64,000 nucleotides of DNA from Clostridiaceae bacterium. Its GTDB lineage: Bacteria > Bacillota > Clostridia > Peptostreptococcales > Tindalliaceae. The stretch spans positions 62,001 through 126,000 of the forward strand of contig JAABSW010000006.1 in the NCBI GenBank assembly GCA_011390155.1, in the 5' to 3' direction. Numbering within the stretch: position 1 is the stretch's first letter; each line of letters opens with the position of its first letter. Shown here piece by piece: positions 1 through 64,000 of the stretch. Under the pieces are notes generated by a model, which was not told the DNA's origin, ran no database searches, and saw only the letters and a program-made list of their open reading frames with translations. The position numbers and the translations under genes were made by a program.

Positions 1-642
1 CAGCCTCTTCTTAAATGAATCAGGAATATCCTCATTGGTGATAATGCCTGCACTTAAGCTATCCTGGATATCATGACATAAATACGTGATACGGTCTGCA
101 ATTTTTACCAGTTTTCCTTCCATCGTCACAGGGACCCCTTGACCTGTATGATTCAGTATGCCATCTCTTACTTCATAGGTTAGGTTTAATCCTTTGCCCT
201 TTCTTTCCAACTCATCAACCACACGAAGACTTTGTTCATTGTGTGCAAAATGTCCTGTGAGATGATCAAGTACTTCCTCACCGCTATGGCCAAAACATGT
301 ATGTCCAAGATCGTGGCCTAATGCAATGGCTTCAATTAAATCTTCATTCAGCCGCAGTGCCCTGGCAATGGTCCGGGCAATCTGACTTACTTCCAGAGTG
401 TGTGTCAGACGACTACGATAAAATTCATGCATCTGGATAAACACCTGAGTTTTTCCCTTTAATTTTCGAAAAAACTCAGAATGAATAATTCGGTCACGGT
501 CACGTTGGTAAGCCGTTCGAATCTCACATGGTTCTTCATCGATTAACCTTCCTTTGCTTGCACTGCTGAGCTGTGCCCAAGGTGACAAAAATACCTTTTC
601 ATTGTTTTCCGTCATTAACCGAATTTTACTATCCTGTGACAA
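1..642 (-). CDS. dgt: dGTPase-like HD-domain deoxynucleoside triphosphate triphosphohydrolase (C-terminus beyond window edge)
   Basis: Minus-strand translation reads [32 protein letters not shown]...[22 protein letters not shown]...[16 protein letters not shown]...[20 protein letters not shown] (HD motif). TTG start after AGAGAGGTGAT RBS; open at the left edge. Confidence 0.85.
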
Positions 643-753
643 ATTGCATCACCTCTCTGGTATATCAATACCCTCATAAGTAGTATATTATATCAAAATT
701 GATAAATAATCTCAATTGTTTTTTGTTCAATCGTGTTAGATTTCCGAAAAAAC

Positions 754-783
754 AATCCTGCTGTCAGTTATAACAGCAGGATT
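754..783 (-). terminator. Rho-independent terminator downstream of ppdK
   Basis: AATCCTGCTG...CAGCAGGATT inverted repeat followed by a T-rich tract on the minus strand. Confidence 0.75.
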
Positions 784-809
784 ATCAACGATGTTGTATT
801 TTCCTCTCT

Positions 810-3431
810 TTATGAAGGATAGCGTATAGCAGCCTGGGCCGCAGCCAAACGTGCAATAGGTACTCTAAAAGGTGAACAGGAGACATAATCCAATCCTATC
901 ATATGACAGAATTCAACAGAACTTGGGTCACCACCATGTTCTCCGCAGATACCCAATTTCAAATCAGGTCTGGACTCTTTACCCAACTTGACAGCTGTTT
1001 TCATCAACTCTCCTACACCTCGTCGATCAATTTGCTGGAATGGGTCTTTTTCCAGAATTCCTTTATCACGGTATTCCTTGATAAATTTTCCTGCATCATC
1101 CCTGGAAAATCCGTAGGTCATTTGGGTTAAATCATTTGTGCCAAAGGAGAAGAACTCAGCGTCCCTGGCAACATCATCGGCTGTGATGGCTGCCCGAGGA
1201 ATCTCGATCATTGTTCCAATCATGTAAGGCACTGTCTGTCCGCTTTCTTCAGCCACCCTTTTGATCACTCTAAGTACCAGCTCTTTCACAAATTGCAGTT
1301 CTTTCACTTCACCAATGAGCGGTATCATGATCTCAGGAATAACTGCATGACCTTCACCCTTAAGAATGGTGGTAGCTTCCATAATTGCCTGTACCTGCAT
1401 CTCGTAAATTTCCGGATAAGTTACTGCCAGTCGGCAGCCACGGTGCCCCAACATTGGATTAACCTCTGCCAATTCCCGCACAGTTTCTTTTAATTGTTCA
1501 ATCGAAACCTCCAGTTCACTGGCCAACCGTTCAATGTCCTTGGCTTCTGATGGCAAGAATTCATGTAGAGGAGGATCCAGCAAACGAATGGTTACGGGTC
1601 GGTCTCCCATCACTTTGAAAATTTCGACAAAATCCTGACGTTGCATTGGCATCAGTTCTGCCAGTGCTTTCTTTCTGGCTTCCAGGGTACGTGACAAGAT
1701 CATTCGCCGCATCACAGAGATTCTGTTCTCCTCGAAAAACATGTGCTCTGTTCGACAGAGCCCGATGCCTTCTGCTCCAAATTCCACAGCTTTGGCAGAG
1801 TCTCTGGGTGTGTCTGCATTGGTGCGCACTTTTAGTGTGCGAATGGCATCTGCCCACTCCATAATAGTCACAAAATACCCGCCCAACCTGGCTTCACGGG
1901 TGGCAATATTCCCGGCATACACATTGCCAGTGTTTCCATCCAGGGAAATAAAGTCACCTTCATGAAAGGTATCCGTTTCATTCTTAAAATATTTCTCCTG
2001 TTCGTTTATGTTTAATTCACCTGCACCTGACACACAACATTTACCCATACCTCTGGCCACAACAGCTGCATGGGATGTCATGCCACCCTTTGCTGTGAGA
2101 ATACCCGCCGATGCCACCATTCCTTCAATGTCTTCAGGAGATGTTTCGTTTCGCACCAAGATAACAATTTCACCAGCTTCCTTCGCTTTGACAGCAGCCT
2201 CTGGAGTAAAACACACTTTTCCGGAAGCAGCCCCTGAAGATGCCGGCAATCCTTTTGTCAAGACTTTTGCGTCTGCCAGTGCCTGTTCGTCAAAGGTCGG
2301 ATGCAATAGTTGGTCAAGGTCTGATGGATTAAGCCTCAGCAAAGCTTCCTCCTTTGTGATCAAACCCTCCTCAACCATATCCACCATTGCTCTTATAGCA
2401 GCATGAGCCGTTCGTTTTCCAGTACGGGTTTGCAACATAAATAATTTGCCACGATCCACGGTAAATTCGATATCTTGCATGTCACGATAATGTTTTTCAA
2501 GCAACTGTGCCACTTCCGTGAATTGCTGGTAGGCTTCAGGTAAAAGCTCCTTCATTTCATTAATGTCTTTTGGTGTGCGGATACCCGCTACCACATCTTC
2601 TCCCTGGGCATTTACCAGAAACTCACCATATAGTTTATTTTCTCCTGTTGATGGGTTTCTTGTGAAGGCTACACCTGTTCCAGAATCATTACCCATGTTT
2701 CCAAAAACCATCACCTGAACAGTTACAGCGGTGCCCAGGTCATGGGGAATATCATTATGCTCACGATAAATCCTTGCCCTTGGATTATTCCATGATTTAA
2801 AGACGGCTTCCACCGCCATCAAAAGTTGCTCATGGGTATCCTGCGGGAATGGTTTTTTTGTTTCCTTTTGAACCACTTGTTTATAGGAATCCACCAATGC
2901 CTGAAAATCTTCTGTGGCGAGTTCTATGTCAGATGATACATTTTTTTCGTTTTTCTTTTTTTCCAACAAACTTTCAAATTTGTATTTGGGTATTTCCAGA
3001 ACAACATCGCCAAACATCTGGATTAATCGCCGATAACTGTCATAGGCAAACTTAGGATTACCTGAAAACCGTGCCAATCCCTGGACTGTCTCATCATTTA
3101 ACCCCAGATTAAGGATTGTATCCATCATACCAGGCATCGATATAACTGCACCAGAACGAACTGAAACGAGTAATGGATCAGCCAAATCGCCAAGTTTTTT
3201 ACCCATCTCTTCTTCCAACTCCTGTAGCTTGTTTAGCATTTCAGCTTTTAAATCGTTCCAAATCTTATTGTCTTGCTGATAATACTCAATACAGGCTTCT
3301 GTGGTAATGGTAAAACCACCTGGAACAGGAAGGCCAATGCGTGTCATTTCCGCAAGATTGGCTCCCTTTCCCCCAAGCAATGGTTTCATCTCTTTGGACC
3401 CTTCACGAAACGCGTACACAAACTTTTTCAT
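810..3431 (-). CDS. ppdK: Pyruvate, phosphate dikinase
   Basis: 873 aa; GGKGANLAEM N-terminus, GGMTSHAAVVARGMGK phosphohistidine motif, C-terminal GTNDLTQMTYGFSRDD. Confidence 0.98.
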   Translation of the reverse strand: MKKFVYAFREGSKEMKPLLGGKGANLAEMTRIGLPVPGGFTITTEACIEYYQQDNKIWNDLKAEMLNKLQELEEEMGKKLGDLADPLLVSVRSGAVISMPGMMDTILNLGLNDETVQGLARFSGNPKFAYDSYRRLIQMFGDVVLEIPKYKFESLLEKKKNEKNVSSDIELATEDFQALVDSYKQVVQKETKKPFPQDTHEQLLMAVEAVFKSWNNPRARIYREHNDIPHDLGTAVTVQVMVFGNMGNDSGTGVAFTRNPSTGENKLYGEFLVNAQGEDVVAGIRTPKDINEMKELLPEAYQQFTEVAQLLEKHYRDMQDIEFTVDRGKLFMLQTRTGKRTAHAAIRAMVDMVEEGLITKEEALLRLNPSDLDQLLHPTFDEQALADAKVLTKGLPASSGAASGKVCFTPEAAVKAKEAGEIVILVRNETSPEDIEGMVASAGILTAKGGMTSHAAVVARGMGKCCVSGAGELNINEQEKYFKNETDTFHEGDFISLDGNTGNVYAGNIATREARLGGYFVTIMEWADAIRTLKVRTNADTPRDSAKAVEFGAEGIGLCRTEHMFFEENRISVMRRMILSRTLEARKKALAELMPMQRQDFVEIFKVMGDRPVTIRLLDPPLHEFLPSEAKDIERLASELEVSIEQLKETVRELAEVNPMLGHRGCRLAVTYPEIYEMQVQAIMEATTILKGEGHAVIPEIMIPLIGEVKELQFVKELVLRVIKRVAEESGQTVPYMIGTMIEIPRAAITADDVARDAEFFSFGTNDLTQMTYGFSRDDAGKFIKEYRDKGILEKDPFQQIDRRGVGELMKTAVKLGKESRPDLKLGICGEHGGDPSSVEFCHMIGLDYVSCSPFRVPIARLAAAQAAIRYPS

Positions 3432-3454
3432 GGTTGATGGTCACCTCCGCAGTT

Positions 3455-4288
3455 TTACTTCTTCATTAAGCCGACATCGTATCCAATTTCTCTGCAAATT
3501 TCCAAAATAATGCTTGCACTTTCTTCCACCGCCCGAGCGGAAACGTCTATGACAGGACAGCCAAATTTTCTCATTAGTGCATCTGCATACTCCAGTTCTT
3601 CGATGATCCGCTGTATACTTGCATAGTTGGCATTATCCTGTAATCCCAGAGCTTTAATACGCTCTTTACGTATTTCAATAAGCTTGTAAGGATCGGTGGT
3701 CAGTCCGATGATCTTTTGAGGTTTTACCTCAAACAATTCTTTGGGCGGTAATACTTCCGGCACCAATGGCACGTTGGCCACTTTGATGTTACGGTGTGCC
3801 AAGTACATACTCAGTGGTGTTTTAGAAGTGCGCGAGATTCCGATAAGCACAATATCTGCTTTTTGCAACCCCCTGGGGTCTTTTCCATCATCATACTTAA
3901 CAGCAAATTCAATGGCTTCAATTCGTCTAAAATACTGTTCGTCGAGTTTTCTGATAGAACCTGCCTCGCCAATGGGTTTCATGCCCAGTCTTTGTTCGAA
4001 TAGTTCCATTAGGTTCGACATTAAATCCACCGATGCCAAATTTCTTTTTTTTATCTCTTCCAGAAGAAGTTGCCTGATTTCAGGCACTACTACGGTGAAC
4101 ATGATGATGCTATTTTCATCTGCTTCATCCATCAATTCCAACACTTGGTCTCGATCAGCAACAAAAGAAAACCGACGGATTTCATAATTCTGGAATTCAA
4201 ATTGGCTAAGCGCCGCTCTCACAACAAGTTCAGCTGTTTCACCCACTGAGTCTGACACAATAAAAAGTTTAAGTTCCTGGGGTTTCAT
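3455..4288 (-). CDS. PPDK/PEPS regulatory kinase-phosphorylase (DUF299)
   Basis: FIVSDSVGETAELVVRAA N-terminus and GISRTSKTPLSMYLA P-loop; next to ppdK. Confidence 0.95.
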   Translation of the reverse strand: MKPQELKLFIVSDSVGETAELVVRAALSQFEFQNYEIRRFSFVADRDQVLELMDEADENSIIMFTVVVPEIRQLLLEEIKKRNLASVDLMSNLMELFEQRLGMKPIGEAGSIRKLDEQYFRRIEAIEFAVKYDDGKDPRGLQKADIVLIGISRTSKTPLSMYLAHRNIKVANVPLVPEVLPPKELFEVKPQKIIGLTTDPYKLIEIRKERIKALGLQDNANYASIQRIIEELEYADALMRKFGCPVIDVSARAVEESASIILEICREIGYDVGLMKK

Positions 4289-4299
4289 AGATCTCCTCC

Positions 4300-5688
4300 T
4301 TAAAAACCAAGTTTTCCCGTCATATAAAGCACCAATTGATTAATTGATACCCTTTCCTGTTCCATTGTATCACGATGACGCACAGTTACACATTCATCCT
4401 CCAGAGAATCAAAATCAAAGGTGATACAATAGGGCGTACCAATTTCGTCATTTCTTCTATAACGTTTACCAATACTGCCTGCATCATCATAATCAACTGT
4501 AAAATGCTCTGAAAGCAATTCGTACACTTTAATCGCCTCTTCACCCAGCTTTTTCGACAAGGGCAATACCGTTGCCTTTATCGGCGCCAAGAATGGGTGC
4601 AAACGCAGTACAACCCTTGTATCCTTTTCATCTATCACTTCTTCGTCGTAGGCATCCACCAAAAACGCCAGCGCAACCCTGTCTGCTCCCACTGAAGGTT
4701 CGATGCAATAAGGAATGTATTTTTCGTTGGTGATTGGGTCCTGGTAGTGAAAATCAGTGCCTGAGTGTTCAGCATGCTGTTTTAAGTCAAAATCAGTACG
4801 ATCCGCAATGCCCCATAATTCCCCCCATCCGAAGGGGAATTTATATTCAATATCAGTGGTGGCGTTACTGTAATGTGACAGTTCTTCTTTTTCGTGTTCT
4901 CTCAAACGAATGTTATCCTTAGTAAGACCAAGTTTCAGTAACCATTGGTGGCAAAAATTTGTCCAATAATCAAACCACTCTAAATCTGTTCCAGGTTGGC
5001 AGAAAAACTCCAGCTCCATTTGTTCAAATTCCCTGGTTCTAAACGTGAAATTTCCTGGCGTAATCTCATTGCGGAAGGATTTTCCTATTTGGCCTATGCC
5101 GAATGGTACTTTTTTACGGCTGGACCGTTGGACGTTTTTGAAGTTTACAAAAATACCCTGTGCTGTTTCTGGTCTTAAAAAAATTTCCGTGCTGCTGTCT
5201 TCCGTCACGCCCTGAAATGTCTTGAACATAAGGTTAAACTGCCGAATGGATGTAAAATTTTTGGCACCACAATCCGGACAGACAATGCTTTCCTTTTCAA
5301 TGTATTCGCTCATTTTTTCTGTGCTCCAACCATCAACAGCTGCATCACCGGCAGCTTCTCCCAGGTGATCTTCTATCAACTTATCGGCACGAAATCTTGA
5401 TTTGCATTCACGGCAATCCATTAAGGGGTCGCTGAATCCACCCACATGACCGGAAGCTTCCCATGTTTTGGGGTTCATCAAAATCGCTGAATCCAATCCC
5501 ACATTATGTGGGTTTTGCTGCACAAATTTTTTCCACCATGCTTTTTTAATGTTGTTTTTTAGCTCAACACCCAGTGGACCATAATCCCATGTGTTTGCCA
5601 AACCTCCGTAAATTTCTGATCCAGGAAACACAAACCCCCTGGATTTTGCTAATGAAACGATTTTATCCATGCTTTTTTCCACTGCCAT
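4300..5688 (-). CDS. glyS: Glycyl-tRNA synthetase (dimeric type)
   Basis: [34 protein letters not shown]; class II motifs; preceded by a T-box leader. Confidence 0.97.
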
Positions 5689-5730
5689 TGTAAAACCCCT
5701 TTCTCATTATGAAATTTAGCTACTTTTACA

Positions 5731-5930
5731 TAAAAAAATGCCTTCAGTCCCTTGTTAGGGACGAAAGCATGTTGCTTCACTTCCGCGGTTCCACCCTTAT
5801 TGGGATTTGTCTTGCAAATCCCCACTTTCAATCAGATCAGCTCCCAGGTTCCCTTCATCACGTATCAATACCAGGCTTTCACCCTCCCCGGTTCGCTGAA
5901 ATCAATAACTGTGATTACTCTTCCTGTTCA
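5731..5930 (-). promoter_or_regulatory. T-box riboswitch upstream of glyS
   Basis: Minus strand contains AGCGAACCGGGGAGGGTGAAAGCCTGG (Stem I distal part), GAAGGGAACCTGGGAGC (likely Gly GGA specifier), AAGGGTGGAACCGCGGAAG (T-box) and terminator TGCTTTCGTCCC-TAACAA-GGGACTGAAGGCATTTTTTT. Confidence 0.93.
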
Positions 5931-6793
5931 TTGCCGAAGGCCTTATCTTCATCTTCATTGAATGTATCAAATTTGGCTTCTTCTGTCAATCCATGAGCTG
6001 CTGATCCGGTCTCTGGTTGTCTGCTTTTGGCAGATGGCATTGGCAGCAGGTCATCCACCTGGGGTAAAAGTTTAAGGCTTTTAAACTGATATCTTCCCAT
6101 ATGGTACAGCAAGTATGCCTTGTTGATCTGCTGTAGTTCCTCGTTTAACCGCGGGTGAATTTTCAAATGCTGAGAGTCAGTGATGTCTTTGGTTTGAAGA
6201 TACCTGGCTAACTTAAGGCATGTTCCAGAGATCAGCAGCGTATCTTTTTCTTTTGAGCGACATTCATTACAGATGAGACCGCCTTGTGATAAGGAAAAAT
6301 ACCATTTCTTATCCTTGCTTTTCTGACAATGAGTGCAGTGAAATAAATTTGGTTCATAACCACAGACAGTCATAAACTGAAGTTCAAATGACCTAATTAG
6401 TGTTTCAATTTCTGTTGTTTCATCGCTGAGTAGAGAAAGGGCTTTCCCAAACAGGTTAAAGAGCTTTGGATGACTTTGCTCCTCACTAATTTCTATCTCA
6501 ATCAATTCAACGATGTACGAAGCGTAGGTGAGTCTCCGATAATCTTCACGCAGAGGATAAAAAGTTTTCAGTGTGTCAACTTGGTTGACTGTATACATAC
6601 TCCTGCCTTGGTACAGTAGAAAATGGGAGTAGGAAAATGGTTGTATCCCAGCCAACATTTGACTTTTCGCCCTGCGCGATCCCTTTGCGACAGCACTGAT
6701 TCTTCCCAATTTACGGCTGAAAAGAACAAGCAAGCTATCAGCCTCATTGTATTTACGACTCTTAAGAACAAAAGCATCTGTGTTCATCAGCAT
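5915..6793 (-). CDS. recO: DNA repair protein RecO
   Basis: TDAFVLKSRKYNEADSLLVLFSRKLGRISAVAKGSRR N-terminus; CHCxxC-like zinc region; adjacent to era. Confidence 0.95.
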   Translation of the reverse strand: MLMNTDAFVLKSRKYNEADSLLVLFSRKLGRISAVAKGSRRAKSQMLAGIQPFSYSHFLLYQGRSMYTVNQVDTLKTFYPLREDYRRLTYASYIVELIEIEISEEQSHPKLFNLFGKALSLLSDETTEIETLIRSFELQFMTVCGYEPNLFHCTHCQKSKDKKWYFSLSQGGLICNECRSKEKDTLLISGTCLKLARYLQTKDITDSQHLKIHPRLNEELQQINKAYLLYHMGRYQFKSLKLLPQVDDLLPMPSAKSRQPETGSAAHGLTEEAKFDTFNEDEDKAFGNEQEE

Positions 6794-6818
6794 GGTTTAT
6801 CCGCAGCTTTCTGTTGTC

Positions 6819-7709
6819 TTATTCATCATATCCAAAGTCACGCAAAGAAGATGGTTGATCCCTCCATCCTTCTTTTACTTTCACCCAAAGTTCCAAAAAC
6901 ACTTTCGTACCCAAAAACCGCTCCATGTCTTCCCGGGCACTTTTTCCTATACCTTTTAATTTTCGGCCATTTTTTCCGATGATCATCCCTTTATGCGATT
7001 TTTTTTCGCAGAAAATAGTAGCCTGTATTTCCATAAGTTGTTTTTCTTCATTCAAACGCATGCGCTCAGTGACTACTGCAACACCATGAGGCACTTCCTG
7101 TTCAAGGTACTGCAATAGTTTTTCACGTATCAACTCAGCCATAATGACACGTTCAGGCTGATCTGTGATCATGTCTTCAGGAAAATACCTGGGACCTTCC
7201 GGTAATAAAGCTTCAATTTCACGCAACACCTGTTCCAAATTAACACCCAATGTGGCAGAGATGGGAATGATTCGCTGAAACTGGTTCATCTTCTCGTAAA
7301 GCCCGTAACAATGATCAAGTTGATCACTGTCTGATATATCTATTTTATTAATGACCAGAATTACCGGTGTTTTGATGTCTTTAAGCAGTTCCATAATATA
7401 GCGGTCACCCGGTCCTATATCGTTTTCCGGTTCAACCAAATACAGAATGGCGTCAACATCCTTAAGTGTGTTCAGTGCACTGTCCATCATAAAATCACCC
7501 AGTTTATTCTTGGGTTTATGCAAACCAGGCGTATCAACCAATACCATTTGACTGTTTTCTCTGTTTAAAACACCTCGGATACTGTTTCTGGTTGTTTGAG
7601 GTTTTGATGACATGATTGCCACCTTCTCGCCAATCAGTTGGTTCATTAACGTTGATTTTCCTACATTTGGCCGACCAACAACGGCCACAAAGCCTGATTT
7701 AAAACTCAT
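6819..7709 (-). CDS. era: GTPase Era
   Basis: GFVAVVGRPNVGKSTLMNQLIGEKVAIMSSKPQTTRN; KH domain GMIIGKNGRKLKGIGKSAR. Confidence 0.98.
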   Translation of the reverse strand: MSFKSGFVAVVGRPNVGKSTLMNQLIGEKVAIMSSKPQTTRNSIRGVLNRENSQMVLVDTPGLHKPKNKLGDFMMDSALNTLKDVDAILYLVEPENDIGPGDRYIMELLKDIKTPVILVINKIDISDSDQLDHCYGLYEKMNQFQRIIPISATLGVNLEQVLREIEALLPEGPRYFPEDMITDQPERVIMAELIREKLLQYLEQEVPHGVAVVTERMRLNEEKQLMEIQATIFCEKKSHKGMIIGKNGRKLKGIGKSAREDMERFLGTKVFLELWVKVKEGWRDQPSSLRDFGYDE

Positions 7710-8125
7710 GAACTTCCTCCTTTATTATCTGCTGCCTCCAGGTCCTTTGGGGTAAATGAATGGGGCAGCAACTGGTCCAAGGTAAATACCTGGTAATCAT
7801 TTTCTGTTCTGGCAACAATCACCTCTAAGTCTGTACCAAATTCCACCAACACCTGCCTGCAAATGCCACATGGGAATGTGTACGTTGCCGGATCTCCCAC
7901 CACAGCAATGGCTTTGTATTCTTTTTCTCCCTCAGAAACAGCTTTGAACAGAGCCGTGCGTTCTGCACAGTTTGTACCGCCATAAGAAGCAGATTCAACA
8001 TTGCATCCTGTATAGACTTTGCCAGAAGCTGCCAACAGTGCGGCCCCCACTTTGAAGTGGGAATAGGGTACATACGCGTTTTCTCTAACTTCGAGGGCTT
8101 TTCTGATCAATTCTTCTCGCGTCAT
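7706..8125 (-). CDS. cdd: Cytidine deaminase
   Basis: YVPYSHFKVGAALL...CNVESASYGGTNCAERTALF...PCGICRQVLVEF. Start trimmed to MTREELIRKALEV. Confidence 0.95.
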   Translation of the reverse strand: MTREELIRKALEVRENAYVPYSHFKVGAALLAASGKVYTGCNVESASYGGTNCAERTALFKAVSEGEKEYKAIAVVGDPATYTFPCGICRQVLVEFGTDLEVIVARTENDYQVFTLDQLLPHSFTPKDLEAADNKGGSS

Positions 8126-8169
8126 GAATATCATCCTTCCCTTGAATTGTTCAAGAAGATACAAATCAA

Positions 8170-9297
8170 TCATTCCTGGTTATTCGCCCATGTAAGCGTC
8201 ACTGTCTGTCGTTGCGGGACAATGGCTATGTAGGTTTTGCCCGGGTTCATGTTCAAAGGTTTGCCTGTTTTTACATCAACATATAGGGTGGGTTCATCAT
8301 ACGCAGCTTTTGACCATTCGATGGACACGGCCCGTCCGTGAGAGATATAATAACCCGTTCCTTTTCCGATTATTTTCACTTCACGCCTTCCGGCATCATC
8401 ACCCGGAATCACGTACATTTCTGTATTTTGCACGAGCAAATTTGTAAAGCGCAGGGGTTCATCGACCAACGCATCCATATGCAACTCACCTGCACTGTAT
8501 TTTATATATTCCCTGGTTTCATAATCATATTCAAAACTGGACACATAAGTACCGGAAAAAGGAATGGTTATAAAATCAGCACGTTGTCCAAATGGGGCCC
8601 TGCCTTCTTTTCGAAAAAGAAAACCACTGGCAAAATCTTCTCTGACATCTTTTCGGTATCCTATGGCATCCCATGCCTCATCAATTAATTTTCTACTTGT
8701 GTAGACGCTGTGTTCAAGCATTTTGGGAATTTTCTTTCTTTCCGGGTCTCTCCAGCTCAAAACCCCGTCAGCCCGGGTTATGCCATCAAGACTGGGGGCT
8801 TTTATTTGATTGATGTAGGCATATGCCTGGGGGCTCCCACCATAATGCATATAGACAGCATCATGACTGGCTGCCATGTCCAGGTAATAATGACGCGCAC
8901 TTCTTATTGGTCCAATTTTTTCTGCATCGTATACATGAAAGACAGCCAACAATCTGGTAATATTTCCCTCAGCCAGGGTTTCATAAATGATGTCAGCCTG
9001 GGTAATGCCGCTCTGTGGGTATGCAACACGTATATTGTTAACCTGCATTGCCACAGGTCTGCGTGTGATCATTTCTTCCGGAATCAACATGCCTGTTATG
9101 GGGCTTATGGCCATTCCATCTGGTAATTCATCTTCCTCAACCACTTCAACAATTTCTTCAGCTGTTATCTCTTCCTCCGTTTCTTCCACAATCTCTTCTT
9201 CAACAACAGGATCATTGGAACTACAGCCGGTTATTAACACCATCACCAACATAATGATCAATAAGCTATGCAGCAGCATTTGTTTATTGCTTTTCAA
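8170..9297 (-). CDS. DUF3048 (YerB-like) lipoprotein
   Basis: Lipobox VLITGCSSN; RRPVAMQVNNIRVAYPQSGITQADIIYETLAEGNITRLLAVFH and IGPIRSARHYYLDMA. Confidence 0.88.
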   Translation of the reverse strand: MKSNKQMLLHSLLIIMLVMVLITGCSSNDPVVEEEIVEETEEEITAEEIVEVVEEDELPDGMAISPITGMLIPEEMITRRPVAMQVNNIRVAYPQSGITQADIIYETLAEGNITRLLAVFHVYDAEKIGPIRSARHYYLDMAASHDAVYMHYGGSPQAYAYINQIKAPSLDGITRADGVLSWRDPERKKIPKMLEHSVYTSRKLIDEAWDAIGYRKDVREDFASGFLFRKEGRAPFGQRADFITIPFSGTYVSSFEYDYETREYIKYSAGELHMDALVDEPLRFTNLLVQNTEMYVIPGDDAGRREVKIIGKGTGYYISHGRAVSIEWSKAAYDEPTLYVDVKTGKPLNMNPGKTYIAIVPQRQTVTLTWANNQE

Positions 9298-9357
9298 ACA
9301 AGTCGTCCTCCTTTAGGGTCAGTATCGTTTTGTAAGAAGTTTTCGCGGTGGTAATCA

Positions 9358-10056
9358 TCATATAAACAGTTGGAAAAGCAATACGGTTAATACGGTACCC
9401 AGCAACGCACCTGCCACCACTTCCAACAAGCTGTGAATCTTGCCTTCAATCCGGCTTTGTGATACTAAAAGAGCCAGTACAAAAGACAGGCTGGCTACCA
9501 ATATATGGTTTGAAATAAACGCAATGGCTGTCGCCGTTGCAAATGCCACTGCTGAGTGCCCGCTGGGCATTCCCCCAGACATGGGGGTTCCACGTCCAAA
9601 ATAAGCTTTCGCTGCAATTGTGGAGAAAATAACCACCATCAATACAATAAAGGTAATGTGTATATCTGATTGGCGCACTGTTTCCAGTACTTGTTTTGAT
9701 AATGGGTTTAAATGCTTAAAAAAGAGAAGATACGCCACCACAATGGCATTGATAGCTGCGATCAGCACTGCACCTGCGGCTACATTTTTTGCAATTTTTG
9801 CGAATATGTTATACTGATCTGTCATCAGGTCAATGGCAGCCTCAATGGCCGTATTGATCATTTCCGTTACCAATACCAGCGCGATGGTGGCAATCAATAA
9901 TACCAGCTCCACACGCGTCAGATGAAAGAAAAGACTCATAAGTAAAATGATTATCGTTGCAAACACGTGGATCTGCATGTTTCTCTGTGTTTTTAGTGCA
10001 TAAATAATCCCTTGAAAAGCATAGTTAAAGCTATCCATTAAATTTCTAGATTTCAT
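9358..10056 (-). CDS. Diacylglycerol/undecaprenol kinase fused to a PAP2-family phosphatase domain
   Basis: N-half TEMINTAIEAAIDLMTD is the DgkA signature; C-half SGGMPSGHSAVAFATA...SQSRIEGKIHSLLEVVAGALLG is the PAP2 signature. Confidence 0.9.
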   Translation of the reverse strand: MKSRNLMDSFNYAFQGIIYALKTQRNMQIHVFATIIILLMSLFFHLTRVELVLLIATIALVLVTEMINTAIEAAIDLMTDQYNIFAKIAKNVAAGAVLIAAINAIVVAYLLFFKHLNPLSKQVLETVRQSDIHITFIVLMVVIFSTIAAKAYFGRGTPMSGGMPSGHSAVAFATATAIAFISNHILVASLSFVLALLVSQSRIEGKIHSLLEVVAGALLGTVLTVLLFQLFI

Positions 10057-10074
10057 AAGGTGCCTCCTGCTTTA

Positions 10075-10527
10075 TCAGCAACCTAATGACAGTTGCTCCA
10101 TGATCAGCTCTTCCTTTTGGCGCATTTCGTTTTTATCATCTTCATTCATGTGATCATAGCCTATCAAGTGCAATGTGCTGTGAACAATCAGGTAAATCAA
10201 TTCTCGCTGCAGGCCATGACCAAACTCTTCGGCCTGTTCCATCATTTTTTCAACAGATATGACGATGTCACCCAACAACTTTTCCGGTGCATTTTCAGGT
10301 CCGTCCATTGGAAACGAAAGCACGTCCGTTGGTAGATCTTTGCCTCTGTAGTATTTATTCAGTTCCTGTATTTCGTTATTTAGCACAAATGACAGACTGA
10401 TCTGGTAGTCTAAAGAAATTCCTTCCATTTTGTAGCAGGCTGAAATAGCTTCATGAATCAACTTTTCATCCTGAGGTTGCAGTGAGTATATGCTTTGCCG
10501 ATGATCAATGTCCAATAGAAGTTTCAT
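10075..10527 (-). CDS. ybeY: Endoribonuclease YbeY
   Basis: DVLSFPM...GDIVIS...YLIVHSTLHLIGYDHMNEDD zinc motif. Confidence 0.97.
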   Translation of the reverse strand: MKLLLDIDHRQSIYSLQPQDEKLIHEAISACYKMEGISLDYQISLSFVLNNEIQELNKYYRGKDLPTDVLSFPMDGPENAPEKLLGDIVISVEKMMEQAEEFGHGLQRELIYLIVHSTLHLIGYDHMNEDDKNEMRQKEELIMEQLSLGC

Positions 10528-12641
10528 TCTAATTTTCCTTTCAATTCTTTAATATCCATTTCTGGGTACTTGATTCTCTCATGCATAATACCCGATAGTA
10601 TCTGGGTGAATATTGTTCGAATTTGTTTTAATTCACTCAGCGTTAATGGACATTCTTCCAGTTGTCCATCATCCAGTTTTCCTTGTATTATTTTTTGTAT
10701 CATTTGTTCAATTTTATCTCTTGTGGGGTTTTCCATACTTCTAACAGCCGCTTCGACAGAATCTGCCAGCATAAGTATTGCCGTTTCCTTTGACCGGGGA
10801 ATTGGCCCGTTATAACGATACCTTTGTTCATCGACTTTATCCGGCTCAAGTGAGCTGGTTTTGGCTTTATGGTAAAAATAAGCCACAAGGGTCGTTCCGT
10901 GATGCTCCTCAATAAAAGCCCTTATTTGTTTAGGAAGTTTGTTCTTCTCAGCAATTTCCATGCCATCCTTCACATGGCCAGTAATAATCAATGCACTTAA
11001 CGAAGGGGCCAGCTTGTCATGAGGATTGTCCATCATATATTGGTTTTCCTTGAAAAAGAAGGGGCGCTTCAATTTTCCGATATCATGATAAAAAGCCCCT
11101 GTTCGTACCAGCAATCCATCCCCGCCCACTGCATTAACGGCAGATTCAGCCAAATTTCCCACCACTACGCTGTGATGATAAGTACCTGACGCTTCCATCA
11201 GCAATCTTTTTAGTAATGGATGAGAAGGGTTAGCCAGTTCAATTAGTTTAAGTGGTGTCAGGATTGAAAAAGTATATTCCCAAAATGGCAATGAACCAAT
11301 GGTTAATATTGCGCAAAGAATACCATTAAAAAATGCATACAATATATCAATCCACAAATGAATACTGTCATGCATCCCCAAGAGTTTGAACAGGGTGATG
11401 ATCGTCACATTGGCAGCACCCACGATGACGCCGGAAATAAAAATATTGCCTCTTTGTTGCAGGTTCACCATACTTAAAACGCCTGCGGTTCCTCCGATCA
11501 GTCCCATAAGCAACACTACTGTATCATTTCCCGTAATCATTCCCACCAATAGTGTGATTGCAACATTTACCAAAATCGCCAAACGGGGATCTATCAGCAT
11601 GGACAACAGCATTGCGCCCACAGCCACGGGTACCAGGTAAGGGGATATTTGGGATATGGGTTTGGCCATTGCAACAATAATGACAACAATTAATGCCAAG
11701 AGCAGTAATTTATCCACCTGTTTCAACAGATGCCGCTGAAACTCCCATAGATAACCAACAACCAACAGCATTGTCAGTAGTACCATGAGAAATATTCCTG
11801 TAAACAGTGCAAAGTTCGGTTGATAGGCTTCTTCCAGAAGACCAAATTCCCTCATGATTTCCAGTCGATCTGCTGTAACTCTTTCTCCTTGCCTAACAAT
11901 TAATTCTCCTCTTCTTATCACAACAGGTTCTATGGTTTCTTCTGCTTCAATTTTAGCTTCTTCTGTTGCCTCCACATCCAGAAACTCATTTGGACGAATG
12001 GAAGCATTGATGATGGTTGCCGCTGTCTCTCGCACATCTTCATCAAATTCTGTCAATGTATTCATGTATTCACGAATCTGGCTTTTTTCCTGCTGTAAGT
12101 TAGCTACTTTTATACCATCATTCATTCTCTGTGCTGTTATTTCATTTAGGTAGTTTTGTAGGTTTTCCAATCGCTCTATAGGTTGATCCAGTAACACAAG
12201 CAACTGTAAGCGAGGTATCCCAAGCACATTGTCTTCCAGTTCCTGCGCCATGTTCTCTTCTGTAACAGGGTTCTCTGATTGTTCAGCTTGGCTGCGCACT
12301 TCAAACAACGTATCAAAAAAGAGATCAATGTCTTTTTTTACTTCTGGATAGATGTCCGCATCCAATCGATAGACGGGCTCAACAGCATTAACAGCTTCCA
12401 TTCTTAACTGCCTCGTCTGGTATTCATCTACTAATAATTTCGGCGAAATAATATCTTCAGGAGCCAATTGCCCAACTCTTAAATCGTAGCGTACTGGCTG
12501 CAAACTTGTCAGCAAAACATAAAATAGAATGGCGAATGTCAATATGGCCAGCATGACCGTCAAAAAAATTCGTTTATCACTCTTTACAGTCCCCACTTTA
12601 CCTCTATTGAGATTCTTCAGCCATTTCACAATGAGCTTCAT
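10524..12641 (-). CDS. pgpH: 7TM-HD family (PgpH-like) c-di-AMP phosphodiesterase
   Basis: Large extracytoplasmic N-terminal region, seven TM segments, HD domain EASGTYHHSVVVGNLAE...GAFYHDIGKLKRP; sits between phoH and ybeY. Confidence 0.92.
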   Translation of the reverse strand: MKLIVKWLKNLNRGKVGTVKSDKRIFLTVMLAILTFAILFYVLLTSLQPVRYDLRVGQLAPEDIISPKLLVDEYQTRQLRMEAVNAVEPVYRLDADIYPEVKKDIDLFFDTLFEVRSQAEQSENPVTEENMAQELEDNVLGIPRLQLLVLLDQPIERLENLQNYLNEITAQRMNDGIKVANLQQEKSQIREYMNTLTEFDEDVRETAATIINASIRPNEFLDVEATEEAKIEAEETIEPVVIRRGELIVRQGERVTADRLEIMREFGLLEEAYQPNFALFTGIFLMVLLTMLLVVGYLWEFQRHLLKQVDKLLLLALIVVIIVAMAKPISQISPYLVPVAVGAMLLSMLIDPRLAILVNVAITLLVGMITGNDTVVLLMGLIGGTAGVLSMVNLQQRGNIFISGVIVGAANVTIITLFKLLGMHDSIHLWIDILYAFFNGILCAILTIGSLPFWEYTFSILTPLKLIELANPSHPLLKRLLMEASGTYHHSVVVGNLAESAVNAVGGDGLLVRTGAFYHDIGKLKRPFFFKENQYMMDNPHDKLAPSLSALIITGHVKDGMEIAEKNKLPKQIRAFIEEHHGTTLVAYFYHKAKTSSLEPDKVDEQRYRYNGPIPRSKETAILMLADSVEAAVRSMENPTRDKIEQMIQKIIQGKLDDGQLEECPLTLSELKQIRTIFTQILSGIMHERIKYPEMDIKELKGKLE

Positions 12642-12655
12642 ATTGAACCTCCCAG

Positions 12656-13648
12656 TCACTTATTTGATGCCCGCTCCTGATCGTGCTTCTCATAGGCTTT
12701 TATAATTTTCTGTACCAGACTATGACGCACCACGTCTTTTTCACTTAAATAAACTATTCCAATTTCTTCTATTGCAGATACAATTTCCAACGCTTGAATC
12801 AGTCCTGATGACTTTCCTCTTGGAAGGTCTATTTGTGTAATATCTCCTGTGACAACGGCTTTTGAACCCACTCCAAGTCTTGTGAGAAACATTTTCATTT
12901 GTTCTCTTGTGGTGTTCTGGGCTTCGTCCAGAATAACAAAGGCATGGTCTAGTGTTCTGCCCCTCATATACGCTAAAGGAGCTACTTCAATGAGCCCACG
13001 TTCCATGTATTTCTGGAATTTATCATAACCCAGTATGTCAAACAGAGAATCATAAAGAGGTCGAAGGTATGGATCTATTTTGTCTTTCAAATCACCTGGC
13101 AAGAACCCCAAGCTTTCACCCGCCTCTATGGCTGGTCTTGTGAGAATAATTTTTTCCACATCCCGGTTACCAAAAGCTTTAACAGCCATTGCTACCGCTA
13201 GGTATGTCTTTCCTGTGCCAGCAGGTCCTATGCCAAAGGTTAGGTCTTGTTTTTGCATCATCTGAACATAATTGGCCTGACCAAGGGTTTTCGATTTTAT
13301 TGTTTTGCCTTTGGCAGTCATGTAAACTGACTCTCCAACAAAAGAATCCACTTTCTCTAATTGGTCATCCTTTACCAAACTAATCAAATAGGATACTTTT
13401 TGAGCATCAATAGGTTCCGCTTTATTCTTTTCTTTAAGCAAACTCTCCACCACTTTTGCGGCACTATCAAGGCTTTTCTTTTCTCCAAGGAGTAAAACCG
13501 ACCCTCGACGCGCCACCATTTCCACATTAAAAGCTTCTTTTATTAGTCTGGCATGCTCATCCTGAGAACCGAATAATTCCTGCATCCACTCAGCATGTGA
13601 CACCGTGATTGCTAATTGTTCCGTCCGACTCAATGACAGTCCTCCCAT
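12656..13648 (-). CDS. phoH: PhoH-like ATPase
   Basis: LTFGIGPAGTGKTYLAVAMAV Walker A; FVILDEAQNTTREQMKMFLTRLG. Confidence 0.97.
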   Translation of the reverse strand: MGGLSLSRTEQLAITVSHAEWMQELFGSQDEHARLIKEAFNVEMVARRGSVLLLGEKKSLDSAAKVVESLLKEKNKAEPIDAQKVSYLISLVKDDQLEKVDSFVGESVYMTAKGKTIKSKTLGQANYVQMMQKQDLTFGIGPAGTGKTYLAVAMAVKAFGNRDVEKIILTRPAIEAGESLGFLPGDLKDKIDPYLRPLYDSLFDILGYDKFQKYMERGLIEVAPLAYMRGRTLDHAFVILDEAQNTTREQMKMFLTRLGVGSKAVVTGDITQIDLPRGKSSGLIQALEIVSAIEEIGIVYLSEKDVVRHSLVQKIIKAYEKHDQERASNK

Positions 13649-13799
13649 CTATTTTCACCCGTAACGGGTTATAACACATTTACACCTATTATACCTTATC
13701 AGACTATGATCAACAACCAAGAACAACCAAGGTCTAAGCGCATACATAAACAGGATTCCATAAGTAGATGACTCAAATGTACCATTTGGTGGCAGATAC

Positions 13800-13878
13800 T
13801 TAGTTTGTTCACCCAGAGACGCGCCGCTAAGACTCCCTCTTGCAGAAGAAGTCTTAGCGGTGTTAGTCATCGGATACA
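13800..13878 (-). repeat. Dispersed hairpin repeat, copy A
   Basis: Minus strand GTATCCGATGACTAACACCGCTAAGACTTCTTCTGCAAGAGGGAGTCTTAGCGGCGCGTCTCTGGGTGAACAAACTA. It has an 11-bp stem CCGCTAAGACT/AGTCTTAGCGG and aligns with 62605..62686 on the plus strand. Confidence 0.8.
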
Positions 13879-13887
13879 CAAAAAGAA

Positions 13888-13922
13888 GGTTGCAATAACT
13901 CATCAGAGAGCTATTGCAACCC
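13888..13922 (-). terminator. Hairpin terminator downstream of the 13927 CDS
   Basis: GGTTGCAATA...TATTGCAACC inverted repeat; minus strand continues TTCTTTTTG. Confidence 0.65.
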
Positions 13923-13926
13923 CTTT

Positions 13927-14439
13927 TTACGAACGCATGGATTTGGGTTTGCCTATCACTTCAGAGAAAATAATACCATTAAGGATTGCTTCCTCCGTCA
14001 TGTCAAATCCGACTTCAAATGACTGGTCTTTGATCTCATCTTTATAAACAGGACTTTTTTTGTTTGTGAAACTTGGTTTTATCGGCTTCTTTTCTTTCAA
14101 TGTGCGCGCTGAAGGTGCATCAATACGGGGATCTGTACTTTCATAAGTGAACGTGGCTGCAGACTTTTCTTTTTTCTGGATTGCTGGAGCAGATTGTTTT
14201 TTCTTGTCTCCTGCCAGTTCAGTGACTTTCTTATATTCAGACTCAACTTCCTGTTGCATCTCACGGAACAGATCCTGCAGGGTTCTCTTCCCTGGTTTTT
14301 GTTGCGTTGTCTTACTGGGTTGGGTTTGTGTCTGGCGCTTTTGTTGCTGGCGTTGCTTATGTTGTGCCTCTTTTCGTTTGTTTGCAAAGGAACTTACTAC
14401 AACAAAGAGGATAAAAATCAGGATGCTTTCTATTTGCAT
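13927..14439 (-). CDS. Membrane-anchored hypothetical protein next to floA
   Basis: N-terminal TM IESILIFILFVVVSSFA, Q/K-rich linker, conserved-looking C-terminus FDMTEEAILNGIIFSEVIGKPKSMR; RBS and operon position. Confidence 0.8.
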   Translation of the reverse strand: MQIESILIFILFVVVSSFANKRKEAQHKQRQQQKRQTQTQPSKTTQQKPGKRTLQDLFREMQQEVESEYKKVTELAGDKKKQSAPAIQKKEKSAATFTYESTDPRIDAPSARTLKEKKPIKPSFTNKKSPVYKDEIKDQSFEVGFDMTEEAILNGIIFSEVIGKPKSMRS

Positions 14440-14474
14440 GGCATCACTTCCTTAATGGTACATGTTTTTTGGGT

Positions 14475-15464
14475 TTACTCCTGGTTATTTTCTTTGGGAT
14501 CTTTTTTGATTTTAGATATGGCATTACGCATATCAGTATCGGACATGACATTTTTCATGTTGTAATAATCCATTACACCCAGGTTTCCTTCTCTCAGGGC
14601 TGATGCCATGGCTCTTGGAACTTCGGCTTCTGCTTCAACCACTTTTGCACGCATTTCTTCGACAGCAGCTTTCATTTCCTGTTCTTTTGCCACAGCCATT
14701 GCACGACGTTCTTCTGCTTTCGCCTGTGCAATTCTCTTGTCAGCTTCAGCCTGGTCTGTTTGTAACTGAGCGCCAATGTTTCTGCCAATATCGATATCTG
14801 CAATATCGATGGATAAAATTTCATAAGCTGTACCAGCGTCCAGTCCTTTATTCAGCACTGTACGAGAAATCAAATCCGGGTTTTCAAGAACATCTTTATG
14901 GGTTTCAGCAGAACCAACAGTGGTAACAATACCTTCACCAACACGGGCAATGATGGTTTCTTCACCTGCACCCCCAACAAGTCGTTCTATGTTGGCACGA
15001 ACCGTTACACGGGCTTTAGCAATGACTTCGATACCATTTTTTGCTACTGCTGCAATTTTTGGTGTTTCAATAACTTTAGGGTTAACGCTTACCTGAACTG
15101 CCTGAAGCACGTCTCGGCCAGCAAGGTCAATGGCTGCAGCTCTTTCAAATTCAAGGTTGATTTCTGCACGCTGTGCTGCGATGAGCGCATCGATCACCCG
15201 GTTCACATCTCCTCCAGCCAAAAAATGGGCTTCTAACTTGTCAATGTTCAGATTCAATCCAGCCTTTGTGGCTTTAATAAGAGGGTTAACGATTCTTGAT
15301 GGTGCTACACGTCTGAACCTCATACCAATGAGGGTAAAGATGCCCACCCTTACCCCTGAGAAAAACGCTGTGATCCAAAGCCCAATAGGTACAAAGCTTA
15401 AAAAAACGGAAATGGCTACAATGACAACTGCTACAATAATGATTAAACCGATTAATCCTTCCAT
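14475..15464 (-). CDS. floA: Flotillin-like protein FloA
   Basis: SPFH-type sequence [55 protein letters not shown]; next to nfeD. Confidence 0.96.
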
Positions 15465-15476
15465 GCAAAAACCCTC

Positions 15477-16775
15477 CTAGTCTATTTTCTTTACCACAAT
15501 TCGTCTTCCTTCACTGCGAATCACTTTAACACGTGTGCCAGTTTCTACATAGGTCCCTTCTGAAACCGCGTCAACTTTTTCACCATCGATATCAACAGTA
15601 CCTGCTGGATGCAGATAACTGGTAACAATCCCTTCCTTTCCCACCAGCTCCTCCTTTCCTGCTGTTGATACATACCCTTGCTCACTGGTCATTTCAGTTA
15701 CCAATGTTAGACGATCAAAATACTTGCTTTTAGGTGCATATTTCAAGATTAGCACCAAGGCTATAATGGATGCAATAAGCGCTGCCACGAGGGAGACCAT
15801 TGCACTGGTAAAACTGCTGGAAGCCATGACAATGCTGGCGATTACCAGTAAGATGCCCCCTACACCAGGAAAACCAAATCCAGGGGCAAAGGCTTCAATT
15901 AACAAAAGTACTATCCCTGCCAAAAAAACAAGTAACACTGCTGTTCCTGCATTTCCCACCAGTATACTGCCCCCAAAATAAAGGGAAAAAGCGATCAGGC
16001 TGATGGTGCCTCCAAATCCGAAACCTGCCGTAAGAATTTCGATCATAAACCCGATAAATCCAATGGACAACAACACCGGTGCAATATAAGTACTGGTGAG
16101 TATTTGTGCCAGACGAACAGTTCTTGAAATTTCAATTTCCACCAACTGTACCTCTGTCATGTCCATAAGCTGTGTCACATCGTTCACATTAGCGGCGGTC
16201 ATGTCTGATAAACCAACTTCCAGTGCCTCTGAAGCTGTGAGGTTTAATAATTTACCACTTGCTACTACATCTTCGATTTCGATGCTCTGGTCCGCCATGG
16301 CGGCAACCAGTTCCGGGTCGCGTCCCTTTTCCTCAGCGACCGAACGTAAAACCCCTGTCCAGGCTGATAAAGCTTTTTCAGTATCTGGTATGGTTTCTGC
16401 AGATCCAATGTTACTGCCTGGTGCCATGGCAATATAATCCGCTGAAATGGTCAACAGCACACCTGCAGAAATGGCCCTTGGGTTCACATAAGCAGCTGTT
16501 GGAAAATCCAGGGCAGTGATCATGTCACTAATTCTTTCAGCAGAATCAACTCTTCCACCGTAGGTATCAACCGTAAAGATAACCCCTGATACACCAGGAT
16601 TTCTTTCTAATTCAGTGATGGACATAGCCACAAATTGTTCCATGGCCACACCAACTTCTCCCTCCAAAGGTATAACATATACCTGCTCATCTTGGGCATA
16701 AATTGGTGAACCCAGCAGCGCAACTAATGAAACAAATATCAGACCATAATAAAATAAACACTTTTTAAGTCTCAT
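15477..16775 (-). CDS. NfeD-type membrane-bound ClpP-class serine protease
   Basis: Signal peptide then VYVIPLEGEVGVAMEQFV...DTYGGRVDSAERISD...ISAGVLLTISADYIAM; multi-TM; OB-like C-terminus. Start trimmed to MRLKKCLFYYG. Confidence 0.93.
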   Translation of the reverse strand: MRLKKCLFYYGLIFVSLVALLGSPIYAQDEQVYVIPLEGEVGVAMEQFVAMSITELERNPGVSGVIFTVDTYGGRVDSAERISDMITALDFPTAAYVNPRAISAGVLLTISADYIAMAPGSNIGSAETIPDTEKALSAWTGVLRSVAEEKGRDPELVAAMADQSIEIEDVVASGKLLNLTASEALEVGLSDMTAANVNDVTQLMDMTEVQLVEIEISRTVRLAQILTSTYIAPVLLSIGFIGFMIEILTAGFGFGGTISLIAFSLYFGGSILVGNAGTAVLLVFLAGIVLLLIEAFAPGFGFPGVGGILLVIASIVMASSSFTSAMVSLVAALIASIIALVLILKYAPKSKYFDRLTLVTEMTSEQGYVSTAGKEELVGKEGIVTSYLHPAGTVDIDGEKVDAVSEGTYVETGTRVKVIRSEGRRIVVKKID

Positions 16776-16940
16776 AACATGCTCCTTTCTCACTGCAATC
16801 AAAACAGGATTAAAAATAACCCTTGGTGTCAAATTTCCTTTATTATCATATATATCTTTCCCCACTACATTTAAACGCACCAGACAACAATATAGACGAT
16901 TATAACGCGATTATGTTTCTTTTTTACTTGCAATAGTAAA

Positions 16941-16962
16941 AAACCCGGCATTGCCGGGTTTT
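16941..16962 (-). terminator. Rho-independent terminator downstream of yqeY
   Basis: AAACCCGGCATTGCCGGGTTTT; T-rich on both strands. Confidence 0.85.
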
Positions 16963-16964
16963 AT

Positions 16965-17420
16965 TTAGGAAGACAGGTGCTGTCGTACCAATTGGTTAAC
17001 AGCTTTTCCATCTGTTCTACCTTTTGCTTTTTCCATTACCAAAGACATGACCTTACCCATATCTTTCATCGTCTCAGCGCCTGTCTCAACCACTGCTTCC
17101 TTTACAATCGACGCAAGCTCTTCCTGAGAAAGTGGTTCAGGTAAATACGATTCAAGCATGGTAATTTCTTGCTCTGTCTGTTCAACCAAATCCTGTCGGT
17201 GGCCCTGTTCAAAGGCCTCCAAAGCATCTTTGCGCTGTTTAACCTGTTTTATAATAACCGACATCACTTCATCATCAGTACAGGTCTTGCGCTCATCAAC
17301 CTCAACCTGCTTAATGGAGGAACGAATCATTGTTACAACATCCTTGCGGACCTTGTCTTTGTTTCTCATGGCTGATTTTAAATCTTCAGCCAATTGTTCC
17401 TTTAATGACATTTGCTTCAC
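16965..17420 (-). CDS. yqeY: GatB/YqeY domain protein
   Basis: LKEQLAEDLKSAMRNKDKVRKDVVTMIRSSIKQVEVDERK...MKDMGKVMSLVMEKAKGRTDGK. Confidence 0.95.
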   Translation of the reverse strand: MKQMSLKEQLAEDLKSAMRNKDKVRKDVVTMIRSSIKQVEVDERKTCTDDEVMSVIIKQVKQRKDALEAFEQGHRQDLVEQTEQEITMLESYLPEPLSQEELASIVKEAVVETGAETMKDMGKVMSLVMEKAKGRTDGKAVNQLVRQHLSS

Positions 17421-17454
17421 CTAATTCTGTAAATTTTCATTTCATGACAATCAT

Positions 17455-17637
17455 CTAAAACTTCTTATTATTCTTTCTGCGAGCTGCTTCCGCTTTCTTC
17501 TTACGGGCAACACTGGGCTTCTCATAATGCTCTCTTTTTCTAGCCTCGGATAACACACCGGATTTTGCGCATTGACGCTTAAAACGACGAAGAGCACTGT
17601 CCAGTGTTTCATTGTCTTTCACTTTAATTTCTGACAT
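17455..17637 (-). CDS. rpsU: 30S ribosomal protein S21
   Basis: [48 protein letters not shown]. Confidence 0.98.
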
Positions 17638-17766
17638 TGACTTCTCCCTCCCTCCGCTGGCACAGGCAGTGCATGATCTGTAACAGGTTGTGGCTGTGGT
17701 TAATGCGGGGTTGATTGAACATGTTCCAATTATAACCTATATTAGCAGGTTGTGCAATAAACATTT

Positions 17767-18114
17767 TTAGCCTGGAGGCCACTGCATAGAACGGCCGCCC
17801 AATAAATGGAAATGCAGGTGATTGACCGTTTGTCCCCCTTCTTTCCCTGTATTGGACACAACGCGGTAACCTTTGTCATCCAAACTCTCCTTTTTCACCA
17901 ACTCATCAATGGCGTCATAAATTTTCGGAAGCAGGTTTGAACGTTCAGATTGTCCCAGTTGCGAGAGTGATTGAATATGTTCCTTTGGTATCACAAGTAT
18001 GTGAGTTGGTGCAACCGGTGCTACGTCACGAAATGCAATGACATCCTTCGTCTCATAAACAACTTCTGATGATAACTCCTTTTGTGCGATTTTGCAAAAG
18101 ATACAGTCATCCAT
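17767..18114 (-). CDS. HIT family nucleotide hydrolase (HinT-like)
   Basis: MDDCIFCKIAQKELSSEVVYE...HILVIPKEHI...VNHLHFHLLGGR (HIT motif). Confidence 0.96.
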   Translation of the reverse strand: MDDCIFCKIAQKELSSEVVYETKDVIAFRDVAPVAPTHILVIPKEHIQSLSQLGQSERSNLLPKIYDAIDELVKKESLDDKGYRVVSNTGKEGGQTVNHLHFHLLGGRSMQWPPG

Positions 18115-18228
18115 ATGAATGCTCCTTTCGAAATGTTCATAATTAAAAAAAACTGATGTAATTACTAAATTATTAATACTTCCTTGCACAATACACTTCT
18201 TCACTAAATAAAAAATCCCTGCTTTTTG

Positions 18229-19584
18229 CTACAATAAAATGCTCTTACAGTAATCCTTGACTACTTCGGTGATTCTAACCTTCACTTCATGTTGAAGTAG
18301 TTTTTTCTCAAAAGGGACCAAAACCCGTACATAATGTCTTGTATGACCTTCCATAAAATGATTGTCCAGTGAGGACACCTTTTCTATCAACACATCTGTT
18401 TCCTGACCAATGAATTGTGCCAAGTATTGAGCTTTCATGGTATCCACTGCCGTGTTCAAACTTTTGCTGCGTTTATTTTTTTCTTCTTCAGCGACTTGCG
18501 CTTCATATAAAGCAGCCGGCGTTCCTTCCCTTGCAGAATAGCGAAAAACGTGGACATCAGCAAAACCAATTTTTTGGGCAAATGCCAATGTATGATTGAA
18601 ATCTTCATCAGTTTCTCCAGGAAAACCCACGATTATATCAGTGGTAATGGCTGCTGTAGGGGCAACCTGTCTGATTAAATTAACTGCTATTTCATAGTCT
18701 TCTGTGGTATATTTCCGGTTCATCGCCTTAAGTGTCTTATTGCATCCGCTTTGTAATGACAAATGAAAGTGCTGGCACAAGGTTGTGAGCTTCATCAATC
18801 TTTCAACAAAATTGATCTGCATTAACGTCGGTTCCAATGAACCCAATCGCAAACGCTTTAATCCATCAACTTTATCAATGGACTCCAAAACGTCAATGAG
18901 TTCATGGGAATTTTTCTTTTCTTTTCCGTATGATGCTAAATGTATGCCCGTTAACACAACTTCCTGGTACCCATGTTTCACAAGTCTTTCAACTTCTTCT
19001 ATCACTTCCCTTTTATCCCTGCTTCTAATAGAGCCTCGGGCGTAGGGTATAATGCAATAACTGCAAAACTGATTGCAACCATCCTGTATCTTCACGTAGG
19101 CACGCGTCATTTCCTTTGTCTTTTTGACAGATAATGGTTCAAATGTTTCACCTTTTTGGTGAGATTCCACCAGTACGACAGGGCTTTCCTGCATTGGGAG
19201 AACAGCCTCGACAGCGTCCAAAAGTCGATGTCGCTGGCTCGTTCCAGCAATCACCTGAACCCCTTTTATTTTTTTTACTTCTTCAGGTGATAACTGGGCA
19301 TAACAACCTGTAACGGCAACTACAGCCATTGGATTGAGTTTTCTGGCTTTTCGAATCATTTGCCTTGATTTGCGATCACTCATACTGGTGACAGTACAGG
19401 TATTAATGATGAACACATCAGCCCCTTCATCAATGGACACCGATGCGTAGCCTGCTTCTTCAAACATTTCAATCAGTGCCTGGGTTTCATATTGATTGAC
19501 TTTACATCCCAGTGTGTATGTTGCCAGTTTTTTTTGTTGGGTATTTTCATTGTTTTGATTGTTATTATTCTCTTCCCTGCTCAT
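18229..19584 (-). CDS. mtaB: tRNA t6A37 methylthiotransferase MtaB
   Basis: YTLGCKVNQYETQALIEMFEEAGY; radical SAM CNQFCSYCIIPYARG. Confidence 0.95.
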   Translation of the reverse strand: MSREENNNNQNNENTQQKKLATYTLGCKVNQYETQALIEMFEEAGYASVSIDEGADVFIINTCTVTSMSDRKSRQMIRKARKLNPMAVVAVTGCYAQLSPEEVKKIKGVQVIAGTSQRHRLLDAVEAVLPMQESPVVLVESHQKGETFEPLSVKKTKEMTRAYVKIQDGCNQFCSYCIIPYARGSIRSRDKREVIEEVERLVKHGYQEVVLTGIHLASYGKEKKNSHELIDVLESIDKVDGLKRLRLGSLEPTLMQINFVERLMKLTTLCQHFHLSLQSGCNKTLKAMNRKYTTEDYEIAVNLIRQVAPTAAITTDIIVGFPGETDEDFNHTLAFAQKIGFADVHVFRYSAREGTPAALYEAQVAEEEKNKRSKSLNTAVDTMKAQYLAQFIGQETDVLIEKVSSLDNHFMEGHTRHYVRVLVPFEKKLLQHEVKVRITEVVKDYCKSILL

Positions 19585-19589
19585 GCAAG

Positions 19590-20360
19590 TTACGCCTCCA
19601 ACACTCCCATTTCGTATAACACAACCGCTAACAAAGCAATGCCAGCAGTCTCAGTTCTTAAAATTCTGGGGCCTAAACCTATGGTTTGAAGCCCGGCTTC
19701 TTTAACAATCTCAATTTCTTCCTGAGAAAAGCCGCCTTCAGGTCCAATCCACAATTCTACCCCTTCATAGTTCCTTAGTGCATCTGGCGCAATCAGCTCC
19801 CTGAGAGAGATGCCAGATTCCTTTTCATAAGCCAATAACCTCAACCAACGTCCCTCCATTTTCCTGGAGTCTTTGATGTATGCTTCCAATGGTATGGGTT
19901 TTTCAATGAATGGAATTGTTGTGCGCTTGCTTTGTTTTGATGCTTCTGTGGCAATTTTTTGCCATCTGTCTTGTTTCTTAACAGCGTCCTGTTCAGTTGG
20001 ATACTTAACGACTGTAAACTGAGTGGTGATGGGTTGAATTGCAGCTATACCCATTTCCGTATTTTTCTGTATAATCCAATCCATTTTGCTGCCTTTTGCA
20101 ACCCCCTGAACCAACTTAACAGGTAGTATTCTTGCTGATTCAGAAGTTGCTATCATTTCATGTAATGATATGTCTACCTGGTTTTCCATTATTTTCTGTA
20201 TCATGGCAGTGTAACGTTTACCCCTCCCATCAGAAACAGAAATTTTGCTTCCTGCAGAAAGACGCAAAACGTCAACAATGTGGTGCATATCAGAACCAGC
20301 GATAAAGCCAGATTTATTATTCCAATCAATTTGTGATGCTGCTATTATAAAATGATGCAT
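19590..20360 (-). CDS. rsmE: 16S rRNA m3U1498 methyltransferase RsmE
   Basis: HHIVDVLRLSAGSKISVSDGRG...LWIGPEGGFSQEEIE...LGPRILRTETAGIALLAV. Confidence 0.95.
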   Translation of the reverse strand: MHHFIIAASQIDWNNKSGFIAGSDMHHIVDVLRLSAGSKISVSDGRGKRYTAMIQKIMENQVDISLHEMIATSESARILPVKLVQGVAKGSKMDWIIQKNTEMGIAAIQPITTQFTVVKYPTEQDAVKKQDRWQKIATEASKQSKRTTIPFIEKPIPLEAYIKDSRKMEGRWLRLLAYEKESGISLRELIAPDALRNYEGVELWIGPEGGFSQEEIEIVKEAGLQTIGLGPRILRTETAGIALLAVVLYEMGVLEA

Positions 20361-20426
20361 TTTCTCCCTCAACTTCCTCATTGTTCAATATAACTAAACA
20401 CTATACTTTACCTTAGAAGCTAAGAA

Positions 20427-20449
20427 AGGACCTCTTCTCCAAAGGTCCT
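20427..20449 (-). terminator. Hairpin between prmA and rsmE
   Basis: AGGACCT...AGGTCCT inverted repeat; minus strand followed by TTTCTTAGC. Confidence 0.5.
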
Positions 20450-20469
20450 GGTACCTAAAACTGTCAACT

Positions 20470-21414
20470 TTACTTTCCCGGAACAGCAGCCGTGATCACT
20501 GCCCATTCACCCATTGTTCTTGTTTCCAGCAACTCCAACCCTGCTGAAATCATGGCTTTTTCAACAACCGATACTTTTTCTTTGATAATGCCGGAAGCAA
20601 TCCAAATACCGCCGGGAATAATGTATTGAGTTACATCCGGACACATTTTTACAATGATTTCTGCGATGATATTGGAGACCATCAATTCCGCTTTTCCGTC
20701 CAGAACATCCATCAAATTTCCATGACGTATATCCACAGAATCATCAACATGATTCAGAGTGGCATTACGTTGTGAAATCTCCACTGCCATTGAATCAAGG
20801 TCAACGCCAATGGCTTTTTTACAACCCAACAACGCTGCAGCGATAGCTAAAATACCGCTTCCACAACCGATGTCCAACACTGTTTTGTTGTGGTCAACAT
20901 GTTTTTCCAACTCTTGCAGGCACAAAATCGTGGTTTCATGTGTGCCGGTGCCAAAAGCCATACCCGGATCAAGTTCAAGCACAACTTCACCTTTTACAGC
21001 TTGATATGCTTCCCAAGTTGGTTTTATCACAATGCAGTTACCCGGTTTTTGAGGTTTGAAGTATTTTTTCCACGCTTCACTCCAATCTTCTTCATCAACT
21101 GGTTGCATGGTCACCTCTCCGACACCAACATCTAAACCAAAGCTTGGTAACAGATCCACTGCTTTTCTGATTAAATCCACCTGACCTGCCACTTCTGGTG
21201 AATCAGGAATATATCCTTTGACAACAGCCCCTTCAAAATAGTTGTCTATGAGTGTTTCGTCCACCAGTTCCCAGGCATCAACTCCTCGATCAAGCAGTTG
21301 AAGATCCCGCGGGTCTTCGATCGCCACACCGTTTACCCCTGCATCATAGAATACATTTGCCACTGCTTCAACGGCTGCTGTGGTCGTTTTAACGGAAACT
21401 TCAATCCACTTCAT
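20470..21414 (-). CDS. prmA: Ribosomal protein L11 methyltransferase
   Basis: PGMAFGTGTHETTILCLQELEKH...VLDIGCGSGILAIAAALLG. Start trimmed to MKWIEVSVKT with AGGAAAGG RBS. Confidence 0.95.
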   Translation of the reverse strand: MKWIEVSVKTTTAAVEAVANVFYDAGVNGVAIEDPRDLQLLDRGVDAWELVDETLIDNYFEGAVVKGYIPDSPEVAGQVDLIRKAVDLLPSFGLDVGVGEVTMQPVDEEDWSEAWKKYFKPQKPGNCIVIKPTWEAYQAVKGEVVLELDPGMAFGTGTHETTILCLQELEKHVDHNKTVLDIGCGSGILAIAAALLGCKKAIGVDLDSMAVEISQRNATLNHVDDSVDIRHGNLMDVLDGKAELMVSNIIAEIIVKMCPDVTQYIIPGGIWIASGIIKEKVSVVEKAMISAGLELLETRTMGEWAVITAAVPGK

Positions 21415-21454
21415 CACACCCATCCTTTCCTGCGGCTCAATGAATGTTCTCTGA

Positions 21455-22600
21455 CTATACGTTAAACATGTCCTTGACTTTACCGAAAAATGACTTGCGT
21501 TTTTCGTGGGAATCTTCATTGCCTGCAGCCGCAAATTTTCGCAAAAGATCTTTTTGTTCATCCGATAGGTTTTTGGGAGTCTCGATCACCACTCTGACAT
21601 ATTGATCTCCTTTGCCAAACCCTCTTGGATTGGTCACACCTTTTCCTTTCATTCTGAAAACTGTTCCACTTTGTGTACCTTCAGGAATTTTATGCTTTAC
21701 TTTTCCTTCCAGCGTGGGCACTTCAATGGTATCACCTAGGGTTGCCTGCACAAAAGTGATGGGCACCTCACAAACAATATCGTTGCCTTCCCTTACAAAT
21801 AAAGTATGAGGTTCAACCGTCAGCACAACATACAAGTCTCCCGGAGGGCCGCCTTTTTCGCCAGGAGCGCCTTCACCGGCAACATTAATAATAGATCCAT
21901 TGTCGACACCTGCTGGTATATTGATTTTAATTTTTTTCTTTTTGCGCACCTTGCCACTGCCATTGCACACGGTACAGTGTTCTTCGATAATCTTACCTTC
22001 ACCATGGCAGTGATCGCAGGGACGCACATTGACAATTTGCCCCAATGGTGTCCGTTGTGTAAACCTTATTTCACCTGTTCCATTACAATGGGTGCATGTG
22101 CTGGTATTACTGCCAGGTTCTGCACCGTCGCCGCCACAATGATCACAACTATCCTGTTTATTTACCTGTATGGTTTTTTCTTTTCCAAACACCGCTTCTT
22201 CAAATGTTATGGTCATTTCATACTGAAGATTCGGGCCTTTTTGGGGGCCTCTTCGTCGTCTGGATGAAGAAAAACCGCCACCGCCGAACATGTCAAAAAT
22301 ATCACCGAATATATCTTCAAAACCACCGGCTCCACTAAATCCTCCAAAGCCACCCTGCCCACCGGCGCCATTGGCGCCTAAACCAGCATAACCAAACTGA
22401 TCATAGAGTTTTCTTTTTTCAGGGCTGCTTAATATCTCATAGGCTTCGTTGGCTTCTTTGAATTTTTCGCTTGCTTGCTGATCGTCCGGATTTCTGTCAG
22501 GATGGTATTTCATGGCCAGTTTTCTGTATGCCTTTTTAATCTCATCCTGCCCAGCGTTTTTTTCTACACTTAAAATCTCATAACAGTCTCTTTTTGCCAT
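21455..22600 (-). CDS. dnaJ: Chaperone DnaJ
   Basis: J domain with HPD; G/F region; CxxCxGxG zinc repeats. Start trimmed to [10 protein letters not shown]. Confidence 0.98.
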
Positions 22601-22713
22601 TCTCTCACCACCCCAACTCAACATTCTCTATCTATTCTGCAAAAACTGTTCTTCACAACTGCATTCCTATTATAAAAAACTTTTCAACAAGATTCAACAG
22701 TTGAGTGAAAGAC

Positions 22714-22743
22714 AACCGCATGACAGTTTGCTGTCATGCGGTT
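22714..22743 (-). terminator. Hairpin between dnaK and dnaJ (possible attenuator)
   Basis: AACCGCATGACAG...CTGTCATGCGGTT inverted repeat with only a weak T tract. Confidence 0.5.
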
Positions 22744-22750
22744 CTGTTTT

Positions 22751-24583
22751 CTACTTGTCGTCATCTTCCACTTCTTCAAACTCAGCGTCCACAACGTTTT
22801 CATCCGCTGTTGATTGTGTCTGTTCTTCTGCCGGAGCCTCTTGCTGCGAAACATTCTCATACATTTTTTGAGAAATTTCATGGAATACAGTGGTGACAGC
22901 TTCAATGCCTGCTTTCATACCATCCAAGTCATCCGCTTCAAGGGCTTTTTTAAGGTTTTCTATTTCAGAATTTACATTTTCTTTTTGTGAAGCATCAATC
23001 TTATCCTCAACTTCTTTTAATGTCTTTTCTGTCTGGTAAATCAGGGAGTCTGCCTGATTTCTCGTCTCAATTTTTTCCTTCTTCAACTTGTCTTCTTCAG
23101 CAAATTTTTCTGCCTCTTTCACTTTTTGGTCAATTTCTTCCTGTGACAGATTGGTTGAAGAGGTAATGGTAATCTTTTGTTCTTTTCCAGTCCCTAAGTC
23201 TTTCGCAGAAACATTTACAATACCGTTGGCATCAATGTCGAAACTTACTTCTATTTGAGGAATCCCCCGTTGTGCTGGCGGAATGCCCGAAAGCTCGAAA
23301 CGACCCATGGTAATGTTGTCAGCCGCCATTGGTCTTTCACCCTGCAACACGTGAATGTCCACTGATGGTTGATTGTCGGCAGCTGTTGAAAAGACCTGGC
23401 TTTTCTTAGTAGGAATCGTGGTGTTTCTTTCGATTAATTGTGTAAATACGCCTCCCAGGGTTTCAATACCCAATGATAAGGGTGTGACATCCAGTAGCAA
23501 GACGTCTTTCACTTCACCAGTCAGAACCCCACCCTGGATTGCGGCTCCCAATGCAACTACTTCGTCAGGATTAACACCTTTGTGTGGGTCTTTACCGGTG
23601 ATACGTTTAACCGCTTCCTGTACAGCGGGTATACGGGTTGACCCGCCTACTAAAATCACTTTATCAATATCATCTGATTTAAGTTTGGCATCAGCCAAAG
23701 CTTTTTTCATGGGATCAACTGTTTTATCCACCAGATAACCAGTTAATTCATCAAATTTTGCACGGGACAGGTCAATATTAAGGTGCTTTGGTCCTTCATT
23801 TGTAGCTGTTATAAAGGGAAGATTGATGTTTGTGTTCATGGTGCTGGACAATTCTTTTTTCGCTTTCTCAGCAGCTTCTTTTAAACGCTGAAGCGCCATT
23901 TTATCTTTTCGCAGATCGATACCTTCCTGCTTTTTAAACTCATCCGCAATGTGTTCTATCAACACCTGGTCAAAATCGTCACCACCAAGATGGTTGTTGC
24001 CATTGGTTGCCAACACTTCAAATACGCCATCCCCAAGTTCCAGAATAGAGACATCAAAAGTGCCTCCGCCTAAATCGTAGACCAGTACTTTCTGTTGCTG
24101 CTCAGTTTTGTCCAACCCATAGGCCAAAGAAGCAGCTGTTGGCTCGTTGATAATCCGTAAAACGTTTAAACCTGCAATACGGCCAGCATCTTTTGTGGCC
24201 TGACGTTGACTGTCGGTAAAATAGGCGGGCACAGTAATGACCACATCTTTTACGGTTTCACCCAAGTAGCTTTCTGCATCAGCTTTAAGCTTTTGTAAGA
24301 TCATGGCTGAAATTTCCTGTGGTGTGTAATTTTTGTCATCAATCACTGTTTGATGGTCTGAACCCATGTGTCGCTTAATAGACATAATGGTTCTTTCTGA
24401 GTTGGTAACTGCCTGTCTTTTCGCAGGTTCCCCAATAATTCGCTCTCCATCCTTACTGAAAGCTACAATGGATGGTGTGGTTCTGTTACCTTCAGAATTT
24501 GTGATAACGGTGGGTTCCCCACCTTCCAATACTGCTACGCATGAATTAGTGGTTCCTAAATCAATCCCAATAACTTTACTCAT
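22751..24583 (-). CDS. dnaK: Chaperone DnaK
   Basis: [27 protein letters not shown]; full-length Hsp70. Confidence 0.99.
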
Positions 24584-24644
24584 GTTTGTTTCCTCCTTTG
24601 TTGATTATCAATGTTTATTTATAAAACTTTAATCAATGTTGACT

Positions 24645-25238
24645 CTATAATTGAAAAACTTTTACCATGCTTGGACGAAGTACCCGGTTTTTTAGTTTAT
24701 ACCCTTTTTGCATCACATCAGCGACGGTGTTATCCTGCTCTTTACTCTCGCATGGTTCTGTCATAACCGCATGATGAAGATGCATATCAAAAGGTTGACC
24801 TATGGCTTCTATTTCAGTAATTTCATGTTTGCTCAGCACTTGAAACAGCTGGTTCTTAATCATGTCAATCCCTTGATAGACTATATCATCCTGCTCCTTA
24901 AAAGTATTTAGAGCCCTTTCGAGATTGTCGATGACCGGCAGCAGGTCTTTTGCCAACTCTTCACACCCAAAGGCGTACAAATCAACCTTTTCTTTTTCAA
25001 CCCGGCGCTTATAGTTTAAAAACTCTGCCTGAAGTCTCAATAATCTGTCTTTCGATTCCTCTAATTCCTTTTCACAGGACTTTTGAATGTCGATGCTGTC
25101 CCCCTGATGGTTGCCTTCAGAACCAAGTTCTTCTTCCCCGATCTCAGGCTCAATCCCGGCTGCCATATCAGGGTTTTCTTCCTTTTCCATCGTATCTTGT
25201 GCTTTTTTGTTTTCTTTTTCAGTCTTTCTGCTCACCAT
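24645..25238 (-). CDS. grpE: Nucleotide exchange factor GrpE
   Basis: AEFLNYKRRVEKEK...LLPVIDNLERAL...GYKLKNRVLRPSMVKV. Confidence 0.96.
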   Translation of the reverse strand: MVSRKTEKENKKAQDTMEKEENPDMAAGIEPEIGEEELGSEGNHQGDSIDIQKSCEKELEESKDRLLRLQAEFLNYKRRVEKEKVDLYAFGCEELAKDLLPVIDNLERALNTFKEQDDIVYQGIDMIKNQLFQVLSKHEITEIEAIGQPFDMHLHHAVMTEPCESKEQDNTVADVMQKGYKLKNRVLRPSMVKVFQL

Positions 25239-25340
25239 TTGACACCCGCTTTCTATTTCATTTCATATCTCTGCACAGGGAGAGCGCAAAGCATGGTTAC
25301 TCCACACTCTTCTTACCACTCACAGTATTCAAACAGACAA

Positions 25341-26369
25341 TTAATATTTATCTTTTAAAGCCTGGTTCATTAATCGGCTCATTTGGTCCAGCACATCTAT
25401 GACATGTGCATAATCCATTCGGGTCGGACCTATGACACTGAGCCATCCCACCGTTTGATTATCCATGTGGTAAGAAGCAGTGACAATACTGCATTCATGA
25501 GCTTTTTGTATGGAATTTTCGCTGCCAATTGAAATTTTAAGCTGTCCGCCCCCTGGATCTGTGATTAATTGGCTGATAACCTGTTTTTCTTCCAGTAACG
25601 TCAGAAAATCTCTGGCCTTACTTAAATCGCTGAACTCAGGAAAATTAAAAATATTTGTTGTGCCGCTTAGGTATAATCCCATGTCACTCATCTGCTCCAA
25701 GGCGTGAAAAAGCTCTGGCATCACCGAATGAACAGCTGAATGAAATCTCTCAAGTTCTTCTTTCAGCGTTCCTGCCAAACGATTTTCTATTTCTTCCAGG
25801 GGCATACCCACAAATTTTTGGTTCAGGAAATTGGCAATTTTTTCCAGTTCATCACTACTTAGTTCTGGTGGTACACGGAAAATGGGATTTTGTATTAGCC
25901 CTGTATTTGTTACAAAAACTGCAAGCATATTTTCTTCGTCAATGCGCGCCAGTTTAATCTCTTTTAACCGGCTTTTTTTCACCTGAGGAGCCAAAACAAT
26001 AGATGTATAATTGGTAAATTCGGATAATAACTTTGAAGTATACTGAAGCATTTGTTCCAATTCATTATACTGGCGTAACAACTCAGTTTTTAAATGAATT
26101 CTCGTTTTATCAGCTGTTCTTTTAATTTCCATTAACTGGTCTACATAAAGTCGATAGCCTTTATCAGAGGGCACTCTCCCCGCTGAAGTATGAGGTTGCT
26201 TGATAAAACCCAGTTCTTCCAGATCTGCCATTTCATTTCGAATGGTGGCAGGGCTGATGCCCAGATTATACTTTTTGGACAAACTTCGAGAGCCCACCGG
26301 TTCAGCGGACTCAATATAATCTTTAACAATTGCTTGAAGTATCATCATTTTTCGATCGTTAAGGGTCAT
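25341..26369 (-). CDS. hrcA: Heat-inducible transcription repressor HrcA
   Basis: MTLNDRKMMILQAIVKDYIESAEPVGSRSLSKKYNLGISPATIRNEMADLEELGF; CIRCE just upstream. Confidence 0.97.
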   Translation of the reverse strand: MTLNDRKMMILQAIVKDYIESAEPVGSRSLSKKYNLGISPATIRNEMADLEELGFIKQPHTSAGRVPSDKGYRLYVDQLMEIKRTADKTRIHLKTELLRQYNELEQMLQYTSKLLSEFTNYTSIVLAPQVKKSRLKEIKLARIDEENMLAVFVTNTGLIQNPIFRVPPELSSDELEKIANFLNQKFVGMPLEEIENRLAGTLKEELERFHSAVHSVMPELFHALEQMSDMGLYLSGTTNIFNFPEFSDLSKARDFLTLLEEKQVISQLITDPGGGQLKISIGSENSIQKAHECSIVTASYHMDNQTVGWLSVIGPTRMDYAHVIDVLDQMSRLMNQALKDKY

Positions 26370-26392
26370 ACTCATCACCTGCGTCTGAATTG

Positions 26393-26419
26393 TTAGCACT
26401 CTATTAAGGTGAGTGCTAA
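26393..26419 (-). promoter_or_regulatory. CIRCE operator (HrcA binding site)
   Basis: Exact TTAGCACTC-N9-GAGTGCTAA inverted repeat upstream of hrcA. Confidence 0.98.
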
Positions 26420-26491
26420 TTCTTGATAATAAAGTACCATTTGCGCAGCGATTTGTCAACCCCGATCCCTAAGATTTGTTTTTATGGTGTG

Positions 26492-27652
26492 TTATCCATC
26501 CAACAATAATGCTTCAAATACCTGGTTTGATAAATCAATTCCCTTTTCTGTTAACCTTATGGAACCATCAGCCTGTTCAAGCAATCCACGTTCAATTAGT
26601 TTGGAAATCTCCACAGGGAACACATCAAATAAAGAACTGCCATATCGGTTTGAAAAAAGTTTATTGGAAATACCTTCCCGCATGCGCAACCCTAGAAAGC
26701 AGGTTTCACTGATCGATGCACTTTTACTGATCTCCTGGTGTATAATTATGGGTTTTTCATTGCTTGAAATCAAATCAAGATACGCTTTCAGTGACGTTGC
26801 ATTTTCTGTTCTAATTCCATCTACAAACCCATGGGCACCGGCTCCCAGCCCAATATATTCCTGGTTTTTCCAGTAATTAATATTGTGTTTGCATTCATAG
26901 CCAGGTTTAGCGTAGTTGGAGATTTCATAGTGGTTGTAGCCCATCCTTTGCAACCATTCAATTGCGTGGCGAAACATTAACCATTCATGCTCCTCTTCCA
27001 CAGGTTTAAACACATTGTTCTCCATCTGAGTTGACAAAGGTGTCCCTTCCTCATATGTCAGCCCATAACAGGATAAGTGTGGCAGATTAAGGGCAACCAC
27101 ATCTGACAAACTATCTTTCCATTCCTGTAGTGTCTGACCAGGTATCCCGAAAATCAGGTCTCCGTTAATGTTGTGGATTCCAGCTTTTCGTGCCCACTCA
27201 ACACCTTTATAAAAATCATTTACCGTGTGCATTCTACCAAGAAATTTAAGTAAGTGTTCATGGGTTGACTGCAAGCCAATACTCAAACGGTTAATGCCAG
27301 CGTCAGCATACTGGCTGACCTTTTCTTCCCATAGAGTTTCCGGATTAGCTTCCAGGGAAATTTCAGCTTCCGGCAACTTGTGTGACACTGACGTAATGGC
27401 ATCAAGAATGGTCTTGACTTCAACACCAGATAAAAGAGACGGTGTGCCCCCGCCAAAAAAAACCGTGGAGACCTGCCTTTCGGCAAGAACTCCCCGGTAT
27501 AAATTAATTTCACGGAGCAGGCTATCTACATATACAGGTATTGCCTCCTGATGATCAGACCAGGATAGAAAATCACAATAACTGCATTTTTGACGACAAA
27601 AAGGCACGTGTATATACACACTGATGGTTGAAGATGAAACAACCGTGTTCAT
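26492..27652 (-). CDS. hemW: Radical SAM heme chaperone HemW
   Basis: VYIHVPFCRQKCSYCDF; FGGGTPSLL; located between lepA and hrcA. Confidence 0.95.
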   Translation of the reverse strand: MNTVVSSSTISVYIHVPFCRQKCSYCDFLSWSDHQEAIPVYVDSLLREINLYRGVLAERQVSTVFFGGGTPSLLSGVEVKTILDAITSVSHKLPEAEISLEANPETLWEEKVSQYADAGINRLSIGLQSTHEHLLKFLGRMHTVNDFYKGVEWARKAGIHNINGDLIFGIPGQTLQEWKDSLSDVVALNLPHLSCYGLTYEEGTPLSTQMENNVFKPVEEEHEWLMFRHAIEWLQRMGYNHYEISNYAKPGYECKHNINYWKNQEYIGLGAGAHGFVDGIRTENATSLKAYLDLISSNEKPIIIHQEISKSASISETCFLGLRMREGISNKLFSNRYGSSLFDVFPVEISKLIERGLLEQADGSIRLTEKGIDLSNQVFEALLLDG

Positions 27653-27690
27653 GTTGATGATCCTTTCACATCCTAAATTCAAAAACAGTG

Positions 27691-29499
27691 CTAACTATCC
27701 AGTTTAAGCACAGACATAAAGGCCTTTTGTGGCACTTCCACATTTCCCACCTGTCGCATACGGCGTTTGCCTTCTTTTTGCTTTTCCAGAAGTTTTTTCT
27801 TTCTGGAAATGTCGCCACCATAACACTTCGCTGTTACATCTTTACGAAGGGCTTTCACCGTTTCTCGGGCAATGACCTTTTGACCGATGGATGCCTGAAT
27901 GGGAACAGCAAACTGATGGCGGGGGATTTCATCCTTCAACTTTTCACACATTAACCGGCCTCTTTCATAGGCTTTACTTGTGTGCACAATAAATGACAGT
28001 GCGTCCACTTGTTCACCATTGATGAGTATGTCCAGCTTCACCAGTTGTGCTTCCCTGTAGCCCAGCATTTCATAATCCAGTGAGCCATACCCTCTGGTTC
28101 TTGATTTTAGTGCGTCAAAGAAATCATAAATAACTTCATTCAGCGGCAGTTCGTAATTAATGTTTACCCTTGTTTGATCCAGATAATTCATATCTTTCAT
28201 CATTCCCCGTCGTTCCTGACATAATTCCATGACAGAACCAACGTATTCATTTAACACCATAATGCCTGCTTTCACAATTGGTTCCTTGATCATTTTAATT
28301 TCCTGTGGCTGCGGTAAATTTGCCGGATTTTGAATCATGACCACTTCACCATCCGTTTTATGCACTTCATAAATAACACTGGGAGCTGTTGTCACCATGT
28401 CCAGATCAAATTCTCTTTCCAAACGTTCCTGAATGATTTCCATGTGTAGCAAACCGAGAAATCCACACCTGAATCCAAAGCCAAGGGCGGCTGATGTTTC
28501 ACTTTCAAAGACCAGTGCGGCATCATTGACCTGAAGGCGCTCCAACGCATCCTTCACATCTCCAAACTTTTCCCCTTCCGCCGGATAAATACCACAATAA
28601 ACCATGGGAGTCACTTTTTTATACCCTGGAAATGGTGTAAGCGCTGGTCGCTTAACTTCCGTAATGGTATCTCCCACCCTGCAATGGCGAACTTCTTTAA
28701 TGCTGGCTGCCACGTATCCAACATCACCCGCACTCAGCACGTCTCTCTCAATAGGGCCTGGTGAAAAGACTCCAACCTCGGTGACTTCAAATTCTTTTTT
28801 ACCAGCCATCATTTTGATCCGCGTACCTTTTTTCAGTTCACCGTCCACCATGCGGATATAACCGATAACGCCTCTGTAATTATCATACAGCGAATCGAAT
28901 ATCAGCGCTTTCAATGGCTCATCCTCATCCCCTCTTGGATGGGGAACCCGTTGCACAACAGCTTCAAGGACATCTTCAATGTGCAGTCCTTCTTTTGCGG
29001 AAATCAAAGGTATGTCCGTTGTATCCAAGCCAATGATGTCTTCGATCTCTTTTTTTACTTCATCAATGCGTGCACTGGGCAAATCAATTTTATTAATCAC
29101 AGGAATAATTTCCAGGTTCTGTTCCAATGCCAGGTAAACATTGGCCAGGGTTTGGGCTTCTATTCCCTGGGCAGCATCAACCACCAAAATAGCACCTTCA
29201 CATGCAGCTAGACTACGGGAAACTTCGTAAGTAAAATCAACGTGTCCTGGGGTATCAATGAGGTTTAATTGATATTCCAACCCATCCTTGGCTTTGTAGT
29301 TCAAACGAATTGTCTGCAACTTGATGGTGATGCCTCGTTCACGTTCCAGTTCCATGTTATCAAGCAATTGCTCTTTCATTTCACGACTGCTAACCAGCCC
29401 GGTCGTCTCGATTAATCGATCGGCCAGGGTGGATTTTCCATGGTCAATATGGGCAATGATGCTAAAGTTACGAATTCTATCTTGACGTACTGAAGACAA
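27691..29499 (-). CDS. lepA: Elongation factor 4
   Basis: [28 protein letters not shown]-terminal [38 protein letters not shown]. Confidence 0.98.
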
Positions 29500-29793
29500 C
29501 GAAATTCCTCCTTCTAATAGTGCGACGCTTAACGAGGGAATTATATCACACTGTTCACCTCTTGTTCAATGATCTTTCTCTTCTATAATCTTTCTCTCCC
29601 ACTGTGATCTTTCTCTTCTGCTTCAAGTTGATTAATGTCTTTCCACTCAAATACTAATCTATTTATGTTCCCATCCACTCTCTTCGTGCACCGTTTTAAT
29701 AATTGCTGAAAACCGTTAACGATTTTACTATTGATTTTTAACCCTGATTTTGGTATAGTTAGAATGTTAATGAGGCATAAGGAGGTGAACTGA

Positions 29794-30057
29794 TTGGCTA
29801 ATATTAAATCTGCAATGAAACGTATTCGTGTGATTCGCAAAAAATCCGCCCGGAACAAAATGATAAAGTCTCAGCTTAAGACTGCAGTCAGACGTTTTGA
29901 AGAAGCACTGGATCAGAATCAGTTTGATGTTGCAAAAGAAAAACTTCGATTTGTTGACAAGAAGTTAAAACAAGCTGCTTCTAAAAATGTCATTCATAAA
30001 AACAATGCGTCCAGAAAACTGTCACGTTTGACAAAAAGATTAAACAAAACTGTTTAA
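29794..30057 (+). CDS. rpsT: 30S ribosomal protein S20
   Basis: MANIKSAMKRIRVIRKKSARNKMIKSQLKTAVRRFEE; TTG start after AAGGAGGTGA. Confidence 0.97.
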   Translation: MANIKSAMKRIRVIRKKSARNKMIKSQLKTAVRRFEEALDQNQFDVAKEKLRFVDKKLKQAASKNVIHKNNASRKLSRLTKRLNKTV

Positions 30058-30084
30058 CTTAACAGACTTATCAACGAAATCATT

Positions 30085-30121
30085 AAAAAAAGCGTACTGA
30101 ATCTTCAGGAACGCTTTTTTT
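30085..30121 (+). terminator. Rho-independent terminator of rpsT
   Basis: AGCGTACTGAATCTTCAGGAACGCT followed by TTTTTT. Confidence 0.8.
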
Positions 30122-30126
30122 ATGTT

Positions 30127-31164
30127 TCAGGACCTGCACAGGTCAGCTATTAATAACTCCATAGCAGTTTGGGCATCCATCCTTCCCTGCTTCATCTGCC
30201 TGTCCAAGGTTAGAAACCCATTCAGGAGACGAAGAAGGTCATCTTCATGAAATCGTTGACTGTAGGCCAATGTCTTTTTCATGGCATAGGGATGCTGCTT
30301 AAGTTTTGTGGCCAGCTTAGATGCTGTATATCCCTGTTGGGATAATTCCTTCACCCGCAACATTAACTTAAATTGATTGCGCAGGTAGCCAATGATTTTC
30401 ATTAAAGGCTCTCCATTACTTAACAATTCGTGCAAACGCATCTGGGTTTCTGCCCCTCTTTTTTTTGCAAAACTCTCAATTAACATAAATATATCATTCT
30501 GAAAAGCTGCAATGGTGGTTTCTTCAACCTGCTTTAACCCTATACGATTTTCATCTCCCATGTACGCCAACAATTTCTGTATTTCATGATAGACGTCCAG
30601 CAAGGTTTGGGTTGCATTACCTCCGAAATAATCAAAACTCTCAGCAAATTTTTTCAAAGCAGGGCCTTCAATCTTTTTTCCAGTCTGCTGAATTTCATCA
30701 TTAATAAAATGCCTCAATTCAGGTTCTTTAAGCCTTGGAAAATCTTCCATGCGAGCCATTTTTTTTATGGCTTTCAGTATTTTTTTTCTACCATCAGGCT
30801 TCTTTGTGCAGTAAAAGACCACACAGGTTCCAGGAGAAGGCTGTTTGAGGTAATGAGTCATTTGCCTTTCCTCTTTGTCCGTCAATGATACACCTTTTGT
30901 TTCCAGAAAAGATGGGTTTTTCACAACCACCAGTTTTTTTTCCGACATCACCGGCAGGGTTTCAAAAGACTCCAAAAGTCCTTCCATGGTAAAATCTTTG
31001 CCTTCAAAATTCATCAGGTTTAAATCATGCAAACCTTGAGGCACCACTTTTTCTGTTAAAGTAGCAAGGTAACGTATCATCAACAACTCTTCTTCACCCG
31101 TGATGAGGAATACTGCCGGTATTTGGTCCGCAGGTGTGTCTTTCAATCTTTTCAGTTCCAACAT
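30127..31164 (-). CDS. holA: DNA polymerase III subunit delta
   Basis: VFLITGEEELLMIRYLATL...LPVMSEKKLVVVKNPSFL; divergent from rpsT. Confidence 0.93.
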   Translation of the reverse strand: MLELKRLKDTPADQIPAVFLITGEEELLMIRYLATLTEKVVPQGLHDLNLMNFEGKDFTMEGLLESFETLPVMSEKKLVVVKNPSFLETKGVSLTDKEERQMTHYLKQPSPGTCVVFYCTKKPDGRKKILKAIKKMARMEDFPRLKEPELRHFINDEIQQTGKKIEGPALKKFAESFDYFGGNATQTLLDVYHEIQKLLAYMGDENRIGLKQVEETTIAAFQNDIFMLIESFAKKRGAETQMRLHELLSNGEPLMKIIGYLRNQFKLMLRVKELSQQGYTASKLATKLKQHPYAMKKTLAYSQRFHEDDLLRLLNGFLTLDRQMKQGRMDAQTAMELLIADLCRS

Positions 31165-31167
31165 AAA

Positions 31168-31734
31168 CTACCCTCTTCTCTTGACGTCAAAACCCATCAC
31201 AGATTTAAAATGATCAAGGGCCACTTCATGTGCCTTCTGGTTAAAACTTGCAACGGCTGACTCGTCAATGACCACTTGAAAACCCTTGTTGTAAGCATCA
31301 ACGGCGGTATGAAAAACACAAATATCTGTGCAAACGCCTGCCAGTTCTATCTCATGAATGTTCTCCTGTCGGAGAATCAGTTCAAGGGGTGTTCCACAAA
31401 AAGCAGAATACCTGCGCTTGTCCAGGCGGATCACTTTACCCGGATTTTCTTCCTCCATTTGATTCAATACCTCATCCACTTCTCCAAACAACTTTCTTCC
31501 TTCAGTTCCTTCAATGTTATGAGGAGGAAACAGAGAGTGTTCTGGGTGACGGTTGTCGTGCTCATTGTGAAGGTCATTGACAACTAACACCAAACCTTCT
31601 TTTGTAATTGTTTCTCTGATTTTTGAAACAATTGATTTTTCCAATTTTTGTCCCGGTTCACCCACAGTCAATTTGCCATCAGCTGCAACAAAATCAATGG
31701 TGTAATCAACAAGAATAAACGCTTTCTTACTCAT
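31168..31734 (-). CDS. Isochorismatase/nicotinamidase family cysteine hydrolase
   Basis: KAFILVDYTIDFVAADGKL...KRRYSAFCGTPLELILRQ...ELAGVCTDICVFHTAVDAYNKGF. Confidence 0.93.
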   Translation of the reverse strand: MSKKAFILVDYTIDFVAADGKLTVGEPGQKLEKSIVSKIRETITKEGLVLVVNDLHNEHDNRHPEHSLFPPHNIEGTEGRKLFGEVDEVLNQMEEENPGKVIRLDKRRYSAFCGTPLELILRQENIHEIELAGVCTDICVFHTAVDAYNKGFQVVIDESAVASFNQKAHEVALDHFKSVMGFDVKRRG

Positions 31735-31752
31735 ACCTGAACAACTCCTTTC

Positions 31753-33249
31753 TTAGGCTTGTTTCATAGTATACACAGGATTTTTTTTACATTTAATGGC
31801 TGCTAAAAACAGTGCCATGTAATACAAGAGATACCAGATAACATGTGTTGAGTAGTTGATTTGTATTTCTGAAATAGGCCATTGATGAAACCATGTGATG
31901 ACCAACAACATATACCGCAAACCACCAAGAACAAACAGTGCTATCATTTTTGCAAGATGGTTAAAGAGCACACTGGCCATCACCATGATCAAGGCCATGG
32001 GCATGATTAGTGCAATCAACGGAACTACCAATAGGTTTGCCGGTAAGGAAACCACCGAAAAAGTACCAAAATGCCAAACAATTACTGGCCATGTTCCCAG
32101 TTGAACAGAAAATGTAACCAACAACAGTTTAACAATAGGGTTGTTGCCACCTTTTACCTTATGAAGGATACGTGGGTACAGCCAAAGCAAACTGGCTACT
32201 GCCGCAAAGGATAACTGGAAAGAAACAGTGAAAAGACTGAGTGGGTTAAACCACAAGAATCCCATACCACTCCACAATAACACACTTTTTGCGTCATAAT
32301 GCCTTCTTCCATAAAAAGCCATGACAAACAGGGTGTACATCGTGGCCGCTCGAATAATTGAGACTGGATAACCGGCCATGGCAGCATAGAACCATACCAT
32401 CAGTATTGTTAAACCCCTTGACAGGAATTTTCCTGAACCCAGCTTTTCCAACACAAACTGGGCACTTAGAGTGAGTATACCCACATGCAATCCTGAAACA
32501 GCTATCAAATGAGCCGTACCAGTTTGTGTGAACAGGTCTCTCAGGGATGGGGGCAGGTAACCCTGACTGCCAAAAAAGAGACTTTTTAATACACTGTTTT
32601 CTGGTTCGGGCAGTAACCCGTCGATAATCCTTTCTGAATGTTTTCGAAACTGGTACGCTGCATGACGGATCACACCATCCACAGCCGGCGAATGAATATG
32701 CGTTGCCTTTGTCTCTAATACAGCTTTAAAACCCTGGGAACGCCAATGTTGCAAATATGGTTCCTGCTGCTGATAACGAAGGTCATGAGTCAATTGATGG
32801 TTGTTCATCACAATTCTGCCGCCGGGTTCGATGACATTGCCCATACCTTCATAATCCCTCACTGAGAGAATGACCGGGATGCGGATAGCCATTTGCTTTC
32901 TGCTATCAGTCATATTGCTGAGCAGCACCTCATAACGGGTGTTATTGGCATTGACTGACCTTATGTCTAAAACCAGACCTTCAATCAGCATATCCGTGCT
33001 ATGCCCGCCATAAAAATCCTGAAGCTCACCTCTGTGATCAAAGCCGGTTTGTTGCTGCATACGAAAAATACCCAGGAGCAATGCGAGTATAATAAAACCC
33101 ATCACTACCCACTTGTTTTCACAGAGGAAAGTAACTATACAGGTAATGATTAACCCAACCATGATCAACACTGGATTTATAGCTATGAAGTTGGCAACAC
33201 AAATGCCCGCCACAAAAGCCGGTGCTATTACAGACGCAGGTCTTTTCAA
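31753..33249 (-). CDS. ComEC/Rec2 family competence protein lacking the MBL domain
   Basis: DUF4131-like N-terminus and Competence domain FTQTGTAHLIAVSGLHVGILTL; ends after TM segments at 498 aa. Confidence 0.9.
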   Translation of the reverse strand: MKRPASVIAPAFVAGICVANFIAINPVLIMVGLIITCIVTFLCENKWVVMGFIILALLLGIFRMQQQTGFDHRGELQDFYGGHSTDMLIEGLVLDIRSVNANNTRYEVLLSNMTDSRKQMAIRIPVILSVRDYEGMGNVIEPGGRIVMNNHQLTHDLRYQQQEPYLQHWRSQGFKAVLETKATHIHSPAVDGVIRHAAYQFRKHSERIIDGLLPEPENSVLKSLFFGSQGYLPPSLRDLFTQTGTAHLIAVSGLHVGILTLSAQFVLEKLGSGKFLSRGLTILMVWFYAAMAGYPVSIIRAATMYTLFVMAFYGRRHYDAKSVLLWSGMGFLWFNPLSLFTVSFQLSFAAVASLLWLYPRILHKVKGGNNPIVKLLLVTFSVQLGTWPVIVWHFGTFSVVSLPANLLVVPLIALIMPMALIMVMASVLFNHLAKMIALFVLGGLRYMLLVITWFHQWPISEIQINYSTHVIWYLLYYMALFLAAIKCKKNPVYTMKQA

Positions 33250-33288
33250 TGTTTGTCCTCCCTGGATGCAAGTTATGCCATGACTACC

Positions 33289-34428
33289 TTAGGTTGATTT
33301 TTTTAATAAAAACGCACTGACCATCACTGTTAAAGGAATTGTTAAGAGTAACCCTATACTGCCTGAAAGGGCTCGCACAATTTCCGTGGCAATCAGGTCA
33401 AGGTTCAGTATTTTAACCATCGAGGTTTCGTAAGCCATAAACAAAAGCATCAGCGGTAAGGCCGCTCCTGTATAGGCAAGGATTAATGTGTTCGACATTG
33501 TTGTCATTATGTCCCTGCCCACATTCATACCGGATATTATTAATTGCCGGGAATTCACCTCAGGATTGACCCGGTATATTTCTGTCATGGCTGATGAAAT
33601 GGACATTCCCACGTCCATAACAGCCCCCAAAGCACCCATGATGATTCCTGCAAAAAGTAAATCCCTAAAATCAAAGTTGACATTTTGGGGAATGTACATG
33701 AGCATCACTGCTTCCTCGCTGGATAAACCGGTTAATCGCACTTGACTGCCCGCAATAAACATCACCAAGCCTGCTGCCAGTAAACCGCCAAATATTCCGG
33801 TGATTGCCGCAATGCTTTTTACATTAATGCCATTGATTAATACAATGGTTGCCAACGTGATGACAAAAGACACGCCCACCGTTAAAAGGATGGGAGGGTA
33901 TCCTCTAAGCATTCCAGGCAACAGCACCTTTACAATCATAAACATGGTCAGCGCCAGTGTAAGAATGGTCTTTAGACCTTTCCACCTACCTATGAGGATA
34001 AGCAATGCTAAAAAAACCACCAATATCCATAATGTATAGGTATCCCGCACATAGTCTACCATGTAGATCTCTGTTTCTCCGGATTCCATTACTTCCTGAA
34101 CCAACAAAACCCTGTCTCCAGGCTCCACCACAATATCATACACCGGGTGATCCGATAAATGATTTTCTACAGTGATGATTTCTCCCTTTAGTTCACCGGC
34201 ATAGACTTCCAGCGTGACCCATTGTGATTGAAAAAAACTGTCAGAATCTGGTCGATCCTCTACCGACAACACTCGTCCCCGCATGTTGTTTTCCCAAATT
34301 TCCTCTGCCGCTAATGAATCATCCGATGTATTCACTGAATTATTGGCTCCATAAACAGGCAAAGTAAAAACCAAAAATAAGAAGAATGCCAGGCTTATGG
34401 CTGCCCAGTTTATCTTTTTGCGCTTCAT
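33289..34428 (-). CDS. YibE/F family membrane protein
   Basis: Signal peptide, extracytoplasmic domain, then 7-8 TM with INGINVKSIAAITGIFGGLLAAGLVM...GAVMDVGMSISSAMTE...GRDIMTTMSNTLILAYTG. Confidence 0.9.
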   Translation of the reverse strand: MKRKKINWAAISLAFFLFLVFTLPVYGANNSVNTSDDSLAAEEIWENNMRGRVLSVEDRPDSDSFFQSQWVTLEVYAGELKGEIITVENHLSDHPVYDIVVEPGDRVLLVQEVMESGETEIYMVDYVRDTYTLWILVVFLALLILIGRWKGLKTILTLALTMFMIVKVLLPGMLRGYPPILLTVGVSFVITLATIVLINGINVKSIAAITGIFGGLLAAGLVMFIAGSQVRLTGLSSEEAVMLMYIPQNVNFDFRDLLFAGIIMGALGAVMDVGMSISSAMTEIYRVNPEVNSRQLIISGMNVGRDIMTTMSNTLILAYTGAALPLMLLFMAYETSMVKILNLDLIATEIVRALSGSIGLLLTIPLTVMVSAFLLKKST

Positions 34429-34473
34429 ATCAGTACCTCCAGAAACTCTCGTAATGTGATGATGCCCTACTTG

Positions 34474-35757
34474 CTACTGGTCCACTCGGCTGCGGTGATT
34501 TTTTCCATGACCTATACGGCGATGACCATCTTTTTTCAGCATCTGTATCGCTTCATGAACCGGATTGTAATATGGCATCAACCGGCGGGCTTTGTATAAA
34601 TGCCATCGCGCTTTTTCCATTAGTTGTAAATCCATGTAAATCAGGCCAATATGATAGTGAGCATAACCATTCTCTGGCATGGTATCCAATATTTTCTTAG
34701 TGTATTTCAACGCTTCTTTTGATTGATTGAGTTTGTAAAAATATAACTGGGCCAGGCTGATCAATGTATATGAATCATCCGGGTTTAAGTCAATCACTTT
34801 GAGATAGTGTTTTAAGGCTTTTTTATACAGTCCTTCTTCATAATAGCAGGCTGCAATGCCACTATGCAGATCACTTGCCAATTCTTTATAAAGTTCTTCA
34901 TTGATTAATCGAATCGCTTTTTTAAAGCACCTCACAGCTGTTTCATTTTCTTCAATCTCATAAAAAACGTCTCCCAGCATTTTCCAATAAACACCGTTTT
35001 GGAGATCTTTTTCCAGCGCCTTTTTGAGAAGCATAATAGCCTCATCAAAATTGCCAATATTAGACAAGGCTATGACAAGGTTACTCATGAGATAAGGATT
35101 TGATGGATGTTTGGAGAATGCTTTTTTCAGCAAAACAATGGCTCGTTCTTCCATACCATTAATAATATAAAAACTGCTTATATTTAAATAGGGTTCAGGC
35201 GAATCAGGTCTGATGCGAATTTGAAGTTGAAAGCACTTAATTGCCTTGTGAATGTTTCCAATCGCCTCAAAATGATACGCCAGGTCTTCCAGAATAAAGT
35301 AACGCCTATATTTTTTCAGAAAGAAAGGATTAAGCCTCAAAAGTAATAGGATTCCATGATATGAAGTATTGGCACGGCCTTCCTTCAAATGTCCTTTGAT
35401 TTCATCTAAAAATAACCGGGAAGCCTCTTCCAAATTTTCCTCTGAAAAAGAATATTTTTCCATCCATTTTGTTTCAAGTTGAGCACCTGCCAGTTCTCTA
35501 ACAGGATAAAACACCTGGTTATTCATTCGATGAGGAGGTAATTGGTTCATCACACGATGGTATAAGTGGATGCCTTTCTGATTGCGATTAAAGTGCACAG
35601 TAAGCCAATATCCAGGTATATGCTGAAAACTTTTTTGGCTTTTCATGCTTTTTATCCCCTGTACAGTTGTCTGAGGATTTTCCTGATCTTCCTGAAAATA
35701 CTGTTGAATTAAAACCTTTCTTTCATTTTTTGATGCAGAAAATATATGAAGAACCAT
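34474..35757 (-). CDS. TPR-repeat protein
   Basis: Repeated TPR-like units, e.g. IGNFDEAIMLLKKALEKDLQNGVYWKMLGDVFYE and YKKALKHYLKVIDLNPDDSYTLISLAQLYF. Confidence 0.88.
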   Translation of the reverse strand: MVLHIFSASKNERKVLIQQYFQEDQENPQTTVQGIKSMKSQKSFQHIPGYWLTVHFNRNQKGIHLYHRVMNQLPPHRMNNQVFYPVRELAGAQLETKWMEKYSFSEENLEEASRLFLDEIKGHLKEGRANTSYHGILLLLRLNPFFLKKYRRYFILEDLAYHFEAIGNIHKAIKCFQLQIRIRPDSPEPYLNISSFYIINGMEERAIVLLKKAFSKHPSNPYLMSNLVIALSNIGNFDEAIMLLKKALEKDLQNGVYWKMLGDVFYEIEENETAVRCFKKAIRLINEELYKELASDLHSGIAACYYEEGLYKKALKHYLKVIDLNPDDSYTLISLAQLYFYKLNQSKEALKYTKKILDTMPENGYAHYHIGLIYMDLQLMEKARWHLYKARRLMPYYNPVHEAIQMLKKDGHRRIGHGKNHRSRVDQ

Positions 35758-35859
35758 GACTGGCCTCCTTCCCTTAAAATAACATGCTTCTTATCCATCG
35801 AGGAATGTAGCACCTCGCATAAAAACCTTCTTAACACTATACCATACTCCTGTATAATT

Positions 35860-37278
35860 CTAAAGGTCAACAAAATAGAGTTGTTTTTCACCCTGGCTGG
35901 TTACAACAGTGATTAGGAGCCAATCACCCCATCTGTCGATGCCTGCTAATTGTGTGTTGTTTTGAATTTTTAATACAGAGCGATGACTTCCATCTTTTGC
36001 CTGCATCACAGTGCCATCTTTCATATAGTAAACGCCTCCATCCCAACTCTTTTCAAACCAGTGTAGGCTTTTGTCCTCATTTATCCAATAATCAATAGGG
36101 CCAATGATTTCTGTCAATTCAGATGAGATGTGATGAATTATTAATTGATGGTCACCTTTTGAACGCGCGGTAACGACGAGAATTCTATCATTCATAAAAC
36201 CCCATTGATCTGTTTCAATAACCATTGTACTCTCAGGTAACAATATGGCCTGCTGTAGCTGTTGGACTGTGTGATAAATGATTAACCTGGATTCCTGATC
36301 ATTCTTGATTGGATAAATAAAATACGCACTCTCCTCACTAAAGAGGGGAGATCTGTAAAGCGAAAACTCATTGGCTATTTGATTGAAAAAAACAATGTCT
36401 TTTGTTTCTAATGAATACATTCCCAATTGCTGTTTTTTTACTTTCTCAGATTCATCTGAAGACGTTGTTTCATCGTCTAAAAGTTGAAAAATAATTTGCT
36501 GATCCGCGAAATCCCATCTGGGGTCTATTCCAGGCAAATCATCACGAATTAACCTTCCTGTATCTGCGCCAATTATGATAAACTGAATAGGATTTCCCCT
36601 GGTACATTCCACCTTTAGGTATGTTAGATAACCACCTAAAGGAGATACGTTTATTTGTTGCACCCAGTCACCACAAAATTGATCATCTGTTAATCCGGGA
36701 AAGGGCGTTATTCTTCCGGTTTCAGTATGATACGCACTTAAATGACTTTCCGGAAGCTTTCCATAGACAACCTTACTTTTGTCCTGACTGATGATATACT
36801 GTGGCATTTCCTTTGATTCGATTATGAGCCATTCCAACTGTCCATCCATTATTTTCTGAAGATGAGCAAGACCATAAAGCCCATGATCATCTTCAGTCAC
36901 AAGAAGCAGCCCTTTTTTAACTGTAACAACCTCCTGGATCACAAATGCTTCCTGAAATGCTTCTTTATCGTGCCAGGATAATGGTGTTGACTGGATTTTC
37001 TGGCTTTTTGGCTGCAGGTCCAACCTGTAAGATAAATCCTGTGCCAGCGCATACAATCCAGTTTCGTCCTCCATTAGAATCCATTCCTGGCCTGGCCATT
37101 GGAAAAGGAAACCTTCCTTTTCTTGCGTTATTCCAGCCTGCTCTTCCACAGGCAGTAATATTGGGTCAAGGTTTATTTCTGGAAGTTCAGTCTGAGGGTT
37201 CTCTTCCTGTTTATCATATGTGCAACCAGAGATAGACAGCATTGTAATGATCAACACAATCACAAAAATATTCTTCAT
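35860..37278 (-). CDS. Hypothetical secreted lipoprotein (possible beta-propeller)
   Basis: Lipobox MLSISGC; many Trp/Asp-rich beta-type segments; no recognised catalytic motif. Confidence 0.75.
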   Translation of the reverse strand: MKNIFVIVLIITMLSISGCTYDKQEENPQTELPEINLDPILLPVEEQAGITQEKEGFLFQWPGQEWILMEDETGLYALAQDLSYRLDLQPKSQKIQSTPLSWHDKEAFQEAFVIQEVVTVKKGLLLVTEDDHGLYGLAHLQKIMDGQLEWLIIESKEMPQYIISQDKSKVVYGKLPESHLSAYHTETGRITPFPGLTDDQFCGDWVQQINVSPLGGYLTYLKVECTRGNPIQFIIIGADTGRLIRDDLPGIDPRWDFADQQIIFQLLDDETTSSDESEKVKKQQLGMYSLETKDIVFFNQIANEFSLYRSPLFSEESAYFIYPIKNDQESRLIIYHTVQQLQQAILLPESTMVIETDQWGFMNDRILVVTARSKGDHQLIIHHISSELTEIIGPIDYWINEDKSLHWFEKSWDGGVYYMKDGTVMQAKDGSHRSVLKIQNNTQLAGIDRWGDWLLITVVTSQGEKQLYFVDL

Positions 37279-37357
37279 AAGTTCTCCTTCTTTCAGCCTT
37301 TGTCAAAAGGTGTCTATCAATTAATATTCTGTTTTGTTCTGTGAGAGGAGCTTGTCA

Positions 37358-38224
37358 TTGAGAAAAAACAGCCTGCCAGCATTGTTATCCACTACCTTGT
37401 TCCTTTGCCTGTTACTTATCAGCGGATGTTCCGCACCAGAACCTTCTCCGCTTCTATCGGTACATATGATTGATGTAGCCCAAGGTGACAGTCAGCTCAT
37501 TATCACTCCACAGCAAAGCGTTATTCTCATTGACGCTGGTGATTCACTACAGGGTGACCGGATAGCGGCATATTTAACCCGTCATGATATCAATCAAATT
37601 GACCATTTTATTTTAACACATCCCCACGGCGACCACATTGGTGGTGTTCACACCATTCTTGAACAGTTTCATGTCTCAAAGGTATACCTGCCGCCCGTTG
37701 TGCATATAAGCCAACTTTATGAAAAAACACTGGACTATCTGTCAACCCATAAAATACCAACTACCATTGTCAGGGATGCTTCATCCATTTTGAAAGAAGA
37801 TCATTTAGAAGTCAATATCTTATCTTCCGGCCAGGATTTCCAACGGCATCTAAACAACTGGAGTCTGGTCACCCATGTCTCCTACGGCTCACAAGGATTT
37901 CTGTTCATGGGAGATGCAGAAATAGAAGCAGAGGAGGCGCTGATGTCATCTTTCCATTCAACCCAGCTTAAAGCAAGCGTGTTAAAGGCTGGTCATCATG
38001 GCAGCAGCACTTCTACTTCCGAACCGTTTCTTGACGTTGTCATGCCAGACATTGTGCTGATTTCCTGTGGGGAAGATAATCCTTATTTTCATCCTCACCC
38101 TGAACTTATAAAACGTCTTGAAAATCGTCAGGTATGGATCTATCGCACCGACCTTCAAGGCTCCATTGTCCTTCACAGTGATGGCAGCAGAGTGTTTTCA
38201 CATCAGCCACCGGTAAACCAATAA
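37358..38224 (+). CDS. MBL-fold lipoprotein (ComEC C-terminal-like hydrolase)
   Basis: Lipobox LLISGCSA; VHMIDVAQGDSQLI; HxHxDH as THPHGDHIGG; KAGHHGSSTSTSEPFLDVVMP. TTG start after AGAGGAG. Confidence 0.92.
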   Translation: MRKNSLPALLSTTLFLCLLLISGCSAPEPSPLLSVHMIDVAQGDSQLIITPQQSVILIDAGDSLQGDRIAAYLTRHDINQIDHFILTHPHGDHIGGVHTILEQFHVSKVYLPPVVHISQLYEKTLDYLSTHKIPTTIVRDASSILKEDHLEVNILSSGQDFQRHLNNWSLVTHVSYGSQGFLFMGDAEIEAEEALMSSFHSTQLKASVLKAGHHGSSTSTSEPFLDVVMPDIVLISCGEDNPYFHPHPELIKRLENRQVWIYRTDLQGSIVLHSDGSRVFSHQPPVNQ

Positions 38225-40471
38225 CTATTTTTCTTTATTCATCATCTTCTTCCGCAAAAAGTCTATATGGGTAAGCAGCTCACTGCATTGGGAGGGATCT
38301 ATATCGAACCAGTTAAAGAATTGATGATCCACTTCACGGGCCAACTCCAACAATAAATAGTCATTTCCCTGTGCCTGGGTAATCTTCTTGTACTGTGTTT
38401 GCACCCATATCTCCGCCTGTTCTGACGGTGATGCCGGTATGGGTACCTGTTTTAGAGGCGTGGCATAAAGTTCCAGGTCTTTCCCTTTCATTTTTCCATA
38501 GTAACTAAGCCAAGCATAACAAAGGGCTGAATTCAACCATAACAACAAATACTCATTTGAATAAAAACAAGTATTTCTTCTCTGAATGAAATACACATCA
38601 GCACTGGCGTACCACGGATCAATAGCATAGCCAAATATATTGAGTGCAGAGCGTTGTGGTGCCACAATTTTCTCTTTTTCAAATATAACCGCATTTCTTG
38701 GCCAATGGAGGGAATGCCATTTGCGTATTCCTTTTTTCACTTCTCGTCTTTTTGACAATATGGGTTTGAATGGCACTAAATGACGTTTCAGCGGCTCACT
38801 CCACTCAATGGACGGCATATTTTCATCCGTCAGGTACAGCAGCCATTGATTGGTCTCACCGGATACAAAATAAGGTGAAATTTGACTGTTTTTATAAAAG
38901 GGTTTAAGGTATTTTCCCATTGATGGTTCGCGTTCATCCAATTCTTCCTTTTCCTGTTGATTTAGAACAAATATTCCTCGACCAGCCTCATAAAAACCAA
39001 CCACCTTCTCATGTTGTTTTGTCATTTTATCTGCCCCGGAAACAATGCCCTGGTTAATGGTGCATACATCCTGGAGCTGGAGGGTGCTTACACAACTCAT
39101 TTTCCCCAGAATATGCCTAACATTTACTGGCGACCTGATGAGAAGTTGTCCTCGCTGGTCAAAGAGTTGTGATGAATCTTTGAATAGTGTAACCCGATCA
39201 TCAATACCCATTGATAAATTCATGGCAGGAAGGCTTTCGATAAAACAGTCCCTGGTCATGGCATCAACCTGGTGGAGAAGCACAGGGTTGGTGATATAAT
39301 AACTTTCCTTGCGACTCAAACAATAGACTAGGTTATGCTGCCCTTTGGCATGCGGAAATAAGGTGATGCTTTCCGGATATACCAACCAGTGAAACAATGC
39401 TTGTTCCTGCAATCTTTTTCGAAGTATTTTTGCTCCATCCGCCGTTGCAAAATAACTGGTGGTGACGTAACATAACACACCATCCGGCGCCAATAAATCC
39501 AATCCTTTGTGTAAAAAATAATAGGAAAAATCCATGTTTTTCTCATAATAGTTTTTCCCAAAAGTTAAGTCTTTTGCCTGATTAAACAAATTTGCATTTC
39601 CTTTTTCACCTATGTAAGGCGGATTTCCCAATATTAGTGTGTACTTCTTTTCGGTGGAGGTGTCTTTACCGTGATCGTTCCAGCAAAGGGCATTTTCGCA
39701 ATGGATGTCCGGTTCAATCCCCGTCAGACACAGGGAATCTTCTCCATGGCCCCTGCCAATTTGCTGGATTTTCAACTTCATTAGGATTTCTGCCAACAAT
39801 CGGGTATCCGGCTGAAACTCAATGCCGGTAATTCTCTCCTCAACGCATTCTTTCATAAGATCTTGTATGTTTTTATGACGTTCATTGGCATTAAATATAT
39901 ACATACCTGCTTCCACCAGCGCCTCAAAGGCATGACGAAGAAACACGCCGCTTCCACAGGATAAATCCAATACATATAAAGATGAAAACCAATCAATTAA
40001 TTCGGTATGAACGTCTTCAGGAATCCATGCTTTGCCATTTCCCACAGATTGAATTATGGTATTCGCAAGGGGAAAATAAGCAAGTGCCCTTTCGCTGACA
40101 TGATACCGGTAATGTGTTCTTAAGGATTCCCGCACCATGAATGCAGCTAAGTTGTCAGGGGTGTAAAAACTGCCTGTGTCTGTCCTTACCCTTGGACCTA
40201 TGTATTTTTGGTACAATGTTTCAACCTCTTCAATTTCAGGTAGAAGTATATCATCAACAGCAGATAACACATCCTTCAACCTGTGTTCATCACTATTGAT
40301 ATCGGTAAACACTTTATCCAAAACGGATTTCATCCCCAGGCGATGGCACAGGACATGAAGAAAGAAACTTGATAATGCCTGGGTTTGATAATGACGATGA
40401 TCATTATGATAAAATTTGGTTATACACTCATCCCATTGGTTCATCAACGCCACCTTACGCACCACCCTCAT
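38225..40471 (-). CDS. Orphan N6-adenine DNA methyltransferase (Eco57I/TaqI-like, resembles CamA)
   Basis: YTPDNLAAFMV, motif I LDLSCGSGVFLRHAFEAL, motif IV NPPYIGEKG, C-terminal RREVKKGIRKWHSLHWPR...FEKEKIVAPQRS...YASADVYFIQ. No nuclease motif recognised. Confidence 0.92.
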   Translation of the reverse strand: MRVVRKVALMNQWDECITKFYHNDHRHYQTQALSSFFLHVLCHRLGMKSVLDKVFTDINSDEHRLKDVLSAVDDILLPEIEEVETLYQKYIGPRVRTDTGSFYTPDNLAAFMVRESLRTHYRYHVSERALAYFPLANTIIQSVGNGKAWIPEDVHTELIDWFSSLYVLDLSCGSGVFLRHAFEALVEAGMYIFNANERHKNIQDLMKECVEERITGIEFQPDTRLLAEILMKLKIQQIGRGHGEDSLCLTGIEPDIHCENALCWNDHGKDTSTEKKYTLILGNPPYIGEKGNANLFNQAKDLTFGKNYYEKNMDFSYYFLHKGLDLLAPDGVLCYVTTSYFATADGAKILRKRLQEQALFHWLVYPESITLFPHAKGQHNLVYCLSRKESYYITNPVLLHQVDAMTRDCFIESLPAMNLSMGIDDRVTLFKDSSQLFDQRGQLLIRSPVNVRHILGKMSCVSTLQLQDVCTINQGIVSGADKMTKQHEKVVGFYEAGRGIFVLNQQEKEELDEREPSMGKYLKPFYKNSQISPYFVSGETNQWLLYLTDENMPSIEWSEPLKRHLVPFKPILSKRREVKKGIRKWHSLHWPRNAVIFEKEKIVAPQRSALNIFGYAIDPWYASADVYFIQRRNTCFYSNEYLLLWLNSALCYAWLSYYGKMKGKDLELYATPLKQVPIPASPSEQAEIWVQTQYKKITQAQGNDYLLLELAREVDHQFFNWFDIDPSQCSELLTHIDFLRKKMMNKEK

Positions 40472-40584
40472 ATTTTGTTCTATTATAGCACAGACATGTT
40501 TATTCGGCTGCAGGTTGGGTCCATTAATGCCGATAAATACTGTAAGGAATCCTTTTTTTACCAGCAGTTAGGGGAGGTGCTCTT

Positions 40585-41253
40585 ATGGCCAGTGTGTCAT
40601 CGGTCAATCGTCACCGTATAAATACCTATCAGGTTAATCGAAAAAACAATACGTTAGATGTCGTGCAGGTGGATGAGTTGCAGCCAGTAAACCCTGTTTC
40701 AAACAATGCAGCCAGTGCCAACGACAATTTTGCCATGTTTTCAGAAATATTCTATGGCAAGCTGATGGACCTGAAATCATTTTATAAACGTTTTTATCAG
40801 CATGAACAGGCATTGGAAGATGTCATCCGCCGTTTCAAAAGTAATGACAACGCATCTATCCCAACAGGAATAAAGGATTTAATCATCGAACTGGTTGATA
40901 AATACAACAGCGCTTTTCAAAGTTTGAACACATTTGAAAAGGAAATCGGACTTCAACACAGCCGTTCGCTGATAAAAATCATTCGAAAATATGAAATACA
41001 CATTAATCGGTTAGGGATTAAACTGCTGAACACAGGTCAGTTAAGGGTTGATGTACCTATTCTGGAAAGAAGCCTGGCGTACCATCCAGAATATTTACAA
41101 TTCCTTTTGAATAGTAATGCAGGCTTACTTTATGAGCTGAATCATCAGTTCAAAGCCGTTCAAACCCAACCAAATAAGAGCCAATTTCAGCAAATTAATC
41201 GTTCCATCTCTGAAACCATGGCCAAAGGCAGCCTGGTGGATGAAAAATCATAG
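40585..41253 (+). CDS. Hypothetical protein with FliD C-terminal-like domain
   Basis: GGGGAGG RBS; DLIIELVDKYNSAFQSLNTF and LGIKLLNTGQLRVDVPILERSLAYHPEYLQFLLNSNAGLLYELNHQF resemble FliD_C. Confidence 0.75.
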   Translation: MASVSSVNRHRINTYQVNRKNNTLDVVQVDELQPVNPVSNNAASANDNFAMFSEIFYGKLMDLKSFYKRFYQHEQALEDVIRRFKSNDNASIPTGIKDLIIELVDKYNSAFQSLNTFEKEIGLQHSRSLIKIIRKYEIHINRLGIKLLNTGQLRVDVPILERSLAYHPEYLQFLLNSNAGLLYELNHQFKAVQTQPNKSQFQQINRSISETMAKGSLVDEKS

Positions 41254-41272
41254 ATTGCAGGAGGGTTATACG

Positions 41273-42511
41273 TTGACAACAAAACTTTACTGGCAAGATC
41301 CGTATCAAAAAGAATTTCACGCCCACATAAAAGACGTGAGGCCGTCCCAAACCCCTGACAGTGTTGAGTTGCTCCTGGACCAAACCGCATTTTATCCTGA
41401 AGGAGGAGGTCAGCCTTCCGACCAGGGCAACCTCAACCAAAGTCCCGTCACATACGTCTACTCCGAGGGCAGCTTCATTTGGCACGTTGTCAAAGCAGCA
41501 GAGCATACGTTTAATGTTGGTGATCAGGTGAAAGGTGTTTTAGATTGGAAGAGAAGGTTTGACCATATGCAGCAACATCTGGGACAGCATATTCTTTCAT
41601 CCGTCTTTGATAATCCTTTCGAAGCTGGTACCATTGGTTTTCACCTTGGCGAACACAACGTTACCATAGATTTGGACAAAGGGCCCTTCACTCAGAAAGA
41701 ATTGATCAAGGCTGAAAGAATGGCAAACGCTATCGTATTCCACAATCGGCCGGTACAATCAACCTTGGTCACAGATGACGCTTACCAAGCACTGGACTTA
41801 CGTAAAACACCGGACATCACCGATGAAATCAGATTGGTGGAAATCCCTGGTAACGATTTATGTGCCTGCAGTGGCACGCATCCCCTGGCAACAGGTGAAG
41901 TTGGGCTTATTAAAATCACTAAATCTGAAACGTATAAAGGCGGATGCCGTCTCACATTTTTGTGTGGCTGGAGAGCACTGGAAACATTTCAACAAATTCA
42001 GTTCCAGGCACAGCAGGCTGCTGCCGGGCTATCCGTTGGTTGGCCAGAACTAACAGAAACGGTGGATGGATTAATCAATGAAAGCAAACATCTTTCAAAA
42101 GAAAGCAAAGACATTCATCAACTTTGGAGTTCTCTTCAACGAGATCAGATGTTATCAGAAGCAACTGTAATCAATGGTGTTTCCATTGTGATGATGTGTG
42201 ATGATCGCATGGAATATAAGCGCCTCACTTTCCTTTCAAATTCATTTCGGGAAACCTCAAACTGTGTTGCCCTCTTGGGTATTACAAATCCGTCACCACG
42301 TTTTGTCTTGCTTAACAACACACTGTTTCCTGCCCTTTCCATGCAAAAATTGTTAAAAGAAAGTATCCATCTCATCGATGGCAAAGGCGGTGGCAACGCT
42401 GTCAGTGCCCAGGGTGGGGGGAATCGATCGGAAGGCCTGGCACCCATGCTGTCAGAAATACAGGCTGCTGTCATATCCACGTTGACACAAGCTCTGTCAA
42501 TAGAAAATTGA
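41273..42511 (+). CDS. Alanyl-tRNA editing protein (AlaX/DHHA1 type)
   Basis: DQTAFYPEGGGQPSDQG; HMQQHLGQHILS; CACSGTHPLATGEVGLIKI; TTG start after AGGAGGG. Confidence 0.92.
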   Translation: MTTKLYWQDPYQKEFHAHIKDVRPSQTPDSVELLLDQTAFYPEGGGQPSDQGNLNQSPVTYVYSEGSFIWHVVKAAEHTFNVGDQVKGVLDWKRRFDHMQQHLGQHILSSVFDNPFEAGTIGFHLGEHNVTIDLDKGPFTQKELIKAERMANAIVFHNRPVQSTLVTDDAYQALDLRKTPDITDEIRLVEIPGNDLCACSGTHPLATGEVGLIKITKSETYKGGCRLTFLCGWRALETFQQIQFQAQQAAAGLSVGWPELTETVDGLINESKHLSKESKDIHQLWSSLQRDQMLSEATVINGVSIVMMCDDRMEYKRLTFLSNSFRETSNCVALLGITNPSPRFVLLNNTLFPALSMQKLLKESIHLIDGKGGGNAVSAQGGGNRSEGLAPMLSEIQAAVISTLTQALSIEN

Positions 42512-42609
42512 TTTTTCTGGGTGGCTTTATGGGTCGCCCATTTACTTTTTGACTTTTTACGACTGAACCTCTTGGAACTTACACAAACTAGACTTTCACC
42601 AGCAACAAA

Positions 42610-42637
42610 AAAACCAACATACTAGTATGTTGGTTTT
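42610..42637 (-). terminator. Terminator of tRNA-Leu(GAG)
   Basis: Perfect palindrome AAAACCAACATACTAGTATGTTGGTTTT followed by T-run on minus strand. Confidence 0.9.
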
Positions 42638-42644
42638 GACATTC

Positions 42645-42731
42645 TGGTGCGAGAGATGGGACTTGAACCCACACGTTCATTCGAACACATGGCCCTCAAC
42701 CATGCCTGTCTGCCGATTCCAGCACTCTCGC
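42645..42731 (-). tRNA. tRNA-Leu (anticodon GAG), CCA encoded
   Basis: Minus strand GCGAGAGTGCTGGAATCGGCAGACAGGCATGGTTGAGGGCCATG...GGGTTCAAGTCCCATCTCTCGCACCA; anticodon loop TTGAGGG; long variable arm. Confidence 0.96.
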
Positions 42732-42797
42732 TTTATAAACAGGATGTTTAGCTTCTGGATGTTTAGAATGCGTTATTCGATGACTATCACCCTGAAC

Positions 42798-42826
42798 AGT
42801 ATAAACTGTTTTACATTGGCTGTCAA
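42798..42826 (-). promoter_or_regulatory. Sigma-A-type promoter for tRNA-Leu(GAG)
   Basis: Minus strand TTGACA-N17-TATACT about 67 nt upstream of the tRNA 5' end. Confidence 0.7.
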
Positions 42827-42894
42827 CCATTCCATCTTCTTAATTTTCTAATTTTCTAATGCCTAGGTTCCTTATAGAATGAACAGCTGACTGG

Positions 42895-44517
42895 TTACTC
42901 TTCTTCAGCTTTTTCGGAAACTGATTCTTGAGGCTTTATGAGATAAGCTGTCTCTATACCGTTAAAAATGTTGTATTGAGTGGGCGAAAGTTCCCCTCTT
43001 AAAGTTGTTCTATAAAGCACAGCTTTTTCTTTGTAAAACAAACTTATATAGGGAAGTTCTTCCTCCAGGTAATTCTGTATGCCGTGCCATGCCATTTCCT
43101 TTTCTTCCCGGTTCGGTGCAAAGAAAGCCGTTTCAAGAAGTATATCCAATTCTTCGCTTGAGTAACCAATGAAGTTCCCCATTTCTTCCTGGGTTGAATG
43201 AAATGCAAATGAAAGGTCAGGGATCAATGAGAAATGCCAGCCAGTCAGCACCATATCGAAATCCCCTGTCATCAACCGATCCTGCATCTCATCCCACTCA
43301 ATTGCCTCAATCCTTACCTTCAGCCCTACTTCTTCTAACATAGGAACAATGGTTTCAGCCGTCTTCACTCTTAAGGGGTTTTCCGAATTTGTCAGTAATA
43401 CAAATTCTCTCTCTTCAGGAAGTTGAATTCCTTCAATTGTTTCTACGGTTTCATCTGCTTCGATTTCCTCTTCCGTTGCCTCAGGTTGCCGGTAGAGCCA
43501 GGAAATCGGATGCACTGGCACATTTGTAGCTGTGCCATGCCCAAAATAGATTGTATCTATTATGTCTTCTTTAGCGATTGCACGATCAATGGCTTGCCTT
43601 ACTTCTTTCTGTTGCCAAAGTTCATCACGAAAGTTTAATCCTATAAATTCATAGTGTGATGAAGAAAAGCTGATCCCTTTTACCTGTTCATTATCAGTGT
43701 ATTTCAACCAGTCGACTGCCATGGGTTCCACCAGATCAATTTCACCATTTTCAAACATTGATATTTGAGCTTCTCTGTCAGGTACAAGGCTTATATTAAT
43801 TTCGTCAATGTATGGCTTGCGGCCCCAATAAGAAGCGTAATAACGCAACGTCATTTCCCGGGATGCATCATAGTCTTCCAACTGGTACCGTCCTGTCCCA
43901 ATAATTGGAAAATCATTCGACGTAAGCAGCACATCATCTGTGCTTTCAAAGAGATGTTGGGGTAATATGGGGAATACCAGGGTTTCCAATGCATTGCTGT
44001 AGGGCCGGGTAAAGGTGAAGGTGACACTGCTGTCCCCTGTTTTGCGTACATCTGATACCTGTTGAAGGTTTGTTGTGTATAAATTAGGATATTCGATGGC
44101 ATTTATATGATTTCGCAAAACCTGAAAAGAGAAAACAACATCCTCAGGTTTAAACAGTTCACCATCGTGCCATGTAACATCCTGGCGCAAATTAAATGTC
44201 ACACGACTGCCACTGTCATCCAATTCCCAACTCTCTGCCAACTGGGGAACCAAGTCCATGTTTTCGTCAAAAGCAACAAGGCTTTCGTAAACTAAGTGAT
44301 ATAACTGGTACAAGGTATCGTTGGCATTAAACAATGGGTTTAGCTGTGTTGGCCGGATGATTGCCAGGCGTAACGGCAAACTGTCCTCAGGGTTATAATC
44401 TTCAGTAACGACCTCTTCTGGCACTTCAATTTCTTCGGGTGGTTGTTGTTCACAGGCAGATAAGCTCAGGGTAATGGCCAATAAGACCATTAACCATATT
44501 AATGTCCTTTTCTTCAC
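42895..44517 (-). CDS. ABC transporter substrate-binding lipoprotein, family 5 (oligopeptide type)
   Basis: Lipobox LSLSACEQ; LAESWELDDSGSRVTFNLRQDVTWHDGELFKPEDVVFSFQVL. GTG start after AAAGGAG. Confidence 0.94.
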   Translation of the reverse strand: MKKRTLIWLMVLLAITLSLSACEQQPPEEIEVPEEVVTEDYNPEDSLPLRLAIIRPTQLNPLFNANDTLYQLYHLVYESLVAFDENMDLVPQLAESWELDDSGSRVTFNLRQDVTWHDGELFKPEDVVFSFQVLRNHINAIEYPNLYTTNLQQVSDVRKTGDSSVTFTFTRPYSNALETLVFPILPQHLFESTDDVLLTSNDFPIIGTGRYQLEDYDASREMTLRYYASYWGRKPYIDEINISLVPDREAQISMFENGEIDLVEPMAVDWLKYTDNEQVKGISFSSSHYEFIGLNFRDELWQQKEVRQAIDRAIAKEDIIDTIYFGHGTATNVPVHPISWLYRQPEATEEEIEADETVETIEGIQLPEEREFVLLTNSENPLRVKTAETIVPMLEEVGLKVRIEAIEWDEMQDRLMTGDFDMVLTGWHFSLIPDLSFAFHSTQEEMGNFIGYSSEELDILLETAFFAPNREEKEMAWHGIQNYLEEELPYISLFYKEKAVLYRTTLRGELSPTQYNIFNGIETAYLIKPQESVSEKAEEE

Positions 44518-44556
44518 GAATGAAACTCCTTTCAACGAATTGCAGGGCAATTCTCG

Positions 44557-45186
44557 TTAATTCTTTTTTATTTCTTGGTACTTTTCAGATACAATACAGC
44601 TTAGTGCTTCGTGATCACTTTCATTGATTATAATCACATCGGATTTGTGAAGCTTCGTTTCTTCTGATTCCTGGGATCTTATTCGTTTAATGGATTCGTC
44701 ATAGGACAATTCATTGCGCATCATCAGTCTTTCAACTCTGACGCTAAAAGGTGCTGTGACAAACCAAACCTGGTCTACCAACTGGTTTAGCCCAGTTTCA
44801 AAAAGAAGTGCTGCTTCAATCACCAAAATTCCAGGTTCTGGTTGATTCCTAAACTCATCAAACATACCACTTAACACATCCCGAATGCGTGGATGTGTGA
44901 TATTGTTTAGTTTTTCCAAGCTTTCATTGTTACCAAATACAATGTTTCCCAACACCTTCCGATTAAGGGTTCCATCAATGTTTAGTATTTTTTCTCCAAA
45001 TGCAATCACCAACTCTTGTAACGCTGGTGTTCCAACTTCAACCACTTGACGCGCCACCTGGTCTGCATCAACAACTTTTGCTCCCAGTTGACTAAGTATT
45101 TTCCCCACCGTACTTTTTCCAGAGGCAATGTTTCCTGTAAGTCCGATGATGATTTTTTTTCCATGCTCTTCTGCTTTTCCACTCAT
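44557..45186 (-). CDS. coaE: Dephospho-CoA kinase
   Basis: IIGLTGNIASGKSTVGKILSQLGAKVVDADQVARQVV; overlaps polA by 4 nt. Confidence 0.96.
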   Translation of the reverse strand: MSGKAEEHGKKIIIGLTGNIASGKSTVGKILSQLGAKVVDADQVARQVVEVGTPALQELVIAFGEKILNIDGTLNRKVLGNIVFGNNESLEKLNNITHPRIRDVLSGMFDEFRNQPEPGILVIEAALLFETGLNQLVDQVWFVTAPFSVRVERLMMRNELSYDESIKRIRSQESEETKLHKSDVIIINESDHEALSCIVSEKYQEIKKN

Positions 45187-47864
45187 TTTGCATCAAACCA
45201 GTTCTCTGCGATGGATAAATCCACTTTTAATGGTACATCCAGTTTCATGGCTTCTTCCATTGATTTTCTCAATAGTTTGGCCACTGCGTCAACTTCATCT
45301 TCCGGTGTTTCAACAATCAATTCATCATGTACTTGTAAAACAAGACGCGCCTCATACGCTCCCTTTTTAAGTTCCTCCGCCACCTTTACCATGGCAATTT
45401 TAATGATGTCTGCCGCGCTGCCCTGGATGGGGGTGTTCATGGCCATACGTTCACCAAAAGAGCGTACATTGAAATTTCGGGAGTTAATCTCCGGCAAATG
45501 CCGAATGCGATGAAGCAGTGTGGTGACATAACCCTTTTCTTTCGCAGATTCAACCATTTGATCCATAAAGTCCTTCACCTTAACATACCTTTCAAGATAG
45601 CTGTCGATGTATTTGCGAGCCTGCTGCCTGCTTATGTTTAAGTTGTTCGATAAGCCAAAGTCACTGATGCCATAGATGATTCCAAAATTGACAGCTTTGG
45701 CACTGCTTCGCATTTCAGAAGTAACGTCCTTCTCTTCCACACCAAATATTTCTGCTGCTGTTCTGATATGAATGTCCGCTTCATCCTGGAAGGCTTTAAT
45801 AAACCCTGGGTCCCCTGATAAATGGGCCATGATGCGCAATTCAATTTGTGAGTAATCGGCGTCCACCAGTCTCCATCCATCCCGGGCGACAAAAACCCTT
45901 CGCAGCTGCCTTCCCATTTCGGTTCTGATGGGAATGTTCTGCAGGTTTGGCTCTGTACTTGAAATACGCCCGGTGGCAGCCACGGTTTGGTTAAAGGTGG
46001 AGTGAATTCTACCGGTATCCGGGTTGATAATGGCCAGCAATCCGTCAATATACGTGCCCTTTATTTTTGTCATTTGCCGGTATTCCAGTATAAGGGGAAT
46101 AATCTCATGTTCATCTTTCAGTTTTTCCAGCACTTCCACATCTGTTGAGTAGCCAGTCTTTGTCTTTTTCACAGGTGGAAGCCGGAGTTCCTCGAAAAGA
46201 ACTTCACCCAGTTGTTTTGGGGAGTTGAGATTAAAATAATGACCTGCGATCTCCTCAATTGTAGTTCTCACTTCATCAATTCTCGCACCATAGCTTTCTT
46301 CAAAGGATTTTAACAGATCAGCATCCACCTGGATCCCGTCCATTTCCATTTCTGCCAGCACATTTGCCAGAGGCATTTCAATATCAAACATCAACTTATC
46401 CATTTCCAGTTGATGTAATTCTTCTTCCAATTTTGGATACAGTTGATGTATCAATTGGATACGTTCACCCAGTGCTTTACCCATGGTATTTAAGTCCAAG
46501 TCATGGGCATGTATTTGTTTTCGTCCTGTACCCCAAAGATCTTTTTCAGATTGTATTTTATTGCCATAATGGGTGAGTGACAGGTCATCAATCGTATAAC
46601 TTGATTTTGATGGGTTGACCAGATAATCCGCAATCATAATATCAAAGGTTTCACCCTGAAGATCAGCACCCAGGCTTAGCCAACTCCTCTTTTCCAGTTT
46701 TATGTCATGAACAACTTTTTTTACCGAGTCATTTTTTAACCATTGACGACACTGGCTGAGCATGTCTTCATTCGCCGATCGCAGGTCGATCCACCAACCC
46801 GCTTTTTCATCGCATGCAAAGGCAACTGCCACCATTTTTGATTGACCTTTATCGATTCTTTCCACAAGGGAATGCCAAATTAACAATCGATTGCTGTCAA
46901 TTATTTTATTGACAGGTTCAAAATCTTCCATATTCTCTAATCGTTCGAAGCTAAACCCTTGGTTTTCCTTGTGATTTACACCAGAAGAATCTCCTGAAAT
47001 TCTCTCCAATAAACTTGTAAACTCATAATGCTTAAACAACTCAACTGCTTTTTCCGTTTTCAAATCACCAATTTTCATCGAAGCCAGGTCCATTTCAACA
47101 GGTACTTCTGTCATAATTGTTGCCAGTTTTTTACTTAAAATAGCATCTTCTCGGTATGTTTCAATTTTATTCCGCAATTTATTATTGCTAATATCCTGGG
47201 TGTGATTCAACAGGTTTTCAATGGTTCCATAGACTTTCAAAAGTTTTGTGGCTGTTTTAGGACCAATACCGGGTATCCCTGGTATGTTGTCAGAACTGTC
47301 TCCCATAAGGCCTTTCATGTCAATAAAATGAGCCACCGGCATTTCATACTCCTCTTCAAATTTTTCAGGGTTATAGGTTTCAATTTGTGAAATGCCTTTT
47401 TTTGTAATCAACACCTGGGTTTGGTCCGTGACCAGCTGTAACACGTCACGATCACCGGAAACGATGGTGATTTTCTTGCCGTTGTTTTCTGCTTGCCTGG
47501 CCAATGTGCCAATGAGATCATCTGCTTCAAACCCTTCCAATTCAATACGGAATAAACCCATTGCATCCAAAACATCTTTCAGTGGCTGGATTTGTTCAGC
47601 CAGCTCTGGTGGCATGCGCTTTCGTCCTGCTTTGTACTCCTTATATGAATCGTGTCGAAACGTTGGTGCTTTTAGGTCAAAAGCAACAGCAGCATAATGG
47701 GGTTTAACTTCATCCATCGCCTTAAACAACATGGTTAAAAACCCATAAACAGCGTTGGTGTGCTGGCCTTCTCGGTTGCTAAGGGGTGGCAAGGCATAAA
47801 AAGCCCGGTTAATCAGGCTGTTTCCATCAATAATGAGCAAATGTTCTCTGGCTTCCTCATTCAT
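45183..47864 (-). CDS. polA: DNA polymerase I
   Basis: 5'-nuclease domain, degenerate exonuclease region, polymerase motifs DADYSQIELRIMAHLSGD and LQVHDELIVETP. Confidence 0.98.
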   Translation of the reverse strand: MNEEAREHLLIIDGNSLINRAFYALPPLSNREGQHTNAVYGFLTMLFKAMDEVKPHYAAVAFDLKAPTFRHDSYKEYKAGRKRMPPELAEQIQPLKDVLDAMGLFRIELEGFEADDLIGTLARQAENNGKKITIVSGDRDVLQLVTDQTQVLITKKGISQIETYNPEKFEEEYEMPVAHFIDMKGLMGDSSDNIPGIPGIGPKTATKLLKVYGTIENLLNHTQDISNNKLRNKIETYREDAILSKKLATIMTEVPVEMDLASMKIGDLKTEKAVELFKHYEFTSLLERISGDSSGVNHKENQGFSFERLENMEDFEPVNKIIDSNRLLIWHSLVERIDKGQSKMVAVAFACDEKAGWWIDLRSANEDMLSQCRQWLKNDSVKKVVHDIKLEKRSWLSLGADLQGETFDIMIADYLVNPSKSSYTIDDLSLTHYGNKIQSEKDLWGTGRKQIHAHDLDLNTMGKALGERIQLIHQLYPKLEEELHQLEMDKLMFDIEMPLANVLAEMEMDGIQVDADLLKSFEESYGARIDEVRTTIEEIAGHYFNLNSPKQLGEVLFEELRLPPVKKTKTGYSTDVEVLEKLKDEHEIIPLILEYRQMTKIKGTYIDGLLAIINPDTGRIHSTFNQTVAATGRISSTEPNLQNIPIRTEMGRQLRRVFVARDGWRLVDADYSQIELRIMAHLSGDPGFIKAFQDEADIHIRTAAEIFGVEEKDVTSEMRSSAKAVNFGIIYGISDFGLSNNLNISRQQARKYIDSYLERYVKVKDFMDQMVESAKEKGYVTTLLHRIRHLPEINSRNFNVRSFGERMAMNTPIQGSAADIIKIAMVKVAEELKKGAYEARLVLQVHDELIVETPEDEVDAVAKLLRKSMEEAMKLDVPLKVDLSIAENWFDAK

Positions 47865-48030
47865 CTTAATCTTCCTTTCCTGAAGGCTCTATGTCATTGT
47901 ATCATTTTGTCATCATAAGGTAAACGAAGAAACCAGGATGTTACCTTGAAGGTTTCTGTACGTGACACATCGAAGAACAAAATCTTCTTGACTTTCTTAT
48001 TTTTATTTGGTATTATTTTCTTCGTACCAT

Positions 48031-48117
48031 GCCGCGGTGGCGGAACTGGCAGACGCAGCAGACTCAAAATCTGCCGATGGAAACATCGTGGGGGTTCGAT
48101 TCCCTTCCGCGGCACCA
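48031..48117 (+). tRNA. tRNA-Leu (anticodon CAA), CCA encoded
   Basis: GCCGCGGTGGCGGAACTGGCAGACGCAGCAGACTCAAAATCTGC...GGGGGTTCGATTCCCTTCCGCGGCACCA; loop CTCAAAA; upstream TTGACT-N17-TATTAT. Confidence 0.97.
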
Positions 48118-48128
48118 TAGAATGACTA

Positions 48129-48157
48129 AACTTCCAGATCATCTGGGAGTTTTTTTT
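48129..48157 (+). terminator. Terminator of tRNA-Leu(CAA)
   Basis: AACTTCCAGATCATCTGGGAGTT followed by T8. Confidence 0.88.
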
Positions 48158-48168
48158 CTAATAAAAAA

Positions 48169-48191
48169 GGTTCCACTTCAAAAGTAGAACC
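48169..48191 (-). terminator. Terminator of the DegU-like gene (minus strand)
   Basis: GGTTCTACTTTTGAAGTGGAACC followed by TTTTTTATT on minus strand. Confidence 0.8.
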
Positions 48192-48197
48192 AAGCCT

Positions 48198-48224
48198 GCC
48201 ATGTGCTCCACTGGCGGTTTTTTT
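48198..48224 (+). terminator. Second plus-strand terminator-like hairpin
   Basis: GCCATGTGCTCCACTGGC hairpin followed by GG and T7. Confidence 0.5.
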
Positions 48225-48241
48225 ATATGTCTTTTAAACTG

Positions 48242-48901
48242 CTAAATACTTTTGATCTTATTGCGGTAAGCATAGATGGCTGCTTGCGTACGATCGTTTA
48301 CTTTAATCTTTTTAAAGATGTTTGAGACATGATTTTTTACTGTCTTCTCACTGATGAACAGAGTGTTGGCAATGTCTTTGTTGTTCATGCCATCAGCTAT
48401 CAATGTTAGAATCTCATATTCCCGCTTGGTCAGCTTAACAGTAGGGGAATCCGTACCACTTATTTCACCTTTCCGAAGCATGTTAAGCTGATTCTCATCA
48501 CCTTCAGCCATGGTAGGATAAACATAGGATACTCCGTTATAAACTTCACGGATTCCATGGATCAACACATCGCTTTCTGCGTCTTTCACTATGTACCCAT
48601 TGGCACCCAGGTTAAAGGTTTCAAACAGATATTCAATTTCTTCATGGAATGTTAAAATGATCACTTTTGTTTCCTGGTTCATGTCTTTTAGTTTTCGTAA
48701 CGCTTTAATACCATTAACATTAGGCATATTGATATCCAGCAATGTCACATCCGGCTTTAAATCTTTGACTTTTTGCAGGCATTCTTCCCCATCTTTGGCC
48801 TCGCCAACCACTTCAAGGTCAGGTTCAAGTGACAATATTTGGCTAAGACCCTGTCTCACCAACGAATGATCGTCTACAATCAACACTTTAATTTTACTCA
48901 T
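48242..48901 (-). CDS. NarL/DegU-family response regulator
   Basis: MSKIKVLIVDDHSLVRQGLSQILSLEPDLEVVGEAKDG; LuxR HTH LTKREYEILTLIADGMNNKDIANTLFISEKTVKNHVSNIFKKIKV. Confidence 0.95.
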   Translation of the reverse strand: MSKIKVLIVDDHSLVRQGLSQILSLEPDLEVVGEAKDGEECLQKVKDLKPDVTLLDINMPNVNGIKALRKLKDMNQETKVIILTFHEEIEYLFETFNLGANGYIVKDAESDVLIHGIREVYNGVSYVYPTMAEGDENQLNMLRKGEISGTDSPTVKLTKREYEILTLIADGMNNKDIANTLFISEKTVKNHVSNIFKKIKVNDRTQAAIYAYRNKIKSI

Positions 48902-50060
48902 TATATCCCTCCTGATGTTGTAGTGGCAGCACAGCGGTGAGTGTTGTTCCCTGGCCGTCACCTGACGCGATGCGTAAATTGCCATTTAGTAATTCAATTC
49001 GTTCTTTCATGTTCATAATTCCAAACCCACCATCTTTATGCATGCGCACACTTTTAACATCAAACCCAATACCATTGTCTTGAATTTTTAAAAGGATCTG
49101 ATGTTCATCCTGTTGTAATGATATGCGACATTTCGTGGCATTGGCATGTTTGTGAACATTGTGCAGCGCTTCCTGTACAACGCGAAACAACGCCAATTTC
49201 TGTATTGTGTCTTCAAGAACCAGGTCATCTATTACATCGAACTCAATATGAATGCCAGTGTCTGCTTCAAAATCTTCGACGTACCGTTTAAGGGTAGGCT
49301 CCAGCCCCAAGTCATCAATGGCCATGGGTCTTAGATTGTAGATGATTTTACGTATTTCTTTGGTGCTGTTACGGACAATTTGTTTAAGTGAGGCCGTTTC
49401 TACTTTTGCCCGTTCCGGGTCAACGCCCATCAACTTTTCACACAGGTCAATTTTCAACAGAATGTTAGAAAAAGTTTGGGCGGGTCCATCATGGATCTCC
49501 CGAGATACCCGCCTGCGTTCCTCTTCTTGTACCTGGATAATTTTCCGTCCCAGCATTTGGCGCTGTTCAAGGTCTGTTATGGTGTTGCTGAAATCCTCCA
49601 TGTTGCCTTCAAGGAATTCCAATGCCACGCTAAATTTTGTGGTCAGCCTTTCAGCCCTTTCCAGGGTACTTCTGGTGTTTCGCAATAACGTCTCGATGTC
49701 TCTTCGCTCTCTGGAAAGCTCCTCTTCTTCCTGTCTTTTAATGATCAGTTGAATTTGCAGGTCATTGGCCTGTTCATAGGCACTTCGTATTTTTTCTTCA
49801 CTGTGTTTCGAAAAGTCACGGCTCACATCCACCAGCACACGTCTGCTGAGTTTTTCCTTCTTTTCAAGTTTTTCAACTTCAGCAATAATGATTTTAATTT
49901 TCACATTAACGCCTTTAAGTTTATCTTCCAGACGGGCACATTCACGTTGTAACGTGTCTGCCATTTCAAATATTTCTTCTTTACTTTCTTCAATGGCTGT
50001 AAAAATACGGCTTAGCACATTATTCATTTTATCAGCATTATTGTTGTATTCCTGGCCCAC
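48894..50060 (-). CDS. DegS-like sensor histidine kinase
   Basis: Long coiled-coil sensor region; HisKA_3 motif RRRVSREIHDGPAQTFSNILLKI; HATPase ALHNVHKHANATKCRISL. Confidence 0.95.
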   Translation of the reverse strand: MGQEYNNNADKMNNVLSRIFTAIEESKEEIFEMADTLQRECARLEDKLKGVNVKIKIIIAEVEKLEKKEKLSRRVLVDVSRDFSKHSEEKIRSAYEQANDLQIQLIIKRQEEEELSRERRDIETLLRNTRSTLERAERLTTKFSVALEFLEGNMEDFSNTITDLEQRQMLGRKIIQVQEEERRRVSREIHDGPAQTFSNILLKIDLCEKLMGVDPERAKVETASLKQIVRNSTKEIRKIIYNLRPMAIDDLGLEPTLKRYVEDFEADTGIHIEFDVIDDLVLEDTIQKLALFRVVQEALHNVHKHANATKCRISLQQDEHQILLKIQDNGIGFDVKSVRMHKDGGFGIMNMKERIELLNGNLRIASGDGQGTTLTAVLPLQHQEGYNE

Positions 50061-50105
50061 GCACCCTGCCTCCTGTCCAATAGAAGTATACGCTTACCCG
50101 AGGCA

Positions 50106-50276
50106 TTAGTCAGTCCATTCGATGTTTTCTAACTGATTGCGAAAGGATTTTCTAAATGATTTCAGGTACTCTTCACGTAGTATTTTTTGCTCTTCTGATT
50201 CCTCAGGGCTAAGCCCTTCATTCTTTTTTTTTCTGGCAAGCTCATTGATTCTTTGCATTTTCTTTTCATCCAGCAC
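50106..50276 (-). CDS. DUF896 (YnzC-like) small protein, not in the supplied ORF track
   Basis: GTG-start 56-aa ORF: (V/M)LDEKKMQRINELARKKKNEGLSPEESEEQKILREEYLKSFRKSFRNQLENIEWTD, matching the DUF896 pattern. Confidence 0.93.
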   Translation of the reverse strand: MLDEKKMQRINELARKKKNEGLSPEESEEQKILREEYLKSFRKSFRNQLENIEWTD

Positions 50277-50394
50277 ATTACTCGCTCCTCTTTGATTTTC
50301 TACTAAAACATATCATACCATAATACAGGACTTTAGTGGTGGTAGTCCCAGAAAATACAAAAATATGCAACCGTAGTTCTAGTTACAAATTACT

Positions 50395-51813
50395 CTATTT
50401 TGCCAATAACTGCAAGGCTTTTGCATAAATCCGGGTGACCAATACCAAGTCATCCACTGACATGCATTCATTTTTCTGGTGAGCCAATTCCTCTCTGCCT
50501 GGAAGCAATGGCCCAAACGCCACGCCTCGTTTTAAAGCCCTTGCATAGGTGCCCCCACCAATGGTAATTGGATCATTTACCATATCGCCCGTTTCTTCCC
50601 TGTATACCTGCATAAGTTTTTGCACCAAATCATCCTCTTTCGGCACATAAAGAGGTGTCACATCTTCCACCAGTGTCAAATAGAAGGTTGATGACGCAAG
50701 TACTCCTTCAATTCCCTGAATCACTGACGCACCTTCAACGGTGATGGGATATCGGGTGTTGATTGTTAACGAAATGTGCTTTTCGTTTCCTTTTACCATG
50801 CCCACGTTGAAGATCAGTTTTCCAGAAACTTCATCTTCAAATCCACAACCAATCGATTGACCATTCAACTCCATGCCAATGTGATTTTTATAGAATTCCA
50901 ACACTGATTTTACCTGTTGTCCTAAGCCAGGGCATTGCCGTAAAAACAGCAGCAATTGAGCAATGGCGTTCTTTCCCTTTTCAGGCGTACTGCCATGAGC
51001 CGAAACACCTTTTGCAGTCACCACCAAGTCGTTATCCTTTCGATCAATATTTATCTTGTGACCTGTCTTTTCAACATAGGAACCCACGCTTTCCAACACC
51101 GCATTTTGAATATCTTCTTTTGCTGAAAGAACTGCTTCAGCATGGTCCGGCACCATGTTCGGTGCGTTACCACCTGTGAGGGATTTAAGAAGCACCTTGC
51201 CATCATTCTGCTCCCATTGGGATTCAAGTGTAAATATTTGAATTCCTTTTTCTCCATGGATTAACGGAAAACTGGCATCGGGAGAAAATCCAGTTTCAGG
51301 TTTAGGATGTTTTTTAAAATATACTTCTAAATCTTTCCAGCCAGATTCTTCATCTGTGCCAAATATAAGACGGATTTTTTTCTTTGGCTCAAACCCACTG
51401 TCTTTGAGTGCTTTCATAGCAAACAAGCTTGCCACAGCAGGGCCCTTATCATCTATGATACCTCTGCCATATAACTGTCCTTCATGTATTTCTGCCCCAT
51501 AAGGGGGATAATCCCAGTCTGCTCCCTCTGGCACCACGTCCAAATGAACCAGCACTGCCACGATTTCATCCCCTTGACCAAAATCTGCGTGTCCTGCATA
51601 ACCATCTGCGTTTATCGTTTCAAACCCTAACACTTCTGCCAAATCAAGCATGTAGTTCAACGCTTTGTTAATGCCTTCGCCAAAGGGCATACCCGGTTGG
51701 GAAAGGTCTTCCACACTCTTAATCTTCACCAATTCCTGGGAATGATGTATCATTTGGTCACGATATTTTTCGATTTGTTTTTCCGTGATTTGCATTGCCA
51801 AACCCCTTTTCAT
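50395..51813 (-). CDS. M20-family dipeptidase (PepV-like)
   Basis: VLVHLDVVPEGADWDYPPYGAEIHEGQLYGRGIIDDKGPAVASLFAMKAL; GTDEESGWKDLEVYFK. Confidence 0.94.
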   Translation of the reverse strand: MKRGLAMQITEKQIEKYRDQMIHHSQELVKIKSVEDLSQPGMPFGEGINKALNYMLDLAEVLGFETINADGYAGHADFGQGDEIVAVLVHLDVVPEGADWDYPPYGAEIHEGQLYGRGIIDDKGPAVASLFAMKALKDSGFEPKKKIRLIFGTDEESGWKDLEVYFKKHPKPETGFSPDASFPLIHGEKGIQIFTLESQWEQNDGKVLLKSLTGGNAPNMVPDHAEAVLSAKEDIQNAVLESVGSYVEKTGHKINIDRKDNDLVVTAKGVSAHGSTPEKGKNAIAQLLLFLRQCPGLGQQVKSVLEFYKNHIGMELNGQSIGCGFEDEVSGKLIFNVGMVKGNEKHISLTINTRYPITVEGASVIQGIEGVLASSTFYLTLVEDVTPLYVPKEDDLVQKLMQVYREETGDMVNDPITIGGGTYARALKRGVAFGPLLPGREELAHQKNECMSVDDLVLVTRIYAKALQLLAK

Positions 51814-51964
51814 GTAGTATAGTTTTTATCTGCCTATGCTTACCCAACTGTCAAGTTTTTAACCATACAAAGGTTATATACAAAGGGTTTCAGCGGTTTT
51901 TTTGATTATTTTCGTTTGCATTAGTGTCAATTTCATATATAATGGTTCCGTAAGGAGGGTTGCT

Positions 51965-52984
51965 ATGAAACCACATACCCAACACTTAGCTCACCGAAAA
52001 TTTAAAAAGGTGACTTTAGTAATAGTGCCAAATAACACTGGCAAAACTCGAAGAATGACGCTTTTGCCTTGGGTTTTCCAGACCATTGCTCTCGGCCTGG
52101 TGATCTTGATTGCTGCCCTGTCCATCAGTACTTATTATTTTTCTGATTCACTGAAACTTACGGAAAATGCCTTGGCTGAAGAACGTTTAAAGGTGGCTGC
52201 TCTAAAGGATGAACGGCAACAGCACGTAGCTGAAATTGATGAGTTGCACCGTCAGTTTGCTCAGGTTGATGAACGACTTGCAAGTTTAAACGAACTTGAA
52301 ACCAAAGTATTAACATTGGTCGGACTTGAATCTCCTGAAGCTGAAAACAAAAACACCCTGGATGAATCTTTGGACCAACCCAGTATGACGCCAGACCTGG
52401 CACCGGATTTGGAAAATGACTACTTTACATCACAATTCCTGCTGGTATCCCGTTCATCTGATTCCAGAACCATAGGACCGGTTTTGAATGACTATGAAGT
52501 TGATGTGGAACAATTGAGTCAACTGATTGAATCACAAACTTCAAACATGGAGCAGTTGGTTGAAGATGTTGAAGGGCAGTTGGAATTTTTGGATGCAGAA
52601 CCAAACCAATGGCCTGCCACAGGACGAATTTCTTCGCCTTTTGGAAACCGGATATCACCAACTAACCGCTACCGGACAGAATTTCACCAGGGAATTGATA
52701 TCGCCGGCCCATCGGGTTCTAGCATTATGGCTGCAGGCAGCGGCATTGTCACTTACTCTGGTTATAATGGTGGATATGGCAGAATGGTCATCGTCTCCCA
52801 CGGTTATGGTTACACTTCTGTTTACGCGCACAACAGTCAACTTCTTGTCGAAGTGGGTGACCGCGTTGGAAAAGGAGACCTCATTGCCAAAATGGGTCGA
52901 ACCGGTCGAGCAACAGGCACTCACCTGCATTTTGAAATCAGGGTGCACGGCGAACCTGTTGATCCATTAACTGTTTTGAAATAA
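51965..52984 (+). CDS. M23 family metallopeptidase with TM and coiled coil
   Basis: TM FQTIALGLVILIAALSI, coiled coil, LytM motifs FHQGIDIAGPSGS and GTHLHFEIRVHG; ATG after AAGGAGGG. Confidence 0.95.
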   Translation: MKPHTQHLAHRKFKKVTLVIVPNNTGKTRRMTLLPWVFQTIALGLVILIAALSISTYYFSDSLKLTENALAEERLKVAALKDERQQHVAEIDELHRQFAQVDERLASLNELETKVLTLVGLESPEAENKNTLDESLDQPSMTPDLAPDLENDYFTSQFLLVSRSSDSRTIGPVLNDYEVDVEQLSQLIESQTSNMEQLVEDVEGQLEFLDAEPNQWPATGRISSPFGNRISPTNRYRTEFHQGIDIAGPSGSSIMAAGSGIVTYSGYNGGYGRMVIVSHGYGYTSVYAHNSQLLVEVGDRVGKGDLIAKMGRTGRATGTHLHFEIRVHGEPVDPLTVLK

Positions 52985-53044
52985 CACCGCTTTATCATAC
53001 CATCTTGTTCAGTCACATAGATCAACACATTCAAGGAGGTTCCT

Positions 53045-53488
53045 ATGTTTTCAAAAAAACAGGAAAGTACCAGACCGCAATATGAAAAATTCGACACGTT
53101 AATTGGTAAAACCACCATCGTAGAAGGTGTCATAAAAACAGAAGAACCCCTTCGCATCGATGGGAAAGTGCAGGGAGAAGTGATCAGTAAATCCGATTTG
53201 ATCATAGGCGAAAAAAGTTATATCACCGGTGATGTAAGCTGCCAGAATGTCATGCTGGCCGGCACGGTACAGGGTAACATCACCGCAAAAGGACAACTGC
53301 ATATCACATCCTCCGGAAAATTGCATGGCGACGCAAGCATTGGTTCATTTATTGTTGATGAACGTGGTGTTTTTGACGGAAAATGTTCCATGATTCAGGC
53401 CCAGGATGATGATACGCTTTCGCTGGTGAGTGGAGAAAACAACGAAGAACTTACCAACAACCAGCGTTCCATTCGAAAGAAAAGATAA
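53045..53488 (+). CDS. Bactofilin (polymer-forming cytoskeletal protein)
   Basis: TTIVEGVIKTEEPLRIDGKVQGEVISKSDLIIGEKSYITGDVSCQNVMLAGTVQGNITAKGQLHITSSGKLHGDASI. Confidence 0.95.
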   Translation: MFSKKQESTRPQYEKFDTLIGKTTIVEGVIKTEEPLRIDGKVQGEVISKSDLIIGEKSYITGDVSCQNVMLAGTVQGNITAKGQLHITSSGKLHGDASIGSFIVDERGVFDGKCSMIQAQDDDTLSLVSGENNEELTNNQRSIRKKR

Positions 53489-53503
53489 CATTAATAAAGA
53501 ATT

Positions 53504-53529
53504 CACCGGTGGATACACCGGTGTTTTTT
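53504..53529 (+). terminator. Terminator of the bactofilin gene
   Basis: CACCGGTGGATACACCGGTG followed by TTTTTT. Confidence 0.9.
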
Positions 53530-53534
53530 GTTGT

Positions 53535-54464
53535 TTATGTAAATAGGTTTCGCTTTCTTTTGTCTTCGCTGGGAACAATCATTGGGATGGTACGGGGGAG
53601 CATTGTAAAGGTAAGGGGTAAATAACCTCCCAGTTCTCCGTCCACATCCACATCAACCACTTCTGATGAATTCATTTTAAACTGATGTACACGGTAATAA
53701 GATATACCTTTAACAGGTTCCAGGTCATGATCCATCTGTCTGCGTAAAATATTTAAAAAAACATTGGCTACGTCAGGTAAATCTACTGATTCAACAATCA
53801 GTAATTCGATCAGTCCGTCATCAATTTTTGCCTTGGGCACCAGATTTCGAAAGCCTCCCACGTAAGGACTGTTGGATGCCAAGAAGAAAAGAATTTTCTT
53901 TTCCACCACCTGGCCGGCAATGTCCAACTGAATGGGAATTGGGTGAAAAAACTGTTTTGGAAATTCCCTTATTCCTTCAATGTAATAGGCAAATTTTCCA
54001 AGCACCGTTTTAGATTGCGACGATACTTTGTGTGCTAATTCAGGCAATAGTCCCCCTGCCGCAACGTTGAGAAAATAACGATTACCCACCTTTCCCAGGT
54101 CAACCATCATTACATGACTGTCTTCAAGCATGTTTGCAAATAACCGGATGTTTTGAGGAATGTTTAAATAGGTGGCAAAATCATTTACCGTTCCCATGGG
54201 ATAGATTGCCAGTGGCACCCTTTTCTCAATCTTCATTAATCCATTGACAACCTGGTTTACAGTACCATCTCCGCCCATTATGACCAACTGGGTTGCGTTA
54301 ATGGCATATTCTTCCACCACGGGTGTTAAATCTTCATCCGGTAAAGTAAAATGAATGTCCATTCTTACACCTCTGGCAGACATAATATCGCGTAATTCCT
54401 CACTCTTTTGTTTTGCTAGTTGCCTACCGGCATTGGGGTTTGCAATAAGGCCTATTTTTTTCAT
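53535..54464 (-). CDS. Diacylglycerol kinase-family lipid kinase (YegS/DgkB type)
   Basis: IGLIANPNAGRQLAKQKSEEL; VIMGGDGTVNQVVNGLM; YPMGTVNDFATYLNIP. Confidence 0.94.
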   Translation of the reverse strand: MKKIGLIANPNAGRQLAKQKSEELRDIMSARGVRMDIHFTLPDEDLTPVVEEYAINATQLVIMGGDGTVNQVVNGLMKIEKRVPLAIYPMGTVNDFATYLNIPQNIRLFANMLEDSHVMMVDLGKVGNRYFLNVAAGGLLPELAHKVSSQSKTVLGKFAYYIEGIREFPKQFFHPIPIQLDIAGQVVEKKILFFLASNSPYVGGFRNLVPKAKIDDGLIELLIVESVDLPDVANVFLNILRRQMDHDLEPVKGISYYRVHQFKMNSSEVVDVDVDGELGGYLPLTFTMLPRTIPMIVPSEDKRKRNLFT

Positions 54465-54492
54465 ATTATCCTCCTGGTTGTGTATAGGGTCA

Positions 54493-55962
54493 TTATAAGA
54501 TAGGATCTCTGTACCGATTCCTTAAGGTTTTTTCCTGGTGATCCAGTTTTAACCTTAACCGAATCAACTGGGACAAGAGTTTAATCCCTGCTTCAATCTG
54601 GTTGAATTTCACAGCAGCTATGCTGAGCCGAATGCAGTTTTCATCCGGTTTTCTTACATAAAACAGCTCACCCGGGGCAAAAATAAGTTGTCTTTCCATG
54701 GCAGACTTGTATAGCATCTGACTGTTTAATTGTTCCGGTAGCTTCAGCCAAAAATTCAATCCGCCTGTTGGCCTGATAAATTCCACATCATTGGGCATAT
54801 GGTGTTCCAGCATCCAGGCCATACGGTGAAATCGCTGGCGGTATTCGTTAAACAGAATCTGCAAGTTTTGCTCCCAGGCACCCGTGCTTAGGTATCTTTC
54901 CAGTGCCCGTTGCAGCAACCCCGATGTGGATATGTCAGAAGACTGTTTGGCAGCCAGTAGCTTTTCTGCCACTCTCATGGGCACAATCAAATACCCCAGT
55001 CGCAAGCCCGGCATGAACATTTTTGAAAAACTCTTTATGTATATCACCCTGTCATGCTGGTCAATTACTTTTAATGGTTCTGCCTGTTCATCGCCAAAAG
55101 ATAATTCATTCAGGTAATCATCCTCCAATATGAGAAAATTATATTTCTCACTCAGTTCAATGATTTTTTTCTTTTTATCAAGGGTATAAGAAATGCCTGT
55201 AGGGTTTTGGAAATTTGGCATCACATAAAGCAACCGCGGTCTTGTTTCGCGAATGGATAATTCCAAATCCTCCAAGGATATACCGTCTGGTTCCAGGGGC
55301 ACATCAACCACACGGGCATTTCTCGAAAAAAAAGCCTGCATGGCGCCACCATAGGATGGTCGCTCAATTAATACCGTTTCACCTGGATATAAAAGCCCTT
55401 TGGCTACTAAGTCAATCCCCTGTTGGGCACCTGAAATGATCTGAATATTTTCATTTTCGCATTGAATGCCCAGCTGTTTTGCCATTTTGCCAACTGCTGT
55501 GCGCAAGGGTTCATATCCTTTCGGATCCTGGTAGCCAAAAGCATATCCCTGGTCCCTGTCAAGTACTTCCAGCAAAGCTGTCTTGAAATCCCTTACGGGG
55601 AATAAATCCGGCGATGGTGTGGCACTCGCAAAATTTATAGTATCCGGGCTTATAAAAACAGATCGCTGTACATCATCTTCCATGAGTGTGTTTTCAACCG
55701 CGACAGGCCGGCCATAATCAACATAGGTGCCGCTGCCAGTAACTTTCCGGACCAACTTTTCTTTTTCAAGCAGGTCGTAGGCTTTGACAATGGTAACCGA
55801 ATTTACCTGTAGTAAAGCCGCCATGGCTCTAACGGAGGGCAACCGTTCTTCATATTGACATAGTCCCGATAAAATGGATTCTTTGATTTGGCGGTAAATT
55901 TGCATATATCTGTGTTCTGTGCTATGTTCATCCAGTGAAATCTGTTTTATCCAGTCTTTCAT
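54493..55962 (-). CDS. MocR/PdxR-type GntR-aminotransferase regulator
   Basis: GntR wHTH RYMQIYRQIKESILSGL...ALLQVNSVTIVKAYDLLEKEKLV fused to PLP fold ...YIKSFSKMFMPGLRLGYLIVP. Confidence 0.94.
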   Translation of the reverse strand: MKDWIKQISLDEHSTEHRYMQIYRQIKESILSGLCQYEERLPSVRAMAALLQVNSVTIVKAYDLLEKEKLVRKVTGSGTYVDYGRPVAVENTLMEDDVQRSVFISPDTINFASATPSPDLFPVRDFKTALLEVLDRDQGYAFGYQDPKGYEPLRTAVGKMAKQLGIQCENENIQIISGAQQGIDLVAKGLLYPGETVLIERPSYGGAMQAFFSRNARVVDVPLEPDGISLEDLELSIRETRPRLLYVMPNFQNPTGISYTLDKKKKIIELSEKYNFLILEDDYLNELSFGDEQAEPLKVIDQHDRVIYIKSFSKMFMPGLRLGYLIVPMRVAEKLLAAKQSSDISTSGLLQRALERYLSTGAWEQNLQILFNEYRQRFHRMAWMLEHHMPNDVEFIRPTGGLNFWLKLPEQLNSQMLYKSAMERQLIFAPGELFYVRKPDENCIRLSIAAVKFNQIEAGIKLLSQLIRLRLKLDHQEKTLRNRYRDPIL

Positions 55963-56025
55963 GATTTCCTCCAGTCCCAACGATGAAATTCAAAGTTCAT
56001 TGATTCTTGATATGAGGTGACAACC

Positions 56026-57774
56026 GTGGATAGTTATAAAACGTTACTGCCGTTTGCCAAAAAAAATAAATGGGTCTATTTTTTTGGAGTGCTTTCTCTT
56101 CTAACAGTTGATGCCTTCCAGTTGATGATACCCGAAGTGCTTCGCAGGTTAACAGACAGATTGCAGGCCAACACACTGGATGGTCGCACTTTACTTCAAT
56201 ATGCTCTTTTTACCGTATTTATTGGTGTCATGATCATGGTATTTCGTTATGCATGGCGCATTTTAATCATCAATGCATCACGTCGTTTGGAATACGAGCT
56301 CAGAAATGAACTATTCACTCATTTGCTTAACCTTTCCACCTCCTATTATAGCAGAAAACGAACAGGAGATTTAATGGCTCATGCAACAAATGATATACTG
56401 GCGGTGCGTATGGCTGCCAGCGCCGGTGTCATCACCCTTACCGATGCCCTTTTTCTTAACATTGCCGCCATCACCATGATGCTGCTTACAACCGATGTCA
56501 GGTTAACGTTGGTAGCTCTGGTGCCAATGCCGGTACTTGCTTTCACCATTTACACCTTTGGCAGCGTTATCGGTGTTCAGTTTAAAATAGTGCAAGAGGC
56601 ATTCTCCTCGCTGACTGAAAATGTACAGGAAAACATTTCTGGTATACGAGTTATCAAATCCTTTGCAAGGGAAAACGATGAAATCAACCGTTTTGATGCC
56701 ACCAACCAGGACTTGTTTAAGAAAAACATGAAACTTGCTCTGATCTTTGGCAGTTATCACCCTGGCATCCAGTTTATCTCTGGTATCAGTTATGTTATTA
56801 CACTGGTCTATGGCTCCAGATTGGTGATGAACAGCACCATCTCTCTTGGAGATTTCGTTGCCTTTAATGCCTACCTGGCTTCTCTGGTATGGTCAGTCCC
56901 TGTGATTGGCTTTGTCATTAACATTTTACAACGTGGTGCCGCTTCTTTAACCCGCATTAACCAGGTGATGGCAGAAAAACCTGATATCAATGAACCTGCT
57001 GAACCATTAGCCCTGGAAGAATTCAACGGTCAAATATACTTTGAGAATGTTTCTTTCCGGTATCCTGGCAGTAACGAAGATGCCATTCATCATTTTTCAA
57101 TGACACTGCCTTCCGGGTCAAGCCTTGGTATTATGGGCAAAACCGGCAGCGGTAAAAGCACCATACCGGCTCTTCTTCTTCGGTTGTATGATACGACATC
57201 CGGCACAATTACCGTGGATGGCCTGCCTATCAACCAGGTATCGCTAATGGATTTGCGAAAACAAATTGGGTATGTGGAACAGAACAGCTTTATCTTTTCC
57301 ACTTCAATAGCCGAAAACATCGCTTTTGGGGTGGCCTCCGCCCCAATGGGAGACATTGAAGAAGCTGCTACATTGGCAGGATTACACGATGACATCCTGC
57401 AGTTTCCCAAGGGGTATGAAACCATTGTTGGGGAGAGGGGCGTTACCTTATCCGGCGGACAAAAACAGCGGCTTTCCATCGCCCGTGCATTGCTAAAAAA
57501 CCCTTCAATGCTTATTTTGGATGACGCCTTGTCTGCCGTTGATACACAGACAGAAAAAAACATACTCGATCAGCTAAAAGAAACCATTTCTACCCGCAGC
57601 ACCCTGATCATTGCCCACAGGGTTTCAACCCTTCAGCATTGTGATCAGATAATTGTTTTAGAGAATGGTGTATTGACAGAGTCTGGCACACATGAAGAGC
57701 TAATTCGTTTAAATGGATATTATGCGCGTCAGTACCAACGACAACAATTAGAAGATGAATGGTCTATGGAATAG
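56026..57774 (+). CDS. ABC transporter, fused permease-ATPase
   Basis: TMD plus MGKTGSGKSTIPALLLRL Walker A, LSGGQKQRLSIARALL, LILDDALSAVD. GTG start after GAGGTGA. Confidence 0.95.
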   Translation: MDSYKTLLPFAKKNKWVYFFGVLSLLTVDAFQLMIPEVLRRLTDRLQANTLDGRTLLQYALFTVFIGVMIMVFRYAWRILIINASRRLEYELRNELFTHLLNLSTSYYSRKRTGDLMAHATNDILAVRMAASAGVITLTDALFLNIAAITMMLLTTDVRLTLVALVPMPVLAFTIYTFGSVIGVQFKIVQEAFSSLTENVQENISGIRVIKSFARENDEINRFDATNQDLFKKNMKLALIFGSYHPGIQFISGISYVITLVYGSRLVMNSTISLGDFVAFNAYLASLVWSVPVIGFVINILQRGAASLTRINQVMAEKPDINEPAEPLALEEFNGQIYFENVSFRYPGSNEDAIHHFSMTLPSGSSLGIMGKTGSGKSTIPALLLRLYDTTSGTITVDGLPINQVSLMDLRKQIGYVEQNSFIFSTSIAENIAFGVASAPMGDIEEAATLAGLHDDILQFPKGYETIVGERGVTLSGGQKQRLSIARALLKNPSMLILDDALSAVDTQTEKNILDQLKETISTRSTLIIAHRVSTLQHCDQIIVLENGVLTESGTHEELIRLNGYYARQYQRQQLEDEWSME

Positions 57775-57786
57775 GAGCTGTCAACA

Positions 57787-59736
57787 ATGAATGAATTTCA
57801 TGAAGAGGAAAAACTTGAAAAAACCTATGACAGTCGGCTCATGATGCGTTTGTTGAGCTATGCCCGGCCCTATCTTGCGATTATTGTTCTATGCATTGTG
57901 TTGTTAGGACTTATTGCCGCAACCGATCTGGCTCAACCCTATCTTTTTAAAATTGCCATCGATGACCATCTTAACTATGCTGAAAAAATCTATCAACTGG
58001 ATGAAGAAACCGCTCCACACTTCACAGGTTATGATGTCTCTGAAGAAATAACCATTTTTCGCGAAGACAGCCAACTGCACTTTGTTGCAGAGGACGGTTC
58101 AAAGATACCACTGAACGAAAATGCTTCATCCGCCTTGCGGCAGCAAGACCACCAAGCAGTGATTGAATTGGCATTTATACTGGTTATGATATTGATGGCA
58201 GGGTTGTTGATGAATTTCGTTCAGGTATATCTCCTTAATTATGCAAGCAACCGTATTATCATGACCATACGACACCAGCTTTTCGGCCATTTACAACGCA
58301 TGTCCCAATCATTTTTCGACCGGCAGCCTGTAGGACGGCTGGTCACCCGTGTCACCAACGACACCGAAACCCTCCACGAAATGTACACCAGTGTACTGGT
58401 AAATCTGTTTAAAGACGTGTTCCTGTTAATTGGCATTGTGGTGATCATGCTGGGACTGGATGTGCGCCTGGCGCTGGTGTCATTCAGCCTGCTTCCCTTG
58501 ATTTTACTGGCCACCTGGTTCTTTCGGTCTCGCGTGAGAGAAGCTTACCGAGAAGTCAGGCTGCGTATGGCTAAAATCAATACCAGCCTCAATGAAAACC
58601 TTTCAGGAATGCGCACCATCCATGTGTACCGACAGGAACAACAACAGTTTAATCGCTTTGATGTAGTTAATGCTTCTTACCTGGAAGCCAACAAAAAAGA
58701 AAACCAGATATCTTCCGTCTTTAGGCCAGCGGTGGAATTGATCGGTTCACTGGCACTGGCACTGGTTGTTTATTTTGGAGGACACCAGGTATTGGCAGGT
58801 CGTATTGAATTTGGTGTGTTATTCGCTTTCATTAACTATATACGACAATTTTTTCAACCCATAAACAACCTGACAGAAAAATACAATATCCTGCAATCTG
58901 CCATGGCTTCTTCAGAACGAATATTTCAACTAATAGACAAAGAACCTGAGATTGAAGATTCACCAGATGCACAGACAATCAGTTCCTTAACCGGCCAAAT
59001 CAACTTTGATCACGTCTGGTTTGCTTATAATAAAAATGAATGGATCCTAAAGGACATTGATTTTAATGTTAAACCCGGTGAGTCCATTGCTTTTGTGGGC
59101 GCCACCGGCGCTGGAAAAACGTCTCTCATTCATCTCATTGCCAGGTTTTATGATATCCAGAAAGGCAGTATTCAACTGGATGGTGTCGATATCCGGGATA
59201 TCCGACAAGAAAACTTACGGCGACAAATAGGTATTGTGCTGCAAGATGTGTTTTTATTCTCAGGCAGTGTGGCAGACAACATAAGCCTTAACCATTCTGA
59301 CTTGTCAAGAGATCAGATCATTTCCATTGCCAAAGAAGTTAATGCGCATGGGTTTATCGAAAAGCTACCTTTGGGCTATGACCAACCCGTGATGGAACGG
59401 GGCAATAACTTTTCAACAGGTCAACAACAATTGATTTCCTTTGCCAGGACACTGGCAGCCAATCCATCCATATTGGTATTGGATGAGGCCACTGCACACA
59501 TCGACGCAGAAACGGAAGATTTAATACAAAAAGCGATCCCACGTCTGATGGAAGGCCGAACCACCATCGCCATTGCCCATCGTTTATCCACCATACAGCA
59601 TTGCGACCGGATCATCGTTCTTCACAGAGGCGAAATTGTTGAAACGGGAACACATCAGGAACTATTGAAAAAACGTGGTTACTACTATCGACTTTACCAA
59701 CTTCAAGTTCACTCTTCAGACGCCATTGTTTCTTAA
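57787..59736 (+). CDS. ABC transporter, fused permease-ATPase (partner of upstream gene)
   Basis: TMD plus FVGATGAGKTSLIHLIARF; FSTGQQQLISFARTLAANPSILVLDEATAHID. Confidence 0.95.
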   Translation: MNEFHEEEKLEKTYDSRLMMRLLSYARPYLAIIVLCIVLLGLIAATDLAQPYLFKIAIDDHLNYAEKIYQLDEETAPHFTGYDVSEEITIFREDSQLHFVAEDGSKIPLNENASSALRQQDHQAVIELAFILVMILMAGLLMNFVQVYLLNYASNRIIMTIRHQLFGHLQRMSQSFFDRQPVGRLVTRVTNDTETLHEMYTSVLVNLFKDVFLLIGIVVIMLGLDVRLALVSFSLLPLILLATWFFRSRVREAYREVRLRMAKINTSLNENLSGMRTIHVYRQEQQQFNRFDVVNASYLEANKKENQISSVFRPAVELIGSLALALVVYFGGHQVLAGRIEFGVLFAFINYIRQFFQPINNLTEKYNILQSAMASSERIFQLIDKEPEIEDSPDAQTISSLTGQINFDHVWFAYNKNEWILKDIDFNVKPGESIAFVGATGAGKTSLIHLIARFYDIQKGSIQLDGVDIRDIRQENLRRQIGIVLQDVFLFSGSVADNISLNHSDLSRDQIISIAKEVNAHGFIEKLPLGYDQPVMERGNNFSTGQQQLISFARTLAANPSILVLDEATAHIDAETEDLIQKAIPRLMEGRTTIAIAHRLSTIQHCDRIIVLHRGEIVETGTHQELLKKRGYYYRLYQLQVHSSDAIVS

Positions 59737-59789
59737 CTTTCCACAGAACATCCACCGAAGATTGCTGCAAGCTTTTATTTGTAACATGC

Positions 59790-59834
59790 AAAAGCGCCTC
59801 CACCCTTATTGAAAAAAGGTTAGAGGCGCTTTTT
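59790..59834. terminator. Bidirectional terminator
   Basis: AAAAGCGCCTC...GAGGCGCTTTTT between the convergent ABC transporter gene and the small Cys-rich ORF. Confidence 0.85.
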
Positions 59835-59850
59835 GTTATTGTCATTTAAT

Positions 59851-59991
59851 TTAGCTTTCCTGCATTAATGTTCGTTCCTGCAATTCACATGTATCCAAGG
59901 AACACGAACCCATAACTCGGTGAATGCATGTAATTACGCCACATTCTTGTTTTTTAATGTTTTTTTCGTTCTTCTTATCCGTTGTTTTCAC
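59851..59991 (-). CDS. 46-aa cysteine-rich small protein (possibly DUF1540-like), not in ORF track
   Basis: GTG start after GGAGGA: (M)KTTDKKNEKNIKKQECGVITCIHRVMGSCSLDTCELQERTLMQES. Promoter TTGACA-N18-TATAAT upstream, terminator downstream. Confidence 0.72.
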   Translation of the reverse strand: MKTTDKKNEKNIKKQECGVITCIHRVMGSCSLDTCELQERTLMQES

Positions 59992-60028
59992 GTGTACTTC
60001 CTCCTTCAAAATGAAACTTTATGGATTT

Positions 60029-60058
60029 ATTATAGCAGAATCAGGTTTTGTCTGTCAA
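60029..60058 (-). promoter_or_regulatory. Consensus sigma-A promoter of the small Cys-rich ORF
   Basis: Minus strand TTGACA (60053-60058), 18-nt spacer, TATAAT (60029-60034). Confidence 0.8.
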
Positions 60059-60257
60059 CTGAATTATGAAATTTATTTTATTCATCCTTCATTTTTAACG
60101 GTTTTCTGTGAACGTTTAAATGCAAACGTTTTCACTCCATTGTTAAGGCGCGATACTTTCATTGGTTTGATGTTATTGCAAGATTTCTTTCTTATATTTC
60201 TTTTTGACAATTATCCACCCTCCATGTACAATGAGATAAAATGAAAGGAGTTTGATC

Positions 60258-61064
60258 ATGTTCGACTTTCACGTTCACACACATCATTCCTTCGATGCAT
60301 CTCACCCTGCTGATGAATTGGTTGAAAAAGCCATCCAGCTAGGGCTTACTCATATCTGTCTGACAGACCACATAGATTACGATTATGATGGCGAAGGAAG
60401 TGAGTTTTCATTTTCATATCAACAATTCTTTGACGAACTCACCCGCGTACGTCAAACGTATCGCAACAAGATTAATATTTTGGCTGGTGTCGAATTTGGC
60501 ATGCAACCCCATGTTATCAAAGAATATGTGCGCGATGCAGATACATGGCCTTTTGACTACATCATTGGCTCTTTGCACAGTGTAAATAAGACAGACATCT
60601 ATACCGGTTCTTATTTCAAAACCAGAAACCAACAACAGGCTTATGTTGACTATTTTGATGATATGCTTCAGATTGTCAAAGCAAATGCCCCATTTAATGC
60701 CCTGGGTCATTTTGACATGATTAAGCGTTATGGTTCATTTGATACGTCTCTACCATTGAAAGATTATCAGGAGATCGCCACCACCATTTTTAAAACTCTC
60801 ATTCCTCAAGGAAAGGGCATCGAAGTAAACACATCCGGTTATCGATACGACTTGGGAGATGCTCATCCTTCACTCGATATTCTTAAACTGTACCGAGAGT
60901 GTGGCGGTGAAATTGTGGTGCTTGGCTCTGATGCCCACGCGACAACAGATATTGCCTACAAACTGAAAGATGTACTGGTCAACCTCCATGATTTGGGTTA
61001 TCAATACGTATCAACATTCAAGAACAGACAGCCGGAATTTCATAAAATTGAAAAACTTCTATAA
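60258..61064 (+). CDS. PHP-domain histidinol-phosphatase-like hydrolase
   Basis: FDFHVHTHHSFDA; LTDHIDYDYDG; VEFGMQPH; ALGHFDMIKRYG; LGSDAHATTDI. ATG after AAAGGAG. Confidence 0.92.
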   Translation: MFDFHVHTHHSFDASHPADELVEKAIQLGLTHICLTDHIDYDYDGEGSEFSFSYQQFFDELTRVRQTYRNKINILAGVEFGMQPHVIKEYVRDADTWPFDYIIGSLHSVNKTDIYTGSYFKTRNQQQAYVDYFDDMLQIVKANAPFNALGHFDMIKRYGSFDTSLPLKDYQEIATTIFKTLIPQGKGIEVNTSGYRYDLGDAHPSLDILKLYRECGGEIVVLGSDAHATTDIAYKLKDVLVNLHDLGYQYVSTFKNRQPEFHKIEKLL

Positions 61065-61083
61065 GAAACACTTATAAAAAAAC

Positions 61084-61121
61084 GAGCAGCCGAATGGGCA
61101 CATAACCCACTACAGCTGCTC
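61084..61121. terminator. Terminator between convergent PHP and TIM-barrel genes
   Basis: GAGCAGCCGAATGGGCACATAACCCACTACAGCTGCTC inverted repeat. Confidence 0.75.
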
Positions 61122-61160
61122 ATTTGTTTGTTATCATGGATTATATCCCCATGCTGCAGA

Positions 61161-61850
61161 CTAATCCAAACGATATTTTTTCATCGACTCCGTAAAAATT
61201 TCTCCTGTGGAAGGTGGCGTAAAAGTGATGGCATTGGCCCCAGCCTCAATGGTTTTTCGGATGCTTTCATTGGAATTACCACCGGTGGCAATGATGGGCA
61301 CTGTCTTACTGATGTCCTGCCTGATCTTTCTGACGATGTCTGCCGTTTGGGCAGCTCCGGAAACGTTAAAAACATCCGTGCCTGCTTCCAATCGCCCCAG
61401 GAAGTCATCGTTTAAAGTGGTCACCGTGATCACTACAGGTATATCGATGATTTCCTTCAGCTCACTGATAATTTCATTCGGTGTGGGTTTGTTCAGAACA
61501 ACGCCAATGGCACCTTGAAATTCAGCATGGAGGGCAATGTTCAATGATCGTTTTCCCGTGGTAATCCCACCGCCAACACCGCAAAAAACCGGTACGTCTG
61601 ATGCCAGTAACAATGCCTGGGAAATAACCAATTGGGGCGTAAAAGGATAAACTGCAATCACTGCATCTGCATTTGTATTTTTTATGATGGCAACATCCGT
61701 ACTAAAAAGGATGGATTTGATGCGTTTACCAAAGATTTTGATACCACTGGCATCAGCTATACAGGCAGGCAGTTCAATAAAATTGCTTCGCAGTGTTCCT
61801 CTAATTTCAGGAATAAACTTTTCTTTCTTCGTTCCATTCTGATTATCCAT
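61161..61850 (-). CDS. TIM-barrel-like protein of unknown function
   Basis: Repeating beta/alpha pattern; GAIGVVLNKPTPNEIISELKEIIDIPVVITVTT; PIIATGGNSNESIRKTIEAGANAITFTPP resembles a C-terminal phosphate-binding loop. Start taken as MDNQNGTKKEK. Confidence 0.75.
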   Translation of the reverse strand: MDNQNGTKKEKFIPEIRGTLRSNFIELPACIADASGIKIFGKRIKSILFSTDVAIIKNTNADAVIAVYPFTPQLVISQALLLASDVPVFCGVGGGITTGKRSLNIALHAEFQGAIGVVLNKPTPNEIISELKEIIDIPVVITVTTLNDDFLGRLEAGTDVFNVSGAAQTADIVRKIRQDISKTVPIIATGGNSNESIRKTIEAGANAITFTPPSTGEIFTESMKKYRLD

Positions 61851-61888
61851 GATACTGTACGCCCCCTTTATTCTCAAATCCATGATTC

Positions 61889-62518
61889 TTACTCGTATTT
61901 ATCGAACAAATCATGCAAAGCTTCCCTTAGCAAACCAGCTTCAGTCTTGTCCAATGTACGTGACAGCTGGTTTAACTGTTCAGCTGTTCCCCTTTTTAAC
62001 ATCACTCTTTTTTCTACCCAAACATCATTTTGAGCTCGCCGAACCCGGTTTTTCCCTTGCTTTTTTGCCTGATTCAAGGCGGTGCCCACTGCATCCATCA
62101 ATTGTTCAGGTGTTTTGCCATTTTCTGGAAAGGAGGCCACTCCCGCTGAAAACTGAATGCCGATTTCCTTTGCAGGATCCCCTACCAGCAGCAAGTGCTC
62201 ATCAAAATAGGCACGGATCTCCTCAATCATTAGAACGCCTGTTTCGCCACCAGTGGAGTTCATCAACACAGCAAATTCGTCTTTATAGGTTCGGCAAACA
62301 AGTGTTTCTTTGTTAAGATTGTTGACCAATACATGGGCCAGTTTTCGAATGACCTGGTCGCCAATGTATTCACCATAAAATCGGTTAACTGTTTCAAAAT
62401 TATCAATGTCCAGTTTGGCGATGGTCACTTCATTTGAATAGGTGTTCATCATATCTTTTACGGCTTCCATGAATTCTTTCTCTGTGATCAGTCCTTCAAT
62501 GGTTTTAATCACAACCAT
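61889..62518 (-). CDS. Degenerate GGDEF domain fused to a C-terminal ribbon-helix-helix-like domain
   Basis: IAKLDIDNFETVNRFYGEYIGDQVIRKLAHVL; signature CRTYKDEFAVLM (YKDEF instead of GGDEF); FSAGVASFPENGKTPEQLMDAVGTALNQAKKQGKNRV; then VEKRVMLKRGTAEQLNQLSRTLDKTEAGLLREALHDLFDKYE. Confidence 0.85.
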   Translation of the reverse strand: MVVIKTIEGLITEKEFMEAVKDMMNTYSNEVTIAKLDIDNFETVNRFYGEYIGDQVIRKLAHVLVNNLNKETLVCRTYKDEFAVLMNSTGGETGVLMIEEIRAYFDEHLLLVGDPAKEIGIQFSAGVASFPENGKTPEQLMDAVGTALNQAKKQGKNRVRRAQNDVWVEKRVMLKRGTAEQLNQLSRTLDKTEAGLLREALHDLFDKYE

Positions 62519-62604
62519 CCACCTCCCATGATGCATTGATTCCGCCTATTAATACCCTTACTTATTATGTTCACACAGGTTATGTTGAGCACTCCTGTCC
62601 TCCC

Positions 62605-62686
62605 GTTACCCATGACTGCCACCGCTATGGCTCTCTCTTCTGCAAGAGGGAGATAAGCGGTGCTACGTCCCTAGGTGAACAAACTA
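62605..62686 (+). repeat. Dispersed hairpin repeat, copy B
   Basis: GTTACCCATGACTGCCACCGCTATGGCTCTCTCTTCTGCAAGAGGGAGATAAGCGGTGCTACGTCCCTAGGTGAACAAACTA; aligns with copy A (13800..13878, minus). Confidence 0.8.
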
Positions 62687-63124
62687 GTCTTTTGCCATTA
62701 CCTCTATGCTGTCACCTTCTTTAATGGTGCCGCCTTTTAGTACACGGGTAAAAATACCTTCTCTGGGCATCACACAATCGCCAACTTTCTTGAAGATCTC
62801 GCATCCATGATGGCATTTTTTCCCAATTTGAGTGACTTCCTGTATGGTCTCACCCACTTGCAGTTTTGTCCCGATGGGCAATTCGTATAATACGATGCCT
62901 TCTGTCAAAATGTTTTCAGCAAAAATACCTGCTTCAAGGTTATCTATACCCAGGGCTTTAATTTTATCCACACTCTCTTGCCCTAACAGACTGACCTGCC
63001 GATGCCAGTCTCCCGCATGTGCATCGTCCTGTAAACCATGATTTTCTAAAAACATTCCTTCTTTAACCGGTGTTTTAATGACACCTTTTTCCCGACTGAT
63101 ATTGACTGCCAGTACCTTTGCCAT
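62684..63124 (-). CDS. MOSC domain protein
   Basis: AVNISREKGVIKTPVKEGMFLENHGLQDDAHAGDWHRQVSLLGQESVDKIK...GKKCHHGCEIFKKVGDCVMPREGIFTRVL. Confidence 0.94.
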   Translation of the reverse strand: MAKVLAVNISREKGVIKTPVKEGMFLENHGLQDDAHAGDWHRQVSLLGQESVDKIKALGIDNLEAGIFAENILTEGIVLYELPIGTKLQVGETIQEVTQIGKKCHHGCEIFKKVGDCVMPREGIFTRVLKGGTIKEGDSIEVMAKD

Positions 63125-63235
63125 AACTATTTCCTCCCTGATTTCACAACCTTTTCAATGCTATGTCCAGGTTGTTACATTTTAATTGATTTTATTATTT
63201 CATTTTACCATATAAGTCAATTCAACGTATCTGGT

Positions 63236-64000
63236 TTACAAGCTGATCTTTTCGATTTTACCTGCTTCTGATAAATCATAACCACCCAGTTCATTGACAA
63301 TTTTGTGAAAATCCGGATGTTGAATGACAGTCAACAGTTCTTGCAGCGCAGGTGTTTCCAATAGATGTGCTTCGCAAAGCAAGTCATAATCTTCCCAGTC
63401 CAGGTGAAGAAAATCCAGGTCCATGGAGACAGCCGCTGAGGCCACTCCCATTCCACAGTCGGCACTTCCACTTTTCACTGCCACTGCCACTGCCATGTGT
63501 GTTGTCATCTCCCGGTGATAACCCTGCAATGATTCAGCAGACAAACCTTCTCTTTTCAAGTAATAGTCCAGTAAAATTCTTGTACCTGCTCCCTTTTGCC
63601 GGTTCACCATGGATACATCTTTTCGGGCTAAATCGGCAATACCAGTGATTCTTTTAGGGTTTCCAGGGGCCAGCATCAAGCCCTGGCTCCGCTTCACCAG
63701 CTTGATCAAGGCCATTTCTTTCCCCGGGAAATACGTTTTTATCACTTGGTGGTTATAGGTGCCTGTTGCTTCATCCAATAAATGGACAGGGGCTACGTGA
63801 CATTCTCCCTGGCGCAGGGCAATCACACCGCCCATGCTGCCAGTATGAGCGGAAGACAGGGCCACGCCACTCCCCTGACTTTGCAGTTCGTTGGCCAGTA
63901 AATCCATCACCAGGTCGTGGCTGCCAATGGATACCAATGTGTTTTGTATCTCCGACATAGGTCTGGCAAGCCGCACAGGGACCACCGTACCTTTTTCATA
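63236..64000 (-). CDS. C-terminal PBP-like domain, probably of a MoeA-fused molybdopterin biosynthesis protein (5' end beyond window)
   Basis: Frame stays open to the right edge (YEKGTVVPVRLARPMSEIQ...); PBP-type sequence SAHTGSMGGVIALRQGECHVAPVHLLDEATGTYN...VNRQKGAGTRILLDYYLKREGL; next to MOSC. Confidence 0.8.
   Translation of the reverse strand, partial: YEKGTVVPVRLARPMSEIQNTLVSIGSHDLVMDLLANELQSQGSGVALSSAHTGSMGGVIALRQGECHVAPVHLLDEATGTYNHQVIKTYFPGKEMALIKLVKRSQGLMLAPGNPKRITGIADLARKDVSMVNRQKGAGTRILLDYYLKREGLSAESLQGYHREMTTHMAVAVAVKSGSADCGMGVASAAVSMDLDFLHLDWEDYDLLCEAHLLETPALQELLTVIQHPDFHKIVNELGGYDLSEAGKIEKISL

Follow-up and report, generated by a model that had tools for sequence, protein, structure and literature searches.

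Degenerate GGDEF domains are common and are usually annotated as diguanylate cyclases; to our knowledge, few of them have a known output. One receptor type, represented by PopA and PelD, binds c-di-GMP at the I-site. The degenerate GGDEF domain of FimX from Pseudomonas aeruginosa senses GTP (PMC8846402). Among ribbon-helix-helix (RHH) proteins, CdbA from Myxococcus xanthus, a stand-alone protein of 67 aa confined to the Myxococcales, binds DNA in a manner that responds to c-di-GMP (PMC7156744), and the trifunctional PutA from Escherichia coli carries an RHH domain and acts as an autogenous repressor (PMC5293562). No description of a fusion between GGDEF and ribbon-helix-helix/CopG domains was found in the largely open-access literature searched, and the GGDEF-RHH architecture is apparently undescribed.

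We analyzed a 64,000-nucleotide stretch of clostridial DNA, named here the window, whose minus strand carries a gene of this architecture. It is a genuine conserved fusion: a small bacterial protein composed of a degenerate GGDEF domain and a C-terminal RHH tail of ~45 aa. The maximal open frame (61889-62536) comprises 215 aa, and the probable extent of the gene (61889..62512), beginning at a GTG codon, 207 aa. The sequence-only reading had started the protein at ATG 62518, probably two codons too early. A Shine-Dalgarno-like GGGAGGTGG (62519..62527, minus strand) abuts this ATG, its GGGAGG lying 3 nt before the ATG and ~9 nt before the GTG, and the same arrangement is present in L069 from the same genus. 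Read from GTG 62512, the protein begins with M-I-K-T-I-E-G, matching the N termini of its relatives, which start with M-I-K; this start and the spacing of GGGAGGTGG make the GTG the more probable choice. The GGDEF domain extends over aa 19-164 of the maximal frame (62045..62482, minus strand), and the tail over aa 174-215 (61892..62017, minus strand), with a strand EKRVML, a helix A (aa 182-194), and a helix B (aa 199-214). A search with the tail profile found this tail in a single copy in the window's genome. Comparison with the same-genus orthologue gave dN/dS values of ~0.08 for the GGDEF part and ~0.11 for the tail, indicating that both are under strong purifying selection.

The GGDEF domain is readily recognized by PF00990, with 91.7 bits against a cut-off of 23.8. 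The AlphaFold2 model of the whole chain (mean pLDDT 83.8) shows the GGDEF fold followed, after a flexible linker, by two helices (model residues 181-193 and 198-213), and the top Foldseek matches of the domain are PleD (9g86, E 3.2e-14) and other GGDEF structures (3ign, E 1.1e-13, r.m.s. deviation 2.0). Both signature glycines are lost and the metal-binding aspartates kept, in line with the sequence-only reading: the window protein reads R-T-Y-K-D-E-F, with YKDEF (62273..62287, minus strand) replacing GGDEF, and D43 and D86 are present. We counted residue retention over 45 aligned intact family members, at the positions equivalent to N335, D344, D327, E370, K442, and the I-site of PleD. The Gly-Gly pair is intact in 2/45 members, while the guanine-contact residues N335 and D344 are each kept in 42/45, the metal ligand D327 in 40/45, the second ligand, E370, as Asp in 44/45, and the phosphate lysine K442 in 44/45; L088 lacks both the Asn and the Asp of the guanine contacts. 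Retention of the guanine, metal, and phosphate residues together with loss of the glycines is what one expects of a pseudo-enzyme that binds a nucleotide and not of simple decay, and from this selective retention we infer that the protein may respond to a nucleotide. With the Gly-Gly loop lost, the domain probably does not synthesize c-di-GMP.

The glycines also bear on the alternative that the protein is an active or once-active diguanylate cyclase, its RHH tail being mainly a dimerization or DNA-tethering module. Such a role has a precedent in the leucine zipper engineered into the WspR GGDEF domain to force its dimerization (structure 3i5c); moreover, RIGGDEF is kept in the two members with intact glycines and many others carry [HAS]GDEF, so that, judging by their signatures, some members might still be enzymes. 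We nevertheless consider this alternative distinctly unlikely for the family, because xK replaces the Gly-Gly pair in all members of the window's GTDB family and its sister family, and because the first metal aspartate is lost in five members and the second in one. The two members with RIGGDEF, L112 and L204, are GC-rich, and in them the RHH tail may be attached to an active cyclase.

A second alternative, that c-di-GMP bound at the RxxD I-site controls the RHH tail, as in PopA or PelD, is unlikely. In its favor, RxxD occurs at the canonical spacing in 11 members of the window's family and its sister (RTND, RSND, RQDD, and others), and the window's genome has 31 GGDEF matches, so that c-di-GMP is probably present in the cell. 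The I-site positions, however, are under much looser constraint than the guanine-nucleotide pocket, with Arg in 11/45 and Asp in 31/45 members, and the window protein and its genus lack RxxD at its place five residues ahead of the GGDEF motif, where the window protein reads NKET. For a genome of 2.7 Mb, 31 GGDEF matches constitute a large c-di-GMP repertoire.

The last ~45 residues, which the sequence-only reading had likened to an RHH domain, were compared with known families and folds. The window tail (aa 174-215) matches Antitox_RHH with 22.7-22.8 bits (E 1e-4, below the cut-off of 27.2) and RHH_3 with 18.8-19.0 bits (E 1.4e-3 to 1.6e-3, below the cut-off of 21.6). Its homologues match better: 34/37 tails, taken from two overlapping alignments (20/22 order-level and 14/15 diverse tails, matching both models), are recognized by RHH_3/Antitox_RHH, with a best E-value of 1.8e-8, and the tail of the first member of alignment A3 passes the RHH_3 cut-off with 25.9 bits against 21.6. 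The match of the window tail is thus suggestive alone and, as sequence evidence, convincing with its homologues. A phylum-wide search with the tail profile also recovers stand-alone CopG-like proteins of ~90 aa that align without gaps, strand included; searched against PDB sequences, the tail profiles gave no clear relative, the best RHH protein being a CopG regulator at E 0.31.

Modeled alone with AlphaFold, the tail forms the same two helices as in the whole-chain model, and its first ~20 PDB matches in Foldseek are all RHH domains, with r.m.s. deviations mostly of 1.0-1.5 Å and E-values of 0.12 or worse, weak owing to the shortness of the query (47 residues). The closest folds are the RHH domain of PutA (2ay0; probability 0.99, r.m.s. 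deviation 1.1 Å), followed by StnY, CopASO, CopG, and AmrZ. DSSP assigns no strand in the single-chain models, and the ribbon itself, which forms only in the dimer, is beyond what they can show. In these models the tail resembles RHH domains and not a plain GGDEF C-terminal helix, a structure that would have spoken against the earlier proposal. The homologues, for their part, retain the tail and conserve it better than the GGDEF part: mean pairwise identity over 45 members is 55% for the tail versus 41% for the GGDEF part, among pairs whose GGDEF identity is <35% the tail is the more conserved in 93%, and the helix-B sequence DKTEAxLLREAL is almost fixed within the order.

Antitox_RHH being the best Pfam match of the window tail, and the neighboring genes varying among lineages, one may ask whether the tail serves protein-protein contacts or is of antitoxin type, the whole protein being an adaptor and not a promoter-specific regulator. 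This is very unlikely in our view: no toxin-like gene was seen adjacent to the gene, the strand residues align gaplessly with those of CopG-like proteins, and an element exists at the gene's own promoter, as described below.

The family-wide architecture search that had been suggested reveals a fusion that is recurrent but patchy across the phylum. In the window's GTDB family, 7/7 genomes carry one copy each of an orthologue, at 51-86% identity where it is not the window protein itself; a named relative is that of Anoxynatronum buryatiense (NZ_FXUF01000001, 63%). The fusion also occurs in 16 genomes of the sister family from the same order, in 10/58 genomes of another order of the class, and in 9/154 genomes of a more distant, partly GC-rich class. 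It is rare elsewhere, with the tail profile matched in 11/391 class-level draws and a GGDEF-length frame bearing the tail in a few of 399 phylum-level draws. In a scan of viral contigs, the sole match was one distant GGDEF domain at 26% identity. At L202 (G1113:C75), the RHH tail is open and the GGDEF part does not lie in one frame, which reflects either a disrupted copy or an assembly error.

An autorepressor needs an operator-like sequence overlapping the promoter of its own gene. In an unbiased count of upstream 8-mers, ACATATAT ranks first, being present in 18/36 members versus 7/252 control upstream regions taken at the same loci, with nominal p-values that come out too small because of the phylogenetic relatedness of the rows. 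In the sister family, TGAATA-N11-TGGGTACATATA precedes the gene in most members. With 0-1 mismatch, all its matches in 13 genomes of this family lie at the GGDEF-RHH gene and weaker matches stay at the control level; a version with an N12 spacer, in effect an unplanned negative control, gave background counts only. Exact copies of the core TGGGTACATATAWA number 12 in these 13 genomes and 0 in reversed controls; ten stand at the GGDEF-RHH promoter, and the other two fall within coding regions or at their ends. In another order, that of genome G280, TTGACATATATATA-N4-TTTGATA lies ahead of the gene; it amounts to an ATATATAT core located between the -35 and -10 boxes, and this core is conserved between genera while its flanks are not. 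At 0-1 mismatch the pattern is found only at the GGDEF-RHH promoter, in 9/10 carrier genomes, the tenth having two mismatches, and in 0/10 non-carriers. Distant members carry palindromic forms, for example TGTATATATATGTTAACATATATATACA in L088 and CATATATGATACACATATATG in the GC-rich L113, and some members outside the window's family, such as L085 and L111, gave no match to the element. The predicted footprint of the protein in the relatives' own upstream regions would lie over TGGGTACATATAT / TTGACATATATAT.

As the conserved element overlaps the -35/-10 promoter, its conservation could partly reflect promoter constraint. Taken to its limit, this would make the element merely an unusual promoter recognized by a sigma factor, and the protein a decaying diguanylate cyclase with an unimportant tail; in the order of G280 the element indeed sits between TTGACA and TATAAT-like boxes. 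Such an explanation is highly improbable, because conservation across genera extends to the spacer, because the element, in contrast to sigma promoters, hardly recurs within a genome, and because both parts of the protein are under strong purifying selection, the tail being even better conserved than the GGDEF part. A reading of the sister-family element as a sigma-G/F/B promoter was set aside for the same near uniqueness. Strict element patterns revealed no regulon beyond the own promoter in the genomes searched. A second conserved block, GAATATTTATTG ... GTAATAAT, was seen in the sister family (L052-L066) on the spoVB side of the intergenic region, read toward the divergent SpoVB/MurJ-like gene; it is perhaps the sporulation promoter of that gene.

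In the window's own family, ACATATAT is found upstream of 0/7 members, the window included. The sequence-only reading had predicted DNA binding near the own promoter: the relatives favor it, with a candidate operator at that place, and the window's genus, from which the element is absent, does not. GGGTA is present upstream in 6/7 family members versus 6/50 controls, and GGGTATTAATA (62547..62557, minus strand), which includes the GGGTA common to most upstream regions of both families, is a possible, weak counterpart of the relatives' element. The DNA-reading strand differs too, EKRVMLK in this family having replaced LKSNYYT, and the upstream sequence of the window's genus has also diverged, suggestive of a joint change of operator and strand between lineages in which the operator of this family is putative.

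The gene row of the window's family consists of moeA-type genes, a MOSC protein, the GGDEF-RHH gene, and a conserved 240-aa protein. In the window, the molybdopterin genes lie directly upstream on the minus strand (62684-64000), in a block conserved in the family: a MOSC-domain protein (PF03473, 62684..63124) and a MoeA-type molybdopterin biosynthesis protein with a C-terminal PBP_like part (63236..64000). Downstream, the gene for the 240-aa protein (61161..61883, minus strand) adjoins the GGDEF-RHH gene in both families and is probably in the same operon. The 240-aa protein belongs to no Pfam or NCBIfam family, and our searches gave no convincing relative among solved structures; by eye it is TIM-barrel-like (...GVGGGITTGKRS...), and it is strongly conserved in two families of the order. 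In the sister family, the block is broken by a divergent gene for a Polysacc_synt/MatE-family (SpoVB/MurJ-like) transporter, and most genomes (L052-L067) carry, downstream of the GGDEF-RHH gene, a cysteine-rich, zinc-ribbon-like protein of ~80 aa without a Pfam family. In other lineages the neighbors are unrelated, so that the function cannot be read from them. Control of molybdenum-cofactor genes was rejected as the general function, the moeA/MOSC neighbors being missing in other lineages, and is possible as a local role in the window's lineage. Rfam detected no RNA element in 57000-64000.

The reading that we favor, with slightly better than even confidence, is that of a one-component, guanine-nucleotide-responsive RHH regulator acting at its own promoter. 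The C-terminal segment would dimerize and read DNA, mainly an operator overlapping the promoter of its own gene, with negative autoregulation as the most likely sign of control. The GGDEF pocket would still take a guanine nucleotide and Mg2+, most likely GTP, with GDP or (p)ppGpp as possible ligands. Dimerization of the RHH segment would bring two such pockets together, and nucleotide binding could then alter the geometry or spacing of the GGDEF pair and change the affinity for DNA at the own promoter. A broader proposal, which we offer tentatively as plausible rather than probable, is that these proteins form an unrecognized phylum-wide family of one-component regulators in which a pseudo-cyclase senses the GTP or (p)ppGpp level and directly sets how the attached RHH domain binds at the promoter of its own gene, and perhaps at a small number of others, with operator and strand coevolving between lineages. 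If true, a guanine nucleotide would be sensed directly at the level of transcription in Firmicutes, by an architecture absent from the literature searched. Here the output domain belongs to the same small chain and a probable DNA target can be named for the relatives, which turns the question of what a dead GGDEF domain senses into a simple EMSA or footprint assay that takes a single ~210-aa protein and a single site of ~30 bp.

Compared with known systems, the window protein shares with PleD and the canonical diguanylate cyclases the fold and the guanine, metal, and phosphate residues, and differs from them by loss of the Gly-Gly loop and the I-site, absence of a receiver or sensor domain, and addition of the RHH tail. 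The RHH_3, Antitox_RHH, and CopG families consist of small stand-alone proteins; homologous tails match their profiles, and the tail aligns gaplessly with stand-alone CopG-like proteins. A degenerate GGDEF domain is common to FimX and the window protein, the output being an EAL domain in the former and the RHH tail in the latter. PutA is an enzyme fused to an RHH domain, that which gave the top fold match of the tail, but its RHH domain is N-terminal on a flavoenzyme, whereas that of the window protein is C-terminal on a pseudo-cyclase. CdbA shares with the window protein the link, proposed for the latter, between an RHH DNA-binding fold and a guanine second messenger; CdbA itself binds c-di-GMP, whereas the window protein is a 207-aa fusion with a separate N-terminal GGDEF domain, from another phylum.
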